From positions 1,649,001 through 1,713,000 of the forward strand of contig NZ_OX636706.1 in the NCBI RefSeq assembly GCF_951793255.1: 64,000 nt of DNA, in the 5' to 3' direction. The notes under the pieces were generated by a model that was not told the DNA's origin, searched no databases, and saw only the letters and a list, made by a program, of their open reading frames with translations. A program made the translations under genes and the position numbers. The stretch is from Desulfovibrio piger. GTDB lineage: Bacteria; Desulfobacterota; Desulfovibrionia; Desulfovibrionales; Desulfovibrionaceae. Shown in pieces: positions 1-64,000 of this stretch (the first letter of the stretch is position 1; each line of letters starts with the position of its first letter).

Positions 1-143
1 TAGATCTCGCGCAGCGGCAGGCCGCTGATGGCTTCGGCGCGCTTCCAGAGCGTCATGGCTTCGGGACGGGCTTCGGCCAGCTCCCGGCCCATGCCCGCTT
101 CCTGCGAGCCCTGGCCGGGAAAAAGCAATGCACACGATGTCAT
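1..143 (-). CDS. fabD: Malonyl-CoA:ACP transacylase, N-terminal fragment
   Basis: Only the first 47 or so codons lie in the window; the gene continues past base 1. The N-terminus reads [19 protein letters not shown], and LLFPGQGSQ is the family hallmark of FabD, which moves malonyl groups from CoA to acyl-carrier protein to start fatty-acid elongation in the cytosol. Two in-frame ATGs exist (149 and 143). The GGAG at about 153-156 is only 2-3 bases from the first but about 8 from the second, so 143 is the better start. It is divergent from rsmG. Confidence 0.85.
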
Positions 144-246
144 TTTCATAGCTCCAAAAATGGATTGGCAAGCGGTATAAAGTCGTCTTTTTTACGACAG
201 AGCGCCAGAGCTTGCAAGTCCCGCCGCCAGAGGCTACACAAGGCCC

Positions 247-915
247 ATGAAGCCCAACGCGAAACACGACGACATCTCCCTGTCCGCCCTGGCGCGATGC
301 GCCCGGGAGGCGGGCGTGACGGTGCCCGAGGCGGCCCTGCCCGGGCTGGCGGAATATCTGCAGCTGCTCTGCCGCTGGAACAAGGCCATGAACCTGGTGG
401 GCGCGCATCACTGGCGCGACGCCATGCAGCGCCTGGTGGCCGACAGCTTCCATCTGGCGACCTTCCTCGACGGCCTGCCCCTGCCCGAAGATCCCCTGTG
501 CTGGGATCTGGGCTCCGGTGCGGGCCTGCCCGCCATCCCCCTGCGCATGGCCTGGCAGCGCGGCACCTGCTGGCTGGTGGAGGCCCGGGAGAAACGGGCG
601 CTCTTCCTTTCCATGGTGCTGGCCCGCGTGCCCCTGCCGGGGACCCATGTTTTCCGGGGCAGGGTGGAGCACTTTTTCCCCAAGCAGGCCCGCAAGGCCG
701 ACTGCATCACCAGCCGGGCCTTCATGCCCTGGCCGCAGCTGCTGGAGCTGGTGGCCCCGCATCTGGCCGATGACGGCATCGTGGTGATCCTGGCCCGCGA
801 GGAGCCGCCCGCCGCCGGGGACATCGACGGCTGGGAGCTGGTGGGATCCTTCGCCTACACGGCCGACAACGTGCACCGCTGGTTCTGGGCCCTGCGCCGG
901 AGAGCCGAAGGATAG
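247..915 (+). CDS. rsmG: 16S rRNA (guanine-N7) methyltransferase RsmG
   Basis: 222 residues, the usual length for RsmG/GidB, which methylates N7 of G527 in 16S rRNA using SAM. The N-terminal helical segment has the family stretch LLCRWNKAMNLVG (residues 40-52). The SAM-binding loop DLGSGAGLP lies at 87-95, followed by the acidic strand end VEAREKR. The start at 247 is preceded only by a weak AAGG. It is divergent from fabD. A G-rich run follows the stop, but no clear terminator before the next gene. Confidence 0.92.
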   Translation: MKPNAKHDDISLSALARCAREAGVTVPEAALPGLAEYLQLLCRWNKAMNLVGAHHWRDAMQRLVADSFHLATFLDGLPLPEDPLCWDLGSGAGLPAIPLRMAWQRGTCWLVEAREKRALFLSMVLARVPLPGTHVFRGRVEHFFPKQARKADCITSRAFMPWPQLLELVAPHLADDGIVVILAREEPPAAGDIDGWELVGSFAYTADNVHRWFWALRRRAEG

Positions 916-1045
916 TTTTTGAGGGGAGGGGCTGCCCACGCGGGAGGGCCCCAGGCTTTTCGCCTTTTCCCCGCACGTTTCTTCGTATCCCCGGGATGCG
1001 TCCCTTCTTCTGCCTGAAAACTCTCTGCCACAAAGGAGAGCACGC

Positions 1046-3328
1046 ATGACGGACAAACCGGTCTCCGTCTATTTTACCGCTGAGAACCGCACCTTCTGGC
1101 TGCACGGCCTGTTCTGGGGCCTGGTGACCCTGGGCCTGGCCTTTGCCCTGCGCATGCTGGAATGGCCCTGCTGGCAGAACCCGGAGTACTGTCTGGGCTC
1201 GGAATGGCTGCTGGCCACGCACGATGCCTACCACTGGGTGGCCGGTGCCGAAGGTTTCGGCCATGCGGTGGGGCACCCCATGGCCGTCATGCTGCGCGGC
1301 ATGGCCGATCTGCTGGGGACCTATCCCGCGGCGGTGGCCTTCTGGTTCCCGGCGCTGCTCTCCTGCTTCGTGGCCGTCATCGTCTACGCCTGGGTCTGGG
1401 CCCTGGGCAGCATGGAAGCCGGTGTGGCGGCGGGCCTGCTGACCAGCCTTGCGCCGGGTTTCCTGGCCCGCACGCTGCTGGGCTACTATGACACGGACCT
1501 GGTGACCCTGTTCTTCCCCCTGCTCATGACCCTGGCGCCTGCCTGCTGGGCCATGCGCTACATGCTCCTGCCCCAGCTGATCCTGAAAAAGCTCATCGTA
1601 GGTTCCGGCCTGGCCGCGGCCAGACGCCTTTGGGGCAGCTCGCTGGCCGAGCAGGACCTGCGCCTGGGCAACCCCCTGCGCTGGCAGTGGGTGGTGCTGC
1701 TGGGCGTTTCCGGCGTCATCTCCTGGTGGACGCAGGAATGGCACTCGGTCTTCCCCTATCTGACCCGCTACAATGTCTGTCTGCTGGCCTTCATGAGCCT
1801 GGTCATGGCGCCGCGCGGCCGCCGCAACCTTCTGCTGCTGGGCTCGCTGGCCTACGCCCTGCCCACGCTGGGCGGCCCCCTGTTCTTCGGCTTCAGCGCC
1901 CTGCTCATGACCGCGGGCTGGACGCGTGCCCGTCAGATGTACCGTCTGCGCCAGTGGCTGTGCCGCCCCTGGGTCCTCATCCTCCTCTGGCTGGGGGTGG
2001 GCTCCCTCTTCCTGTCGGGCGAACTGTTGCAGACCATCACCCACCAGCTTTCCCTGTACATGAAGAAGGCCGAGGTCTCGGGCGGCAGCGGGGCGCTGGC
2101 CCTCATCTATCCGCCTGCGGGGCAGGCCCTTACCGAAGTACAGGACCTTGGCCTGCTGGCCGTGCTGGCCTATTTCCATCCCTGGCACGAGGCCGCGGCC
2201 CTTGGCCTGCTGGGTTTCGTATGGGTGATCTTCCGCCGTCCCGGCGCGCTCTTCCTGCTGCCGCTGGCGGCGCTGGGCCTGCTCAGCACCAAGATGGGCG
2301 GTCGCATGGTCATGTTCGGCGCGCCCATCGTGGCCGTGGGCCTGACCCTGCCCCTGTACTGGATGCTCCAGCGTCTGCTGCGCAAGCTGCGCCCCAACGT
2401 GACGGGCATCCTGACCTCCGCGCTGCTGCTGGCGCTGCTGGTGGCCCCCTTCGTGAACATCATCCCGGCCATGTCGCAGGGCCCCATGATCAACCGCCGC
2501 CATGCCGAGATGCTCAGCCGGGCCCAGACCGTGGTGCCCAAGGATGCCACGCTCTGGCTGTGGTGGGACTGGGGCTACGCGGCCCATCATTTTGCCCACC
2601 GCCTCACCATCGCGGACGGTGCCCGCAATGCCGGAGCGCCGCTCTATCTTTCGGCGGCGGTGCTGGGTACGGACAATCCCCGTTTCGCCCGTCAGCTCAT
2701 CCGCTATACCAGCCAGTTCGCCAAAGGGCGCGACCCCTTCGACGAGGAGGTGGCCAGCGAGGTCTTTGCCGGACTGGACGCCCAGCAGGCCCAGGACCTC
2801 ATGGACAAGCTGCGCTCGCCGGAAACGGCGCTGGTGGAAGGCGAAGGGCGGCAGTTCGTGACGGTCAGCTTCGAGATGCTGCGTCTCGGTTTCTGGATCA
2901 GCAATTTCGGCAACTGGGATTTCGTGACCCGGCAGGGAGAGGGCGCGGCCCTGTCCATCCTGCCGCAGGCCGTGGCCTACAATCTGGACAAGGGCGAGGT
3001 CCTGCTGGACGACAGCGCCACGCCCATCCGTCCGGCGTCCATCAGCGTGTTCGAGGAGACGGGCGTCACCCGCCGGGACTACATCCAGCAGTGGTTCGAC
3101 AGCCATCCGCGGGCCACGGCGGCCCAGCGGCAGGAATTCCTTTCCGGACGCCGCAACGTGCACTTCTTCTTCAACCGCATCACGGACGAGAAGCTGGCCA
3201 TGGATGCCAACCTCTACAATTCGCTCATGGTGCGCCTGCTGGTGGGCAATCCGCAGGATCCGGCCATCTCGCCCTATTTCAAGCTGGTCTACGACAACGT
3301 GTTCTGCCGTATCTACGAAGTGCTGTAG
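1046..3328 (+). CDS. STT3-type oligosaccharyltransferase (PglB-like)
   Basis: 760 residues. The N-terminal part (about 20-480) is a chain of 11-13 membrane segments. The first periplasmic loop has THDAYHW (D60) and a later loop has GYYDTD (146-151), placed like the metal-binding acidic residues of STT3. After the last membrane span the catalytic WWDxG motif appears as WWDWG at 506-510, followed by a periplasmic globular domain. This enzyme class transfers a lipid-linked oligosaccharide to Asn in secreted proteins. The start has AGGAG about 6 bases upstream. No pgl sugar-synthesis genes are adjacent, but GT2 and GT-C genes occur elsewhere in the window. Target and glycan are unknown. Confidence 0.88.
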   Translation: MTDKPVSVYFTAENRTFWLHGLFWGLVTLGLAFALRMLEWPCWQNPEYCLGSEWLLATHDAYHWVAGAEGFGHAVGHPMAVMLRGMADLLGTYPAAVAFWFPALLSCFVAVIVYAWVWALGSMEAGVAAGLLTSLAPGFLARTLLGYYDTDLVTLFFPLLMTLAPACWAMRYMLLPQLILKKLIVGSGLAAARRLWGSSLAEQDLRLGNPLRWQWVVLLGVSGVISWWTQEWHSVFPYLTRYNVCLLAFMSLVMAPRGRRNLLLLGSLAYALPTLGGPLFFGFSALLMTAGWTRARQMYRLRQWLCRPWVLILLWLGVGSLFLSGELLQTITHQLSLYMKKAEVSGGSGALALIYPPAGQALTEVQDLGLLAVLAYFHPWHEAAALGLLGFVWVIFRRPGALFLLPLAALGLLSTKMGGRMVMFGAPIVAVGLTLPLYWMLQRLLRKLRPNVTGILTSALLLALLVAPFVNIIPAMSQGPMINRRHAEMLSRAQTVVPKDATLWLWWDWGYAAHHFAHRLTIADGARNAGAPLYLSAAVLGTDNPRFARQLIRYTSQFAKGRDPFDEEVASEVFAGLDAQQAQDLMDKLRSPETALVEGEGRQFVTVSFEMLRLGFWISNFGNWDFVTRQGEGAALSILPQAVAYNLDKGEVLLDDSATPIRPASISVFEETGVTRRDYIQQWFDSHPRATAAQRQEFLSGRRNVHFFFNRITDEKLAMDANLYNSLMVRLLVGNPQDPAISPYFKLVYDNVFCRIYEVL

Positions 3329-3352
3329 GGAAGGGCGGACGTTGAGGGATTC

Positions 3353-3379
3353 TTGAGGAGAGGGCAGACCTCTCCTCAA
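3353..3379 (+). terminator. Hairpin after the STT3 gene
   Basis: Perfect 11-bp inverted repeat (3353-3363 with 3369-3379) around a 5-base loop, 25 bases after the STT3 stop. The following sequence is only modestly T-rich, so it may be a weak intrinsic terminator or an mRNA 3' end. Confidence 0.55.
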
Positions 3380-3668
3380 ATCTCTTGGCCTTCCCCAGCG
3401 TGTTTTGTCTGGAAAAGAGGAAGCGGATGCCGGGGGAGCCCCGGTCGCGGGGATGCTTTTTGCCGGACGAAGCCGTCCCTTTTGGCATGGGCGTGTGACC
3501 AAAGACGGTCTGCAGGGCCGTGTCCGTCGCGATGGAGAGCGCCGGGGCATGGACGGCAGAGGGGCGAGCGGAGGCGGCTCGCGGCAAGGCTCCTCTGGAG
3601 ATGAAGCGCATGGTGGGGAGGGGCGCTCCTCCCCGGCGGATTTTTCAGACAAGCGCCCGCAGGCCGCA
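3380..3668. other. Gap between convergent genes, no gene seen
   Basis: About 290 bases between the hairpin after STT3 and the end of rlmH. Open frames here have no start context, no family motif and implausible composition. Nothing convincing is seen. Confidence 0.6.
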
Positions 3669-4142
3669 TCAATGATGGTAGGGTACCTTGCGGATGATGC
3701 ACTCCGCGCGGTAGAGCTGCTCCAGCAGGAGCACGCGGGCCAGCTCATGGGGGAAGGTCATGCTGCTGAGGCTGACGAGCTTCCAGGCGCGCTGGCGCAC
3801 GGCCTCATCCAGACCGTAGGCGCCGCCGATGATGAAGCAGGCGCGGCCCATGGCGTTGTTGTCGATCTTTTGCAGCAGCTGGGCCAGCTGGGGCGAGGTC
3901 ATGGTGATGCCGCGCTCGTCCAGCACCAGGGGCACGTCCTGCGGGCCCAGGGCCTCCAGCAGACGGCGGCCTTCCAGCTCGTTGCGCTGGGCCTGGGGCA
4001 GGGCGGGGTCCCCGTCCCGGACTTCCACACATTCCAGACGCCGCCAGCGGTTGATGCGCTGGCTGTAGTGGGCGGCGGCGTCTTTCCAGAACGGTACTTT
4101 CAGTTTGCCCACACTGAGCAGGCGCAAGGGTTTCCCTGTCAT
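3669..4142 (-). CDS. rlmH: 23S rRNA pseudouridine-1915 N3-methyltransferase RlmH
   Basis: 157 residues, typical for this SPOUT-class methyltransferase that modifies pseudouridine 1915 in helix 69 of 23S rRNA. Diagnostic stretches are LRLLSVGKLK at the N-terminus, FIIGGAYGLDEAV (SAM knot) near 103-115, SLSSMTFPHELAR and the C-terminal YHH. GAGGA sits a few bases ahead of the ATG. Its start codon overlaps the tsaC start codon on the opposite strand, so the two genes are back to back with no spacer. Confidence 0.95.
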   Translation of the reverse strand: MTGKPLRLLSVGKLKVPFWKDAAAHYSQRINRWRRLECVEVRDGDPALPQAQRNELEGRRLLEALGPQDVPLVLDERGITMTSPQLAQLLQKIDNNAMGRACFIIGGAYGLDEAVRQRAWKLVSLSSMTFPHELARVLLLEQLYRAECIIRKVPYHH

Positions 4143-4809
4143 GATTCCTCGATCGTTGTGTCAGATATCCACGGCGGAAGACGCCGCCCGCAGACTGCGT
4201 GATGGCGGCGTGCTGGCCTTTCCCACAGAGACGTTCTACGGCCTGGGCTGCTGTGCCGACCAGGCCGTGGCCGTGGCGCGAGTGTATCAGGCCAAGCGCA
4301 GGCCCGTCCATATGCCTCTGCCCCTGCTGGCGGGCAGCCTTGACCTGCTGCGCCCCTATGTGACGCTGGAGCAGGCCCCCGAAGCGCTGCTGACGGCCTT
4401 TTGGCCCGGCCCGTTGACCGTGGTGCTGACCGCCCGGCTGACGCCGCTGGAAGGATGTCGGCCCCTGGCGCCGCAGCTGGTGAACCCCAAGGGCAAGGCT
4501 GCCGTGCGCCTGACGCCCCATCCGCTGGCGGCGCAGCTTTCCCGTCTGGCCGGGGCGCCCCTGACGGCCAGCAGCGCCAACATCAGCGGCCAGGCGGCCG
4601 CCCGTGTGCCTGAGGAGCTGGACGAACGCCTGCTGACGGCCCTGACCGGGCCCGACGACGGCGTGGTGATCAGCGGCCCGGCCCCGGCAGGCGGCGTGCC
4701 GTCCACCATCGTGGAGCCGCTGGCCGGTACGGACCTGCGCGTGCTGCGTCTGGGGGCCGTCAGCCTGGAGGCTTTGAAGGCCGCGGGCTTCACGCCGCAC
4801 CTGGCCTGA
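4141..4809 (+). CDS. tsaC: Threonylcarbamoyl-AMP synthase (Sua5/YciO/YrdC family)
   Basis: The first ATG at 4141 gives 222 residues. The family core is clear: GGVLAFPTETFYGLGC near the N-terminus, the KRRP substrate-binding segment and SSANISG near residue 145. The enzyme makes threonylcarbamoyl-AMP from Thr, bicarbonate and ATP, the first step of t6A37 formation in ANN-decoding tRNAs. An in-frame TTG at 4105 would extend it by 12 residues, but those overlap rlmH and look unlike the family. The Shine-Dalgarno match (AAGGG about 10 bases upstream) is weak. It heads a plus-strand run reaching 10.5 kb. Confidence 0.9.
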   Translation: MIPRSLCQISTAEDAARRLRDGGVLAFPTETFYGLGCCADQAVAVARVYQAKRRPVHMPLPLLAGSLDLLRPYVTLEQAPEALLTAFWPGPLTVVLTARLTPLEGCRPLAPQLVNPKGKAAVRLTPHPLAAQLSRLAGAPLTASSANISGQAAARVPEELDERLLTALTGPDDGVVISGPAPAGGVPSTIVEPLAGTDLRVLRLGAVSLEALKAAGFTPHLA

Positions 4810-4922
4810 GCCCGCTCCGCCGCCAAAGGCGGAAGGCGCATCCCGGAGCATCGGAATCCCTGTCGAACATGGAGCTTGCGGCCAACATGCTGCTGGCGTA
4901 CCATGCGCCACTGGAGGCACCC

Positions 4923-5414
4923 ATGCAGAAAGAACTCACCTGTCCCGCTTGCGGTCACAGCGTCATCCAGTATCTGAACCCCGCGCCCACCACGGATGTG
5001 GTCATCTATGATCCCGAACGGGGCGTGGTGGTCATCGAACGTGTCAACGAGCCGCACGGCTTTGCCCTGCCGGGAGGCTTCGTGGACGACGGCGAGCAGG
5101 TGGAACATGCCGCCGTGCGCGAGATGCGCGAGGAGACCGGCCTCGATGTGGAGCTGCTGGGCGTGCTGGGCGTGTATTCGCGCCCGGATCGTGACCCGCG
5201 CCGCCATACCATGAGCGTGGTCTTCGTGGGGCGTCCGCGTGATGCGGCGGCCCTGAAAGCCGGGGACGATGCGGCCCGGGCGGCCTTCTATCCTCTGGAC
5301 AGGCTGCCGCAGCCCATTTGTTTCGACCATGCCCGCATCCTGGCGGACTTCGGCCGCTGGCTGGCGGGAGAACGTACGCTGGCGCCGGTGGAACCGGCAG
5401 GGGAGGATGACTGA
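4923..5414 (+). CDS. Nudix hydrolase, ADP-ribose pyrophosphatase-like
   Basis: 163 residues from the ATG at 4923, chosen because GGAGG lies 5 bases upstream. Residues 6-9 form a CPAC knuckle. The Nudix box begins at GGFVDDGE and ends in REMREETG, with the Gly, Glu and REUxEE residues intact, so a Mg-dependent hydrolase of a nucleoside diphosphate derivative is expected. The exact substrate (ADP-ribose, NADH or other) cannot be read from sequence. Its TGA overlaps the ATG of the UbiD-family gene by one base, suggesting translational coupling. Confidence 0.85.
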   Translation: MQKELTCPACGHSVIQYLNPAPTTDVVIYDPERGVVVIERVNEPHGFALPGGFVDDGEQVEHAAVREMREETGLDVELLGVLGVYSRPDRDPRRHTMSVVFVGRPRDAAALKAGDDAARAAFYPLDRLPQPICFDHARILADFGRWLAGERTLAPVEPAGEDD

Positions 5415-7255
5415 TGGGCTACCGTAACCTTCAGGAATGTGTGGCCGATCTGGAAAAGGTCGGGCAGCTGCGCCGTATCGACGTGCCCGTGGACCCGTAT
5501 CTGGAGCTGGCGCACATCCAGCGCCGGGCCTTCCGCTCCAAGTCTCCGGCCCTGCTGTTCACGCGGGTCAAGGGCTGCTCCTTCCCCATGCTGGCTAACC
5601 TTTTCGGCACCACGGAGCGCCTGCACTTCATTTTTCGCGACAGCCTCGCCGGGGTGGAAGCCGTGCTGGCCGCCAAGGCCGATCCGGCCGCGGCCCTGAA
5701 GCATCCCCTGCGCAGCCTGCGGGCCCTGCCCGCGCTGCCGCACATGCTGCCCCGCCGCACCTCCAAGGCCCCCGTGCTGGAGAACCGCTGCGCCCTGTCG
5801 GCCCTGCCCCGTCTGGTGGGCTGGCCCATGGACGGCGGCCCCTTCATCACCCTGCCGCTGGTCTACAGCGAGGATCCCGCACGCCCCGGCCCGGATGCCT
5901 CCAATCTGGGCATGTACCGTGTGCAGCTGGCGGGCAACGACTACGCCGCCGACGAGGTGGGCCTGCATTACCAGATCCATCGCGGCATCGGCGTGCACCA
6001 TGCCGAGGCCCTCAAGCGGGGCCAGAGCCTGCCGGTGAACATCTTCGTGGGCGGGCCGCCGGCCTTCACCGTGGCGGCGGTCATGCCCCTGCCCGAAGGC
6101 CTGTCGGAACTGCGCTTCGCGGGCCTGCTGGGGGGCTGCCGTGCGGCCATGCATTACAGCCGCCGTCTGCCCCTGCCGGTGCTGGCCGAGGCGGATTTCT
6201 GCATCAGCGGCCACATCCTGCCGCACCTCAAGCCCGAAGGTCCCTTTGGCGACCATGTGGGCTACTACAGCCTGAAGCATGATTTCCCCGTCCTGCAGGT
6301 GGAGGCCGTGCATCACCGCACCGGCGCCATCTGGCCCTATACGGCCGTGGGACGCCCGCCGCAGGAAGACACGGTCTTCGGCGATTTCATCCACGAGCTC
6401 ACCGGCGCGCTGGTGCCGCAGATCTTCCAGGGCGTGCGCGAGGTCCACGCCGTGGACGCCGCCGGGGTGCACCCCCTGCTGCTGGCCCTGGGCAGCGAGC
6501 GCTACACGCCGTACGAGGCGCAGCGCCGCCCGCGCGAACTGCTGACCGCCGCCCTGCACATGCTGGGCACCACGCAGACGGCCCTGGCCAAATACGTGCT
6601 GGTGGCCGCGCATGAGGATGCGCCGGGACTGCGGGCGCGGGACGTGGTGGCCTTTTTCCGGCATCTGCTGGAGCGCACCGATTTCGAGCGCGACCTGCAC
6701 TTCATCACCCGCTCCACCACGGATACGCTGGACTACACCGGTTTTGCCCTCAACGAAGGCTCCAAGCTCATCTGGGCCTCGGCGGGCGAGAAGCGCCGGG
6801 AACTGGCGCTGGAAGTGCACGACCTGCCGTCGCTGCCCGAAGGCTTCGGCGACGCCCGCTGTGCCGGGCCGGGCATCCTGGTGCTGCGCGGCCCCCGTCA
6901 TGAACTGGGCCGCAACGAGACCGACCCGCGCATGGAGGAGCTGGCCGCCTGCCTGGCCCACTGGCCGCAGCGCGATGCCTTCCCGCTGGTGGTCGTGGCG
7001 GACGATGCCGCCTTTTGCGCCGCGGACTTCGACAATTTCCTCTGGGTGGCCTTCAGCCGTTCCGATCCCGCTGCCGACGTCTACGGCACCGGGGCCGTGG
7101 TCCGCGCGCGGCACTGGTCCTGCGAAGGGCCGCTGCTGCTGGATGCCCGCATCAAGCCCTTCCATGCGCCCGCCCTGGAGGAAGACCCCGCCGTTCAACG
7201 CCGTGTGGATGCCCTGGCCGCGCCGGGCGGCCCGCTGCACGGCCTTATCGAATAA
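5414..7255 (+). CDS. UbiD-family prenylated-FMN decarboxylase
   Basis: 613 residues, longer than E. coli UbiD (about 497) but within the range of UbiD-like decarboxylases. Recognisable stretches include NLGMYRVQLAG, YQIHRGIGVHH, NIFVGGPPAFTVAAVMPLP and PEGPFGDHVGYYS, which form the prFMN and metal site in this family. Such enzymes decarboxylate aromatic or alpha,beta-unsaturated acids, for example in ubiquinone or menaquinone synthesis. In a sulfate reducer a menaquinone (futalosine-pathway) role is a reasonable inference but is not shown by the neighbours. No ubiX is in the window. It is coupled to the Nudix gene upstream and lies 9 bases before nadE. Confidence 0.85.
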   Translation: MGYRNLQECVADLEKVGQLRRIDVPVDPYLELAHIQRRAFRSKSPALLFTRVKGCSFPMLANLFGTTERLHFIFRDSLAGVEAVLAAKADPAAALKHPLRSLRALPALPHMLPRRTSKAPVLENRCALSALPRLVGWPMDGGPFITLPLVYSEDPARPGPDASNLGMYRVQLAGNDYAADEVGLHYQIHRGIGVHHAEALKRGQSLPVNIFVGGPPAFTVAAVMPLPEGLSELRFAGLLGGCRAAMHYSRRLPLPVLAEADFCISGHILPHLKPEGPFGDHVGYYSLKHDFPVLQVEAVHHRTGAIWPYTAVGRPPQEDTVFGDFIHELTGALVPQIFQGVREVHAVDAAGVHPLLLALGSERYTPYEAQRRPRELLTAALHMLGTTQTALAKYVLVAAHEDAPGLRARDVVAFFRHLLERTDFERDLHFITRSTTDTLDYTGFALNEGSKLIWASAGEKRRELALEVHDLPSLPEGFGDARCAGPGILVLRGPRHELGRNETDPRMEELAACLAHWPQRDAFPLVVVADDAAFCAADFDNFLWVAFSRSDPAADVYGTGAVVRARHWSCEGPLLLDARIKPFHAPALEEDPAVQRRVDALAAPGGPLHGLIE

Positions 7256-7264
7256 GGATCGTCT

Positions 7265-8917
7265 ATGAAGATCGCCCTCTTGCAATGCAATACCGTCACC
7301 GGTGACGTGGCCGGCAATGCCGAGCGCATCCTTGCCGCCGTGCGTGAGGCCGCCGCCCAGGGCGCCGACCTGTGCGTCACTCCCGAGCTGGCCCTGTGCG
7401 GCGTGGCCCCGGGCAGCTATCTGCGCGCCGAGGACTTCGCCGAGGGCTGCAAGGCCGGGTTGCAGATGTTGGCCGATGCCCTGCAGGACGGGCCGCCCCT
7501 GCTGGTGGGCGCGCCGGTGGCCAGCGTGTACGCCTCGGGCCTGCTCTCCAATGCGGCCATCCTGGTGCAGAAAGGGCGCTGGTCGGTGGTCTCGCGCAAG
7601 GTCTACCAGACCTACGGGCAGGACAGCGAGGCCCGCTTCTTCGACCGGGGCGTCTCCTGCGGCATCCTGGCCCTGGACGGCTGGCGCCTTGGCGTGGTGC
7701 TGTGCCAGGAATCGGCCACCGAGGACGGCGCCTTCTGGAAGACCCAGTACGCCAGCGGCCACAACCCGCTCATGGAGCTGGTGCAGCGCGGTGTGGACGC
7801 CATCGTCCACATGGCGGCGGTGCCGTTCAGCAAGGGGGTGCAGCGCCTGAGCGAGCAGATGCTCTCGCATGTGGCGGCGCGGCATCATGTGCATCTTTTT
7901 TCCGTCAACATGGTGGGCGGCAACGACAGCCGCGTCTATAACGGCCAGAGCCTGGCCTTCGACCCCACGGGGCAGATCCTGGCCCGCGGCAAGGCCTTTG
8001 CCGAGGACGTGCTGCTGGTGGACACCGCGGGCAGCGGCGGCATCGTGCATCCGCGTCCCGCCTGCCTGCCCGAAGCCATCTGGGACGCCCTGACCCTGGG
8101 CGTGCGGGACTTCGTCCGCAAGTGCGGTCTGGAAAAGGCCATCGTGGCCCTTTCCGGCGGCATGGATTCGGCCCTGGTGCTCTGTGTGGCTGCCGAGGCC
8201 CTAGGCGCGGACAACGTGACGGCCGTGCTCATGCCGTCGCCCTACAGCAGCGAAGGTTCGGTGACCGACTCGCTGGAGCTGGCCAAGAATCTGGGAGTGC
8301 GGACCCTGACCCTGCCCATCGAGCCGGTCATGGAGAGTTTTTCCGCGGCGCTGGCGCCGGGGCTCGACCTGTTCGAGACCTTCCCCGGTGACACCACCTT
8401 CGAGAACCTGCAGGCCCGCATCCGGGGCATCATGGTGTCCTCGCTGGCCAACCGGGCGCGGGCGCTGGTGCTCAACACGGGCAACAAGAGCGAGTGCGCC
8501 GTGGGCTACAGCACCCTGTACGGCGATACCGTGGGCGCGCTGGGCGTCATCGCCGACCTGACCAAGACCGAAGTCTACACCCTGGCAGGCTGGTACAACC
8601 ATCACCGTCAGGCCACCATCATCCCGCAGGCCATCTTCGACAAGGCCCCCTCGGCCGAGCTGCGGCCCGGGCAGAAGGATTCGGATTCCCTGCCGCCCTA
8701 CGACGTGCTGGATCCGGTGCTGGAGAGCCTGATCTTTGCCGGGCAGACGGCGGCCCAGCCCCAGGAAGCCGACGAGGGCCTGCGCAAGGAAGTGCGCCGC
8801 AAGCTGTTCGCCGCGGAATTCAAGCGCCGTCAGGAGCCGTTGGGCCTGCACATCAGCCGCATGCCCTTCGGCACGGGCTGGCAGGTGCCGGTGGCCGGGC
8901 GCTACCGCATGCCGTAG
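7265..8917 (+). CDS. nadE: Glutamine-dependent NAD+ synthetase
   Basis: 550 residues with two domains. Residues 1 to about 260 are a nitrilase-type amidohydrolase with the catalytic Glu in TPELALCG, Lys in SRKVYQTYG and Cys in VVLCQES. Residues about 275-550 are the ATP pyrophosphatase synthetase with the PP-loop SGGMDSA near 297 and LNTGNKSE. The N-terminal domain releases ammonia from glutamine, and the C-terminal domain amidates deaminated NAD. The fused form is usual in this group of bacteria. AAGGA lies upstream of the ATG. Confidence 0.95.
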
Positions 8918-9062
8918 GGGCGCGTGCTATCCGAGGAAAAGGGGACGCGCCGCAAGGCGCACGATATTTGATACCAAGGGAAGGCGGCTGCGGGAACGAG
9001 CATGGCCGCCGGAGCGCTCGCAGGAGCGCAGACAGACATCATTCGCATCTGGAGGAGAGACC

Positions 9063-10046
9063 ATGCCTGAAGCACCAGAGAAAAACCTGGCTCTTGACAT
9101 CGTTCGCATCACGGAAGCCGCCGCGCTTTCTTCGGCCCGCTGGCTGGGCCGCGGCAACAAGGAGGCCGGTGACGGCGCCGCCGTGGACGCCATGCGCAAC
9201 AGTTTTTCCACCCTGCATGTGGACGGCATCGTGGTCATCGGTGAAGGCGAAAAGGACCACGCCCCCATGCTGTACAACGGTGAAAAGGTCGGCATGGGCG
9301 ACGGCCCGCAGCTGGATGTGGCCGTGGACCCCGTGGAAGGCACCAGCCTGTTGGCCTATGGCCGTCCCAATGCCATCTCCACGGTGGCCGTGGCGCCGCG
9401 CGGCAGCATGTTCAACCCCGGCCCCAGCTACTACATGCAGAAGCTGGTGGTGGCCCGCGAGGCCCGCGATGTGATCGATCTGGACGCCCCGGTGGACGTC
9501 AACCTGCACAACGTGGCCCGCGCCCTGGGCAAGAACGTGCAGGACCTGGTGGTCTTCGTGCTGGACAAGCCCCGTCACAAGAAGCTCATCGAAGACATCC
9601 GCAGCACGGGCGCCCGCATCCAGCTGCATACCGACGGTGACGTGGCCGGCGCCCTGATGGCCGTGGATCCGCGTTCCGAAGTCGACGTCATGATGGGCAC
9701 CGGCGGCACTCCCGAAGGCGTGCTGGCGGCCTGCGCCATCAAGGGGATGGGCGGCCAGATCCTGGCCCGTCTGGATCCCCAGTCCTATGTGGAGAAGGAA
9801 GCCATCAACGAGGCCGGCATCGACATCCGCGAAGTGCTGACCGTGCACGACCTGGTGCGCAGCGATGATTGCTTCTTTGCCGCCACGGGTATCTCCGGCG
9901 GCGATTTCCTGCGTGGCGTGCGCTACAGCGCCCGTCATGCGGTGACCCATTCCCTGGTGCTGCGCGGCAAGACCGGGACCCTGCGCTATGTGGAATCCTA
10001 CCACAATATGGACAGGCTCTCCAAGATCAGCGCCGTGCAGTACTAA
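9063..10046 (+). CDS. glpX: Class II fructose-1,6-bisphosphatase GlpX
   Basis: 327 residues. The start at 9063 follows a strong GGAGGAGA Shine-Dalgarno; frames reaching further upstream have no family similarity. Class II FBPase hallmarks are GRGNKEAGDGAAVDAMR, VIGEGEKDHAPML, DPVEGT (89-94) and MGTGGTPEGVLAA. It removes the 1-phosphate of fructose-1,6-bisphosphate in gluconeogenesis, using Mg or Mn. The 145 bases between nadE and this gene hold an imperfect GC-rich inverted repeat but no gene. Confidence 0.95.
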   Translation: MPEAPEKNLALDIVRITEAAALSSARWLGRGNKEAGDGAAVDAMRNSFSTLHVDGIVVIGEGEKDHAPMLYNGEKVGMGDGPQLDVAVDPVEGTSLLAYGRPNAISTVAVAPRGSMFNPGPSYYMQKLVVAREARDVIDLDAPVDVNLHNVARALGKNVQDLVVFVLDKPRHKKLIEDIRSTGARIQLHTDGDVAGALMAVDPRSEVDVMMGTGGTPEGVLAACAIKGMGGQILARLDPQSYVEKEAINEAGIDIREVLTVHDLVRSDDCFFAATGISGGDFLRGVRYSARHAVTHSLVLRGKTGTLRYVESYHNMDRLSKISAVQY

Positions 10047-10063
10047 GCGAGGCTTGTTGCTTG

Positions 10064-10546
10064 ATGAGAAAAACAGGATGCCAAGGCTGGCTGGCCAGCG
10101 GGCTGCTTTGCGGCCTGCTGCTGGGCGGCCTGACCGTGGTCGCCCCGGTGGACGTGGAAGCGGCCGCCGTGACGACGGTCTATGACGGGCAGAGCCCGGT
10201 GGAAGAAAAGGAACTGCTGCGCTTTCTCGATATGCTGCCCCAGTTCCGCAGCTGGGCCCGTGAGAACAGGATCGAGGCCCATCCCGTGGCCCGCAGGGGC
10301 AAGGCGGATTTCCTCTATCCTGAGGATGCCGCCCGCTGGGTGGAAGCCAAGGGCTGGGATGCCCGGCGCTTCTTCTGCGTCATGGGCCGTATGGCCGCAG
10401 CGCTTGTCATCGTGGAAGACGGCAATGACCTGCAGGCCCGTCCCAAGGATATGCCCGTCGTGGACAAGAGCGAAGTGGAGCTGGCCCGCAAGCATCTGGG
10501 CAGCCTGCTCAAGGTGAGCATGCCTGACGAGGGCATGTCCCACTAG
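10064..10546 (+). CDS. Small exported protein of unknown function
   Basis: 160 residues from the ATG at 10064. MRK, a leucine/glycine-rich core (about 10-28) and VEAAA form a Sec signal peptide with cleavage near residue 36. The mature part is acidic-basic mixed, with no cysteine pair and no motif I recognise. It follows glpX by 17 bases and is probably co-transcribed. Its TAG stop is the target of the IS5-family insertion that begins at 10546. The coding sequence is intact, but the gene is now separated from the intrinsic terminator at 11443. Confidence 0.65.
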   Translation: MRKTGCQGWLASGLLCGLLLGGLTVVAPVDVEAAAVTTVYDGQSPVEEKELLRFLDMLPQFRSWARENRIEAHPVARRGKADFLYPEDAARWVEAKGWDARRFFCVMGRMAAALVIVEDGNDLQARPKDMPVVDKSEVELARKHLGSLLKVSMPDEGMSH

Positions 10547-10562
10547 AAGTCATTTCATAATT
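10546..10562 (+). repeat. Left terminal inverted repeat of the IS5-family element
   Basis: GAAGTCATTTCATAATT. It pairs with 11388-11404 with one mismatch. The first G also completes the TAG stop of the upstream gene. Confidence 0.9.
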
Positions 10563-10598
10563 CTGGAGAAAATTTAAGGTTTCGGTTAGTCTCAAAAA

Positions 10599-11389
10599 AT
10601 GAGCAAAGCCGAAATGCTAACTGATGATCAATGGTCTGTCCTGGAACCTCTTTTTCAGAAAGAGCGCACAGGCGCAGGACGTCCACAAATTCATTCTGAC
10701 AGAGAAGTTTTAAATGGCGTCCTCTGGGTCTTGCGTACAGGCGCGGCATGGGCGGACTTACCGGACAGGTTTCCATCTTCCGCAACTTGCTATCGGAGAT
10801 TCAGCAAATGGGTAAAAGATGGAAGGCTTCGAAAAATTCTGGAGTCTCTGGCCCGGCATCTTGAAGATAATGGCCTGATAAATCTGGAAGAATGCTTCAT
10901 TGACGGCACATTCGTTGTCGCAAAAAAAGGGGCCCAAAAGTGGGAAAGACCAAGCGGGGCAAAGGTACGAAGCTCATGGTTATTGCTGACGCTTCTGGTT
11001 TACCTATCGCCGTGTACACGGATTCTGCTAACCCTCATGAAGTCAGACTTGTCCAGGCTACAATCAATGAAATTGTCACGTTGGGACGCCCCCGAAGAAT
11101 TATTGGGGATCGTGCCTATGACAGCGATCCGCTTGATGAAGCCCTTGCTTCTCAGGGAATTGAACTCATCGCGCCGCACCGCAAGAATCGTAAAAAGCCG
11201 GCGACGCAAGACGGACGGCTCTTGCGCCGTTACAAAAGAAGATGGAAAATTGAACGCCTTTTTGCGTGGCTTAACAAATTTAAAAAGGCAATAACTCGTT
11301 GGGAAAGGTGCGTTGAACGTTTTACGGCTCTTGTCCACCTTGCTTTTTCTATGATTTTGTTGAGAAGAGTTATAAAAATTGCCCATTAA
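10599..11389 (+). CDS. IS5-family DDE transposase, made by -1 frameshift
   Basis: The frame starting MSKAEMLTDDQW (10599) carries the N-terminal helix-turn-helix, WVLRTGAAWADLP and the first catalytic Asp in ECFIDGTF. The second frame supplies GKTKRGKGTKLMV, the second Asp in IGDRAYDSD and the Glu in RRWKIERLFAWL. They join at seven A residues (10922-10928) followed by GGGG. Slipping back one base gives a continuous protein of about 263 residues matching the usual layout AKK-RGPKVGKTKRGKG. Without slippage the first frame runs to 11294 as non-transposase sequence. Confidence 0.88.
10922..10932 (+). promoter_or_regulatory. Programmed -1 frameshift site in the transposase
   Basis: A7 followed by G4. 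In the first frame it reads GCA AAA AAA GGG, which satisfies the X XXY YYZ slippery heptamer. The second frame overlaps here and completes the DDE domain. Confidence 0.8.
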
Positions 11390-11404
11390 TTATGAAATGA
11401 GTTC
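11388..11404 (+). repeat. Right terminal inverted repeat of the IS5-family element
   Basis: AATTATGAAATGAGTTC, the inverted partner of 10546-10562 with one mismatch, followed by the TA target duplicate. Confidence 0.9.
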
Positions 11405-11442
11405 TAGCATCGCAGGCCCCTGCCTGCTGTTCTGAAAAAAAG

Positions 11443-11473
11443 GCGTCCGTCCCGTGAGGATGGGCGCTTTTTT
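11443..11473 (+). terminator. Intrinsic terminator stranded by the IS element
   Basis: A 10-bp stem with two G-T pairs (11443-11452 with 11458-11467), 5-base loop, then six T. Before the insertion it would have ended the glpX/exported-protein transcript about 40 bases past the stop. Confidence 0.8.
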
Positions 11474-11879
11474 CATGCCGTTTGGCTTTGTTCCGTTTGC
11501 ATCCTCCCTGCTGGCAGGCGGATGTGGAGAGTCCTTTTCTCGCACGGCGAGGCCTTCAGAGCCTTAGCGGCGGCGACGGACGGAAGCGCCAAACGAAGAA
11601 GAGCTGTCTCCCAAACAGAGGGCCGGGACTGGTGGCCTCCCTGCTTTACAGTACGCTATGGAGGCAGGTCCGGTACGTTCGCATTTGTTGGTGTGGTGTC
11701 GTGTCGCTAGGGGAGATCCGCCATCTCGGGCGGCATCCTTTCCGTATGTTTGCGGATACGTCGTCCGGCAGGGATAAAGAGATGCTGTCACAGTCCCGCT
11801 GTCCGAAATGTGGGGCGGCAGGCAGCCCGGCAGCAGACAGGTGGAGTTCCCGCTGGGCAAGGAAACAGGAAACGCAAAA
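11474..11879. other. Intergenic stretch, no gene seen
   Basis: About 400 bases between two terminators. A short plus-strand frame contains a CPKCG pair near 11797-11811, but it lacks a ribosome site and family similarity. A small inverted repeat GCCTCC/GGAGGC lies near 11634-11665. Nothing else is convincing. Confidence 0.5.
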
Positions 11880-11912
11880 GGGGAGAGCCTTGGCAGGCTC
11901 TCCCCTTGTTTT
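11880..11912 (-). terminator. Bidirectional terminator after the GT39-like gene
   Basis: Perfect 10-bp stem (11880-11889 with 11896-11905), 6-base loop. CTTTTGCGTTT follows on the minus strand and TTGTTTTT on the plus strand, so it can serve the minus-strand gene ending at 11931. Confidence 0.8.
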
Positions 11913-11930
11913 TGGTCTATGGACGGGCGC

Positions 11931-14387
11931 TTACTGGGCCGGAACGGCTTCCGGCGGGATGGGCGCGCCGTGTTCGGGGCCCGCGGGCAGGGTCTGCACG
12001 GCGGGCGCCTCCTGCACGGGTTCGGCAGGCTGCGCGTTTTCCGCAGGCGCGGGCGTGCCTTCCGCGGGAGCGGGGGCCGCAGCCTCCTCGGCCGGGGCAG
12101 CCTGCGTTTCCGCAGGAGCGGCGGCATCAGTCGCGGGAGCGGTGTCTTCCGGCGTTTCCGGAGCCTGGGCGGCTTCAGCCGGAGCAGCGGCCTCAGGGGC
12201 CGGGGCCGCTTCAGCAGCTGCCGCATCAGCAGCGGGCGTTTCCGGTGCGGCCGTTTCGGCAGCAGCTTCGGGGGTCGCAGGAGCCGCGCTTTCCTCAACA
12301 GCGGCCGGAGCGGCAGGGGCAGCGGCGTTCAGGGGCTGGGCGGCGGCGAGCTTGAGCTCGGCATGTCCGGCCAGCTGGGGAGCCAGCCACAGGTGGGCGG
12401 GCTGGGCCAGGAGGATGGCGAACAGGGTGCAGACCAGCAGGGAGCCGCCGGGCCAGGCGCGGCGGGTGAAGCGGGCCAGCAGCACGGCAAAGACGATGCA
12501 CAGGCCGCCCAGGACGGGCAGGGCATCCAGACTGGTCAGCAGGGCCTCATACTGCTGGGGGATGGCCAGCGAGGTGGACGTGCGGAGCCATTCCAGCGCC
12601 ACGGGGAAGTGCAGGGCGGCCAGCAGCATGCCCGCATGCAGGAAGAGCAGGGCGATGACCAGATAGAAGAACTTGCTGCCCAGGCTGCCCATGCGGACCA
12701 GGGCGCGGCCCAGCAGGATGGCCAGCAGGCAGAGCGCGGGCGTGGCACCGGCAAGACCGGAACCCAGCAGGGACAGGGGCAGGGAGAAGAACAGGGCGAT
12801 CCAGAGGAAGGAACTGCCGCTGTTTTCCTTGCGGCTGGCCCGCAGGGTCTTCCAGCTGGTGGCGAACACGCGGCCCCAGTTGACGCCGGTGACCACGAAG
12901 AGCCAGGGCAGGAGGCCGAGCACGGCCAGCGCCGGGGCCAGCCACCAGAAGGCGGGCAGGGGCCAGGGCAGGCTGATGAACTTGCCCGACACGGCCTGGG
13001 CGTAGCCTTCGGCCTGCACCCAGAAGATGATGGCGGCGGCCCAGAGGGTGCCCAGCAGCAGGAGCAGGAGGAAGCCCGCCAGCGCGTCCAGACGCTGGGC
13101 GCGACGGATGCGCCAGGTCCAGAACAGGTGGACGAGGCTGGTCAGCAGGGGCAGGATCAGGAAGACCAGGCCGCCGGTCAGCGCGGCCAGACCGGAGGTC
13201 AGGAAGGCCAGCGGCAGGGAGATCCAGGCGTGTTCCTTTTTCCAGCCCATGCAGAAAAAGGCCATGGAGAGCAGGCACAGACCGGTGGCCAGCCCCTGCG
13301 GGCCCATGAAATGCGCCAGCTGCGGGAACAGCAGGCTGGAGAGCAGGATCAGGCCGGAGGCCAGGGCGGCCTGCGGGCCGAAACCGGCGGCACGGCTCAG
13401 GGCCCAGGTGCCCCACAGACAAGCCAGCCCGCCCAGAGCGGCGCCCGCCGGCCAGACGAAGGCCGAAAGCTGCGGCACCATGCGGGCCACCAGGTCGAGG
13501 GCGGCCAGCATCCATACGAAGACGGGCAGCTGGGCATCACCGTTATGCAGGGGCGCGAACCACTGTCCACTGGCCAGCGCTTCACGGACGGTATCCATCA
13601 GTTTCATTTCCGGCGGGCAGTACAGACCGCCGGTCAGGAAGGTGGGCCAGAGCTGGCAGGCCAGGAGCAGGAGCAGGGCCAGGGGGCCCATCTTGGCCAG
13701 TACGGCAAAGGCCTTCTGGGCAGGCCCGGCTTCCAGCACGGCCACCGGCGCGGCAGCAGGCGCGGCGGGAGCGGCCGGGGCTTCTGCCTGCGGGGCGGGC
13801 GCCTGGCCTTCTTCCGGCAGGGGAGCTGCTTCGGCTGCCGGGATCTGTTCATCCATCGCAGCGGGCTGCATGGTGGCCAGACCGCGACGTCCGCTGCGGG
13901 GCGCTTCGGCCATGGCGGCAGCCGCGGCGGCATCGGCAGCGACGTCCTCCGCAGGGGCTTCGCTGCCGTCGGCCTTTTCTTCGGCGGTGACGGCAGGCTC
14001 GGTCGCGGGTACGGGCCGTGCAGCCTCGGCAGGGGCCGCAGGCGCTTCCCCGGCTTCCATGCTCAGGGGCGCTTCGGGCGTATGGTCCGCGGCAGGGCTT
14101 TCCACCGGCGCGGCAACGGGCGCGGCGGGAGCGGCCGGGGCGCCCTCAGCCTGCACGGCCTCTGCGGCGGGCATGGGGATGGGGACCTCTTGCTGCGGGG
14201 CGGGCGCCGGTTCCGGGGCCACAGACGCTGTGCCGGGGGCCGGGCTCTTCTGGCCGTCGGCAGGGGCGGGGCGGCTTACCCGGGCCCGGGCCTCTTCATC
14301 CAGCTGGGACCAGGGCGTCATGCCCATGGGGATCTCCTCTTCAGGGCAGGCCAGCTTGCTGGCGGCATCGGGATTTTTTTCTGTCAT
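11931..14387 (-). CDS. GT39/ArnT-like membrane protein with Pro/Ala-rich ends
   Basis: 818 residues in three parts. Residues 1 to about 220 are a low-complexity Pro/Ala/Glu cytosolic tail. About 225-680 are 10-12 membrane spans. About 685-818 are again Pro/Ala/Glu-rich. After the first span, MKLMDTVREALASGQW followed by PLHNGDAQLPVFVW resembles the first periplasmic loop of ArnT/PMT glycosyltransferases (family 39), which move sugars from polyprenyl phosphate to lipid A or proteins; the usual Asp-Glu pair is reduced to a single Glu. AGGAG lies 5 bases upstream of the ATG. The start overlaps the upstream lipoprotein stop by 4 bases (ATGA), indicating coupling. Enzymatic activity is inferred, not certain. 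Confidence 0.65.
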   Translation of the reverse strand: MTEKNPDAASKLACPEEEIPMGMTPWSQLDEEARARVSRPAPADGQKSPAPGTASVAPEPAPAPQQEVPIPMPAAEAVQAEGAPAAPAAPVAAPVESPAADHTPEAPLSMEAGEAPAAPAEAARPVPATEPAVTAEEKADGSEAPAEDVAADAAAAAAMAEAPRSGRRGLATMQPAAMDEQIPAAEAAPLPEEGQAPAPQAEAPAAPAAPAAAPVAVLEAGPAQKAFAVLAKMGPLALLLLLACQLWPTFLTGGLYCPPEMKLMDTVREALASGQWFAPLHNGDAQLPVFVWMLAALDLVARMVPQLSAFVWPAGAALGGLACLWGTWALSRAAGFGPQAALASGLILLSSLLFPQLAHFMGPQGLATGLCLLSMAFFCMGWKKEHAWISLPLAFLTSGLAALTGGLVFLILPLLTSLVHLFWTWRIRRAQRLDALAGFLLLLLLGTLWAAAIIFWVQAEGYAQAVSGKFISLPWPLPAFWWLAPALAVLGLLPWLFVVTGVNWGRVFATSWKTLRASRKENSGSSFLWIALFFSLPLSLLGSGLAGATPALCLLAILLGRALVRMGSLGSKFFYLVIALLFLHAGMLLAALHFPVALEWLRTSTSLAIPQQYEALLTSLDALPVLGGLCIVFAVLLARFTRRAWPGGSLLVCTLFAILLAQPAHLWLAPQLAGHAELKLAAAQPLNAAAPAAPAAVEESAAPATPEAAAETAAPETPAADAAAAEAAPAPEAAAPAEAAQAPETPEDTAPATDAAAPAETQAAPAEEAAAPAPAEGTPAPAENAQPAEPVQEAPAVQTLPAGPEHGAPIPPEAVPAQ

Positions 14388-16498
14388 GATGGCTCCTTGG
14401 GCGATGCGGCGGCTCCGACCAGATAATGCCGGGCAGAACGGCCGTTCAGGGTCACGGTCAGACCTCCCCGGACAGCCAGGGACGTCTGTTCAACGATATC
14501 TTGCGCTGCCCCGGAAACGGGCAGGGGGATGCGAAAGGTGGCGCTGTCGCTGCCGAAGTTGGCGGCCAGCACCCAGCAGCTGCCGTCAGGCAGACGGGTG
14601 ACGGTGGCCAGAGTCCCGGCAGGGCCGCTGACCACGCGCAAAAGCCGGCCCCGGGCCACACCGGAGACGGCGCGGGCATGCAGCAGCCGCGCCATGATGC
14701 TTGCCGGGCTCCGGGGCAGGCGCAGCTCTTCCGAAAGCGGGCCAAAGGCCAGGGGCGCGGGCTCCACTTCTCCGGCTGCGGTCTCCGGCTCCAGAAGGGG
14801 GACGAGACCGGCGCTGGCAGCCGTGCCCGGCGTGGACTTGGGCAGGGGCAGGGCGCCCTGCAATTCCTGCGGGCTCACGAAGGCCAGACCGGGCAGGCCC
14901 ACACGCCAGGCAAGCAGCAGCAGGCAGGCTTCTTCCAGTTCCGTGTCGCGCCGGTCGCGGGCGGGAACGGCATCGGGCTTGCGCCCAAGGGCTTCCCGGG
15001 CCAGTCCGGCGGGCGTGGTGGGCCAGAAATATTCGTCGTCATGCAGGCCGGCAAGACGGCAGGCACGCTGGAACAGGGCCTCGCCACCGGGCAGGTCGCG
15101 CAGGGGACGCCAGTCCACGCCCCGCCACTGGTGCAGACCGCGGGCCAGACCTTCCTGCCGGACACCGCTGTTCATGGACTGGCGCAGTAATGAGGCCAGA
15201 GGCGCGGCATCGCCGGTGAGCAGGGCATATTCGGCGGCGGGGCTGGTGACGGTATCGCGGGTCAGGTCCACGGGGGCCCGCTGGATAAGGGGCGTCAGCG
15301 ACGGGGGCAGGATGTCGGCCTGCATGGCCCAGCCGCCGTAGCGGTGGATCTCGCGGGCAAGGGCATCCAGGGCCTCCAGACCGGGGGCCAGCTGGTCACG
15401 GGGGGAGGGAACTCCGCCGTCGGGCGGCACGTCCAGGCCCATGATGGCTTCAAGGTGCAGCCCGGCCAGGGTCTGCTGCTGCAGGCCGGTATGGCGGATG
15501 ACGGCGGCGGAGAGCACGCGCCGGGCCTGTCCCGAGGGATCCTGCCAGAGCAGCACGGGGCGCAGCACGTTGCCCGCATAGCGGTAGAGCCAGCGCCGGG
15601 GCTTGCCGTCGGCCCCGCGCACTTCGCCGGTGACGGCCCAGCCGCCGGGCGTGGCCCAGGGCAGGCTGTCGCGCAGCAGGGCCGGGGGCAGCAGGCCCTT
15701 GTCGGTGAGGGCGCGGCATTGCCGGGCGTTGAGGGGGAGGCATTCCCATTCCTGGGGCGAGGCGGGCAGCGTGCTCCAGAGGGAGGAGGGGGCCTCCATC
15801 ATGGCGTACAGACCGCTGAAGCGGCTGGCGTGGCGGGCCTGGAGGAAAAAGTCCGGGCCCAGGCCTGTGGCGGCCGGGGGCAGGGAGCCGCCCAGCTGGA
15901 AGCCGCTGGTGGCGGCACGGGCGTTGAGCCGGGCGAACTGTTCGTCATCGCCGCTGCGGGCGTCGAAGGCCAGGGACGTGGTGCCCGTGCCGAAATCGGG
16001 GCGGAGCTGGTTGTGCCAGAGGGCGCCCTGTTCCTGGGACGGGGACAGGTAGAGGCCGGAAAAGCCCATCCGCCGGAAGGCTTCCAGGGTGCCGGAGCGG
16101 GCCAGGGACTGCATGGCCGTGGCCTTGCCCCGCAGGGTGTGGGGATTGACCTCCAGCCAGCAGGGGGCGGCGTCCAGCAGCAGGGGAAGACGGTCATTGC
16201 TGCCGCTGTTGCCCCACAGGCGTTCCGAGCCCGAGACCTCGGCGGCCAGGTCGTCGGCATTGCCCAGCATGGACTGGCGTTCCAGCCACTGGATATAGCC
16301 GGGATCGGCGCGCAGCAGGCTGCCGGGGGCCCTGTCGGGGCGTTCCGTCCCGGACAGGAGCATCGGCTTGCGGCCGTGCGGGCCCATGACCTCCTGCGAA
16401 CAGGCGCAGAGCAGCAGGGCCAGCACGACCGCCAAAAGCCGCCAAAGGGCAAAGGTCGCTAATGGGCGGCCTTTTCTTCTTCCTTGGCCGCGTTCCAC
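14384..16498 (-). CDS. Large lipoprotein with GH13-like features
   Basis: 704 residues from a GTG at 16498 that has GAAGGA 6 bases upstream and lies inside the end of mazG. The start MERGQGRRKGRP gives a basic n-region, then LLAVVLALLLCACSQ, a probable lipoprotein signal with a loose lipobox. The body contains GFSGLYLSPSQEQGALW, and the C-terminus has an amylase-like all-beta region (WVLAANFGSDSATFRIPLP). Together these suggest an alpha-amylase/trehalose-synthase (GH13) fold, but I cannot identify the catalytic Asp/Glu/Asp set, so it may be a non-catalytic relative. It is coupled to the GT39-like gene downstream, which suggests a shared envelope-glycan role. Confidence 0.55.
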   Translation of the reverse strand: MERGQGRRKGRPLATFALWRLLAVVLALLLCACSQEVMGPHGRKPMLLSGTERPDRAPGSLLRADPGYIQWLERQSMLGNADDLAAEVSGSERLWGNSGSNDRLPLLLDAAPCWLEVNPHTLRGKATAMQSLARSGTLEAFRRMGFSGLYLSPSQEQGALWHNQLRPDFGTGTTSLAFDARSGDDEQFARLNARAATSGFQLGGSLPPAATGLGPDFFLQARHASRFSGLYAMMEAPSSLWSTLPASPQEWECLPLNARQCRALTDKGLLPPALLRDSLPWATPGGWAVTGEVRGADGKPRRWLYRYAGNVLRPVLLWQDPSGQARRVLSAAVIRHTGLQQQTLAGLHLEAIMGLDVPPDGGVPSPRDQLAPGLEALDALAREIHRYGGWAMQADILPPSLTPLIQRAPVDLTRDTVTSPAAEYALLTGDAAPLASLLRQSMNSGVRQEGLARGLHQWRGVDWRPLRDLPGGEALFQRACRLAGLHDDEYFWPTTPAGLAREALGRKPDAVPARDRRDTELEEACLLLLAWRVGLPGLAFVSPQELQGALPLPKSTPGTAASAGLVPLLEPETAAGEVEPAPLAFGPLSEELRLPRSPASIMARLLHARAVSGVARGRLLRVVSGPAGTLATVTRLPDGSCWVLAANFGSDSATFRIPLPVSGAAQDIVEQTSLAVRGGLTVTLNGRSARHYLVGAAASPKEPS

Positions 16499-17256
16499 AG
16501 CTCGTCCTTCTCATCCAGCGACAGGTCGGGGAAGTCCTTCCCCTGCTGCCGGGCCAGTTCTTCCATGCGGGCAAAGCGGCGCAGGAAGCGGGCCGTGGCC
16601 AGGTCCAGGGCTTCGCTGGCCTTGATGCCCTTGCGGCGGCCCATCTCGGTGATGCTGAAGATCAGGTCGCCCAGTTCGTGCTTCTGGGCTTCGGCGTCGT
16701 CCCCGGCGGAGGCGTCCAGCCATTCCAGCCATTCGGCTTCCACCTGCTGTTCCACTTCTTCGTCCTCGGGCCAGGTGAAGCCCACGCGGGCGGCCTTGGA
16801 GTGGATGCGGTAGGCCTTGGTCAGCGGCGGCAGGCTGGAGGGCAGGGAGTCGAACAGGCCCTGGGGCTTGCCTTCGGCGTCGGTGTGCTCGGCGCGCTTG
16901 ATCTTTTCCCAGGTCTTGAGCTGCTCGTCCAGATTGTCGAAGGTCACGTCACCGAACACATGGGGATGGCGGCGCACCATCTTGGCCCGGTTGTTGTTCA
17001 GGGCGTCGTCCAGGCTGAACTGGCCGCGCTTCTGGTACAGATGGGCCACGAAGAGCAGCAGGAAGGCCACGTCGCCCAGTTCTTCGCACACGTCGGCCGT
17101 GTTGCCGGAGCGGATGGCGCTGACCAGCTCGTGGCTTTCCTCGATGAGGTATTCGGTCAGGCTTTCGGGGGTCTGCTCCTTGTCCCAGGGGCAGCCGTTC
17201 TCGGCATCGGTCAGCCGTTCGATGACGGCCTGCAATTCTTCCAGAGCGCTTTTCAT
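16459..17256 (-). CDS. mazG: Nucleoside triphosphate pyrophosphohydrolase MazG
   Basis: 265 residues, the size of E. coli MazG. The N-terminal MazG motif is clear: GCPWDKEQTPESL, EESHEL (EExxE-type) and EELGDVAFLLLF (ExxD), which chelate Mg. A second MazG-like half follows, with KHELGDLIFSITEMGR. The enzyme hydrolyses dNTPs and NTPs to monophosphates and is tied to the stringent response and nucleotide-pool cleaning. The end overlaps the lipoprotein gene by about 40 bases. cvpA lies 21 bases upstream, so the four genes form one minus-strand operon. Confidence 0.93.
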   Translation of the reverse strand: MKSALEELQAVIERLTDAENGCPWDKEQTPESLTEYLIEESHELVSAIRSGNTADVCEELGDVAFLLLFVAHLYQKRGQFSLDDALNNNRAKMVRRHPHVFGDVTFDNLDEQLKTWEKIKRAEHTDAEGKPQGLFDSLPSSLPPLTKAYRIHSKAARVGFTWPEDEEVEQQVEAEWLEWLDASAGDDAEAQKHELGDLIFSITEMGRRKGIKASEALDLATARFLRRFARMEELARQQGKDFPDLSLDEKDELWNAAKEEEKAAH

Positions 17257-17277
17257 GAAACAGTTCCTTGTGGAGGG

Positions 17278-17766
17278 TTAAAGTCCGAAACGGCTGATGA
17301 GGTCAGGCGGCAGCCAGCCGCGCACCTGGCTTATCAGGGAATTGAAGTAGGGCAGGGCGCGCGAATGGCGCAGGAACTCGGCATCGCCGAAGAGCTTTTG
17401 CAACAGCAGCAGGACCACGGCGCAGAGCAGCACGCCCTTGGCCAGGCCCAGCAGGCCGCCGGTGAGCTTGTCGATCCAGCCCACGAAGGAGAAGGCCAGC
17501 AGCTTTTGCAGCAGCCGCGCCAGCAGGCCCACGGCGATGAGCACGCCCAGGAAGAGCAGCACATAGCTGGCGATGTTGCGCCAGGCCGGTTCGGTGATGA
17601 AGGTGAGGTGCGGGGCCAGCACGGTGTGGAAATGGTGGGAGACCCAGAAGCCGCCCACGATGGAGATCAGCCCGGCGACCTCGCCCACGAAGCCGGTCCA
17701 GAACCCGCGGGCCGCGAAGGCCGTCAGGACCAGCACGATGATGACGTCGAAAATATCCTGTCCCAT
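17278..17766 (-). CDS. cvpA: CvpA-family inner-membrane protein
   Basis: 162 residues from the ATG at 17766, chosen because AGGA lies 5-6 bases upstream; longer readings add non-membrane residues. Four hydrophobic segments and the pattern MGQDIFDVIIVLVL...GFVGEVAGLIS...GLLGLAKG fit the CvpA (colicin V production) family. Its members help keep envelope integrity, but their molecular role is not settled. It is the first gene of the minus-strand operon cvpA-mazG-lipoprotein-GT39-like. Confidence 0.82.
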   Translation of the reverse strand: MGQDIFDVIIVLVLTAFAARGFWTGFVGEVAGLISIVGGFWVSHHFHTVLAPHLTFITEPAWRNIASYVLLFLGVLIAVGLLARLLQKLLAFSFVGWIDKLTGGLLGLAKGVLLCAVVLLLLQKLFGDAEFLRHSRALPYFNSLISQVRGWLPPDLISRFGL

Positions 17767-17953
17767 AAGCTTCCTGTAGGAAAAGATCCTCCTGCGGCCG
17801 ACGGGGCGGCAGGGTCGCGGGGCGCCGGGATCTCCGGCAGCCTGCGGCGGGCCGCATCCGTGCGTGCAGGTACGGGCGCAGCATAGCAAAAGGGGGGGCA
17901 GGACACAATCCGTCCGTCTGTACAGATGGGGGCCGATACGCTATGCTTGCGGG

Positions 17954-18736
17954 ATGGATACGCGATTGGGAAACTTGCTGGAGCAGGCCGGACTGGCCTG
18001 CAACAGTACGGAAGCTCCGGCGGCGGAGACCGCTCCCGGAGCCGAAGAGGAAAGCCACGGCCTGACGGCCTACACGCCCTTCATCTCCGTGCGGGCCTGC
18101 GGCCGTTTGTGGCGCCTGCAGCGCGCCGCCGACCTGGAGACCCTGTGGAACGCCATGCTGGACGATCCGCAGAACTTCGAGGACGAACGCCTGCCTTACT
18201 GGACGGAACTGTGGCCGTCCAGCATCGCCCTGTGCCGCTGGCTGGAAGAGCGCCGCGCCGAGATCGCCGGGCGTCCCTGCCTCGACCTGGGCTGCGGCCT
18301 GGGCCTCACGGCCATGGTGGGCCAGTGGCTGGGCGCGCAGGTCATCGGCATGGACTATGAGGAAGAGGCCCTGCACTTCGCCAGCCTCAACGCCCGGCAC
18401 AACGGGGTGTCCTCGCCCCTGTGGACCGTCATGGACTGGCGGCAGCCCGCCGTGCGGCCCCGCAGCATCTTCCGCCTGTGGGGCGGCGACATCATGTACG
18501 AAAAGCGCTTCGTGGCGCCGGTGATGCACTTTCTTTCCCATGTGCTGGCCGATGACGGCGCGGCCTGGGTGGCCGAGCCCGGGCGCGGCGTGTACGAGGC
18601 CTTTTTGCAGGCCCTGCACGGCGGCGGTCTGGAAGGGCGGCGCGTGTTCACCGAGCGTGTGGAACCCCTGTATGCCCAGCCTGTGCCCGTCACGGTGGCC
18701 GTATGGGAGATACGCCGCCGCGTCCGGCCCGCGTAG
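17954..18736 (+). CDS. SAM-dependent methyltransferase, METTL21/lysine-methyltransferase-like
   Basis: 260 residues from the ATG at 17954. The SAM motif CLDLGCGLGLTAM is near residues 113-125, preceded by LPYWTELWPSSIALCRWL, a segment typical of the Methyltransf_16 group that modifies lysines in proteins such as ETF-beta. The post-motif acidic residue is in VIGMDYEEEAL. The protein substrate is unknown. The Shine-Dalgarno is weak. It is divergent from cvpA with about 190 bases between. Confidence 0.72.
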   Translation: MDTRLGNLLEQAGLACNSTEAPAAETAPGAEEESHGLTAYTPFISVRACGRLWRLQRAADLETLWNAMLDDPQNFEDERLPYWTELWPSSIALCRWLEERRAEIAGRPCLDLGCGLGLTAMVGQWLGAQVIGMDYEEEALHFASLNARHNGVSSPLWTVMDWRQPAVRPRSIFRLWGGDIMYEKRFVAPVMHFLSHVLADDGAAWVAEPGRGVYEAFLQALHGGGLEGRRVFTERVEPLYAQPVPVTVAVWEIRRRVRPA

Positions 18737-19041
18737 GCCCGGATCGTGGGCCCTGGAGCCCTCCCGCCCCGGTAGCCTGCGTGAGGGGCTTGTCCCCGCA
18801 AGGCATGCGGCAACATGCGCAGGCAGGGGCCTTTTGTATCCCTTGCCGCAGCGGCCCGGCATGACGGGCGCGCACCTGTGGCCGACATCCGGCCTGTCCG
18901 TCCCTTTCCAGGCACGTTTTTTCGTGAAAGGCGCCGCTCCGGCGGGCAGGGGCGGGGAAAGGCCTCTGGATTTTCAGGAAGATTTTGCTAGATTCACCAC
19001 CGGGCACCGCCGGACGGTGTCCCGGCCGCATGAGGCGAACA
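18737..19041. other. Intergenic region upstream of nikR
   Basis: 305 bases. Near 18776-18835 there is a long GC-rich foldable stretch (GCCTGCG with CGCAGGC and an inner GGGG/CCCC pair) followed by CCTTTTG, perhaps ending the methyltransferase transcript. I looked for a NikR palindrome of the GTATGA or GTGTTAC type and did not see one. A TAGATT resembling a -10 lies close to 18990. Confidence 0.4.
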
Positions 19042-19461
19042 ATGGGAAAACTGACACGTTTTGGTGTTTCTCTGGATGAAGAGCTGCTGGAACCTTTCGA
19101 CGCCCTGTGCGCCGTCAAGGGCTACAGCAACCGCTCCGAAGCCATCCGTGACCTCATCCGCAAGGCCCTTGTGGCCGAGGAGTGGCAACAGGCCGACGGC
19201 CAGGGCGCAGGCACGCTGACCCTGGTCTATGACCATCACAAGAACGACCTGGCCCGCCGCCTGACCCAGATGCAGCACGACGAGCATGACATCATCATCG
19301 CCACCCTGCATGTGCATCTGGACCATCACAACTGCCTTGAGGTGCTCATCCTCAAAGGCGAGGCCGCCCGCGTGCGGGCGCTGGCCGACAAGCTCATTTC
19401 CTGCAAGGGTGTCAAGCACGGCACCTTCAGCGGTACAACTACAGGACAGGATCTCGCATAA
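19042..19461 (+). CDS. nikR: Nickel-responsive transcription regulator NikR
   Basis: 139 residues. The N-terminal ribbon-helix-helix ([18 protein letters not shown]...[11 protein letters not shown]) binds DNA. The C-terminal ACT-like domain carries the nickel ligands H79, H90, H92 and C98, in the same register as E. coli H76, H87, H89 and C95 (TLHVH...NC). It represses nickel uptake when Ni is sufficient. The start was chosen at MGKLTRFG because upstream residues do not match the family. Its TAA shares a base with the ATG of folE2, so both are translated from one message. Confidence 0.94.
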
Positions 19462-20252
19462 TGGAAGACGTGCAACGCCATGCCCCCAAGGTTCCCATCA
19501 ATATCGACCGCGTCGGCATCCGCGGCATCACCGTGCCCCTGCTGGTGCGCGACCGCGCCCAGGGCAGCCGCCAGACCGTGGCCCGGGTGGACCTTGGTGT
19601 GGATCTGCCCGCCTCGTTCAAGGGCACGCACATGAGCCGCTTCATCGAAGCGCTGGAAGAATGGAACGACGAAATCAACTACCAGTCGGTGCGCCGCCTG
19701 CTGGCCACGGTCAAGGAACGTCTGGAAGCGCGCCGTTCCTATGTGCGCTTCTGCTTCCCCTATTTCGTGCACAAGCCCGCGCCCTCGTCGGGCATCAAGA
19801 GCATCATCTCGTATGAATGCCGTTTGACCGGCGAGCTGGACGAGAAGGGCCAGTCCTTCCTGCTGGAAGTGGACGTGCCCGTGATGACCGTGTGCCCCTG
19901 CTCCAAGGCCATCAGCCGCGAGGGCGCGCACAGCCAGCGCACCATGATCCATCTGGCCGTGCGCATGTCGGGCTTCAGCTGGATCGAGGAATTCATCGAG
20001 ATGGCCGAGGCTTCGGGCTCGTCCGCCGTCTACACCCTGCTCAAGCGCGAGGACGAGAAATACGTCACCGAGCACGCCTTCGCCCAGCCCACCTTCGTGG
20101 AGGACGTGGTGCGCAACGTGGCCCAGCGCCTGACGGAGCACGAGCATGTGCGCTGGTTCCGCGTGGAAGTGGAGAGCATGGAATCCATCCACAGCCACAA
20201 CGCCTTTGCCTGCATCGAACGCGACCTGCGAACGCAGGACGAACAGGCCTAG
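19461..20252 (+). CDS. folE2: GTP cyclohydrolase FolE2 (type IB)
   Basis: 263 residues. The signature [17 protein letters not shown] contains C145 and C147, the latter matching the metal-binding Cys of this family. It converts GTP to 7,8-dihydroneopterin triphosphate for folate synthesis, and probably feeds molybdopterin-independent pterins such as queuosine precursors. FolE2 works with Mn or other metals and often replaces zinc-dependent FolE. Here it sits directly behind nikR rather than in a zinc-regulated unit. A strong terminator follows. Confidence 0.95.
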
Positions 20253-20263
20253 CCCACACCTGA

Positions 20264-20295
20264 GGAAGCCGGGAGAGCCCCGGCTTCCTTTTTTT
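20264..20295 (+). terminator. Intrinsic terminator of nikR-folE2
   Basis: Perfect 10-bp stem (20264-20273 with 20279-20288), 5-base loop, seven T residues. Confidence 0.92.
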
Positions 20296-20334
20296 ACACG
20301 ATACTGCGGTCAAAAAATTTTCCCCAAAAAGTTT

Positions 20335-20364
20335 TTTACACTTGACAGCAGCCTGTGCTAATAC
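20335..20364 (+). promoter_or_regulatory. Candidate sigma-70 promoter for the NlpC/P60 gene
   Basis: TTTACA (20335-20340), 18-base spacer, TAATAC (20359-20364) preceded by TGTGC. A TTGACA at 20342 is an alternative -35, but its spacing to the -10 is too short. The region is AT-rich compared with its flanks. Confidence 0.45.
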
Positions 20365-20527
20365 TCTCAAGCCCAAGTTTCGTATGGCCTTGGGGCAGGG
20401 CAGGCTGTCCGGCCGTCGTCCTGTCCCCCTCAGGGACTGTCCCTTTGCCGGCGGCATGCGGGGCTTTTCCCTGCCGCCCGGGCCCTTTCCCCCGTTTTTG
20501 GTTGCGATTTCTTACCCCGGAGAAAGC

Positions 20528-21418
20528 ATGCGTCTTGTCCCAAGACTGCTGATACCCCTTGCCATGGGCCTGCTGGCCCTGAGCGCCGGTTGCGCCTCCC
20601 ATTCCGGGTCCGGCTCTTCCGGTTATCCTGAAGAATCCTGGTATGCGCAGCGCCAGCGCGCGGCGCAGGAAGCCCGCTTCCGCCGTTCCTATGAAGCCGT
20701 TTTCGATGAAAGCGCCGAGGAGGGCGGTCCCCGGCAGGCCAAGGCCGTGCAGGTGGCCCGTTCCGCCATCGGTACCCCCTATGTGCCCGGCGGGCGCAAT
20801 CCCGGCGGCTTCGACTGCTCCGGCCTCGTCCAGTGGGCCTACAAGAGCGTGGGCATCAACCTGCCGCGCACGGCCCGGGAACAGTCGGCCGTAGGCAAGC
20901 GCATCACCCGCGTGGAAGACATGCGCGCCGGTGACATCGTGGCCTTCCACCATCCCCGCCGCGGCTACCACACCGGCATCTATGTGGGGGACGGGAAATT
21001 CGTCCACAGCCCCCGTCGCCGGACGCGCGTGCGCATCAACAGCCTTGACGACCCGTATTTCAGAACTACCTTCATGGGAGCCCGGCGCGTGGAAGGCAGC
21101 GACGCCTTCAGTGCTGAGGAACTGCGCATGGCCGCCTATGCCGAAGAGCAGGCCGTGCGCGAGATCTCGCACAGCCGCAGCAAGAGCAAGGCCGGTGTCA
21201 GCCAGAAGAGCTCGCGGGACAAGAAGAGCAGCGTCAAGAAGAACAACAGCCGCAGCAAGAGCAAGAGCAGCGTCAGCCGGAAGGGCAGCAGCAAGAAGAG
21301 CAGCGTCAAGAAAAGCAGTCGCAGCAAAAGCAAGAGCAGCAAAAGCAAGAGCAGCGTCCAGAAAAAGAGCAGCAGCAAGAAAAGCTCCGGCAAGCAGGGA
21401 CGCAATACCAAGAAATAG
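20528..21418 (+). CDS. NlpC/P60 cell-wall peptidase lipoprotein with Lys/Ser tail
   Basis: 296 residues from the ATG at 20528 (GGAGAAAGC just upstream). The lipobox LSAGC puts the lipidated Cys at 22. The NlpC/P60 domain spans about 75-190, with catalytic C97 in FDCSGLVQW, H148 in YHTGIYVGDG and H160 as third polar residue, so it should cut peptide stems in peptidoglycan at the envelope. Residues about 210-296 are almost only Ser, Lys and Arg in repeats such as SRSKSKSS and KKSSVKK, reminiscent of histone H1 tails. The tail could bind anionic cell-wall or LPS groups (inference). The next gene starts 70 bases on. Confidence 0.88.
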   Translation: MRLVPRLLIPLAMGLLALSAGCASHSGSGSSGYPEESWYAQRQRAAQEARFRRSYEAVFDESAEEGGPRQAKAVQVARSAIGTPYVPGGRNPGGFDCSGLVQWAYKSVGINLPRTAREQSAVGKRITRVEDMRAGDIVAFHHPRRGYHTGIYVGDGKFVHSPRRRTRVRINSLDDPYFRTTFMGARRVEGSDAFSAEELRMAAYAEEQAVREISHSRSKSKAGVSQKSSRDKKSSVKKNNSRSKSKSSVSRKGSSKKSSVKKSSRSKSKSSKSKSSVQKKSSSKKSSGKQGRNTKK

Positions 21419-21489
21419 TCCGTCCTTTCGTCCGCAACGGGAGGGCGGCATGACCCGGGCCCCGGGCCCGGCATATACGGGAGTCGATC

Positions 21490-21999
21490 ATGCTTCCTCT
21501 CATGAGCCCCCAGGATGCCAAAAGGAAACTGGAAGCCGGCGAGATCCGGCTCGTGGACATACGCGAACCTGATGAAGTGGAGTCCCTGCGCATCGAAGGC
21601 GCGGAGATCGCCCCCCTGTCGGTCATCCGCTGGCAGGATTTCCGCCCCGTGACGGACAAGCCCGTGGTCTTCACCTGCAACTCGGGCCGCCGCACCAAGA
21701 ACAACAGCGACCTTCTGGAACAGCTGGCCGCCGGTGAGGCCTGGCAGATGGAAGGCGGGGCCACGGCCTGGGACAAGGCCGGTCTCCCCGTGGTGCGCAG
21801 CCGCCGCAGCCTGCCCATGTTCCGCCAGATCCAGATCGGCGCGGGCGGCATGGTGCTGCTGGGCCTGGTCCTGAGCCTTGTCTGGCCCCAGTGGCTCTGG
21901 CTGAGCGCTTTCGTGGGCGCGGGCCTGGTCTTTGCCGGGGTGACGGGCTTCTGCGGCTTGGGTCTTTTGCTGGCCCGCATGCCGTGGAACAAGAAATAG
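21490..21999 (+). CDS. Rhodanese-domain inner-membrane protein, YgaP-like
   Basis: 169 residues. Residues 1 to about 105 form one rhodanese domain with VDIREPDEVESL and the active-site loop CNSGRR (C63), able to carry a persulfide. Two hydrophobic segments (about 112-134 and 138-160) with GFCGLG match the DUF2892 tail of YgaP, a membrane sulfurtransferase. The start has GGGAG upstream. A role in sulfur trafficking or detoxification is inferred and fits a sulfur-metabolising organism. Confidence 0.85.
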   Translation: MLPLMSPQDAKRKLEAGEIRLVDIREPDEVESLRIEGAEIAPLSVIRWQDFRPVTDKPVVFTCNSGRRTKNNSDLLEQLAAGEAWQMEGGATAWDKAGLPVVRSRRSLPMFRQIQIGAGGMVLLGLVLSLVWPQWLWLSAFVGAGLVFAGVTGFCGLGLLLARMPWNKK

Positions 22000-22022
22000 T
22001 CTCCGCGCAGACAGATTTTCCC

Positions 22023-22062
22023 AAAGGGGAAGGGCGCTCCTGTCAGGGGGCCCTTCCCCTTT
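22023..22062 (+). terminator. Hairpin after the rhodanese gene
   Basis: Perfect 13-bp inverted repeat (22023-22035 with 22050-22062), 14-base loop. The stem ends in TTT but no longer T tract follows. Confidence 0.7.
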
Positions 22063-22117
22063 CGTTCATATCCTTCATGATACACAGACGGCCCGTACGG
22101 GCGTTTTCGGAGGCGGC

Positions 22118-23212
22118 ATGACCATCCCCTGCGCACTGCCCCGCAGCCTGCAAGCCTATCGTTACCATCCTGCGCCGTCAGCCTCTTCCCGTCCCGTGCG
22201 GGGACGGCTGGCCCCCAGCCCCACGGGCTACATGCATCTGGGCAATGCCTGGGCCTTCCTTCTGGCCTGGCTGGCGGTGCGCAGCGCCGGAGGGTCGCTG
22301 GTCCTGCGCATGGAGGACATCGACCCCCAGCGTTCGCGTCCCGAATATGCCCGGGCTCTGGTGGAGGATCTGCGCTGGCTGGGGCTGGACTGGGACGAAG
22401 GCCCGGCCGTGGACGGTGCCATCCCGGACGAGGGCGACATGGCGGAGCAGGGCCCGTGCGGCCCCTATTTTCAGAGCGCCCGCGCGGCCCTGTATGATGC
22501 GACGCTGGATGCCATGGATCGTGCCGGGCTGGTCTATCCCTGTTATTGCACCCGCAAGGAGCTGCGCCAGCTGGCCGGAGCCCCCCATGTGGATGATGCC
22601 GGGGCCCCCTATCCAGGTACCTGCCGTCATCTGAGCCCGGAAGAACGGCGTCAGCGCGAGGCCCGGGGGCGGCGTGCCTGCCTGCGTCTGCGCTGCCCCG
22701 AGGGACGTTTCCATTTTCAGGACGGCCTGCTGGGTGAGCAATCTTTCACTCTGGAGGACTGCGGCGGCGATTTTGCCCTGCGCCGTTCCGACGGCGTGGT
22801 GGCCTACCAGCTGGCCGTGGCCCTGGACGACGCCCTGATGGGCATCACCCAGGTGGTGCGGGGCCGCGACATACTGACGTCCACGCCGCGCCAGCTGGCC
22901 CTGCTGCGTCTGTGGGGCTTCGAACCGCCCGCCTATGCGCACATCCCGCTGCTGCTGGACGGACAGGGGGAGCGGCTGGCCAAGCGCCATCAGAGCCTGG
23001 GGGTGCGCGAGCTGCGCCGCCAGGGCGTCGCGGCGGCGGAGATCGTGGGCGTGCTGGCCCGTCTGGCAGGCCTGCGCCCGGACATGCGACCGCTGGCGGC
23101 AGCGGATCTGCTGGCGGATTTCCGGCTGGAGCGCCTGCCCCGGCAGGACGTCTGCCTGCGGGACCTGCCCTGTGTGCCGGACTGGCTGCGGCCCCTGTGC
23201 CTGCCCTGCTGA
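22118..23212 (+). CDS. gluQ: Glutamyl-queuosine tRNA(Asp) synthetase
   Basis: 364 residues. It resembles the catalytic half of glutamyl-tRNA synthetase without the anticodon-binding domain: RLAPSPTGYMHLGNA (HIGH-type), LRMEDIDPQRSRPEY, a zinc site CYCTR with a later GTC, and a KRHQS in place of KMSKS. This paralogue attaches Glu to queuosine at position 34 of tRNA(Asp). It is somewhat longer than the usual 300 or so residues, mainly from the N-terminal 25 residues and a C-terminal extension. GGAGG lies 4 bases before the ATG. Confidence 0.9.
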   Translation: MTIPCALPRSLQAYRYHPAPSASSRPVRGRLAPSPTGYMHLGNAWAFLLAWLAVRSAGGSLVLRMEDIDPQRSRPEYARALVEDLRWLGLDWDEGPAVDGAIPDEGDMAEQGPCGPYFQSARAALYDATLDAMDRAGLVYPCYCTRKELRQLAGAPHVDDAGAPYPGTCRHLSPEERRQREARGRRACLRLRCPEGRFHFQDGLLGEQSFTLEDCGGDFALRRSDGVVAYQLAVALDDALMGITQVVRGRDILTSTPRQLALLRLWGFEPPAYAHIPLLLDGQGERLAKRHQSLGVRELRRQGVAAAEIVGVLARLAGLRPDMRPLAAADLLADFRLERLPRQDVCLRDLPCVPDWLRPLCLPC

Positions 23213-23293
23213 CGGGCGGATTTGTCTTTTATGAAAAAAAACGCTATCTTTAGCTTTTGAAATTTTCTTGCCCGTTGTCGGGCTGGAGGCAAT

Positions 23294-23677
23294 ATGAGCA
23301 AGGTTCTTGATAAGGCCTTTCTTGAAAGTGTGTTCCCTCCGGAACGCACTGAGGCTTTTTTCGACGCACTGTTCGGCGGCGCTGAGGAAGGCGCTTATGA
23401 CATCGTTCTGGTCTGCCGCTCCGAAGGAGAAGGGAAGGCGGAACTGGCCTTTGAGCTGCATCAGCGTCCCGGAAAATGTCTTGCCTGCAATCTGACCTAC
23501 GGACTGCCGCAGGTCTTCCAGCGCCATCCCATCCTCAATGTGGCGGGCGTGGCCCGTGCCGTGGCGGAAAAACTGGGTTGGCCCGGCGAAAAGGTCCGCT
23601 GGTGGCTGGGCCATACCGAGGAAGTCAGCCGCAGCCTGCACGTCATCCTCCTGTATCTGGAAAGGACTGCGGACTGA
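23294..23677 (+). CDS. Conserved-looking small protein, function unknown
   Basis: 127 residues; GGAGG lies about 7 bases before the ATG at 23294. It has no signal peptide or membrane span. The stretch ELHQRPGKCLACNLTYGLPQ holds a CxxC pair, and the rest is an amphipathic alpha/beta composition. I believe similar proteins exist in other Desulfovibrio genomes, but I cannot name a function. It could be a small metal- or RNA-binding protein. It is followed by a tRNA gene. Confidence 0.65.
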   Translation: MSKVLDKAFLESVFPPERTEAFFDALFGGAEEGAYDIVLVCRSEGEGKAELAFELHQRPGKCLACNLTYGLPQVFQRHPILNVAGVARAVAEKLGWPGEKVRWWLGHTEEVSRSLHVILLYLERTAD

Positions 23678-23739
23678 TCCCGGGGCCGGGCATATTTCCG
23701 CTTGACAGTCCGGCCATATTTTGACACAACAAGCCGTCC

Positions 23740-23815
23740 GCCAGCTTAGCTCAGTTGGTAGAGCAGCTGATTCGTAATCAGCAGGTCAAGAGTTCAAGTC
23801 TCTTAGCTGGCTCCA
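23740..23815 (+). tRNA. tRNA-Thr (anticodon CGT)
   Basis: A 76-base cloverleaf with the CCA end encoded. The acceptor stem GCCAGCT pairs with AGCTGGC, and the D-arm is TAGCTCAGTTGGTAGAGC. The anticodon stem CTGAT/ATCAG encloses loop TTCGTAA with anticodon CGT, reading ACG. The T-loop is GTTCAAG. A TTGACA lies at 23702, but no well-spaced -10 was found. Confidence 0.95.
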
Positions 23816-23823
23816 TAAAAAAT

Positions 23824-23858
23824 AAGCCCTTACGGAAATCTCCGTGAGGGCTTTTTTT
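23824..23858 (+). terminator. Intrinsic terminator of tRNA-Thr
   Basis: A 13-bp stem with one G-T pair (23824-23836 with 23841-23853), 4-base loop, run of seven T. Confidence 0.92.
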
Positions 23859-23859
23859 G

Positions 23860-24332
23860 TGCCCATGCGACATCTTCCTGCCGGGCCTTTCTGTGAGGTA
23901 TCCCGGCAGGACGGCAAATGATCCATCTTTTGCGCATGGTCATGACGCCAGATCTGGCCGGGAAAATGCCCGGTCAGCACGCCAACGAAACGACATTCCG
24001 GTTCAGACTATTCCCCGTTTGCCTTGGCGCATGACACGCCGTCCTGCGCCTGCTGTCGTGACCGGCAGGGACACTCGCGGCAGGCCCTGGTGGAAAGCGT
24101 GGATATGTTCGGTGCTTTCCTCACTGTCTTTGGACGGCAGGGACCGCAGGTGGAAAAAAGTGCTTGAAAGATGAAAAACAGAAACGGTTGTTTATTATAA
24201 TCGGTCAATGATACACGCAGGATAACAAAAAAGAACAAAGAATTTTCACATGACCCGCGATCTGGAACGATCCCGCAGCAGGATGGGGCATTCACTGCCG
24301 GACAGTGTCATTTCAACCCTGAGAGGTACGTC
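23860..24332. other. Intergenic DNA downstream of the tRNA
   Basis: About 470 bases with no supportable gene. It includes an AT-rich island near 24160-24245 with a TATAAT at 24196-24201, a possible -10 for the decayed zinc-ribbon gene that follows, but no good -35. No repeat of the tRNA 3' end was seen, so an integration site is not supported. Confidence 0.45.
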
Positions 24333-24537
24333 ATGCCAGTGTGTCCCACCTGCGGTTTTCCGGGAACGATCTATAAATGTGATGTTTGCGGTGATGTCCG
24401 TTGCAACGGCATACGGTGAGCGCCGGAGGCCAGCGCGGTGCCTGCGGTACCACCAAGAGCCCCTTTGGTACGGCAAACCGGCTGTGCCCAATGGCCGTTG
24501 CCATGTCTGCCGCAAGGGGAAGTACAGAAAGATCTAG
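24333..24537 (+). pseudogene. Decayed small zinc-ribbon protein gene
   Basis: ATG with GAGAGG 6 bases upstream opens MPVCPTCGFPGTIYKCDVCG, with two CxxC pairs, then stops at 24417. The adjacent +2 frame continues with RGACGTTKSPFGTANRLC, and a third frame ends in GRCHVCRKGKYRKI. Restoring one base near 24418 and one near 24489 gives a single 68-residue protein rich in Cys pairs and ending in CHVCRKGKY, a coherent zinc ribbon. Two single-base losses in one small gene point to a pseudogene, or to sequencing errors. The function of the parent family is unknown to me. Confidence 0.65.
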
Positions 24538-24811
24538 CGTTTACCGGGGCTCCGGCTTGCGGGCCGTCGGTGAACAATGCCGCATCCGGGAACGAGAGGT
24601 GCCGTGAGGTGCGCCGTCGTGATGGTGGCAAACGCTCCGCCTTGGCGCTATCTTTGTTCCCGGACAGGCTGTCCAGGGCTGGAGGGCTGGTCTCTGCGGC
24701 CACGTCCAGCTTTTTTTCTTTGAAGTGCGCCATCCCGGGGATGCAGCCTCCCTGCTGGAGAAGAACGGGCAGGACGTTTCCATGAGGCGCCGTGTATCAA
24801 GGAGATCGATC

Positions 24812-26098
24812 ATGCTGGGAGCCATCATCGGTGACATGGTGGGCAGTCCTTACGAGTTCCATCCGTGGCAGGGGGCTGCGGAGGCCTTTCCTTTGTTTTC
24901 TCCCCGTTCCCGCTTCACGGACGATACGGTGATGACCGTGGCCGTGGCCCGCGGGCTGATGCAGGCCTATGGGCAGGAACAGGCCTGCCGGGAGGCCTTC
25001 ATCGACGCCATGCACGAATATGGCCGTGCTTACAGCCGGGCGGGCTACGGTCAGCGTTTTTTTCGCTGGATCGTCACAGGCAGCCGCGCGCCGTACAACA
25101 GTTTCGGCAACGGTTCGGCCATGCGCGTCTCACCCGTGGGCTGGGCCTGTGACAGTCTGGAAGAAACGGAACGCTATGCGGCCCTGAGCGCCTCCGTGAT
25201 GCATGACCATCCCGAGGGCATCAAGGGGGCCTGCGCCACGGCCGCAGCCATCTTCCTGGCCCGGGACGGGGCCGGGCGGGATGCCATCCGTGACTATGTC
25301 TCTTCCCGCTACGGGTATGATCTGGCCCGCAGCCTGGCCGAGATCAGGCCCGCGTACCGTCATAAGGAGAGCTGTCAGGAGTCCGTCCCCGAAGCCATCA
25401 TCGCCTTTCTGGAAAGCCGTTCCTTCGAGAAGGCCGTACGCAATGCCGTCTGGCTGGGCGGTGACAGCGACACGCAGGCCGCCATCGCCGGGAGCATAGC
25501 CGAGGCTTTTTACGGCGGTGTGCCGCAGGAACTGCGGGAGGCGGCACTGGCCCGCCTCGATGACCGTCTGCGCGGCGATGTGGCTGCCTGGTACCACTGG
25601 CTGTCGGAGTACAGGGGCATCCGGCTTGACAGGAAGGCCGATCCTGTTCAGGAACAGAAGACAGCCGTATCCGCAACAGGGAGGGACATCATGGAGATCA
25701 TGCCGAAAGCCGGGATGACAGGGCAGTGGGAAACGACGGTGGAAGAAGGCCTGCTGGCCGCGCAGGTGGGCAGCGGCGAGGTCCGGGTGCTGGCCACGCC
25801 CATGATGATCATGGGCATGGAACGGGCCGCCATGGAAGCTGTGCGTCCCTGCCTGCCCGAAGGCATGACCAGCGTGGGTACCCGTGTGGACATCAGCCAC
25901 ATGGCGCCGACCCCCTGCGGCATGAAGGTGCGCTTTGAGGCGAAATTGACGGCGGTCTCGGCCAACGGGCGCGGTCTGACTTTTTCCGTGGCTGCCTATG
26001 ACGAGGTCGGCACCATCGGAGAGGGGACCCACGAGCGCGTGGTGGTGGACAGGGAAAAATTCCAGAGCCGGGCTCAGACCCGTGGCGGTCAGGGCTAG
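24812..26098 (+). CDS. Fused ADP-ribosylglycohydrolase and FlK-type hotdog thioesterase
   Basis: 428 residues from the ATG at 24812 (AAGGAG 7 bases upstream). Residues 1 to about 275 are an ADP-ribosylglycohydrolase with MLGAIIGDMVGSPYEF, TDDT (36-39) and GDSDT (217-221), the Mg ligands that remove ADP-ribose from proteins or nucleic acid. Residues 294-428 match the fluoroacetyl-CoA-thioesterase group, with T329, E337 and H363 spaced like FlK T42, E50 and H76. Codon 294 is an ATG (25691) with GGGAGGG just upstream, so the second domain may also be made alone. Fusion of these activities is unusual. An intrinsic terminator follows. Confidence 0.82.
   Translation: MLGAIIGDMVGSPYEFHPWQGAAEAFPLFSPRSRFTDDTVMTVAVARGLMQAYGQEQACREAFIDAMHEYGRAYSRAGYGQRFFRWIVTGSRAPYNSFGNGSAMRVSPVGWACDSLEETERYAALSASVMHDHPEGIKGACATAAAIFLARDGAGRDAIRDYVSSRYGYDLARSLAEIRPAYRHKESCQESVPEAIIAFLESRSFEKAVRNAVWLGGDSDTQAAIAGSIAEAFYGGVPQELREAALARLDDRLRGDVAAWYHWLSEYRGIRLDRKADPVQEQKTAVSATGRDIMEIMPKAGMTGQWETTVEEGLLAAQVGSGEVRVLATPMMIMGMERAAMEAVRPCLPEGMTSVGTRVDISHMAPTPCGMKVRFEAKLTAVSANGRGLTFSVAAYDEVGTIGEGTHERVVVDREKFQSRAQTRGGQG
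25679..25693 (+). promoter_or_regulatory. Internal ribosome-binding site and start before the thioesterase domain
   Basis: GGGAGGG followed after about 5 bases by an in-frame ATG. Translation from here gives a 135-residue protein, the size of free-standing FlK-type thioesterases. Confidence 0.55.
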
Positions 26099-26149
26099 CA
26101 CAGACCGTCAAACCGGACAGAAGTACCGGTGCAAAACAGGACGTTACTG

Positions 26150-26182
26150 ACAGGGAGGGGCAGAGGCTCCTCCCTGTTTTTT
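26150..26182 (+). terminator. Intrinsic terminator after the fusion gene
   Basis: A 9-bp stem (26150-26158 with 26169-26177), 10-base loop, six T. Confidence 0.88.
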
Positions 26183-26630
26183 GTTCCAGGAGAGAAGGGG
26201 CGGCTCGGTGTATCTTGCGCGGGAAAGTGTGGTTTCCTGGGGAATAAGGCTGCTCCTGTCTCGTCCTATCTCTGGGCAGGTATCTTCAGCAGCCTGCAGT
26301 GCGGACAGGATGCCGGTGCGCAAGGCAACGCCAAGGGATGAGAAGAGGCTTGCCCGCACGTCTGGGGAAGGGTAGGCTCTACACGTCCTTCTGCGGGAGG
26401 AGAAAAAGCGCAGGCAGCAGGAGGAAAGCGGTCTGCCGGCGGCCAGGCGGAACCGTTCCGGGCCTCTGCCTTGGGCCAGCCCTGACCTGCAAGCTGTGGC
26501 GTCAGATTTGCCCTTTGTCGCGATATTGCGTACTTGTCTGGCAGCCGTCCTCTGGTCGTGGATGCCGGGGCGGATACGGCACGGCAGCCATCTGCCCTGT
26601 GCTGCATAGCAATGCTTCGAGGAGGCACCG
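26183..26630. other. Intergenic region before the GT-C gene, no gene seen
   Basis: About 450 bases, probably holding the promoter and 5' leader of the glycosyltransferase operon. No open frame here has a ribosome site and plausible protein composition. No repeats were noted. Confidence 0.5.
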
Positions 26631-28517
26631 TTGTTTTTTATCGGATCACTGACCTGCCTGAGCATCTTTCTGGCCTGGCGTCTGGCTGCACCCTGGTGCG
26701 CCCCCTTCCTGGCGGTCTGCGTGACAGCCCTGCTGCAGGTCCTCGCGGCCATGGGGGGCGTGTATCATGAAGTCCGCCTTGCTGTGGCTGTCCTCTCCTT
26801 CCTTTCCCTGCTGCCTGTCTGTCTTTCGCTGTTCACCGCGGGGGCGCCGCGGCGGCGCTATATGTGGACGGCCGCTCCCTCCTTGCTCTTCGCGGGCCTA
26901 TTGCTCCTGTTCGCCTGGCATTATGCCGGGGCCAGGCTCGTCTATTGGGACGAATACTTCTGGGGGGGCTTCGTCAAGCATCTGGTGCAGGAAAACAGCC
27001 TCTGGGCCTGGGGCTCCGTCCTGCCCCGCCATGATTCGGTGCTGCTCTATCCCCCCATAGTCACCATCCTGCAGGCCCTGCTCCAGCCCATGGGGACGTT
27101 CTCGGAGCCTGCCATAGCCCTGGGCGAAGGAGCCGTCCTGCTTTCTGCCACCGGTGTCGTCATCCATCTGGCCCGGGAACGAGGGCTTTCGTTCTGGCCG
27201 GTCTGCTTCTGCGCTCTGCTGACGTTCGGCCTGCTGCGCTCCCTGGGCACCCCGGTACGCTTTTTCTCCTACCTGTTTGGCTATGCCGAGAGTCTGCAGG
27301 CCGCCTTGTTTCTTGTCCCCGCACTGGTTCTGGTCTTTGCCGGGAATACGTTCCTGACGCGTACGGTATTGTTCCTTGGGCTGCCGGTTCTGATCCTGTG
27401 CAAAGTGACGGGGTGTTTGCTGGTCCTGTGCATCCTGGGCACCACGGCAGTGGTGACCTTTCTTGTCGCGCCTGCAGGGCAAAAGTTGCGCCAGACAGGG
27501 AGGATGCTTGTTCTTCCGGGAGGGGCCTGCCTTCTTTTTTGGGGGCTCTGGCGCTGGTATCTGCAGATCCATATTTTGCAGCACGTTCCCCAGCTTTCTG
27601 CCAGGATGGCGAATGCGTTTGATCCGGCTGTCGTGCAGCTGGTCATCTCCAAGTATGTCCAAGCATTTTTCCTGACGGATCTTTTCGCCATCCCGTATGT
27701 CGGGGATCTTCCCGTCGTGACAGGGACGGCATTTCTGTTGCTCCTGAGCGTGTACTTTATTGTCAAAAAGGATGCGAAAGGCCAACGATGTTTCCGGGGC
27801 AGCCAGTATGTTGCTTTGGGGATACTTTTATGCGGCTTCTTTTGCTGGATGCTGGCCCATGCCTATGTGACCATCATGTATATGACCCCGGAAGAGCAGG
27901 GACGAGCCGCGAGCTATGAACGTTATATCGCTGTGGCCATCGCTCCGTTCCTTGTTGCCGGCCTTATGGCGGCTCTGGAGTCCGGCATGCGCTGCCGTCC
28001 CTTTTTGACACGACGCATCGTCAAGGGAGGCATATTCCTTCTGGGAACTGGTATGGCCCTCTTTTTCTTCATGCGTCCTGTGGGGTTGCCGGCCAACATG
28101 GCAGAGATGGATCAGGCGGCCCGGATCGTGGCCCGGGCGTCGGCCCCAGGGGCCCGGTACTGGCTCGTGGTAGGCCAGGAGAAGTACCTGTACGGGAATG
28201 CCTGCCAGTTTTATCTGATGCCGGACAGACAGGAAGCCCCGGTGGAAAATGACATCGTATTCAATCCCCATGATACGCCGGAGACGGCCCTGCTCGGCGG
28301 CAGGTTGCCTGCCGACCTGCGGGCCACGGCCCGACGGCAGAAGGTGGATTATCTGCTCCTGTGGCGCGTCCCTGCCGACTTCGTGGCGCGTTACGGCAAG
28401 GAGCTGGGTTTGTGTGAAGGTGAAGCGTTCCCGCTCCTCCTGCGTCTTGATGCCTGGCGTGAAGGGGAACGGGAGCTGCCTGAAAAGATCGTGTTGCCGG
28501 CAGAGCTTGGCCGGTAA
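26631..28517 (+). CDS. GT-C-like polytopic membrane glycosyltransferase
   Basis: 628 residues from a TTG at 26631, supported by GAGGAGG 5 bases upstream and no better ATG. About 12 membrane spans precede a soluble C-terminal domain of about 130 residues. The first large loop carries YWDEYFWGGFVKHL, an acidic pair placed as in GT-C transferases that use polyprenyl-phosphate sugars. The C-terminal part (YWLVVGQEKYLYGNACQFY) resembles periplasmic tails of such enzymes. Part of the gene (27.3-28.0 kb) is less GC-rich than its neighbours, hinting at transfer. It is 45 bases ahead of a GT2 gene that could make the donor. Donor and acceptor are unknown. Confidence 0.6.
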   Translation: MFFIGSLTCLSIFLAWRLAAPWCAPFLAVCVTALLQVLAAMGGVYHEVRLAVAVLSFLSLLPVCLSLFTAGAPRRRYMWTAAPSLLFAGLLLLFAWHYAGARLVYWDEYFWGGFVKHLVQENSLWAWGSVLPRHDSVLLYPPIVTILQALLQPMGTFSEPAIALGEGAVLLSATGVVIHLARERGLSFWPVCFCALLTFGLLRSLGTPVRFFSYLFGYAESLQAALFLVPALVLVFAGNTFLTRTVLFLGLPVLILCKVTGCLLVLCILGTTAVVTFLVAPAGQKLRQTGRMLVLPGGACLLFWGLWRWYLQIHILQHVPQLSARMANAFDPAVVQLVISKYVQAFFLTDLFAIPYVGDLPVVTGTAFLLLLSVYFIVKKDAKGQRCFRGSQYVALGILLCGFFCWMLAHAYVTIMYMTPEEQGRAASYERYIAVAIAPFLVAGLMAALESGMRCRPFLTRRIVKGGIFLLGTGMALFFFMRPVGLPANMAEMDQAARIVARASAPGARYWLVVGQEKYLYGNACQFYLMPDRQEAPVENDIVFNPHDTPETALLGGRLPADLRATARRQKVDYLLLWRVPADFVARYGKELGLCEGEAFPLLLRLDAWREGERELPEKIVLPAELGR

Positions 28518-28562
28518 TGAGGGAGATGCGGTACGGCCGTGTCCCCATCGAGGGGAAATGCT

Positions 28563-29714
28563 ATGGAACAGACCTGTGAACTGACTATCCTGATGCCCTG
28601 CCTGAATGAATCCGAGACGTTGGCCACCTGCATCATGAAGGCCAAGGCCTATCTAGAACGCTCCGGAGTCGACGGGGAAGTGCTGATAGCGGACAACGGC
28701 AGTACGGACGGGTCCCAGGAGATAGCCCGCGGCCTGGGGGCCCGGGTGGTGGATGTGGCGCAGAAAGGGTATGGCGCGGCCCTGCTGGGGGGGATCGCTG
28801 CCGCACGCGGCAAGTACACCATCATGGGCGATGCCGATGACAGCTACGATTTCTCCAGCCTTCAGGTCTTTGTGGACAAGCTGCGTCAGGGCGTGGATCT
28901 GGTCATGGGCAACCGCTTCAAGGGCGGAATCGCTCCCGGGGCCATGCCGCCGCTCCATCGCTATCTGGGCAACCCGGTCCTGAGCTGGATCGGTCGTTTG
29001 TTCTTCCGTATCAGCATCGGCGATTTCCATTGCGGTCTGCGTGGGTTCAACACCGAGGCTATTCGGCACTGCGACCTGAAGACCACCGGTATGGAGTTCG
29101 CCTCCGAGATGGTGGTCAAGGCCTCCCTTTACGGCCTCAGCATGGCCGAGGTCCCCACCACGCTGGCCCAGGATGGCCGCAGCCGTCCGCCGCATCTGCG
29201 TACCTGGCGCGATGGCTGGCGCCACCTGTGCTTTTTGCTGACCTATGCGCCGCACTGGCTGTACATGTATCCGGCGCTGGCCCTGATGGGCGTGGGCCTG
29301 CTGGGCGTGCTGCTCCTGCTCTCCGGTCCGCTGTCCGTGGGCAGTGTGACCTTTGCCAACAAAAGTTTCGTGACCTTTGCCATGCTGCTCATGCTGGGCA
29401 TGCAGGTCATGGGGCTGGGGGTCGTGGCGGCCGGGCTGGCCGGTACGCATCTGCCGGGTCGCGGCGTCAGCCTGCTGGCGCGCCTGGCCTCCCGTGACAG
29501 GCTGGCTTTCGTGGCGCTGGCCTTTCTGGTGCTCTTCGTATCCAGCTATGGCTATTGTTTTTCTGCATGGTCCAGTGCCGGTTACGGGGATATGGCATCG
29601 CCCTTCGTGGACAATCTGAGCATCCTTGCCATCGTCTTCGGTGCCATGGCTGTTTTTTCCTTCATGCTGGCCTTCATCATCGCTGTGTGCAAGGAATTCG
29701 GCATGCGGCACTGA
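28563..29714 (+). CDS. Family 2 glycosyltransferase, polyprenyl-phosphate sugar synthase-like
   Basis: 383 residues from the ATG at 28563 (GAGGGG upstream). The GT-A domain has TILMPCLNESETL, ADNGSTDGS and the metal-binding DADD at 90-93. MGNRFKGG and HCGLRGFN are typical of DPM1/GtrB-like enzymes that load a sugar from a nucleotide donor onto undecaprenyl phosphate. The C-terminal 150 residues hold about four membrane spans. It probably supplies the neighbouring GT-C protein. Confidence 0.85.
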   Translation: MEQTCELTILMPCLNESETLATCIMKAKAYLERSGVDGEVLIADNGSTDGSQEIARGLGARVVDVAQKGYGAALLGGIAAARGKYTIMGDADDSYDFSSLQVFVDKLRQGVDLVMGNRFKGGIAPGAMPPLHRYLGNPVLSWIGRLFFRISIGDFHCGLRGFNTEAIRHCDLKTTGMEFASEMVVKASLYGLSMAEVPTTLAQDGRSRPPHLRTWRDGWRHLCFLLTYAPHWLYMYPALALMGVGLLGVLLLLSGPLSVGSVTFANKSFVTFAMLLMLGMQVMGLGVVAAGLAGTHLPGRGVSLLARLASRDRLAFVALAFLVLFVSSYGYCFSAWSSAGYGDMASPFVDNLSILAIVFGAMAVFSFMLAFIIAVCKEFGMRH

Positions 29715-29805
29715 TCCTGCCGCCAGAAGCTGTATGAAGGGGAGAACGCGGACGGAGCTTGAGCGGGCTTTGTCTGTCATCTTAAAAACAGGTAATAGAT
29801 CAAGC

Positions 29806-30231
29806 ATGAAATACTGCGCTATCTTGCTGTGCTGCTTCCTCTGGGGAGCCGTGCCCGTCCTCGCTTCCCCCCTGGGGGCGGACAGTTTCTTCACGGTAGA
29901 CATCCCCGAAGGCTGGACCATCGAGGCCCAGGACAAAGGCTCCGTGACCATGCTTTCCCCGGATGCCGGCATCATGGTGAGCCTGGTGACAGGTCTCAAC
30001 GGTGCGCGCAGCCGTGCCGATATCGTGGAGGAGTACCGCAAGATGCTGGACGCGCCGGATGTCCGGCCCCGGGCCGATGATGTCTACGAGATGCAGGGCC
30101 ATGCGGGGAACATCCCCATGCGGGGCGTGCTGGCTCTGGGAGCTGACCGGCATGTGCTCGTCCTGCTGGCCGGGAAGGTGGATGATGCCCAGGCCCAGGC
30201 CATTGTGGATTCGCTGGCCCTGAAAAAATAG
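29806..30231 (+). CDS. Small exported protein of unknown function
   Basis: 141 residues from the ATG at 29806. The N-terminus MKYCAILLCCFLWGAVPVLA is a signal peptide with cleavage near 20. The mature part begins with a beta-rich stretch (FFTVDIPEGWTIEAQDKGSV) reminiscent of PsbP-like or DUF-type periplasmic proteins, but the match is not firm. It is 91 bases after the GT2 gene and before a strong terminator, so it is probably the last gene of the operon. The Shine-Dalgarno is poor. Confidence 0.6.
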   Translation: MKYCAILLCCFLWGAVPVLASPLGADSFFTVDIPEGWTIEAQDKGSVTMLSPDAGIMVSLVTGLNGARSRADIVEEYRKMLDAPDVRPRADDVYEMQGHAGNIPMRGVLALGADRHVLVLLAGKVDDAQAQAIVDSLALKK

Positions 30232-30321
30232 ACTGCTTCCGTACCGCTTCCTGCTGGGGCGGGACAGCGATCGCAGGCGCAGGAGGACTGCTCTTGACGG
30301 GCAGGAAAAGACCGTTTGGCT

Positions 30322-30358
30322 AAAAAGACCGTCGTCCGTGGGATGGCGGTCTTTTTTT
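30322..30358 (+). terminator. Intrinsic terminator of the GT operon
   Basis: A stem of up to 16 bp with two G-T pairs (from 30322, turning at the 3-base loop 30338-30340), ending in a T tract. Confidence 0.9.
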
Positions 30359-30639
30359 ATGGCAGGAAGACCCATGTGCGGCTGGTTCCGTCAGGTGGCG
30401 GCCCGTGGGAGAGAGGGCGGGCTCGGGCCCGGGGCATGTCTGCTGCTGTCGCCATGTACAGGAGGACGTGACGGGCCTGAGGAAAGGGCCGCAGGGGCAT
30501 CCGTGGCCGGAAAAGCCGCTGTTCTGCGGAAAGGCGGCTCCCCGGCCCCTTGTGGGGCGTGTGTAATGGGTATATGCTCCAAAGATTCCGCCTGCCTCTG
30601 GCGTGAGCAGGCGCACCGTTTTTACAAGGGATGTTTTCC
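30359..30639. other. Upstream region of ilvA, no gene seen
   Basis: About 280 bases. I looked for a leader peptide with Ile codons or a T-box and saw neither. Confidence 0.4.
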
Positions 30640-32181
30640 ATGTCGAATCATAGCGAGTACCTGAACAAGGTGTTGTTGAGCCGGGTCTACGACGTGGCCG
30701 TCGAGACCCCGCTGGATGAGGCCGTGAGCCTTTCCCGCCGCCTGGGCAACCGCGTGCTGCTCAAGCGGGACGACCTGCAGCCTGTGTTTTCCTTCAAGCT
30801 GCGCGGCGCCTACAACAAGATGGCCCGTCTTTCTCCCGAAGAGCTGCGCCGCGGCGTCATCGCCGCCTCGGCCGGCAACCATGCCCAGGGGGTGGCCCTG
30901 GCCGCCCGCCGTCTGGGATGCGAAGCCGTCATCGTCATGCCCGTGACCACGCCCGCCATCAAGGTGGATGCCGTGCGCCGTCTGGGCGGACAGGTGGTGC
31001 TGTTCGGTGAGTCTTTCAGCGATGCCTGGCGGCATACGCTGGATCTCATCAAGGAGACCGGCTACGTGTTCATCCCGCCTTTTGACGATCCCGATGTCAT
31101 TGCCGGACAGGGCACCATCGGCATGGAGATCCTGCGTCAGCATCCCGACCCCATTCACGCCATTTTCGTGCCCATCGGCGGGGGCGGACTTGCCGCCGGC
31201 GTGGCCGCCTATGTGAAGAACCTGCGGCCCGAGATTCGCGTCATCGGCGTGGAACCCGTGGACTCCGACGCCATGCGCCGTTCCATCATGGCCGGGCATC
31301 GTGTGGAGCTCAAGGACGTGGGCTTGTTCGCCGACGGCGTGGCCGTGAAACTGGTGGGCGAGGAGACCTTCGCCCTTTGCCGCGACCTGCTGGACGACAT
31401 CATCACCGTGGACACGGACGCCATCTGTGGCGCCATCAAGGATATCTTTGAAGATACCCGCGTGGTGGCCGAACCGGCCGGTGCGCTGGCCCTGGCCGGT
31501 CTGCGTGCCTATGCCCGCGCGGGCAACCTGCGCGACACCACCCTGGTGGCCGTGGTCAGCGGCGCCAACATGAATTTCGACCGTCTGAGCCATGTGGCCG
31601 AACGGGCGCGCTTCGGTGCCAACCGCGAAGCCCTGCTGGGCGTGACCATCCCCGAGAAGGCGGGCAGCTTCCGCCAGCTGGTGCAGGCCATCAGCAGCCG
31701 CAACATCACCGAGCTGTGCACCCGCTTCGCCGACCCGGTCAACGCCCATGTGCTGGTGGGCATCGACATCAAGAACAGCGACGAGGTGGCCTCCGTGCTG
31801 GAAGACCTGCGGGCTGCCGGTTTCAGCGCCTGCGACCTTACGGACAACGAGCTGGCCAAGCTGCATCTGCGCCATATGGTGGGCGGCAACGCGCCCCAGG
31901 TGCACAACGAGCGCCTGATCCGCTTCTTCTTCCCCGAGCGGCCCGGCGCCCTGCTCAATTTCATGGACGCCATGCGCGTGACCTACAACTTCACCCTGTT
32001 CCAGTACCGCTACCACGGGGCGGACTTCGGCCGCGTGCTGCTGGGGGTGGAAGTTCCCGAAGAGCGGCGCGAGGACTTCGAGGAGTTCCTGGCCCGCGTC
32101 GACCGTATGGGCTACCCGCATGTGGATGAGACCGACAACCCGGCCTACAAGATGTTCCTGGGCTGGCATCACGACAACTAA
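30640..32181 (+). CDS. ilvA: Threonine dehydratase, biosynthetic
   Basis: 513 residues. The PLP domain (1 to about 320) has the lysine in FSFKLRGAYNKM, the ASAGNHAQGVA phosphate loop and GGGGLAAGVAAY. Two ACT-like regulatory domains follow (about 335-405 and 430-510), the long form that isoleucine inhibits. It deaminates threonine to 2-oxobutanoate, the entry to isoleucine. An ATG three codons upstream (30631) is also in frame, but AAGGG is better spaced from 30640. It is monocistronic between terminators. Confidence 0.94.
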   Translation: MSNHSEYLNKVLLSRVYDVAVETPLDEAVSLSRRLGNRVLLKRDDLQPVFSFKLRGAYNKMARLSPEELRRGVIAASAGNHAQGVALAARRLGCEAVIVMPVTTPAIKVDAVRRLGGQVVLFGESFSDAWRHTLDLIKETGYVFIPPFDDPDVIAGQGTIGMEILRQHPDPIHAIFVPIGGGGLAAGVAAYVKNLRPEIRVIGVEPVDSDAMRRSIMAGHRVELKDVGLFADGVAVKLVGEETFALCRDLLDDIITVDTDAICGAIKDIFEDTRVVAEPAGALALAGLRAYARAGNLRDTTLVAVVSGANMNFDRLSHVAERARFGANREALLGVTIPEKAGSFRQLVQAISSRNITELCTRFADPVNAHVLVGIDIKNSDEVASVLEDLRAAGFSACDLTDNELAKLHLRHMVGGNAPQVHNERLIRFFFPERPGALLNFMDAMRVTYNFTLFQYRYHGADFGRVLLGVEVPEERREDFEEFLARVDRMGYPHVDETDNPAYKMFLGWHHDN

Positions 32182-32220
32182 CTGATGCCGGTCTGCACGG
32201 ACAGACCATGATGCTTGTCG

Positions 32221-32248
32221 GGAGGCCGCTCCTTCGGGGGCGGCCTCC
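32221..32248 (+). terminator. Hairpin after ilvA with TTCG tetraloop
   Basis: A 12-bp stem (32221-32232 with 32237-32248, one G-T pair) closed by TTCG. A weakly T-rich stretch follows. Confidence 0.7.
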
Positions 32249-32488
32249 TGCTGTTCACAGGCCCCGGAGATCCCGGCGGCAACAAGGAGAGCACGGGAGG
32301 GCTGAGAGAGATCCGACAGCGCGGCTCCTTTGCGGACAATCGGGAGGCCTGCATCGGCCCTCCCCGGGCCGGGGGAGCTTTCTCCGCCTGTCCCTGCCTT
32401 CCGGGCCGTCGTCATTGACAAGCCGGGACAGTTGGCCGAACATGGACAAAACCGGTATCGTCAACTTTTTACCGTCTGACAGGACGCT
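32249..32488. other. Leader region of rel
   Basis: 240 bases with several GC-rich inverted repeats, for example GGGAGGCC/GGCCCTCCC near 32340-32365 and CTCCCC/GGGGAG near 32363-32380. A TTGACA at 32415-32420 with GAACAT 17 bases on is a weak promoter candidate. No small gene was found. Confidence 0.4.
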
Positions 32489-34648
32489 ATGATTCGTATT
32501 CAGGAAATTCTCGACAAGGTGGCGGCCAACAACCATGATGCCAATCTGGAGCTGATCCAGAAGGCCTATGTGTTCGCCGCCACAGCTCACGCGGGGCAGA
32601 CGCGCCTTTCGGGCGAGCCCTATCTGTCCCATCCGCTGGCCGTGGCCTATACCCTGGCCGACATGGGTTTTGACGAGCCCACGGTGGCGGCGGGCCTGCT
32701 GCACGATACGGTGGAAGACACCGGCACCACCATCGAAGAGATCGACGACAAGTTCGGCGAAGACGTGGCCGACATCGTGGACGGTGTCACCAAGATCAGC
32801 ATGATCGTCTTCGAGAACAAGGAAGAGGCGCAGGCCGAGAACATCCGCAAGATGATCCTGGCCATGAGCCACGACATGCGCGTGCTGATGGTCAAACTGG
32901 CCGACCGCCTGCACAACATGAGCACCCTTGATTTCCAGAAGCCCCACAAGCAGCGCCGCATCGCCCAGGAGACCATGGACATCTACGCGCCCCTGGCCAA
33001 CCGTCTGGGCCTGTACCTGCTCAAGCGCCAGCTGGAGGACCTGAGCTTCAAATACCTGCGGCCGGACATCTACAACCAGATCGACCACTGGCTGGACGCG
33101 CATCAGGTAGTGGAAAAGCAGATCATCGAAAAGGTGGTCTCCCTCATCCAGGATCTGCTGGCTTCCAACGGTCTGGAAGGGCAGGTCTACGGGCGCATCA
33201 AGCACAAGTACAGCATCTACAAAAAGATGCAGTCCCAGTCCCTGACCCTGGACGAGATGCACGACATCATGGCCTTCCGCGTGCTGGTCAAGGACATCCG
33301 CGACTGTTACGCGGTGCTCGGTCTGGTGCACTCGCAGTGGAAGCCGGTGCACGGGCGCTTCAAGGACTATATCTCCATGCCCAAGGCCAACGGCTACCAG
33401 AGCCTGCATACCACGGTCATCGGGCCCGAGGGCGAGCGCATCGAGATCCAGATCCGTACCGAAGAGATGCACCGGCAGGCCGAACACGGTGTGGCCGCGC
33501 ACTGGTTGTACAAGGAAAAAGGCCGGGTCAACTCCAAGGACCTGGAACAGTTCTCCTGGCTGCGCGAGATCTTCGAGCGCCAGGGCGACGAAGCGGACTC
33601 GCGCGAATTCATGCATTCGCTCAAGCTGGACCTGTTCAAGGACGAGGTCTACGTCTATACCCCTGCCGGTGATGTGAAGGAACTGCCCGAAGGCGCCACG
33701 CCGCTGGACTTCGCCTTCCACATCCACAGCAAGGTGGGCCATCATTGCGCCGGGGCCAAGATCAACGGCCGCCTCATGCCGCTGGGCACGCCGCTCAAGA
33801 ACGGCGACATCGTGGAGATCATCACCGATCCTTCGCGCAACCCCAATCGCGACTGGCTCAAGATCGTCAAGACGGCCCGCGCCCGCAGCCGCATCCAGCG
33901 CTACCTGCGTACCGAGGAACGCGCCCATGCCCTGGCCCTGGGCCGCGACATGCTGGAAAAGGAAGGCCGCAAGGTCAACCTCAATGTGGCGCGCGCCCTG
34001 AAAGACGGCCAGCTGGCCATCGTGGCGCAGGAGATGAACTTCGAGAACGTGGACGAGCTGGTGGCTTCGGTGGGCTATGCGCATATCACGCCGCGCCGTG
34101 TGCTCAACAAGCTCTATGCCGTCCTGCATCCCGATAATGCCGCAGCCGCGGAACCGGCCACGCCCACCATCAAGGAAAGCAAGGAAGCCGCAAAGCGCAA
34201 GAGCGACGGCGTGGGCATTTCCGGCTGTGACGGCGTGCTCATGCGTTTTGCCAAGTGCTGCAACCCGGTGCCGGGGGACCCCATCATCGGTTACATCAGC
34301 CGCGGCATGGGCGTCACCGTCCACCGTGCGGACTGTCCCAATGTGGCCAATATGGAGCCGGAGCGCCTCATCTCCGTGCATTGGGACGGCGAGGAGGAAA
34401 AGCCCTACGAGGCCGGTATCTTCATCCTGGCCCAGAACCGCAGCGGCGTGCTGGCGGGCATCGCCCAGCTCCTGGCCTTGCAGGGCATCAACATCACGGC
34501 GCTGTCTTCGCGGGCGCTGGTGGACGGCCGGGCAGAACTGCGCCTGACCGTGGAAGTGTGCAACGCCACCCAGCTCTATGATGTCATCGAGGCCATCCGC
34601 GGCCAGTCCGGCATCCTCGAAGTGGTGCGCGATACCGAAGAAGCCTAG
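32489..34648 (+). CDS. rel: Bifunctional (p)ppGpp synthetase/hydrolase, Rel/SpoT family
   Basis: 719 residues. Domains in order: HD hydrolase (about 25-190, with LLHDTVEDT intact), synthetase (about 230-340, with RFKDYISMPKANGYQSLHT and EIQIRTEEMHRQAEHG), TGS (about 390-450), a zinc-finger-like segment with CC (FAKCCNPVPGD) and a C-terminal ACT domain. Both catalytic sites look intact, so it should make and break the stringent-response alarmone. It is the only RSH gene in the window. AGGA sits 5 bases before the ATG. The perfect terminator at 34697 ends it. Confidence 0.95.
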   Translation: MIRIQEILDKVAANNHDANLELIQKAYVFAATAHAGQTRLSGEPYLSHPLAVAYTLADMGFDEPTVAAGLLHDTVEDTGTTIEEIDDKFGEDVADIVDGVTKISMIVFENKEEAQAENIRKMILAMSHDMRVLMVKLADRLHNMSTLDFQKPHKQRRIAQETMDIYAPLANRLGLYLLKRQLEDLSFKYLRPDIYNQIDHWLDAHQVVEKQIIEKVVSLIQDLLASNGLEGQVYGRIKHKYSIYKKMQSQSLTLDEMHDIMAFRVLVKDIRDCYAVLGLVHSQWKPVHGRFKDYISMPKANGYQSLHTTVIGPEGERIEIQIRTEEMHRQAEHGVAAHWLYKEKGRVNSKDLEQFSWLREIFERQGDEADSREFMHSLKLDLFKDEVYVYTPAGDVKELPEGATPLDFAFHIHSKVGHHCAGAKINGRLMPLGTPLKNGDIVEIITDPSRNPNRDWLKIVKTARARSRIQRYLRTEERAHALALGRDMLEKEGRKVNLNVARALKDGQLAIVAQEMNFENVDELVASVGYAHITPRRVLNKLYAVLHPDNAAAAEPATPTIKESKEAAKRKSDGVGISGCDGVLMRFAKCCNPVPGDPIIGYISRGMGVTVHRADCPNVANMEPERLISVHWDGEEEKPYEAGIFILAQNRSGVLAGIAQLLALQGINITALSSRALVDGRAELRLTVEVCNATQLYDVIEAIRGQSGILEVVRDTEEA

Positions 34649-34696
34649 CCCATCCCGCCCGGCTGCCGTGGCGCAGCCTTTCAGCGAACATACGCA

Positions 34697-34723
34697 GGGG
34701 ACACCGCAAGGTGTCCCCTTTTT
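34697..34723 (+). terminator. Intrinsic terminator of rel
   Basis: Perfect 9-bp stem (34697-34705 with 34710-34718), GCAA loop, five T. Confidence 0.93.
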
Positions 34724-34986
34724 CGTGGGCCATCCCGCGACAGTTTTGGGCAACTATTTGCCAGGAGCAGGTCTGTACCCGGCAGCCGGGGCGGCGTATC
34801 CCGGTAAGCACAGGACAAAGGTCCGTTGCCCGGACGGGATCTGCCGGAAAAGGGCGGAGCCTTCCGGTCTGCATCGACGGGGAGCAGGAGGCATCTTTGC
34901 GTTGCGTTCCCCGGTATGCGGCAGCGGGCCGTCTTTCTCATGCCGGGGCATCCGGCACAACCGTTGAAGATATCGTGGGGAACACC

Positions 34987-35745
34987 ATGGACAGGATGCA
35001 GAAAGCGGAAGCGTACAGGAAGGAATTGGGCAAGACGGGGGCCCCGGCACTGGCCGGGACGGATCCCGAACTGGCGGCTATCCGGGAGCGCCTGGAATAC
35101 GGCGAGATCGCCGGACAGGGCTGCCTGGATGCGCGTCGGCGCCGCCTCATCACCCTGGTCGTCCTGGCCGCCATCCAGACGCCGGAGGGGATAGGGGAGG
35201 AGACACGGGCCGCCCTGCATCAGGGCGTGCGTCCCGAAGAGATCCGCGAGGCCCTGTACCAGTGCGCGCCCTATATCGGCTTCCCGCGGACGGAGGCGGC
35301 CCTGCGCCATGCGGATGCCGCCCTGGAGGCCGCCGGTATCGCCCTGCCCCTGCCTGAAGGCGGCACGGTGAGCGAAGAAGACCGCTTTGAAAAAGGCCTT
35401 GCCGTACAGACCGGTATTTTCGGGGATGCCATCAGCAAGATGCACGCTTCGGCCCCTGAAGGACAGCGAGAGATCCTCGTCCGGCATCTTTCCGCGTTCT
35501 GCTTCGGCGACATCTATACGCGCACGGGGCTTGATCTGCCGCTGCGGGAGCTGCTGACCTTCTGCATCATCAGCGCGCTGGGCGGCTGTGAGGTCCAGGT
35601 CAAGGCCCATGTGCAGGGCAATGCCGCCGTGGGCAACGGCAAGCAGCTGCTGGTGGATGCCCTGCTGCAGATGCTGCCCTGCATCGGCTTCCCCCGCACG
35701 CTCAACGCCCTTGCCTGCGTCAACAGCGTGCTGCCGGAGGCCTAA
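34987..35745 (+). CDS. Carboxymuconolactone-decarboxylase-family protein, two tandem domains
   Basis: 252 residues from the ATG at 34987. Two CMD-like halves are seen: RRRRLITLVVLAAIQTP...ALYQCAPYIGFPRTEAAL and PLRELLTFCIISALGG...MLPCIGFPRTLNALACVN. The repeated IGFPRT is the family mark. It lacks the AhpD-type CxxC, so peroxidase-type redox use is not suggested. Family members act as small decarboxylases or are uncharacterised. With an AraC-type regulator and a cupin gene next to it, it forms a group common in anaerobes. The longer upstream frame lacks family similarity. The 260-base leader shows nothing clear. Confidence 0.78.
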   Translation: MDRMQKAEAYRKELGKTGAPALAGTDPELAAIRERLEYGEIAGQGCLDARRRRLITLVVLAAIQTPEGIGEETRAALHQGVRPEEIREALYQCAPYIGFPRTEAALRHADAALEAAGIALPLPEGGTVSEEDRFEKGLAVQTGIFGDAISKMHASAPEGQREILVRHLSAFCFGDIYTRTGLDLPLRELLTFCIISALGGCEVQVKAHVQGNAAVGNGKQLLVDALLQMLPCIGFPRTLNALACVNSVLPEA

Positions 35746-35914
35746 TGCACCCGGCAGGACGATAGCGTCCCCGCGCGCCCCGGCTGTGTTCCTGTTGCCG
35801 GGGCATGCGGGAATGACGGGATGGTCTTGAGGTCAGGAAGGGCGCGGCCCTACGAGGACGGGCCGCACCGGCGCGGAACAGGGCCGGCCCGCAGGCGGAT
35901 GACGCGGACGTATC

Positions 35915-36856
35915 CTAAAGGCCGCCCGCCCCGGCTTCGCCCAGAGGCGCAACCGTGCGTTTCCGCTGGATGTCCCGGTGGGGCGGTTCGCCGAACATGC
36001 GTTTGTACTCCCTGCTGAACTGGGTCACGCTCTCATAGCCTACGGAAAGGGCCGCCGAGGCCGCGCGCATGTCTTCCATGAGCATCAGGCGCTGGGCCTC
36101 GTGCAGCCTGAGCTGCTTGAGGTATTGCAGGGGGCTCAGGCCGGTGACGGTCTTGAAATGACGATGGAGCGTGGACAGGGACATGCCCACCTGCCGTGCC
36201 AGGCTCTCCATGCGTACCGGGGCCCCCAGATCCCGGCGCAGGATGGAGACGGCCTGCAAGACCTGGCTGTTCTGCGAGCCCTGGGCATAGAGTCCGCGCA
36301 GCACATGGCCCAGGGGCCCGATCAGCAGCAGATAGTGCAGCTCCTGCAGGATCATGGGGGCGCGGATGGCGATCTGCTCCGGCTTGTCCAGCAGCTCGGC
36401 CAGGCGCAGCACCGCTTCCAGGAATTCCGGTTCGGCATCCGCCACGGCGACGCCGGGGCCGTCTTCCTGCGGCGTTTTGCCCGCAGGCCGCATCCTGAGC
36501 ATGAGGTCCGTCAGGATCTGCCTGTCCAGATAGAAGAAGAGGGAGAGGAAAGGCTGTCCGGGAGCCGTATCGAAAAAGGAAGACGAGCTGGGCATGTCGA
36601 TGCCGGAGACCAGGAACTGGCCCCGCCGGAAGACGAATTCCTGCGAGCCGATGAGCGAGCGTTTGCTCCCCTGGACGATGACGGACACCAGCGGTCTTTC
36701 GAAGCAGCGGTCAGGTGCGGGCGGGTCCTCCCGCCGGACGAGCACCAGACCGTCGATGGGGCTGGGGCGGATCTCCGGGGCGGGGAGGTGCCGCATCAGG
36801 ATGTCTTTCAGGGCGGCAAGGATATCTTCTTTGATGGACAGGGCTGAGGATGCCAT
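35915..36856 (-). CDS. AraC-family transcription regulator
   Basis: 313 residues from the ATG at 36856, chosen for GGAGG 5 bases upstream. The N-terminal cupin-type domain (about 30-190, AraC_N type) has RPLVSVIVQGSKRSLIG. The C-terminal pair of helix-turn-helix motifs (about 215-310) includes MSLSTLHRHFKTVTGLSPLQYLKQLRL and a YESVTQFSREYKRMFGEPP motif. It is divergent from the cupin gene and convergent with the CMD gene, so it probably controls one or both. Confidence 0.88.
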   Translation of the reverse strand: MASSALSIKEDILAALKDILMRHLPAPEIRPSPIDGLVLVRREDPPAPDRCFERPLVSVIVQGSKRSLIGSQEFVFRRGQFLVSGIDMPSSSSFFDTAPGQPFLSLFFYLDRQILTDLMLRMRPAGKTPQEDGPGVAVADAEPEFLEAVLRLAELLDKPEQIAIRAPMILQELHYLLLIGPLGHVLRGLYAQGSQNSQVLQAVSILRRDLGAPVRMESLARQVGMSLSTLHRHFKTVTGLSPLQYLKQLRLHEAQRLMLMEDMRAASAALSVGYESVTQFSREYKRMFGEPPHRDIQRKRTVAPLGEAGAGGL

Positions 36857-37137
36857 GAGGACCTCCGGTTCGGGCTGCCTGTCCAGTGTAACCAAAAGAC
36901 GGCAGGGAGAGAAGACGCCCGCCAGTGGCGTCCGCGGGCAGACGGCACGACTGTGCAAGAGCGCCGGAGGGGATGTGTTTCCCCAGCCTCAGGAAGGCTC
37001 TGTCTTTGCCCTGCTGACGGGACAGGCACGGGGAGCGGTACACGGCGCTGTCCGTCCGCGGCTGCCCGGCAGTGTGGCCGCACCTCCGGCGATACCGGCC
37101 GGGCGTGACATGTAACGATCAACAAAAGGAAACGACC

Positions 37138-37545
37138 ATGCAGGAAAACAGGGGGCCTTTCGCCCAGGGCGGTGCCAACACGGCCTATGCCCGCTACTTT
37201 GTCGGCAACAGTTACCTGAACATGCTTTCCACCGAAGGGGTCGTCATCGGTAACGTGACCTTCGAACCGGGATGCCGCAACAACTGGCATATCCATGAGG
37301 CCGCCAGCGGCGGCGGGCAGATACTGCTCTGCACCTCCGGGCGCGGCTGGTATCAGGAGTGGGGCAAGCCCGCACGCGAACTGCACGCGGGCGACGTGGT
37401 CCACATCCCCGCCGGGGTCAAGCACTGGCACGGCGCGGCCAGGGACAGCTGGTTCGTGCATCTGGCCGTAGAAGTCCCCGGTGAGGGCTGCCGCTCCCAG
37501 TGGCTGGAGCCTGTCAGCGAAGAGGAGTATGCCCGTCTGCCCTAG
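37138..37545 (+). CDS. Cupin-domain protein
   Basis: 135 residues from the ATG at 37138 (AAGGA upstream). It is a single beta-barrel with metal ligands in NNWHIHEA, GGGQILLC and KHWHGAA, as in small manganese or zinc cupins found with carboxymuconolactone decarboxylases. It could bind a small aromatic or quinone. It is divergent from the AraC-type regulator with about 280 bases between, where a promoter is expected but not obvious. Confidence 0.8.
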   Translation: MQENRGPFAQGGANTAYARYFVGNSYLNMLSTEGVVIGNVTFEPGCRNNWHIHEAASGGGQILLCTSGRGWYQEWGKPARELHAGDVVHIPAGVKHWHGAARDSWFVHLAVEVPGEGCRSQWLEPVSEEEYARLP

Positions 37546-37613
37546 GCAGGAGCATCTTGCATCCGGTGCCCACGGCGCCGGATGAGCCTGCCGGCAGCCG
37601 CCGGAAAAAGGAG

Positions 37614-37645
37614 GCCGCCGCTGTTCCTGCAAAAACAGCGGCGGC
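37614..37645 (-). terminator. Intrinsic terminator of the porin operon
   Basis: Perfect 12-bp stem (37614-37625 with 37634-37645). On the minus strand it is followed by CCTCCTTTTT. It lies 62 bases past the porin stop. Confidence 0.75.
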
Positions 37646-37706
37646 GGAGTGCGCGCGGGAAGGAGAAGCACGCGCGGGAAAGGGGCGGATGCCCGCCCCG
37701 GGAGGA

Positions 37707-39221
37707 CTAGAAGCTGTAGGCGAAGATCAGCTGGGCCTTCCAGGCATCCTGCTTGGACCAGTTACGATCGCTGACGTAGCTCTTGTCCCAGGTGTCCTTG
37801 TCCATCATGTTGATGATGTAGCCGAGCTCGAGATTGGCTTCCAGGTTCTCGTAGATCTGCCAGGAGTTGACCAGGTTGAATTCCAGCAGGCCGTCGTTGG
37901 TGGTCAGGTAGGGACCGTCCTGGGTGGCGGTGGTGTCGTTCCAGGCCACGGCGGAACCCATGTACTTGACCATGGAGGGGCTGTTGGTGCCGCCCCAGTA
38001 GGCCACACGGAAGGTGTGCTTGAGGTCTTCCACAAAGCTCACGTCCGCGATCTGCAGGCCCACGCCCCAGGTACCGGCGTAGGTCAGATTGTTGTCGTAG
38101 AAGTTGTAGCCGGTGCCCCAGGCCAGGTTGCCGTCGCCCATGAAGGACGTGAAGTTGCCCGCGCCGGCGATGGAGGGCAGGCGCTCGGAACCGTTCTTGA
38201 CGTTGCCGTCGTCACCGGAGGCATACCAGCCGAAGATGCCGGGGGTGCCCCAGTCCATCTTGTATTCCACCAGGGCCTTGACCAGCCAGCCTTCACGCTT
38301 GCTGTTGCCGCGCACCAAGTCCGTACCGCGCTTGAGCACGTCGTAACGGCCCATGGCTTCCACATAGCCGTAGTTGATGTCGAATTCGATGTTCAGGGGA
38401 TCGAAGGCCGTGATGGCCACGGGCAGACCGGCCCAGAACATGGAGCCGTAGGCCTTGCTGGTCTTGCCGAGGGCAAACTCGTTCATGCCGGGCAGATAGC
38501 CGGGCAGGGTCACGTCCAGCGCGCCGTCGGCCGTACCCACGCCGCCTTCATTGAAGCGGGTGTTCTTGCCCTGCATGCCGTACATGGCCCAGGGGGTCAG
38601 TTCCACACCGTCGAACTTCAGGGGCAGCATGAGCGCGAAGAGGTCCATGTTGTCCAAGTAGTTCTTCTGGTAATCTTCCCTGTCGCCATAGACACGGCCA
38701 GCATAATTGTCGTTGAGCGGGCGCATCCAGAGGGCGGTCAGGCCCACATTGTCGTTGAACTGGTAGCTGGCGACCAGGGCGGCGGCGTCACCGTCCATGA
38801 TGGCGGAACCGCCGGCCACGTTGGGCATGGCCACGGCCTGCAAGCCCATGCGGAGTTTGAGGTCGGTATTGGGCACCATCCAGTCGATGTAGGCGTTCTT
38901 GACCTTCACCTCCCTGCCGTCGGCACCCAGGGCGCCGCCGCTTTCGGCATTGCCCCACATCTGGTCGCCGATCTCGAAGAACACCGTACCGGACAGGGAT
39001 TCGGAGGCCACGGCATCCAGCTGCAGGCGGACGCGCTGACCGGCATTGAAGGTATCCTCGTGATGGCGTTTCTTGTTGTCCACATCCTTGATAAGGCTGC
39101 CGTCACCAAGGCCAAAGCCCACCAGCCATTCGCCGGAGGCTTTGAAATCGATGGCTTTGGCGCCGCTGGCGGCCCCCAGGAGCATGCCGGCAGCCAGCAT
39201 GAGGGTAAGAATTTTTTTCAT
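37707..39221 (-). CDS. Outer-membrane porin, Desulfovibrio type
   Basis: 504 residues from the ATG at 39221. The signal peptide is MKKILTLMLAAGMLLGAASGAKA. The rest alternates polar and aromatic residues as in beta-barrels and ends in IFAYSF, with the C-terminal Phe recognised by the BAM machinery. Its general composition matches the abundant porin of sulfate reducers. It is 34 bases after a small Cys-rich gene and so probably under the same Fur-type control. Transported substrate unknown. Confidence 0.8.
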   Translation of the reverse strand: MKKILTLMLAAGMLLGAASGAKAIDFKASGEWLVGFGLGDGSLIKDVDNKKRHHEDTFNAGQRVRLQLDAVASESLSGTVFFEIGDQMWGNAESGGALGADGREVKVKNAYIDWMVPNTDLKLRMGLQAVAMPNVAGGSAIMDGDAAALVASYQFNDNVGLTALWMRPLNDNYAGRVYGDREDYQKNYLDNMDLFALMLPLKFDGVELTPWAMYGMQGKNTRFNEGGVGTADGALDVTLPGYLPGMNEFALGKTSKAYGSMFWAGLPVAITAFDPLNIEFDINYGYVEAMGRYDVLKRGTDLVRGNSKREGWLVKALVEYKMDWGTPGIFGWYASGDDGNVKNGSERLPSIAGAGNFTSFMGDGNLAWGTGYNFYDNNLTYAGTWGVGLQIADVSFVEDLKHTFRVAYWGGTNSPSMVKYMGSAVAWNDTTATQDGPYLTTNDGLLEFNLVNSWQIYENLEANLELGYIINMMDKDTWDKSYVSDRNWSKQDAWKAQLIFAYSF

Positions 39222-39255
39222 GACCTTCTTCCTTACTGTTTGAGGTTCACATCCA

Positions 39256-39690
39256 TCAGGCAACAGCGGCGCCCCCCGACGCCACGGCCGCCCGGGCCGT
39301 ATTCCGCGCCTTGGCGCGGGCCTTTTTGTCCTTGCAGCGGCAGTTGGGGCAGGTGCCCTTGCAAACATGCTTTGCCTTTTCAGGGACAATGAGGACCTTG
39401 TTGCCGCTCGTCGCCAGCTCGAAGCCGCGGGAGCCTTTGTAGTGGATGCGCTGCGGCGCGATGGAAGGCTGGGGCGCACCGCGCAGGGCGGCGGCCGCCG
39501 CCGGCTGGATGCGGGTCACATGGCGCACATCGATGAAGAATTTGTTGCAGTCGTTGCTGTGGCAGCGCATAAGGTTCAGGATGGCACGGGCCTGTTCCAG
39601 ATCCAGATCCTCGCCGGTGGCGATGTGCAGGTTGTTGGCACTGCGGCGGAAAGAGATCCGGGTCTGGGGAAGGTTTTCCAATCTCGGCAT
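39256..39690 (-). CDS. Small protein with Cys-rich basic C-terminus, unknown function
   Basis: 144 residues from the ATG at 39690 (AGGAG 5 bases upstream). The N-terminal two-thirds (NNLHIATGEDLDLEQARAIL, FFIDVRHVTRIQP) has the alternating pattern of a STAS-like alpha/beta domain. The C-terminus has CKGTCPNCRCKDKKARAKAR, four Cys within ten residues in a basic tail. No known family can be stated. It is first in an operon with the porin and lies just below a Fur-type palindrome, so an iron-related or redox-sensing role is inferred. Confidence 0.6.
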   Translation of the reverse strand: MPRLENLPQTRISFRRSANNLHIATGEDLDLEQARAILNLMRCHSNDCNKFFIDVRHVTRIQPAAAAALRGAPQPSIAPQRIHYKGSRGFELATSGNKVLIVPEKAKHVCKGTCPNCRCKDKKARAKARNTARAAVASGGAAVA

Positions 39691-39724
39691 GGTGGCTCCT
39701 GTGGTAATGTGTTTTGTTGGGGCA

Positions 39725-39776
39725 AACATGCCATGATTGAAAAATGATGTCAACAGAATTGAAAATTGTTTTCAAT
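39725..39776 (-). promoter_or_regulatory. Promoter with Fur-type palindrome
   Basis: ATTGAAAATTGTTTTCAAT (39758-39776) is a perfect 8+3+8 palindrome close to the Desulfovibrio Fur-box type TGAAAATnATTTTCA. A second, weaker copy (TTGAAAAATGATGTCAA, 39737-39753) overlaps the minus-strand TTGACA (-35, 39748-39753). The -10 candidate is CATGTT after 17 bases. The layout predicts iron repression of the small gene and porin. Confidence 0.65.
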
Positions 39777-39781
39777 TTATT

Positions 39782-40380
39782 GTCCCACTCAGGGAGGGGT
39801 AAAACCCCCACCTTTAGGTGGCGGCTTTAGCGTTTCTTTTGTAGTCTGTGGGCATGAGCAATTATCGTAAAGGCTCCCACAGTGTTTTTTCAATTCACCT
39901 GCACCTGGTCTGGATAACCAAGTACAGGAAAAAGATTTTGTCAGGCGACATCGCCCAGAGAGCCAGGTCGCTGATACGCGGCATCTGTGAAAAGCATCAG
40001 GTGGAAATTCTCAAAGGACATATAGCACCCGACCATATCCATCTTTTCGTTTCGATTTCACCAAGCCTTGCTGTGAGCAAGTTGATGCAACAACTGAAAG
40101 GCCGAACCGCGCATGCCATGATAAATGAATTTCCATTGTTGCGCCGCCAGTACTGGGGACGTCATATGTGGGCGCGTGGCTATTTCTGTTGCAGCAGTGG
40201 CAATGTGACCGATGAGGTCATTAAGCAATACATCACGCAACAGGAAGATGCAGATGAAACCTTCCGAATTGAGGGGGAATGACTTCAGCCTGCTTCAGCA
40301 GGGGCCATACCGGCTTTAGCCGGAACGCGACTTTAGTCGCCACGGTGAATCCACCGGCTTTAGCCGGTGGAGTGTTCAAT
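39782..40380 (+). mobile_element. IS200-like element, tandem copy 1 (599 bp)
   Basis: Carries only tnpA. The left end has a small hairpin CCACC-TTTA-GGTGG (39809-39822). The right end has three hairpins built on CTTTAG (CCGGCTTTAGCCGG, GCGACTTTAGTCGC, CCACCGGCTTTAGCCGGTGG) and ends at TTCAAT. It is followed directly by an identical second copy. It has no terminal inverted repeats, as expected for single-strand (HUH) transposition. Confidence 0.85.
39854..40282 (+). CDS. tnpA: IS200/IS605-family TnpA transposase, copy 1
   Basis: 142 residues from the ATG at 39854. This is a Y1 HUH transposase: the His pair is in PDHIHLFVS, the catalytic Tyr in VIKQYITQQ near the C-terminus, and the N-terminus begins MSNYRKGSHSVFSIHLHLVW. 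It makes single-strand cuts at hairpin-marked ends. No TnpB is present. There is no clear ribosome site, as often in this family where translation is kept low. A GTG two codons upstream is an alternative start. Confidence 0.92.
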   Translation: MSNYRKGSHSVFSIHLHLVWITKYRKKILSGDIAQRARSLIRGICEKHQVEILKGHIAPDHIHLFVSISPSLAVSKLMQQLKGRTAHAMINEFPLLRRQYWGRHMWARGYFCCSSGNVTDEVIKQYITQQEDADETFRIEGE

Positions 40381-40979
40381 GTCCCACTCAGGGAGGGGTA
40401 AAACCCCCACCTTTAGGTGGCGGCTTTAGCGTTTCTTTTGTAGTCTGTGGGCATGAGCAATTATCGTAAAGGCTCCCACAGTGTTTTTTCAATTCACCTG
40501 CACCTGGTCTGGATAACCAAGTACAGGAAAAAGATTTTGTCAGGCGACATCGCCCAGAGAGCCAGGTCGCTGATACGCGGCATCTGTGAAAAGCATCAGG
40601 TGGAAATTCTCAAAGGACATATAGCACCCGACCATATCCATCTTTTCGTTTCGATTTCACCAAGCCTTGCTGTGAGCAAGTTGATGCAACAACTGAAAGG
40701 CCGAACCGCGCATGCCATGATAAATGAATTTCCATTGTTGCGCCGCCAGTACTGGGGACGTCATATGTGGGCGCGTGGCTATTTCTGTTGCAGCAGTGGC
40801 AATGTGACCGATGAGGTCATTAAGCAATACATCACGCAACAGGAAGATGCAGATGAAACCTTCCGAATTGAGGGGGAATGACTTCAGCCTGCTTCAGCAG
40901 GGGCCATACCGGCTTTAGCCGGAACGCGACTTTAGTCGCCACGGTGAATCCACCGGCTTTAGCCGGTGGAGTGTTCAAT
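40381..40979 (+). mobile_element. IS200-like element, tandem copy 2 (599 bp)
   Basis: Matches 39782-40380 throughout in the parts compared (5' end, tnpA, 3' hairpins), offset exactly 599 bases. It abuts copy 1 with no spacer. Right flank TTGCC. Confidence 0.85.
40453..40881 (+). CDS. tnpA: IS200/IS605-family TnpA transposase, copy 2
   Basis: Protein identical to the copy at 39854, with the same HUH (PDHIHLF) and Tyr (KQYITQQ) motifs and complete length. Its message would also carry the CTTTAG hairpins of copy 1 if transcribed through. Confidence 0.92.
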   Translation: MSNYRKGSHSVFSIHLHLVWITKYRKKILSGDIAQRARSLIRGICEKHQVEILKGHIAPDHIHLFVSISPSLAVSKLMQQLKGRTAHAMINEFPLLRRQYWGRHMWARGYFCCSSGNVTDEVIKQYITQQEDADETFRIEGE

Positions 40980-41085
40980 TTGCCTTTGAAAAATAAAAAG
41001 GCAATCATCTCAAAGAGGTAGCGAACCTGTGCCGGCTTATCTCTGCGTATGACGCAGAACAGGGCCAGCATCGATCCCGGACTGC

Positions 41086-42039
41086 GTGCCCCTGCTGGCC
41101 CTGACGGCCGCCCTGTGGGGCGCCCAGCCGCTGCTGGTCAAGATCACCATGCGGGAGCTGAACCCGTCCACCATGACCGCAGTGCGTTATCTGCTCATGA
41201 GCATCACCTTTTTCGCGCTCATGCGCTGGCGGGGGCTGCCGCTCCTGCCGCCGCTGCGCCTGATGCCGGCCCTGCTGCTCATGGGCATCACCGGTGTGGC
41301 GCTCAACAATATCGCCCAGTTCACCGGTCTGCAGCTCTCCACGGTCAGCAATGCCACTCTCATCGCCACGACCACTCCGGCCGTGACGGCGCTGGTGGCC
41401 CTGATCTTCCTGCGCGAGCGCCTGCTGCCCATCGAACTGCTGGGGATCCTGCTTTCCGTGGCCGGGGCGCTGTTCCTCGTCAGCAAGGGACAGATGGACG
41501 TATTGCTGCATATCTCCTTCAACAAGGGGGATCTGCTGTTCTTCACCGCCCAGCTGGGCTGGGCCGTCTATTCCCTGACGGGCTTCCGCGTCATGCGCCA
41601 TCTTCCGCCCCTGACGACCACGGCCTGGGCCGGGCTGTTCGGGACGGCGGGCACCTTCATCTACGCCGCGCTGACCGGCCAGCTGGACGTGCACAGCGTG
41701 GGCGGCACGACCCTGGCCTGTATGGTCTATATCGTCTGGATCGGCGGCGTGTGCGCCATGATCTTCTGGAACATGGGGGTCAAGGTGGTGGGGGCAGGGC
41801 AGGCGGCCATCTTCCTCAACATCATGCCGCTGGTGGGCGTTGTCCTGGGCGTGACCCTGCTGGGAGAGGACTTTGCTTTCCGCGAGGCCTTCGGCGCCGT
41901 GGGCATCCTGGGCGGGGTGTACATCCTGACGCACAGCCGCCAGATCATGCGGCGCATGGACCAGCGCCTGATCCGGCGTGCCCGGGAGCTGGCGGCCGCC
42001 CGCCGGCAGGCTGCGGAAAAGGAATCCCGCCGGGACTGA
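41086..42039 (+). CDS. EamA/DMT-family transporter
   Basis: 317 residues from a GTG at 41086. Ten hydrophobic spans with two EamA repeats (LTAALWGAQPLLVK..., TAQLGWAVYS...). The family exports metabolites or amino acids; the substrate is unknown. The N-terminus is about ten residues shorter than usual and has no clear ribosome site. An in-frame TGA lies at 41050-41052, and the tandem IS200 copies end only 107 bases upstream, so the 5' end may be damaged or mis-set. It is 40 bases ahead of the GT-C-like gene. Confidence 0.8.
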   Translation: MPLLALTAALWGAQPLLVKITMRELNPSTMTAVRYLLMSITFFALMRWRGLPLLPPLRLMPALLLMGITGVALNNIAQFTGLQLSTVSNATLIATTTPAVTALVALIFLRERLLPIELLGILLSVAGALFLVSKGQMDVLLHISFNKGDLLFFTAQLGWAVYSLTGFRVMRHLPPLTTTAWAGLFGTAGTFIYAALTGQLDVHSVGGTTLACMVYIVWIGGVCAMIFWNMGVKVVGAGQAAIFLNIMPLVGVVLGVTLLGEDFAFREAFGAVGILGGVYILTHSRQIMRRMDQRLIRRARELAAARRQAAEKESRRD

Positions 42040-42079
42040 GACCGGCGGGATGGCATCTATCAAGAGACGGGCTGCCGCT

Positions 42080-43768
42080 ATGAAAGAGACTGAACACAAA
42101 AGACACCGGCTTGCGGATCTGCTTCTGGTCCTGCTGGCCGCGCTGTTCTGCTGGTGTGCCCTGCAGGGGACGCTGGACCTCAATCCCCAGGGCATCGGCA
42201 TGGACAGCGACCTGCAGAACTACGCGCAGATCATGGAAGCCGGGGAATGCCCCGCGGCCTTTGCCCGTGACCCGGTGGCGTCTTTTTTCCCGCAGGATCC
42301 GGGCGTGCCCAACCTGCTGACGGCCCTGGCGGGTCTGCTCCCCGACGGGGACAATGCGGCCACGGACATGCTGCGTGTGGGCGCGCTGGGCGTCTTTTTG
42401 CACTTCCTTGCCTATTACATCCTGGGGCGCTGCCTGTTCCGCAGCCCCTCTCTGGCGGCCCTGCTCTCGATCCTGATGAGCATTGCCGTGCACTGGTCGT
42501 TCGGCACCTTCTGGGGCAGCATGCGCTCGGATCCGGTGCCGCGCATCTTCTATGCCGATCTCTGGCCCTTTCTTCTGCTGCCGGCCTGTGCGGCCGTCAA
42601 ACGCCCTTCGCTGCAGCCTGTGGTCATGTTCCTGTCAGGCTGTGCCATGCTGGTGCATACGGTCAGCGCCCTCATGGGCGGAGCCATGTTCTTCATGGCC
42701 TTTTTCCTGCTCTGGCGGGACAGGGGACTGTGGCGCCACGCGGGCCTGAGCCTGCTGAATCTGTTGAGCTTCGCAGTTCCCGTTGTTATATATCTGAAAG
42801 TTTTTCTTGCGGATACACCAGCACCGCCGGCCGAGTATACCGGGCTTTTTGCCGAGGTGCGCGCCCTGCGTTACAGCAAGGACTGGCATGATGTCTGGCA
42901 GAGCCTTGCGGACATATTGCGCTATTATACCTTCCCCGTCCCGCTGTTCCCCGCGGCGGCCGTAGCAGCCGCCATACTGTTCAAAAAAAGACAGCAGCTG
43001 GCCGGGCCGGTGCGCACCCTGCTGCGGCTCATGCCGGGCATGGTGCTGGGCATCGCGGGCGGCTGTGTGCTCTGCGCCCTGGAGATGTGGCTGGCCCGCC
43101 ATCTGGGGCGGCAGAACATGAGTCAGGAGATCCTGCGGGGCACACGCTTTTTGGTGCCGCTTTCCTGGCTGCTGCTGACCTGTCTTTTGTCCCCGTACTG
43201 GCAGGGCCTTGCCCCCCTGCTGCGCCGTGGCCTCGTCATCCTGCTGGCTGTCGTCCTGCTGTCGCTGGGGCAGGGCAAACAGGTGGTGGCGGCCCGGCAT
43301 GCCCTGGCGGACATGACCGGTCTGGGCTGGCTGGATACGGAAGAGGCCCGGCAGATCAAGGCGCATTCCCTGGGATTGCGGGATGCCCTGCAGGCCCTGC
43401 GCGCGCAGGCGGGACCGGAAGAGCTGGTTTTTACTGACGGAGACTGCATGGCCGTGCGCTTTGCTGCCCGCATGCCCATGCTGCCCGTACACAAGGACGG
43501 GAACGTCATCTATTATGCCGCCGACCCGGATATGGCCCGGCGCTGGCTGGCCATGCAACACCGCATGGCGGCCGATGCCACCGGCTATATGGAGGTCTGG
43601 CGTACGGAGCAGGCCGCGTTGCTGCTGACGCGCCATGTGGAGCACAAAGCCCTGTTGCTGCGTTACGGTGTCCTGCTTTTTGAGAATGAAGACTGGCTGT
43701 TGCTGCGGCGTTCGCCGGTAGCGGCGGACGCCGATGCACAGGTCACGAGGAGCGGATATGCAGACTGA
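42080..43768 (+). CDS. GT-C-like polytopic membrane protein
   Basis: 562 residues from the ATG at 42080; an in-frame ATG at 42050 is an alternative, and neither has a strong ribosome site. About 11 membrane spans. The first loop has GMDSDLQNYAQIM, an acidic DxD-like site as in GT-C transferases, and a C-terminal soluble domain of about 120 residues follows (LVFTDGDCMAVRFAARMP). By position it is the transferase partner of the GT2 gene that overlaps its end. It resembles the layout of the protein at 26631 but is not a close copy by eye. Confidence 0.55.
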   Translation: MKETEHKRHRLADLLLVLLAALFCWCALQGTLDLNPQGIGMDSDLQNYAQIMEAGECPAAFARDPVASFFPQDPGVPNLLTALAGLLPDGDNAATDMLRVGALGVFLHFLAYYILGRCLFRSPSLAALLSILMSIAVHWSFGTFWGSMRSDPVPRIFYADLWPFLLLPACAAVKRPSLQPVVMFLSGCAMLVHTVSALMGGAMFFMAFFLLWRDRGLWRHAGLSLLNLLSFAVPVVIYLKVFLADTPAPPAEYTGLFAEVRALRYSKDWHDVWQSLADILRYYTFPVPLFPAAAVAAAILFKKRQQLAGPVRTLLRLMPGMVLGIAGGCVLCALEMWLARHLGRQNMSQEILRGTRFLVPLSWLLLTCLLSPYWQGLAPLLRRGLVILLAVVLLSLGQGKQVVAARHALADMTGLGWLDTEEARQIKAHSLGLRDALQALRAQAGPEELVFTDGDCMAVRFAARMPMLPVHKDGNVIYYAADPDMARRWLAMQHRMAADATGYMEVWRTEQAALLLTRHVEHKALLLRYGVLLFENEDWLLLRRSPVAADADAQVTRSGYAD

Positions 43769-44765
43769 GAAGAAAGGCAACAGGATCGCGGTCCTGATCC
43801 CCTGCTATAACGAGGCGCTGACCATCGGGAACGTGGTCAGGGATTACCGTCAGGCCCTGCCGGATGCCGATATCTATGTCTATGACAACAATTCCACCGA
43901 CGAAACGGCCCGTCTGGCCCGTGAGGCCGGTGCCATCGTGCGCCCCGAGCCCCGTCAGGGCAAGGGCAACGTGGTGCGGACCATGTTCCGTGACATCGAG
44001 GCGGACTGTTATCTGATGGTGGACGGGGACGACACCTATCCGGCTTCGCAGGCGGCGGCCCTGTGCGCGCCCGTGCTGGAAGGACGTGCGGACATGGTCA
44101 TCGGCGACCGGCTGTCCTCCACCTACTTCACGGAGAACAAGCGCCCATTCCACAACTGCGGCAACATGCTGGTGCGCCGCTGCATCAACATGTTCTGGAA
44201 GCGCGGCCGGCAGATCGAGGACGTCATGACGGGCATGCGGGCCATGTCGCCCCTGTTCGTCAAATCCTTCCCCATCCTTTCGCAGGGCTTCGAGATAGAG
44301 ACGGAGATGACCATCTTTTCCCTGGCCAACAATTTCCGCATCGCCTCCATGCCCATCCAGTACCGCGACCGGCCGGAAGGGAGTTTTTCCAAGCTGAGCA
44401 CGTTCCGGGACGGCTTCCGCGTCCTGAAGACCATCGCCGTCCTGTTCAAGGATTACCGTCCCCTGCTGGTCTTCTGGTCGGTGGCCTGTCTGCTGGCCCT
44501 GCTTTCTCTGGGGCTGTTCCTGCCTGTGCTGGGCGAATACATGTCCAGCGGGCTCGTACCCCGCTTCCCGACCGTGATCGTGTCCGGATTCTGCATGCTG
44601 GCGGCTTTGCTGAGCTTTGTTGCCGGCCTGACCCTGGACTGCCAGCGCAAGCGGGCCCGGCAGGCCTTCGAGATCCAGCTCAATGTGCTGTCATTGCTGC
44701 TGCGGCAGGGCAGGACAGGCATGCCCTCCGGCGGGAACAGGCCGGAGCAAGACCCTCAGGCGTAA
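43758..44765 (+). CDS. Family 2 glycosyltransferase, GtrB/DPM-like
   Basis: 335 residues from the ATG at 43758 (GAGGAG 6 bases upstream), overlapping the preceding gene by 11 bases. The GT-A domain has VLIPCYNEALTI, DNNSTDET and DGDD (89-92). MTGMRAMSPLFVKSFP and EIETEMTIFSL are typical of polyprenyl-phosphate glycosyltransferases. Two membrane spans lie near the C-terminus (about 238-295). It should load a sugar onto undecaprenyl phosphate for the GT-C-like partner and a GtrA-type flippase. Confidence 0.85.
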   Translation: MQTEKKGNRIAVLIPCYNEALTIGNVVRDYRQALPDADIYVYDNNSTDETARLAREAGAIVRPEPRQGKGNVVRTMFRDIEADCYLMVDGDDTYPASQAAALCAPVLEGRADMVIGDRLSSTYFTENKRPFHNCGNMLVRRCINMFWKRGRQIEDVMTGMRAMSPLFVKSFPILSQGFEIETEMTIFSLANNFRIASMPIQYRDRPEGSFSKLSTFRDGFRVLKTIAVLFKDYRPLLVFWSVACLLALLSLGLFLPVLGEYMSSGLVPRFPTVIVSGFCMLAALLSFVAGLTLDCQRKRARQAFEIQLNVLSLLLRQGRTGMPSGGNRPEQDPQA

Positions 44766-44771
44766 ATGAAG

Positions 44772-44797
44772 AAAGCCGGGCAACAGCCTGGCTTTTT
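44772..44797 (+). terminator. Intrinsic terminator after the GT2 gene
   Basis: A 9-bp stem with one G-T pair (44772-44780 with 44787-44795), five T at its end. Confidence 0.78.
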
Positions 44798-44886
44798 CTG
44801 TTATGGGCTTTAGCCTGTTGAGCGCCTGACAGGCGCGAAACAAAAAACCACCCGCTATGCGGGTGGAGACAATACATTATACACAC

Positions 44887-44952
44887 AAAAACACCTTTCC
44901 GCTACGATGAAGTTGTTCAAGCCCATCGCAACATTAACGGAAAGGTGTTTTT
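44887..44952 (+). promoter_or_regulatory. Long stem sequestering the tnpA ribosome site
   Basis: A perfect 15-bp inverted repeat (44887-44901 with 44938-44952) whose right arm contains the AGGTG just before the tnpA ATG at 44956. In IS200 such stems hide the ribosome site and block read-through transcription. Confidence 0.75.
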
Positions 44953-44955
44953 GTT

Positions 44956-45411
44956 ATGGGAACCAAGGCTCATAGCCTAGCGCATACGAAATGGTTGTGC
45001 AAGTATCATATCGTCTTTACTCCAAAATATAGAAGAAAAATAATCTTCGCACAGCTCCGTGAAAGTATAAAAGAAATTCTGCAATGCCTCTGCAAATATA
45101 AAGGGGTTGAGATTCTGGAAGGGCATCTGATGCCGGATCATGTCCACATGCTGGTGTCCATTCCTCCTAAAATCAGTGTGGCAAATTTCATGGGCTACCT
45201 GAAAGGGAAAAGTTCGTTGATGATATTCGATAAGCACGCAAACCTTAAATATAAGTTTGGCAACAGAAAATTTTGGGCCGAAGGATATTATGTCAGTACG
45301 GTGGGGCTTAATGAGGCAACGATCAAAAAATATATCCAGGATCAGGAACGTCACGACATTATGAGAGACAAGCTGACATCACGCGAATATCAAGACCCCT
45401 TTAAGGGGTAG
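44956..45411 (+). CDS. tnpA: IS200-family TnpA transposase
   Basis: 151 residues. The Y1 HUH enzyme has KYHIVFTPKYRRK near the N-terminus, HUH in MPDHVHMLVS and the catalytic Tyr in TIKKYIQDQ. It is clearly different from the two tandem IS200-like copies in the same window. The protein is complete. A candidate ribosome site is locked in the upstream stem. Confidence 0.93.
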   Translation: MGTKAHSLAHTKWLCKYHIVFTPKYRRKIIFAQLRESIKEILQCLCKYKGVEILEGHLMPDHVHMLVSIPPKISVANFMGYLKGKSSLMIFDKHANLKYKFGNRKFWAEGYYVSTVGLNEATIKKYIQDQERHDIMRDKLTSREYQDPFKG

Positions 45412-45583
45412 CCAAGGCGGCAAGGGCACTGGGCTTGAACAGCGTGAAAGCCAGCGTCTTTAGGCGCAGCCGGTAACAGGCCCTTACAGGGCCAGAGCAA
45501 ACCACCCGCTTTGCGGGTGGTTCTGATTTGGCAGCAGTACTGGAAAGGTAGCCGCAATACGGCAGGGACGTTTCTCTGCCCGG

Positions 45584-45964
45584 TCAGCTGAGGGCCTTGC
45601 GCTTCATGATGTAGTTCCAGATCATGACCACGCCCGTGGCCACGACCTTGGCCAGCATGTAGTGCAGGGCCAGCTTGTCCACCAGCAGCCACATGCAGAC
45701 CTGGTTGATGCCCAGACCGGCCAGGCTCGATCCCACGAAGACCACCTGCCGGGCAAAGCTGCGTGCCGCCTGATGGAAGACGAAGAACACGCAAAGGTAG
45801 TAATTGACGATGACGGCCACGATGAAGGCCCAGGCGGACGACCAGAGGTAATGGACGTCCAGCACGCTGGTCAGCAGGAACAGCAGGCCGTAGTCCACCA
45901 GAAAGGTCAGACCGCCCACGATGCAGAAGCGGAAAAATTCCGCGCCACGGCTGGCAAGGGACAT
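45584..45964 (-). CDS. gtrA: GtrA-family membrane protein
   Basis: 126 residues from the ATG at 45964 (AAAGGAG 5 bases upstream). Four membrane spans with FCIVGGLTFLVDYGLLFLL and NYYLCVFFVF, the GtrA/DPMS1 pattern. GtrA proteins are thought to flip polyprenyl-linked sugars across the inner membrane. It faces the GT2 gene across the IS200 element, so GT2, GT-C-like and GtrA could form a three-part sugar-transfer system. Confidence 0.85.
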   Translation of the reverse strand: MSLASRGAEFFRFCIVGGLTFLVDYGLLFLLTSVLDVHYLWSSAWAFIVAVIVNYYLCVFFVFHQAARSFARQVVFVGSSLAGLGINQVCMWLLVDKLALHYMLAKVVATGVVMIWNYIMKRKALS

Positions 45965-46281
45965 AAAGACTCCTTTGGGATTGGGCTGCCCTGACTTAGC
46001 CTGTTCCCCGCCGGGGCGCAAGCCGGATGGGCAGGTATGCGGCAAAGGGGCGAGGGCTGACCGCTACGCTACATGCGCGACAGGGCACGGCATGCACGCC
46101 GGTAGGGCGGAGCAATATGCCGGAACGCGGAGTGCGCCGCGAACTGTCGGACATCACACGCCGCACGACGCGCAGCGCGGAGGGGAGGGCACTCCCGTCC
46201 GCGCTGCTTCTTGCTCCGTCGTCCCCTGTAACCGGGGCGATGTTTTCTGGTCTTGCGTACGGTTTGTGAACGCCAATGTCG
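45965..46281. other. Region between gtrA and the SbcC-like gene
   Basis: 317 bases. The main feature is a strong compound hairpin at 46172-46207 (GCAGCGCGGA pairing with TCCGCGCTGC, with an inner GGGAG/CTCCC) without a T tract; it may end the minus-strand nuclease operon. The gtrA promoter should be here but was not recognised. Confidence 0.45.
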
Positions 46282-49200
46282 TCAGGGACGTAGGGGGACT
46301 TCTTCAGCTCCCTCCGGCCCGGCGGGGCGGAGCTGCCCCTTGTCCAGCAGGAAGAGGGGGGCGGAGGGCTGGACCTCCCGCAGCAGGGCCGCCGTATGGG
46401 GATGGCAGGTGAAGAAGAGGATCTGCTGCCGGGGGCCGTATCTTCCCAGGCTGAGGTCCCCCAGGATACGGGCCGTGCGCCGTGCCCGGCCGGGATCGAA
46501 GTCCACCAGCACATCGTCCATGATGACCGGCAGGGGGCTGGCCTGCGCCGCGTGATCCTGGATGTAGGCCAGACGCAGGGCCAGATAAAGCTGCTCCTGG
46601 GTGCCCCGGCTCAGCTGCTCCGGGCTGACGGGCTCGCCCTGCGGCGGCATGACCCGCAGGCTGGAATCGCCCACGACGGCGCCCACGTCCTGCCATGCAC
46701 CGGCGGTGATGTCCCGGAATATGGCCGCGGCCCGGCGGATGACACGGGGCTGGCGTTCCTTCTCAAAGGCCAGTTTTGCCCGGTGGAGCAGAGCATGGGC
46801 CAGACGCAGGCGGCACCAGGCACGGGCCTGCCGTTGCAGCTCTTCCCGCTGGTCGGCTTCCTGCTGCAACAGGTCGGCCAGGGTCCCGTCCTGCCGCATG
46901 GCCTCCACGCGCACGCCCAGAGCGGCGACTTCTTCCGCCAGCGTGTCCTCTTCCTGACGCAATCCTTCCAGAAGATGCTGCTGCCCTGCGCAGACCTGTT
47001 CCTCTTCCTCCCGGGCCTCTTCCCGGAAAGAAGCCAAAAACGCTTCCAGCGGCTGCGTCCCGGCCACCAGGCGCAGGCTGTCTTCCAGCAGCAGGCGACG
47101 CTGCTCCGTCCGGTGCCGTTCTTCCAGCAGGGCGGCCGTTTGCAAAAAATCCCCGTCGTCCCGGGCTCCGCCCTGATGCAGCAGGGCCGCCAGATCGGTA
47201 CGGATGTTGTCCAGATCGCTTGCCGCACGGCGGCAGGCCGTTTCCTGCTCATCCAGCAGCTGGCGCAGGCGGGCCTGCTCTGCGGCACGGTGGCGGGCGT
47301 CCTCCGCCGCCTCGCCCAGCATTTCCAGATGCCGGAGCCAGTCGGCATCCTGCGGCGGTACGGGGCGTCCCGTCTCTTCCAGCAGGGCGGCCAGCGGTGC
47401 CCGCAGGGCTTCTGTTTCGCCGTGCAGACGTTGCAGGCGCGAATCTTCCTGTTGCAGCTCTTCTTCGAGGCGCAAACAGCTCTCCATCCCGTCCAGGGCC
47501 GCGTGGACGGTCCCCGGCGTCAGGTCTTCCGGCAGGCCCAGCGAATGCAGGCCACCGGTCCAGGCGGTCCGGGCCGTCTCCAGCCGGAGGGCCGCTTCCT
47601 GCGTGCGGCAACGGCTGTCCTCCAGTACCTTGCGGCAGCGTTCCAGCAGCCCGGCACTGGTCGCGGCCTCGGCAGCGGCCTGCGAATGTCCGGCACGGGC
47701 CTCTTCCGCTTCCCGGCAAAGGGCAAGGCCGCGGCGGACAGCCTCCGGCAGGCTGGGGCAGGCGGCATCGGGAGGGAGCAGGGCCAGCAGGTCGCGCAAG
47801 GCCTGTTCCGTCTGTTGCAGGGAAGAGGTCGCATGCCCGGCATCGTCCCCGGCTGCGCGCAGTGCCTCCGCCAGTGTGGCGGCGGAGGCTGCCCGCTCGA
47901 AAAGCAGCCCTGCCGCTGCCGGGGCAAAGGCCGTCGCCGTGGCTGCGGGCAGCATGGCCTGCCAGCGGTTCTCCCCGTCCTGTATGGCGGCAAGGAGTTC
48001 CTGCTCCTGCTCGGCCAGTCGGGCCAGCGTTTGCCTGACGCGCCTCAATTCCTGCCGCAGGCTGTCGTGTTCCTGCAGGAGCTGATCCAGCTGACGGCGC
48101 GCGGCCTGCTGTTTTTCCAGACAGCTTTCCAGTTCATCGGCATCCGGGATGTCGTTGTTCATGGTGCGCGGCAGGGGCAGACGGGCAAGGCGGTGCTGCT
48201 GTTCCCGCAGGCGTCCTGTGCTTTCTTCCAGCAGCTGCCGGATGCGCGCCGCTTCTTCCCGGCGATGGCGTTCCGCCTTCCCGGCATGGGGCAGGCCGCC
48301 TGCCAGCAGGGCAAGACCGCAGACCGCTGCCAGCCCGCCTGCCCAGGGCGAGGCCGCCAGCCCGGGCCAGGGGAGCAGCTCCGGGGCCCACTGTCCGGCC
48401 AGCAGAAGGACCAGACCGGGGAGCAGGAGCACGATGCCCATGCAGAGCAGGGGCAGGCTGCCGCCTGTCAGAGGACGCTCCAGCTGTTGGGCCTGTTGTG
48501 AAAGCCCTTCCTGCCGGACCGTCTCGGCGGCGATCCCGGAGCGGAGCGTACGGCAATGCCGCACGGCGGCAGCAAAACGATCCAGGGCTTCCTGCTCCAG
48601 GGCCGGATGCCGGTCGATGGCCTGGACAAGGGCCGTCTCGCGCTGTTGCAGCTTGTCCTGCTCCTGCCGTGCGTGGTCCTGCTGTTCCCGCAGGCTGCGC
48701 AAGCGCTCTGTCAGATGGTCGAGGCGGGAGGCCAGCGAGAGGGCCTCGTCCCTGTGGCGGAGCAGCCGCTCCGGCCCGGCAAGGTCGTTTTCGTCCAGGC
48801 GCAGCGGCGCGCAGGCGCGTGAAAAGGCTTCCCGGGCCCGTTGCTGCCGTCGCTGCCAGCGGGGGAGGTCCCCCTGTTTTTCCTGCCAGTTTTCCAGAAG
48901 GCGTTGCAGGTGGCGTTGTTGGCCGCCGTCCAGAGGCGGCTGGCGGTCGGGCAGGGCCTCCAGACGTTGCAGGTGTGCCTGGTGGGTCTCCTCAGCCTGT
49001 GCCAGCGCGGCGGCAGCCTCGTCTTCCCGCTGGCGGGCCATCTGGAGGGCCGTCGTACAGGTCGCCAGTGTGGCGGCCTGCCGTTCCACTTCCTCCCGGC
49101 CGAAGACAGAGCGGTCCGTGGCACGGATGCGGGCGCAATCCCAGTCAGGGCCCAGACGGGAAAGTTCTTCCTGCATACGGCGGGCGATCTGTTCCTTGCG

Positions 49201-50232
49201 CAGACGCGCCAGCGGCAGGTCGGTCAGGGCTTGCCGGTAGGTGGAGGTCTGTTCCGTCAGGACGCGCAGACGGGGCAGGGCCGCCACAAGGGCCTGATCC
49301 GGGCACAGCTCCCGGAGCTGTTCGCGTGTGCGCGCGCACTGTTCCCGAAGGCCCTGCAGGGCATGCCGGCCCTCCTCCTCCCGTTCGCGCAGACGGGCCA
49401 GACGCTCGCGCCCCTGCGGCGGGAAATCCTGCGGCAGGCCGGAAAGACGCTCCAGCCGCATCCCCAGCAGATGCCACTCCCGCCACTGCTCCCAGACCGA
49501 GAGGCGCCGTTCCGTACGGCGCAGGGCGGTCTCCAGCTCCGTCTTGCGGCGGCGGAGGTCTTCGAGATCCTGCTTGCGCTGCTGCCACTGGGCGCACAGG
49601 GCGTCGTAGCTGCCGCTCCGGGCATCGGCCTGACGGATGCGGGCCCGCAGCTCCTGCCAGCAGCCTGCCTGGACGTTGAGGGGCAGCTTGCGTCCTTGCG
49701 GGCGATAAATGGCGTCGGCCTGCTGTTGCAGGGCGCGCAGCACATCGGCCGGGGAACGCAGGCCCGTGCCGAAGCTGGCCCCGTAGAGGGCATGGCGCAC
49801 GGCCTCGTCGTCCAGGCTCTCGAAGCGCTGCAATTCCCCCAGACTGAAGCCGAAAACATTGCTGTAGACCTGACGGTCGATGCCCCGGAAGAGCTGCTCC
49901 AGCAGGCTTTCCGGCACAGGGGCCCCGTCGGGGCCGGTGAGCTGCAAACGGCCGCTGCCCGGGCCGGGGCGGCGATGCAGATGCAGCAGGCCGTGGAGGC
50001 CGCTTTCCAGCGTCAGGCTGCCCCCGGCCTGTCCGCCGCGCAGGGGCTGGCCGGCCTGACGTTCCTTGCGCCCGGAGGGATAGCCGGTGAGCATGGCCCG
50101 CAGGAAGGCCAGACAGGTGGATTTGCCGGCTTCGTTGTCGCCCAGAAAAATGTTGATGCCCGGGCCGAGGTCCTCGGCGCCCGTTTGGGCAAGGATGCCG
50201 AAACCGTCTGCATGGAACGAGAGCAGGCGCAT
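46282..50232 (-). CDS. SbcC/YhaN-like SMC-type ATPase with internal membrane hairpin
   Basis: 1316 residues. Walker A GDNEAGKST is at 31-39 and FGFSLGELQRF near 125. Long coiled-coil arms follow, with Leu/Arg/Glu/Gln-rich helices. The C-terminus has the ABC signature LSRGTQEQLYLAL and Walker B VIMDDVLVDFD. In the middle of the coiled coils (about 615-675) are two hydrophobic spans (MGIVLLLPGLVLLLAG and GGLAAVCGLALLAGG), as in Bacillus YhaN. The ATG shares a base with the TGA of the nuclease gene, so the two are coupled. It probably drives DNA end processing at the membrane. Confidence 0.85.
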   Translation of the reverse strand: MRLLSFHADGFGILAQTGAEDLGPGINIFLGDNEAGKSTCLAFLRAMLTGYPSGRKERQAGQPLRGGQAGGSLTLESGLHGLLHLHRRPGPGSGRLQLTGPDGAPVPESLLEQLFRGIDRQVYSNVFGFSLGELQRFESLDDEAVRHALYGASFGTGLRSPADVLRALQQQADAIYRPQGRKLPLNVQAGCWQELRARIRQADARSGSYDALCAQWQQRKQDLEDLRRRKTELETALRRTERRLSVWEQWREWHLLGMRLERLSGLPQDFPPQGRERLARLREREEEGRHALQGLREQCARTREQLRELCPDQALVAALPRLRVLTEQTSTYRQALTDLPLARLRKEQIARRMQEELSRLGPDWDCARIRATDRSVFGREEVERQAATLATCTTALQMARQREDEAAAALAQAEETHQAHLQRLEALPDRQPPLDGGQQRHLQRLLENWQEKQGDLPRWQRRQQRAREAFSRACAPLRLDENDLAGPERLLRHRDEALSLASRLDHLTERLRSLREQQDHARQEQDKLQQRETALVQAIDRHPALEQEALDRFAAAVRHCRTLRSGIAAETVRQEGLSQQAQQLERPLTGGSLPLLCMGIVLLLPGLVLLLAGQWAPELLPWPGLAASPWAGGLAAVCGLALLAGGLPHAGKAERHRREEAARIRQLLEESTGRLREQQHRLARLPLPRTMNNDIPDADELESCLEKQQAARRQLDQLLQEHDSLRQELRRVRQTLARLAEQEQELLAAIQDGENRWQAMLPAATATAFAPAAAGLLFERAASAATLAEALRAAGDDAGHATSSLQQTEQALRDLLALLPPDAACPSLPEAVRRGLALCREAEEARAGHSQAAAEAATSAGLLERCRKVLEDSRCRTQEAALRLETARTAWTGGLHSLGLPEDLTPGTVHAALDGMESCLRLEEELQQEDSRLQRLHGETEALRAPLAALLEETGRPVPPQDADWLRHLEMLGEAAEDARHRAAEQARLRQLLDEQETACRRAASDLDNIRTDLAALLHQGGARDDGDFLQTAALLEERHRTEQRRLLLEDSLRLVAGTQPLEAFLASFREEAREEEEQVCAGQQHLLEGLRQEEDTLAEEVAALGVRVEAMRQDGTLADLLQQEADQREELQRQARAWCRLRLAHALLHRAKLAFEKERQPRVIRRAAAIFRDITAGAWQDVGAVVGDSSLRVMPPQGEPVSPEQLSRGTQEQLYLALRLAYIQDHAAQASPLPVIMDDVLVDFDPGRARRTARILGDLSLGRYGPRQQILFFTCHPHTAALLREVQPSAPLFLLDKGQLRPAGPEGAEEVPLRP

Positions 50233-51503
50233 CACTTCCCCTCCAGCATGTCCAGGCAGAGATAGCGGGCTTCGTCCAGCAGGTCCTGGAGATCTTCCCC
50301 TTCCGGCATGTCGAGCATCCCGGCGGGGCAGTGCCGGAACAGGGGCGCCAGCTCTTCTTCGGCAAAGGCGGCCAGCGCTTCGGGCTGCTGCTCGAGCCCT
50401 TCCGCCAGACGCAGGGCCTCGCCCAGCAGATCCTGGCGTTGCAGGCAGGCGGCCATATCCACAGCGGGGGCCGTCTCCACACACAGATCCTTGATATGGA
50501 CAGGCAGAGGCAGGGGAGCCTGATGAAGGCGCTCCCGCAGGTCGCGGCAGGTCTCCGGGCGGCGCAGCAGGCTGTCCAGCGGGGTGCGCCCCTGCAGGCA
50601 CAGGCGCACGACCATGAGCGTGCAGGATGCGTCAGCCTTTTCCGTGACCGTGGTCAGGGCCTCCAGCAACCTGTCCTCTACGGCGTCGAGCTGTTCCACG
50701 GCGTCCAGACCGATGACCGGACGCTGCCATTGTACCGGCCCCAGCGGCAGGAACTCTTCCCGGCAGGAGAAAGCACCGTCGCAGGCCTCGGCAGTGACCA
50801 GCAGACAGCCGCGCGGGCCGCCTTCATTGATGTGGAGTCCCTGGGCATTGCCGGGATAGGCGATGAAGGGATGGCGCGCCAGAATGCGGCGTTCGTGCAC
50901 ATGGCCCAGGGCCCAGGCATCCAGACCGGCGGCGCGCAGATCGTCCAGCGAGCAGGGGGCGTACCTGTCCTGCGTGGGGCTGCCTTCCACGCTGCAATGC
51001 AGCACGCCCAGCTGGAAGCAATCCGTCTCCGGCTGGCGGTGGAAGAGGAGGGCCAGGTTGCGGGCCTCCCTGATGCGGGCATGGCTGATGCCGTGGATCA
51101 CGGCAAGGGGAGCCCCGTCCCGGTACAGCACATGCTGTTCGGGCTCCGGGCCGAAGATGGTCACGTTGTCGGGCCAGTCCACGGTCTTCAGCCGCGAGTC
51201 CAGCGGGTCATGGTTGCCGTGGGCCCAGAAGACCGGGATGCCGCAGGCCTGCAGGCGCACACAGCCGTCGCGCAGGGCCAGCTGGGCTTTGACGCTGTGC
51301 TCTTCCTGGTTGTAGATGTCCCCGGCCAGGACGAGAAAGTCCGGCCGCAGGCGCTCGCACTGGTCGAACAGGCGTTGCAGTGCCGTGAAGGTGGCGTCGC
51401 GCAGCTGCGCTTGCAGGGCCTCTCCGGCATCGGTACGGCTCAGGCCCAGGAAGGGGGTGTCCAGATGCAGGTCGGCGGCATGGATGTATCGGAGGCTGTT
51501 CAT
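50232..51503 (-). CDS. YhaO/SbcD-like Mre11-family nuclease
   Basis: 423 residues. It is a calcineurin-like phosphoesterase with HAADLHLDTPF (8-18), LAGDIYN, AHGNHDPLDS and ALGHVHER, giving the full two-metal set of Mre11 nucleases. The C-terminal 140 residues are helical and acidic, a probable partner-binding region. It pairs with the ATPase downstream in the same way as YhaO-YhaN or SbcD-SbcC. AAGGA lies 6 bases before the ATG. It is divergent from the MurG-like gene. Confidence 0.92.
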   Translation of the reverse strand: MNSLRYIHAADLHLDTPFLGLSRTDAGEALQAQLRDATFTALQRLFDQCERLRPDFLVLAGDIYNQEEHSVKAQLALRDGCVRLQACGIPVFWAHGNHDPLDSRLKTVDWPDNVTIFGPEPEQHVLYRDGAPLAVIHGISHARIREARNLALLFHRQPETDCFQLGVLHCSVEGSPTQDRYAPCSLDDLRAAGLDAWALGHVHERRILARHPFIAYPGNAQGLHINEGGPRGCLLVTAEACDGAFSCREEFLPLGPVQWQRPVIGLDAVEQLDAVEDRLLEALTTVTEKADASCTLMVVRLCLQGRTPLDSLLRRPETCRDLRERLHQAPLPLPVHIKDLCVETAPAVDMAACLQRQDLLGEALRLAEGLEQQPEALAAFAEEELAPLFRHCPAGMLDMPEGEDLQDLLDEARYLCLDMLEGK

Positions 51504-51587
51504 GGCGTGTCCTTGGCGTGGGCTCCTCCGGCAGAGATATGTTTTTTCCGGCAGCAGGACAAGTTGCGCGCGTGGAGGCGTGCGCGG

Positions 51588-51616
51588 TTGACGCTGTCAA
51601 AGCCCGTTGGTATGAC
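51588..51616 (+). promoter_or_regulatory. Sigma-70 promoter for the GT28-like gene
   Basis: TTGACG (51588-51593), 17-base spacer, TATGAC (51611-51616), 26 bases before the ATG. Confidence 0.65.
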
Positions 51617-51642
51617 TAGCGTTTATACCACAGGGGGAAAGA

Positions 51643-52728
51643 ATGGCGCGAATCCTTTACGGCATCCACGGGACAGGGCATGGCCATGCCATGCGCGGGC
51701 TGACCATCGCCCGCCGTCTGGGCGCACACGAATTTCTGTTCGTGGCCAATGACGACGCCCCCAAGATACTGGAGCCCGAATTCCGGGTGCACCGCATCCC
51801 CAATCTGGGCACGGTGTTCCGCAACTATCAGGTGGATGTGGGCGCTACGGTGCGCAAGGCCATCCCGCTGCTCTGGCACCGTCAGCGCTATGTGGATGAA
51901 GTGCTGCGCCTTATCGACCAGTTCAAGCCCGATGTCTGCATGACGGACCTGGAATATTTCGTGCCGCGTGCGGCCGAGAAGGCCGGGCTGCACTGCCTGA
52001 CCCTCGACCATCAGCACGTCATCACCTGCTGTCGCCACGGCTGGCTGCCGCCGCGCATGTGGTGGGATCACCTGCTGCAGGGCATAACGCCCCGCTACCT
52101 GTTCCGGCCCACGGAGCAGAACCTGCTGGTCTCCTTCTATGCGCCGCCGGTGCAGCCCCGCTACCACGCCCGCGTGGTACCCCCCATCCTGCGCGAAAGC
52201 GTGCTGCGCCTCAATCCCCGTGATGACGGCCATGTGGTGGTCTACCAGAGCAATTCCACGCACCGCAAGCTGGTGGACTTTTTGCTCCAGGCCACGGACC
52301 GCCCCTGCTATGTCTTCGGCTATGACCGGACGGAAGGCCGCGAGGGCAACGTCATCTTCATGAAGAAGAGCGAAGAGGGGTTCCTCAAGCTGCTGGAAGG
52401 CTGTTCCTACGTCATCCAGGGCGGCGGCCATACCCTGATGACCGAGGCCCTGCACTTGGGCAAGCCCATCCTGAGCCTGCCGCTCAAGGCCATGGTGGAA
52501 CAGTGTTTCAACGCCCTGTACCTCGAACGTCTGAACTACGGCATGCAGGCCGACATGATGACCCTGGAGCCCGCCTTGCTGCGCCGCTTCGAGGAACGCC
52601 TGCCCGAGTTCCGGGCCTCCATCGCGCGCGGGCATTTCTGCGGCAACGATCTGGTCTTCGGCCTGGTGGATACCTTCATCCGCACCGGTACCCTGCCGGT
52701 ATCGGGCACGCCGAAGGTGGTGGAGTAG
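51643..52728 (+). CDS. MurG/GT28-like glycosyltransferase
   Basis: 361 residues from the ATG at 51643 (GGGGGAAAG upstream). The two-Rossmann layout has the glycine-rich N-terminal loop YGIHGTGHGHAMRGL and the C-terminal donor-site segment YVIQGGGHTLMTEALHLGKP. It resembles the uncharacterised MJ1255/VC2487 group rather than MurG itself. Acceptor and donor are unknown. It has its own promoter and terminator. Confidence 0.82.
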   Translation: MARILYGIHGTGHGHAMRGLTIARRLGAHEFLFVANDDAPKILEPEFRVHRIPNLGTVFRNYQVDVGATVRKAIPLLWHRQRYVDEVLRLIDQFKPDVCMTDLEYFVPRAAEKAGLHCLTLDHQHVITCCRHGWLPPRMWWDHLLQGITPRYLFRPTEQNLLVSFYAPPVQPRYHARVVPPILRESVLRLNPRDDGHVVVYQSNSTHRKLVDFLLQATDRPCYVFGYDRTEGREGNVIFMKKSEEGFLKLLEGCSYVIQGGGHTLMTEALHLGKPILSLPLKAMVEQCFNALYLERLNYGMQADMMTLEPALLRRFEERLPEFRASIARGHFCGNDLVFGLVDTFIRTGTLPVSGTPKVVE

Positions 52729-52780
52729 GAGAAAAAGCTCGCATCACGGCAGGGCTTCCATCCCTGTTTCCATGATAGCA

Positions 52781-52815
52781 AAACGCCTCTTCCGTCTCAT
52801 GCGGGAGAGGCGTTT
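52781..52815 (+). terminator. Terminator after the GT28-like gene
   Basis: A 10-bp stem (52781-52790 with 52806-52815), 15-base loop, TTT then CTGCG. Smaller hairpins (GCGTGG/CCACGC and GGGGAATG/CATTCCCC) follow up to 52863. Confidence 0.65.
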
Positions 52816-52878
52816 CTGCGTGGGGCGCTCCACGCGCAGGGGGAATGCTCTTTGTCATTCCCCTTGTCCGTATGTTCG

Positions 52879-52968
52879 CTCGGCATCCCCACGGGAGTGG
52901 GGAATACTGCCTTCGCCGGCAAGCTCATCGGCGCGTTCTCGGTTCATCCCCACGCATGTGGGGAATAC
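52879..52968 (+). CRISPR. Orphan two-repeat CRISPR remnant, type I-E-like
   Basis: A 29-base repeat at 52940-52968, with core ATCCCCACGCATGTGGGGAA, matches the palindromic I-E style. A degenerate copy at 52879-52907 shares CATCCCCAC and GTGGGGAATAC. They enclose one spacer of exactly 32 bases (52908-52939), the usual I-E spacer length. No third repeat is found after another 32 bases, and no cas genes are in the window. Confidence 0.72.
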
Positions 52969-53063
52969 TCTTCGACGAGATGCAAGAGATAACAAGCTGT
53001 CAGCGGGACGGCTGCATACTGCCGAACCAGGCCAAACTCGCTGCGATCTGCTCCACGAGCATC

Positions 53064-53105
53064 AAAAAAGGGAAGGAGCTTGCGCGCAAGGCGGCTCCTT
53101 CCCTT
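53064..53105 (-). terminator. Intrinsic terminator of the liv operon
   Basis: Perfect 12-bp stem (53068-53079 with 53094-53105), followed on the minus strand by TTTT. It lies 43 bases past the livF stop. Confidence 0.88.
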
Positions 53106-53147
53106 CCAACAATACCGCCCGGCAGGGCAGCTGGGATCCATTGATTT

Positions 53148-53844
53148 TTACATGCCCAGATAGGCGGAACGCACGTCCTCGCTCTTGAGCAGGTTCTCGG
53201 CGCTGTCGCTGGTGACGATACGGCCGTTCTCCATCACATAGCCGCGGTGGGCGATGCGCAGGGCCTGGTTGGCGTTCTGTTCCACCAGGAAGACCGTGGT
53301 GCCGTTGGCGTTGACGCGCTGGATGATCTGGAAGATCTGCTGGATGATGATGGGCGCAAGGCCCAGCGAGGGCTCGTCCAGCAGGAGCAGCTTGGGCCGG
53401 GCCATGAGGGCGCGGCTGATGGCCAGCATCTGCTGTTCGCCACCGGACAGGGTGCCGCCGGTCTGCTTGCGGCGCTGGGCCAGGATGGGGAAGAGGTCGA
53501 ACACATAGTCCATGTCTTCCTTGATGCCCTGCATGTCGTTGCGCAGGAAGGCGCCCAGGTCGAGGTTCTCGCGCACGCTCAGGTCGGGGAAGATGAGGCG
53601 GCCTTCGGGCACCTGCGAGATGCCCAGGCGGACGATCTCGTGCGGGGGCAGCTCGTGGATGGGCTCGCCGTTCCAGAGGATCTCGCCCTTGCGCGGCCGG
53701 TTGATGCCGCAGATGGTCATGAGCGTGGTGGACTTGCCGGCGCCGTTGGCACCGATGAGGGTCACGATCTCGCCGTCATCCACGCGCAGGGAAACGTCGC
53801 GCAGGGCCTGGATGTTGCCGTAGTAGGTATCAATGCCCTTGACT

Positions 53845-53852
<8 letters not shown>
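53148..53852 (-). CDS. livF: Branched-chain amino acid ABC transporter ATPase LivF
   Basis: 234 residues from the ATG at 53852. Walker A GANGAGKST (34-42), signature LSGGEQQML and Walker B LLLLDEPSLGL. EQNANQAL is the LivF-type switch region. It powers uptake of Leu, Ile and Val together with LivG. The start overlaps the end of livG by 8 bases. It is the last gene of livK-H-M-G-F. Confidence 0.95.
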
Positions 53853-55865
<2,013 letters not shown>

Positions 55866-55871
55866 GATTGG

Positions 55872-56780
55872 CTACACCTTCTGCACTTTCGCTTTGCCGA
55901 GGATGCCGTCGGGACGGAAGATGAGGATGAGGATGAGCAGGGCAAAGGCCAGGGCATCCTCATAGTTGCCCGACAGGTAGCCGGTGGTCATGCTCTCGGC
56001 GATACCCAGCACAAGGCCGCCCACCATGGCACCGGGGATGGAACCGATGCCGCCGAGCACCGCGGCCGTGAAGGCCTTGAGGCCGGCCAGGAAGCCGATG
56101 CCGAAGTTGACCTGTCCCATGTGGGAGGCGATGAGCACGCCGCCCAGGGCCGCCAGGGCCGAGCCGACGATGAAGGTGAGCGAGATGATGCGGTCGGCAT
56201 TGATGCCCAGCAGCAGGGCCATCTTGCGGTTCTGCGCGGTGGCGCGCATGGCCTTGCCCATGCGGGTATAGCGGATGAACAGGCTCAGGGAGACCATGGC
56301 CAGCGTGCTGGTGACGAGGATCAGGAAATCACTGGGGCCCATGATGTTGCCCAGGTAATCCAGAAACTCCATCTCCGGCAGCAGGCGGGGGAAGGGGACA
56401 TAGTCAGAGGTCTGCGCCAGCAGCACATAGTTCTGTAGGAAGATGGACATGCCGATGGCCGAAATGAGGGGCGACAGACGCGGGGCGCCGCGCAGGGGTT
56501 TGTAGGCCACCTTTTCCAGAGTATAGCCGTAGGCCGCGCTCCAGACCACGGCCGCGAGGGCCGCAACGATGAGGATGCCTCCGGCGGGGAAACCGACGAT
56601 GCCTAGCACACCGGCTACCAGCAGGGCCGTGAAGGCGCCCAGCATGTAGATTTCGCCGTGTGCGAAGTTGATCAGTTCGATGATGCCGTACACCAGCGTA
56701 TAGCCCAGGGCGATGAGGGCATAGATGCTGCCGCGTGTGAGGCCGCCGAAGAAAAGTTCGATAAAGTACTGGAAGTCCAT
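55872..56780 (-). CDS. livH: Branched-chain amino acid ABC transporter permease LivH
   Basis: 302 residues, about eight spans. LTRGSIYALIALGYTLVYGI and FAHGEIYMLGAF near the N-terminus are typical, and the cytoplasmic loop TRMGKAMRATAQNRKMALLLGI couples to the ATPases. It follows livK after an 88-base spacer with a strong hairpin. Confidence 0.95.
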   Translation of the reverse strand: MDFQYFIELFFGGLTRGSIYALIALGYTLVYGIIELINFAHGEIYMLGAFTALLVAGVLGIVGFPAGGILIVAALAAVVWSAAYGYTLEKVAYKPLRGAPRLSPLISAIGMSIFLQNYVLLAQTSDYVPFPRLLPEMEFLDYLGNIMGPSDFLILVTSTLAMVSLSLFIRYTRMGKAMRATAQNRKMALLLGINADRIISLTFIVGSALAALGGVLIASHMGQVNFGIGFLAGLKAFTAAVLGGIGSIPGAMVGGLVLGIAESMTTGYLSGNYEDALAFALLILILIFRPDGILGKAKVQKV

Positions 56781-56823
56781 GCCGTTACAGGGGCTGCGGT
56801 TTACCCGGGCGCAGCGGGCAAGA

Positions 56824-56850
56824 GGGCGCGGAGGCCATGCCTCCGCGCCC
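56824..56850 (-). terminator. livK-livH intercistronic hairpin
   Basis: Perfect 11-bp GC-rich stem (56824-56834 with 56840-56850), 5-base loop, no T tract. It probably stabilises or attenuates the message so that the binding protein is made in excess over the membrane parts. Confidence 0.6.
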
Positions 56851-56868
56851 GTGCGCCATAGTATCCTA

Positions 56869-57999
56869 TTAATGCAGAGTGACGCTGTGGTCGCTTTCGA
56901 CGAACTTGCCGTCCTTCACCACATAGACGGACAGGCCCAGACCGGTGGCGTCACCGGCCTTGTTGAAGGACATTTTGCCCAGAGGGGTGTCCACTTCGGT
57001 GCTCTTCAGAGCGGCCATGATCTTGTCGGTCTCGGTGCTACCGGCCACTTCGATGGCCTTGATGAGGGCCTGGGTGGCGGCATAGGCGTTGTAGTAACCG
57101 AAGCCGGGCTCGCTGCCGAACTGCTTGACGTGGGCTTCGCGGGCGTGCTTGTACATGGCCAGGGTACTGGTATCCTTGGGATAGGAGGCCATGACGCCTT
57201 CGCTGTCCTTGCCGGTCATCTTGAGGAAGGTCTCGTCCTTCACGCCGTCAGGACCGATGAGGGGGGTCTTGACGCGGTCGCGGCGCATCTGCTGCACCAG
57301 CTTGGAGGCGGTGTTCTGGTAGCCGCCGAAGATCAGGACGTCGGCCTTGGCGCGACGCAGCTTGCGCACCACGGCGGAGAAGTCCACGGCGTCGGGGGTC
57401 ACGGCTTCGAACAGGACGGTCTCGACACCGGCCTTTTCGAGGATGCCGCGGTTCTGCTGGGCAAAGCCCTTGCCGTATTCGCCGTTGTCATGCAGGTAGG
57501 CGACCTTCTTGGCCTTCAGCACTTCGATGATGTAGCTGCTGGTCAGCTGGGCCTGGGCATTGTCGTTGGCCACGGTGCGCAGGAACAGGGGGTGCTTGCC
57601 TTCCAGGGTCAGGGCAGGCGTGGTGGCCGTGGGGGAGATGCTGATGATGTTGGCGCTTTCATACATGGGCAGGGAGGCGTTGGTGGCGCCGGAGCAGATG
57701 GGGCCCATGATGGCCACGACCTTGTCGGAGATCAGCTTGGTCGCGGCGTTGGTGGCCAGTTCGGGCTTACACTGGTCGTCCTGGGACACCAGTTCGATCT
57801 TCTTGCCCAGCACGCCGCCCTTGGCGTTGGCTTCTTCAATGACGATCTTGGCGGCATTGAGGCTGGGGACGCCGTACGAGGCCAGGTCGCCGGAATGGGC
57901 GCCCTGCACGCCGATTTTGATGGTGTCGGCGGCCATGGCAGGAGCCGCAACGGCAACGCTGCACAGCGCGGCCATGAGCCAGGTCATGCACTTTTTCAT
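56869..57999 (-). CDS. livK: Branched-chain amino acid-binding protein LivJ/LivK
   Basis: 376 residues. The signal peptide is MKKCMTWLMAALCSVAVAAPAMA. The mature part is a type I periplasmic-binding fold: IKIGVQGAHSGDLASYG, VIMGPICSGATNASLP and FGYYNAYAATQALIKAI. It is the first gene of the liv operon. A strong AAGGAGGGAG precedes the ATG. Upstream on the minus strand a TTGACA lies at 58109-58114, but its -10 is unclear. Confidence 0.92.
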   Translation of the reverse strand: MKKCMTWLMAALCSVAVAAPAMAADTIKIGVQGAHSGDLASYGVPSLNAAKIVIEEANAKGGVLGKKIELVSQDDQCKPELATNAATKLISDKVVAIMGPICSGATNASLPMYESANIISISPTATTPALTLEGKHPLFLRTVANDNAQAQLTSSYIIEVLKAKKVAYLHDNGEYGKGFAQQNRGILEKAGVETVLFEAVTPDAVDFSAVVRKLRRAKADVLIFGGYQNTASKLVQQMRRDRVKTPLIGPDGVKDETFLKMTGKDSEGVMASYPKDTSTLAMYKHAREAHVKQFGSEPGFGYYNAYAATQALIKAIEVAGSTETDKIMAALKSTEVDTPLGKMSFNKAGDATGLGLSVYVVKDGKFVESDHSVTLH

Positions 58000-58166
58000 T
58001 TTCTCCCTCCTTGAGAGACTCCATGCACTGCCGGGCGTCGCACAACAGCAAAGCGACGTCTACCTTGCGGCAGTATAAGCCCTTTCTATTGCATCTTTAT
58101 CTGATTCCTGTCAATGCGGTTTGCCGGATGGACACACAAATCCATCTCCCCCGCACGGCCACATAT

Positions 58167-59522
58167 CTACTGTGATTTCTTGTGGCTGGAACGCAGGTGC
58201 AGGCGCATGGGCGCATGCGTGATGCCGAAGATGCGGCGCAGGGCGCGTTCCAGATAGCGGGCATAGCTTTCCGGCACGCGGTCGGCGTCACTGACGAAAA
58301 AGACGAAGGTCGGCGGCTGGGACTCGGCCTGGGTCAGATAGAAGAACTTGGCGCGCACGCGCTTGACCACCGGGGGCTGGTGGCGGGTCAGCACTTCTTC
58401 CATGGCACGGTTGAGCTGGCCGGTGGGCACGCGGATGGCGCACTCCTCATGGATCTTGCGGGCCATGGGCAGGATCTTGTTCAGGCCCGTGCCCTTGAGG
58501 GCCGAGACCGTGAGGATGGGCACATGCTTGCAGAAGGCCAGCATCTCGCTCACGTTCTGCAGCAGCTGCTTGAGCTGACCGGCGGGCACCAGGTCGCACT
58601 TGTTGACCAGCACCATGAAGGGGATCTTGCGGGTATCCAGCAGATCCATGAGGCGCTTGTCCTGCTGGCTCACGCCTTCGGTGGCGTCCAGGGTCAGCAG
58701 GGTCACGTCGGCCTTGGTGGTGGACTTGAGGGCCGCGTTGACGGAGTACTTTTCCACGATGTCCGTGATCTTGGTACGGCGGCGCACCCCGGCGGTATCC
58801 ACAAAGACGTAATCCTGGCCGTCGCGCTCAAAGCGCACGTCCACGCTGTCGCGGGTGGTGCCGGCCACGTCGGAGACGATCATGCGTTCCTCACCGGCCA
58901 GGGCGTTGATCATGGAGGACTTGCCCGCATTGGGGCGGCCCAGCATGGCCAGGCGCAGGGCCGGGGGCTCGTGTTCGGCCTCGTAATCATCGGGCAGCAG
59001 GTCGGCCAGTTCTTCGGTGAGGGCGCGGATGTTGTGCCCGTGCTCGGCCGAGACCGGCAGCAGGGGGAAGCCCAGGCTGTGGAACTCGGCCAGCAGCTCG
59101 TCTTCCTTTTCCAGGCCGTCCACCTTGTTGACCACGCAAAGGGTGGGCAGGCCCATGCGGCGGATGTGGGCCGCCAGATATTCGTCCAGGGGCAGCAGGC
59201 CGTCACGGCCGTCCACCACGAAGGCCACGGCACAGGCGTCCTTCATGGCCGCCTCGGCCTGGCGCAGGATGTCGGACTCGAAGCCGCGGATGCCTTCGGG
59301 GCCTTCGGTGACCATGGCATGGGCATCCAGGGTGATGCCGCCGGTATCCACGATGCCGAAATCAGGATGGCCCTTGCGGCGGACCACACCTTCCATGCGG
59401 TCGCGGGTCACGCCGGGACGGTCATGGGTGATGGCGCGGTTGCTGCGGATCAGGCGGTTGAACAGAGTGGACTTGCCCACGTTGGGGCGTCCCACCAGAA
59501 CGATGCAGGGTAATGAGGACAT
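58167..59522 (-). CDS. der: Ribosome-assembly GTPase Der (EngA)
   Basis: 451 residues from the ATG at 59522 (AAGGGAG 4 bases upstream); the longer frame lacks family similarity. Two tandem G domains with GRPNVGKST (11-19) and a second P-loop GRPNAGKSS, plus DTGGI/DTAGVRR and NKVD/NKCD, then a C-terminal KH-like domain ending in HLRSSHKKSQ. It is needed for 50S subunit maturation. Confidence 0.96.
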   Translation of the reverse strand: MSSLPCIVLVGRPNVGKSTLFNRLIRSNRAITHDRPGVTRDRMEGVVRRKGHPDFGIVDTGGITLDAHAMVTEGPEGIRGFESDILRQAEAAMKDACAVAFVVDGRDGLLPLDEYLAAHIRRMGLPTLCVVNKVDGLEKEDELLAEFHSLGFPLLPVSAEHGHNIRALTEELADLLPDDYEAEHEPPALRLAMLGRPNAGKSSMINALAGEERMIVSDVAGTTRDSVDVRFERDGQDYVFVDTAGVRRRTKITDIVEKYSVNAALKSTTKADVTLLTLDATEGVSQQDKRLMDLLDTRKIPFMVLVNKCDLVPAGQLKQLLQNVSEMLAFCKHVPILTVSALKGTGLNKILPMARKIHEECAIRVPTGQLNRAMEEVLTRHQPPVVKRVRAKFFYLTQAESQPPTFVFFVSDADRVPESYARYLERALRRIFGITHAPMRLHLRSSHKKSQ

Positions 59523-59802
59523 GGGTCTCCCTTCGGCCATGACGGGCCGTTGTTGCGGAAATGGGGCCGCACGGGGCGGCGGGCATGGCGCACGGAGAAA
59601 CGGGATGGAAAAAAGGCCCCTCAAAGCGGGGTGAGCGCCACACGCTGCGCTTGTGTAGCATCCTTGAGGCCGTTTGAAAAGAAAAAAATGCCCCGCGGGC
59701 GCATTTGCCGGAATCGACCGGATGCGGGCAGACAACACAGCGGGATGACAGGCGTTTTTTCAGGATGCCGTCAGGGCGGCAGAAAGCCGTGCCGGGCAGT
59801 CG
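59523..59802. other. Upstream region of der, no gene seen
   Basis: About 280 bases between the der start and the phosphorelay terminator. No gene or clear promoter could be assigned. Confidence 0.45.
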
Positions 59803-59845
59803 TAAAAAAACAGTCCCTGCCGGTCCGAAGGGCCTGCAGGGACTG
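59803..59845 (-). terminator. Intrinsic terminator of the phosphorelay operon
   Basis: Minus-strand stem CAGTCCCTGC/GCAGGGACTG with an inner CC-TTCG-GG fold, followed by seven T (A run at 59803-59809 on the plus strand). Confidence 0.9.
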
Positions 59846-59930
59846 TGTGGGTGTGGCTGATCGCTGGGGCCGCCGGAGCGGCCGTGGCCCAGAGAGGGGG
59901 CCTTGGGGAAAAATGCGGTGCGGGAGGCAC

Positions 59931-61073
59931 TCACTCGTTGCCCTCGCTCCGGCTCTCGCTGACGGGCAGGGGCAGCAGCAGGCGGAACAGGGCCCCGCCT
60001 TCGGGACGGTTGGCCGCCGTGATCTGGCCGCCGCGACCGTGGGCAAGGCCCGTGGCCACGGAAAGGCCCAGGCCTGCGGCCCGGCCCGCCTGACGGTGGG
60101 TGGTGAAGAAGGGCTCGAAGATATGGGGCATGATGTCGTCAGCGATACCGGTACCGCTGTCGGCCACCGAAAGCTCGTACCAGGTGGTGCCGTCGTCATC
60201 GGCGGGCAGCAGCCGGGCGCCGATGTCCAGCGTGCCGCCCTCGGGCATGGCGTCCAGGGCATTCTCCACCAGATGCAGGCAGATCTGTTCCAGCTCCAGG
60301 GCGGAGCCCAGGGGACGGGGCGCGTCCTCGCCCCATTCCGGCGGGAAGTGCAGCCGGCAGGTCACCTTGAGGCTGTCCATGCGGCCCTGCAGCAGGGTCA
60401 GGACACGGGAGACCACGGCCTGCACGTCCATGGGCGCGCTGCGGGGGTCCAGGCCCACACCGGCCATGAGCAGCTTGCGGGTGATCTCGCGCACGCGCAT
60501 GCTCTGGGTCACGATGGCCTTGAGGGACTCGCGCAGGTCCTCGATGTCGGGCAGGGCCTCGGCCTCGGGGCTGTCCAGGCTGTCGCCCATGAGGCCCGCG
60601 GCCTGGACGATGATGTTCAGGGGGTTGTTGACTTCGTGGGCCACGCCTTCGGCGATGCGGCCCAGACTGCGCAGGCGGGCCTCTTCGGCCAGACGCCGGG
60701 CCTGGCGCCGGGATTCGGCCCGCTCCCGGGCCTTGCGGCATTCTTCCAGCACCGCATCCAGCGAGACGGGCTTGGCAAGCCAGTTGAGCGCGCCGCGCCG
60801 CATGGCCTTGACCGCCTGGCTCATCTCCGTGGCGCCGGAGAGCATGACCACATCGGGACGCGGTTCATGTTCCTGCAGGAGCTTGAGCAGGGAGACGCCG
60901 TCCATGCCCGGCAGGCAGACATCCAGGAAGACCAGATCCCATTCCTGCCGGGAGAGCATGCCCAGGGCCGTTTCCGCATCGCCGGCCACGGCAGCCTCGA
61001 TACCGCGCAGCTCCAGGCGCTGTGCCAGCGGTTCGGCAAAGGCCTGTTCGTCGTCGACGATGAGTACACGCAT
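59931..61073 (-). CDS. Receiver-histidine kinase hybrid
   Basis: 380 residues. An N-terminal receiver domain (1 to about 118) has DDE at the start and the phosphoacceptor in VFLDVCLPGMDG. A short coiled linker leads to a DHp domain with GRIAEGVAHEVNNPLNII (His acceptor) and a HATPase with LVENALDAMPEGG, VADSGTGI and GLGLSVATG. It has no membrane span, so it is cytosolic and probably senses through its receiver. It is last of five genes in this phosphorelay operon. Confidence 0.9.
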   Translation of the reverse strand: MRVLIVDDEQAFAEPLAQRLELRGIEAAVAGDAETALGMLSRQEWDLVFLDVCLPGMDGVSLLKLLQEHEPRPDVVMLSGATEMSQAVKAMRRGALNWLAKPVSLDAVLEECRKARERAESRRQARRLAEEARLRSLGRIAEGVAHEVNNPLNIIVQAAGLMGDSLDSPEAEALPDIEDLRESLKAIVTQSMRVREITRKLLMAGVGLDPRSAPMDVQAVVSRVLTLLQGRMDSLKVTCRLHFPPEWGEDAPRPLGSALELEQICLHLVENALDAMPEGGTLDIGARLLPADDDGTTWYELSVADSGTGIADDIMPHIFEPFFTTHRQAGRAAGLGLSVATGLAHGRGGQITAANRPEGGALFRLLLPLPVSESRSEGNE

Positions 61074-61177
61074 GACGTCTTTCCCCCTTGCGACAATGCG
61101 TCAACATGATGCACGCCCGGAGCGTGCGGGATCTTTCCTGTCCGGCGGTGCTGCCGCCGGACAGGGGCAATGGCGGC

Positions 61178-61651
61178 CTAAAGCTTGTGCTCGGCCAGGA
61201 GGTCTTTTTCGTTGAGGACATCCTGGGCGGCGTCAAAGTCGCCGCCTTCGGCCAGGCTGACGGCCACCATGGCGTTCTCCACCTTGTCGCGGTAGGCCAT
61301 GCGGATGCTGTTCAGCAGCTCGTCGATGTCCATGGGTTTCTTGAGGAAGTTGTAGGCGCCCATGCGGTAGGCCGTCTGTTCTTCGGCATCACCGCCGTGA
61401 CCGGTCAGGATGATGACCTGCACCTGGGGGTTGCTCTTCTTGACGCTGCGCAGCACTTCGAAACCGTCCATGCCGGGCATGCGCAGGTCCAGGACGATGA
61501 CGTCGGTGGGCTCTTCAACGGCTTTGAGGGCCTGCGGGCCGTCATAGGCCACGCGCGCTGAAAAACCGCGCATGGCAAGGCGCTCGGCAAGCGTGTCCAC
61601 AAACTGTTTTTCGTCGTCTACCAGCAGAATCTTGATCTCTTCCTTGCTCAT
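61178..61651 (-). CDS. Single-domain response regulator with C-terminal extension
   Basis: 157 residues from the ATG at 61651 (AAGGAG 6 bases upstream). Receiver domain (about 6-125) with VDDEK and the phosphoacceptor Asp in VIVLDLRMPGMDGFE, plus TGHGG and the Lys in FLKKPMD. The last 30 residues are an acidic helix with no DNA-binding or enzyme domain. It probably passes phosphate or binds a partner. Confidence 0.9.
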   Translation of the reverse strand: MSKEEIKILLVDDEKQFVDTLAERLAMRGFSARVAYDGPQALKAVEEPTDVIVLDLRMPGMDGFEVLRSVKKSNPQVQVIILTGHGGDAEEQTAYRMGAYNFLKKPMDIDELLNSIRMAYRDKVENAMVAVSLAEGGDFDAAQDVLNEKDLLAEHKL

Positions 61652-61692
61652 GCCATTCTCCTTCACCCGGTGATGCCGGGAAAAATGTCGTT

Positions 61693-62349
61693 CTAGTCTT
61701 CACTCCCGCAGGCGGAAATGGAGAGGAAAAAGCGCTGTGCCGGATCGCGCCAGGGCATCAGCAGGGCCTGCCAGCCGGGCCGGGGCCGGGCGTTGAGCAG
61801 GGGGCTGCCCGTCAGGGCCGCCAGGGCCATGTCGCGATTGGCGCCGTCGCAAACTTCGATGATGATGCCTTCCACCTTGTTCTGGCGACCGGCGGAAAAG
61901 CGGAGCTTCACCTGCCCGCCCACGGAGGCGCACAGGTCGAAGATGTCCAGCAGGGCACGCAGCACCGCCAGGGCGGGCACGGCGGACCATACGGGTTCTT
62001 CGCTGTCGGCAGATTCCAGCACCATCTGCACGGCGCGGGCCCGGCGGGCCGCCATGAGGCAGAAGGTGCTGGCCACACGCGCCAGGTCGCAGGGCGCGTT
62101 CTCGTTCTCGCTGTGGCTGACCTGGGCCAGGTACTCCATGCACTCGGCCAGAGCCGCGCCCCGCAGGATCTGCTGCTGGGCTTCCTTCAGGGCCTTGATG
62201 ACGCGCGGGTCGGCAGGCTTGTCGGCCCCGGCGGCCAGCTGCACCATGTCCTGCGCCAGTCCGGCGGATTCGCGGATCACGGCCAGCACGTTGCGCATGT
62301 CGTGCGTGGCCGAAGCCAGCAGACGTCCCATGCATTGCGAATCGGTCAT
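61693..62349 (-). CDS. Histidine-kinase-like protein with degenerate ATP domain
   Basis: 218 residues. The N-terminal helical hairpin has LLASATHDMRNVLAVIRES (H16), a DHp-like His box. The C-terminal half has an ATPase-like fold pattern (LRALLDIFDLCASVGGQV, IIIEVCDGANRD) but lacks the N-box Asn and the glycine G2 loop needed for ATP. This is the design of ChpT-type histidine phosphotransferases, so it may relay phosphate between the receivers on either side. The assignment as a phosphotransferase is inference. Confidence 0.6.
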   Translation of the reverse strand: MTDSQCMGRLLASATHDMRNVLAVIRESAGLAQDMVQLAAGADKPADPRVIKALKEAQQQILRGAALAECMEYLAQVSHSENENAPCDLARVASTFCLMAARRARAVQMVLESADSEEPVWSAVPALAVLRALLDIFDLCASVGGQVKLRFSAGRQNKVEGIIIEVCDGANRDMALAALTGSPLLNARPRPGWQALLMPWRDPAQRFFLSISACGSED

Positions 62350-62350
62350 G

Positions 62351-62761
62351 CTACGCCCCCCTGGCCTTGTCGCTGCCGGTGCCGCCGGAACGGGCCGCGG
62401 CTTCCAGCGTTTCCAGGAACATGCCCAGGCTCAGCGGCTTGGTCAGGCAGGCGAAGGCACTGGCCACGGGGCTGTCGCCGGAATCGTCCACGGAGTCATG
62501 CCCCGTGAGCACGATGACCGGCAGGCCGGGGTACTTCTGGCGCACCTGCTGGAGGACGGCGTCCCCGGTCATGCCGGGCATGAGCAGATCCACCACCATC
62601 ACGTCGGGCAGGGCCTCCGCGGCCGCCATCTCGTCCAGGGTGGTCAGGGCCGCCTTGCCGTCCAGGGCCACCCGTACTTCGATACCGCGCAGATCCAGAC
62701 GCTCGGCCAGGGTCTCCACGAATTCCTTCTCGTCATCGGCCAACAGTACACGCAGTGCCAT
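62351..62761 (-). CDS. Single-domain response regulator
   Basis: 136 residues. Receiver domain with ADDEKEF, phosphoacceptor in VMVVDLLMPGMTGD, TGHDS and the Lys in CLTKPLSL. There is no output domain. It is one base from the kinase upstream and one from the phosphotransferase-like gene, so all are co-translated or co-transcribed. Confidence 0.9.
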   Translation of the reverse strand: MALRVLLADDEKEFVETLAERLDLRGIEVRVALDGKAALTTLDEMAAAEALPDVMVVDLLMPGMTGDAVLQQVRQKYPGLPVIVLTGHDSVDDSGDSPVASAFACLTKPLSLGMFLETLEAAARSGGTGSDKARGA

Positions 62762-62762
62762 C

Positions 62763-64000
62763 TCAAGCCTCCACAGGACGTTCCGGCGGTGTAAGCGGCA
62801 GCGTGATGCTGACCGTCGTGCCCTTGCCTTCGGTGCTGTCCACGGTGATCTCGCCGCCGAGACGGCGCACGATACCGTAGGTGATAAACATGCCCAGGCC
62901 GTTGCCCTTCTCCTTCTTGGTGGAATAGAAGGGCTCGAAGATGTGCTTGATCACTTCCGGGCTCATCCCCTTGCCGTTGTCGGTGACGCGCACCAGCAGC
63001 CCGCCGTCGGCCATCCGGCTGCAGGCGATGTCCACCTTGCCGCCGTCAGGCACCGCATCCAGGGCATTGCCCATGATGTTGAGGAAGACCTGCTGCAGCT
63101 GGCCGCGGTCGGACACGATGTCCGGCAGGCCTTCGGCAAAGTCCGTGCCGATGGTCACGCCGCGGTTCTTGGCGCCGCGTTCCAGAAAGCCCATGGTCTC
63201 GGTCAGCACTTCGGGCACGCTCAGTTCCTGGCGGTTGGCCTCCATGCGCCGGGCAAAGCCCAGCAGACGGTGGGTGATGCCGCGGGCACGTTCCACGGTG
63301 CTCTCGATGGCCTCCAGCAGGCTGATGAGCCTGTCCTTGCGCTCGAAGTTGCCGCTCATGTGCAACAGGTCGAGACCAAGGCCCGCCTTTTCGTTGATGA
63401 CGGCCAGGGGGTTGTTGACCTCGTGGGCCACCCCGGCTGCCAGCCGGCCGATGGAGGAGAGCTTCTGGTTGTGTTCCATCTGGGCGAAGACCGCCACGCG
63501 GCGTTCGTCGCTGGCCTGCAGGCGTCCCACCAGATGCTTCATCAGCAGGTGCGAGACCAGCACGATGATGGCGATGCCGCCGCAGAAGACCAGCAGCAGC
63601 TCGCTGCGCAGGGCCGTCCAGGGTTTGTAGATGTCCAGGGTGGGCTTGACGGCCAGGAGCATGAAGTCCGTGCCCGCCAGGCTGGTATAGGCCACCATGA
63701 GATCCTGTCCGCTGTCGTCCTTCCAGGGCCGCACCGTGGTCTCGAAGGACTGGGGCGGCAGGGTCAGGGGCAGCTTGTCCAGCACCTTGCCGTAGAAACG
63801 GGAGTTGGTCTGGAGCACGCCCCGGCTGTCACAGAGGAAAGCGTCGGTATCCTGCATCAGGCCCACGGCCGCCACCAGGCGTTCCAGCCGGGAGGTGTCG
63901 ATGGTCACGCGCAGGGTCCATTCCCGGCCGCTCTCTTCCATGCGGTGCACGGCGATGACCATGTGCGGGAAGCCGCGCAGCCCCAGGAAGACGTCGCTAA
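62763..64000 (-). CDS. Sensor histidine kinase, N-terminus outside the window
   Basis: At least 412 codons; the frame runs open to base 64000 and reads SDVFLGLRGFPHM before the first internal Met (63962). The N-terminal part is an extracytoplasmic sensor (Cache-like, with REWTLRVTIDTSRLERLV and DAFLCDSRGVLQTNSRFYG), followed by a membrane span (LLLVFCGGIAIIVLVSHLL), DHp with GRLAAGVAHEVNNPLAVI and HATPase with IMGNALDAVPDGG, VTDNGKGM and GNGLGMFITYG. It is the likely input of the operon. Confidence 0.9.
   Translation of the reverse strand, partial: SDVFLGLRGFPHMVIAVHRMEESGREWTLRVTIDTSRLERLVAAVGLMQDTDAFLCDSRGVLQTNSRFYGKVLDKLPLTLPPQSFETTVRPWKDDSGQDLMVAYTSLAGTDFMLLAVKPTLDIYKPWTALRSELLLVFCGGIAIIVLVSHLLMKHLVGRLQASDERRVAVFAQMEHNQKLSSIGRLAAGVAHEVNNPLAVINEKAGLGLDLLHMSGNFERKDRLISLLEAIESTVERARGITHRLLGFARRMEANRQELSVPEVLTETMGFLERGAKNRGVTIGTDFAEGLPDIVSDRGQLQQVFLNIMGNALDAVPDGGKVDIACSRMADGGLLVRVTDNGKGMSPEVIKHIFEPFYSTKKEKGNGLGMFITYGIVRRLGGEITVDSTEGKGTTVSITLPLTPPERPVEA

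Follow-up and report, generated by a model that had tools for sequence, protein, structure and literature searches.

A small stand-alone DHp protein of Desulfovibrio piger is probably a histidine phosphotransferase that derives from a HisKA-type kinase, has lost the ATP site, and occupies the middle of a relay running from a dCache sensor kinase to a single-domain receiver (RR1), to histidine 16 (H16) of the DHp protein, and on to a second receiver (RR2). This reading is drawn from sequence comparison and structure prediction for a gene cassette that lies for the most part in the 64,000-nucleotide stretch of genomic DNA analysed here (the window). To our knowledge, the kinase-derived phosphotransferases, namely Spo0B, ChpT and PhyT, serve development, the cell cycle or stress responses. 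If many sulfate reducers possess one more, and apparently separate, family of this kind, encoded alongside its kinase and receivers, the route from kinase to relay protein would seem to have been taken again. In addition, the gene set is compact, such that each step of the proposed relay can be tested in vitro, and it points to a control circuit beside transporters in organisms that are important in the gut and in sediments.

Organisation of the locus

The genes of interest (Table 1) are ordered, from 5' to 3', dCache kinase, RR1, DHp protein, RR2 and a REC-HisKA-HATPase protein (REC-HK), followed by the gene for the GTPase Der. The kinase and RR1 genes are separated by 1 bp, as are the genes for RR1 and the DHp protein, with 26 bp between the DHp protein and RR2 genes and 104 bp before REC-HK. 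In extended coordinates, the dCache kinase gene spans 62763-64484 on the same strand and encodes a full-length protein of 573 aa, in which Pfam finds dCache_1 (47.4 bits), HisKA and HATPase_c, all above cut-off. The sequence-only reading of this DNA had described a protein at 61693-62349 with a DHp histidine, H16; the ORF is present at that position, on the minus strand, and encodes 218 aa with H16 inside the motif THDMRN. The same reading had placed this ORF between two lone receivers and two kinases, a layout that stands, but with the amendments that RR2 carries a C-terminal tail of ~40 residues (SLAEGGDFDAAQDVL), and that the second kinase itself carries a receiver domain.

Table 1. Features of the DHp cassette and its neighbour, in window coordinates
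Feature	Position	Strand	Remarks
Predicted histidine phosphotransferase, a stand-alone DHp protein with a degenerate, ATP-less CA domain, 218 aa	61693..62349	-	
H16 codon, predicted phospho-accepting histidine	62302..62304	-	Position calculated from the start of the ORF
RR1, single-domain receiver, 136 aa, predicted to be phosphorylated by the sensor kinase	62351..62761	-	Response_reg 7.8e-21
RR2, single-domain receiver, 162 aa, predicted to be phosphorylated by the DHp protein	61178..61666	-	Response_reg 6.9e-28
dCache sensor histidine kinase, C-terminal part in the window	62763..64000	-	Gene extends to 64484, beyond the window
REC-HisKA-HATPase protein (REC-HK), 380 aa, lineage-specific neighbour, unsure relay role	59931..61073	-	Pfam

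A kept histidine and a lost ATP site

When matches at E<=10 are listed, the only Pfam model found in the DHp protein is HisKA, at a sub-threshold 18.6 bits against a cut-off of 26.9, and HATPase_c, PF10090 (HPTransfase), the Spo0B family and HPt have no match. Across a family of 62 members, HisKA is matched by 57 (E<=1), and HATPase_c is matched weakly by one (9.4e-4). The DHp helix of the window protein is intact, with H16, D17 and N20 in the sequence HDMRN, and all 62 members have the histidine, the asparagine at +4 (N20), and a glutamate or aspartate at +1. Since 45 of the 62 members come from a genome scan whose pattern demands H[ED]..N, the histidine count was redone on unselected members. 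In 30 members from a motif-free profile search, representing the best loci of a search over 296 genomes of the phylum, the histidine, N+4 and the acid at +1 are each found in 30/30; in loci found by BLAST, the window protein and 29 relatives again have the histidine in 30/30. The closest named relatives of the DHp protein are Desulfovibrio piger records, at 99% identity.

Of 74 kinase cores, 71-74 have the expected residue at each position of the N, G1, F and G2 boxes; these cores comprise one core each from 72 of the 80 scan loci plus the two kinases of the window. Among the 62 family members, in contrast, the same positions have no conserved residue, as judged by position matching from one profile alignment, and the window protein is gapped at all three G2 positions when aligned with the kinases. 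The family profile aligns end to end with the cassette kinase cores (hhalign, 99.95%). Thus, the DHp histidine is kept and the ATP domain is degenerate, and on both points the sequence-only reading is borne out.

Predicted structure

An AlphaFold2 model of the DHp protein (pLDDT 91.8, pTM 0.88) consists of a long DHp hairpin, formed by helices 3-39 and 48-79, followed by a shortened CA-like domain. Among the matches listed by Foldseek, kinase cores rank first (HK853, 7.4e-8), and ChpT structures are found at rank 43 (4fpp, 5.8e-6) and rank 49 (4fmt). With VIA-align, the highest Z value among kinases is 10.1, compared with 8.2 for 4qpj_B, a ChpT complex (rmsd 5.6, 172 aligned residues); for this model the Z values are close together, and ChpT is not singled out. 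ChpT structures are among the matches, but the modelled fold resembles ordinary kinases at least as closely as it resembles ChpT. The folds of RetS and DivL are also among the matches of both programs, and no HPt or Spo0B structure is found among the matches listed (best 50, Foldseek and VIA-align).

Distribution of the family

A search of 61 genomes from the genus and order gives matches to the DHp protein in 34 of them (E<=0.001), some of these matches being to full kinases. Within the genus, the DHp protein is found in 17 of 37 genomes (E<1e-18), and the dCache kinase in 16 (E<1e-100), kinase matches near 1e-50 representing other kinases. None of the 37 has the cassette dCache kinase without the DHp protein, and in the sole genome with the DHp protein and without the kinase (G011), a contig end lies at this place. 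In a wider sample of the phylum, 54 of 296 genomes match at E<=5.5e-34 with frames of <=412 aa (counted by hand), a number that is a lower bound because weaker short-frame matches exist. Two of the 54 matches contain one internal stop.

The genome scan kept 80 loci, from 205 relatives in all. Sixty-seven of the 80 were viewed singly; the ORFs in them are short (198-350 aa) and carry the motif that the scan required. Seven of the 80 loci are titled as other phyla (Gemmatimonadota 5, Delongbacteria 1, Phycisphaera 1), and the remainder bear titles of sulfate reducers, Syntrophaceae, Deltaproteobacteria or, for a handful of loci, just Proteobacteria. In a tree of 137 rows, all 62 family rows form one clade (100/98) that is separate from the kinases, which are represented by 49 dCache kinases (94/87) and 26 REC-HKs; the tree is weakened by a small number of columns, by long branches and by a bootstrap that had not settled.

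Conservation of the cassette

The arrangement kinase-receiver-DHp-receiver recurs across the phylum. Of 122 distinct cassettes, 107 have an adjacent dCache kinase, 104 have a receiver upstream of the DHp gene, and 98 have one downstream; the 15, 18 and 24 cassettes that lack the respective neighbour include those at contig ends. The 30 unselected loci (3.1-3.7 kb) have a same-strand kinase in 29/30 cases and at least one receiver in 30/30. Because the same neighbours recur across a phylum, the position of the DHp protein is no chance arrangement.

When the kinase and DHp protein of each cassette are compared as a pair, the two are identical at the receiver-facing positions H+7, H+11 and H+15 in 87/91, 87/91 and 88/91 pairs, and at H+8 in 72/91. 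Judged from these alignments, descent alone may explain the interface residues that kinase and DHp protein have in common. The DHp helix, however, is not a plain copy of that of the kinase, because H+12 is identical in only 1/91 pairs (K in 88/91 kinases, S in 67/91 DHp proteins), and because the proline at H+5 that is found in 91/91 cassette kinases is found in 0/91 DHp proteins.

In the case of REC-HK, the gene follows the cassette only in some Desulfovibrionales loci (by eye), and 34 REC-HKs have N, Q or H at H+7 and Q, N or S at H+11, unlike the cassette kinase and DHp protein. For both reasons REC-HK is not counted as part of the core. The proposal that all five genes may make up one relay is accordingly only partly supported, as the conserved unit has four genes and the fifth encodes a lineage-specific kinase with a different receiver face.

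The flanking receivers

The phospho-accepting aspartate is retained in 103 of 104 upstream receivers and in 92 of 98 nearest downstream receivers, and the alpha-1 consensus is alike in the two groups, centring on F-V-x-T-L-A-E-R. The aromatic switch has been put forward as an idea for separating intermediate from terminal receivers (PMC9981736, in part). As a marker of relay position in this cassette, the switch residue (K-3) was rejected, as F or Y is found in 76/104 upstream and 86/97 downstream receivers, with no separation. The 28 of 104 upstream receivers without the aromatic residue have C or V at K-3, and include RR1 of the window. A C-terminal tail resembling A..FAEAG is recognised by pattern in 33/98 nearest downstream receivers versus 0/104 upstream.

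Other receiver forms are found at related loci. For instance, L084:7847-8371 and L086:2702-3703 encode pseudo-receivers, seemingly without the phospho-accepting aspartate (by eye), that occur alone or fused to a normal receiver. Fusions of a cytidylate-kinase-like domain to a receiver (PF13189 + PF00072) are found at L107:3566-4789 and L053:9365-10576, and such a fusion adjoins the cassette in several lineages.

A proposed relay and its alternatives

In the relay proposed here, the dCache kinase would autophosphorylate and hand the phosphoryl group to RR1. RR1~P would donate the group to H16 of the DHp protein, and H16~P would pass it onward to RR2, and perhaps also to unlinked regulators. For the DHp protein we infer dimerisation, phosphotransfer, the direction of transfer and an output. 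The sequence-only reading had suggested a multi-step phosphorelay, and, given the conserved cassette and the kept histidine, such a relay is likely with both flanking receivers, but a part in it for REC-HK, which lies outside the conserved unit, is unsure.

The main rival to this relay, though an unlikely one, is that the kinase-derived DHp protein is mainly a phosphatase that dephosphorylates RR1 and/or RR2, thereby resetting the output of the sensor kinase. The motif H[D/E]..N with asparagine at +4 is linked to the phosphatase activity of HisKA proteins and is kept in the family; by its sequence, the combination of the histidine, the +1 acid and N+4 would equally suit a receiver phosphatase. 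A pure phosphatase, however, can dispense with the histidine, as in EnvZ-type kinases, and here the histidine is kept in 30/30 unselected members and the gene is flanked by two phosphorylatable receivers. PhyP was at first read as a phosphatase, and was later shown to be the phosphotransferase PhyT (PMC5898713, in part).

It appears distinctly improbable that the protein is a pseudokinase in which H16 has no chemical role and which regulates the dCache kinase or the receivers by binding them. RetS and DivL are degenerate kinases that do work through binding, both folds are among the structural matches, and the profile alignment and tree make the DHp protein a paralogue of the cassette-type kinases, yet H16, the +1 acid and N20 have been kept while the catalytic boxes decayed, which is more than a binding role should require. 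Least credible of all, and very hard to sustain, is the idea that the protein remains a histidine kinase whose ATP site has diverged. The CA-like fold retained in the C-terminal domain of the model and the weak HATPase_c match in 1/62 members (9.4e-4) are consistent with such an enzyme, but all four ATP boxes are lost family-wide and HATPase_c is unmatched in the window protein, and assignment as a HisKA kinase with HATPase_c is rejected on these grounds.

Neighbouring genes and candidate outputs

The neighbouring genes offer some leads to the output of the proposed relay. In this genome, BLAST with receiver queries over the 16-kb stretch that surrounds the cassette finds the three receivers of the cassette and no other. 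The TauE gene is preceded by one for a LuxR-type receiver in six Desulfovibrio relatives (Pfam on three). The closest homologue in this genome, at C1:2850729-2851388, has 61% identity to that of a relative and lies 1.14 Mb away; a linked LuxR-type receiver was rejected as the output here, as the homologue is unlinked to the cassette. Elsewhere, some members of a set of six loci also encode a sodium:sulfate-type symporter, CBS and universal-stress proteins, and a PAS-sigma-54 activator (Pfam on examples). A PAS sigma-54 activator without a receiver is found upstream of the dCache kinase at L084:2977-4395 and L128:2854-4299 (Pfam).

Of 67 loci with flanks of 4.5 kb to either side, 38 encode a TauE/SafE permease, although related loci are not independent; as a rough baseline, TauE is found at 13 places in the 3.08-Mb genome (14 matches, two being halves of one gene). 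In this genome, the upstream TauE/SafE gene lies outside the window and is broken into two reading frames (L002:7978-9062; C1:1713978-1715062, minus strand). In the close relative G006, TauE/SafE is a single ORF of 363 aa, and the split may be real or an assembly error. The TauE, symporter and LuxR neighbours are treated as leads to the output, not as evidence for it. The 'nitrate cluster' DVU0251-DVU0245 likewise has a TauE permease together with kinase and receiver genes (PMC4001038, in part). This cluster was rejected as the same locus, as its remaining genes differ in the portions of PMC4001038 available.

A broader interpretation would see an ancient ATP-less DHp family as the hub of a Thermodesulfobacteriota relay, in which helical-tail receivers directly control oxyanion transporters, such as TauE/SafE, and the output is not a DNA-binding regulator; this extended scheme is speculative and rather doubtful.

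Relationship to known phosphotransferases

The closest proteins by sequence are HisKA kinases of the ZraS/AtoS/NtrB type, with ZraS (4.6e-12) and 3a0r (ThkA; 6.1e-12) matched in the PDB by the family profile. The DHp family differs from them in lacking the N, G1, F and G2 boxes, and it also lacks the H+5 proline of the cassette kinases. A monomeric HPt was rejected, as the HPt model is unmatched in the window protein (Pfam, E<=10).

The phosphotransferase PhyT/PhyP functions in the general stress response of Sphingomonas melonis, where phosphate passes from the single-domain receiver SdrG via a histidine to the final regulator; PhyT is anchored in the membrane and carries HRxxN, the motif of HWE/HisKA_2 proteins (PMC5898713, in part). 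The DHp protein resembles PhyT in being kinase-derived with a degenerate ATPase, but starts 15 residues ahead of the histidine and has a HisKA-type H[D/E]xxN motif. A PhyT-type (HWE/HisKA_2) assignment was rejected because there is no HRxxN: the window protein has HDMRN, and +1 is E or D in 62/62 family members and in 30/30 unselected ones.

In the case of ChpT, the likeness to the Caulobacter and Brucella proteins lies in a DHp hairpin with a phospho-accepting histidine, a CA-like fold without an ATP lid, and a similar length. The ChpT helix is kinked at Pro38, five residues past His33 (PMC3433190, in part), whereas the DHp family has no proline at H+5 (0/91). Furthermore, the DHp gene is clustered with a kinase and receivers, and the cluster lacks a CckA-type hybrid kinase or CtrA. 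Membership in the ChpT family was rejected, as PF10090 is unmatched in the window protein; at E<=1 the model is matched by 3 of the 62 family members (best 1.7e-4), and the single PF10090 match of the genome is in a frame of 839 aa at another place. Similarly, ChpT is not among the 26 PDB matches of the family profile at E<=1, all of which are named as kinases or sensor proteins. The description 'ChpT-like' in the sequence-only reading thus holds for the probable mode of action, with a kept DHp histidine and a degenerate ATP domain, but not for the family. The absence of a PF10090 match sets the window protein apart from ChpT and suggests a separate origin, the tree comprising the DHp family, dCache kinases and REC-HKs.

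In the sporulation relay of Bacillus, Spo0B is a DHp phosphotransferase that acts between the receivers Spo0F and Spo0A, with a kinase before Spo0F (PMC6136694, PMC5231405, both in part). The same order of a kinase ahead of the first of two receivers, with a DHp phosphotransferase between them, would apply to the cassette. In contrast to Spo0B, however, the DHp cassette genes together form a single operon-like cluster, with no known transcription factor at the end of the relay; membership was rejected, as the Spo0B Pfam family is unmatched in the window protein (E<=10).

A literature search conducted mostly outside the subscription journals found no description of the DHp family or cassette in the titles and opening lines of abstracts listed, and the portions available of PMC3333781, PMC4558063 and PMC10102598 do not mention the family. 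There is a fair probability that the DHp protein works like ChpT or Spo0B while being, by the tests made, a member of neither; its family would be a new one within a known type of protein, and its gene neighbourhood is conserved.
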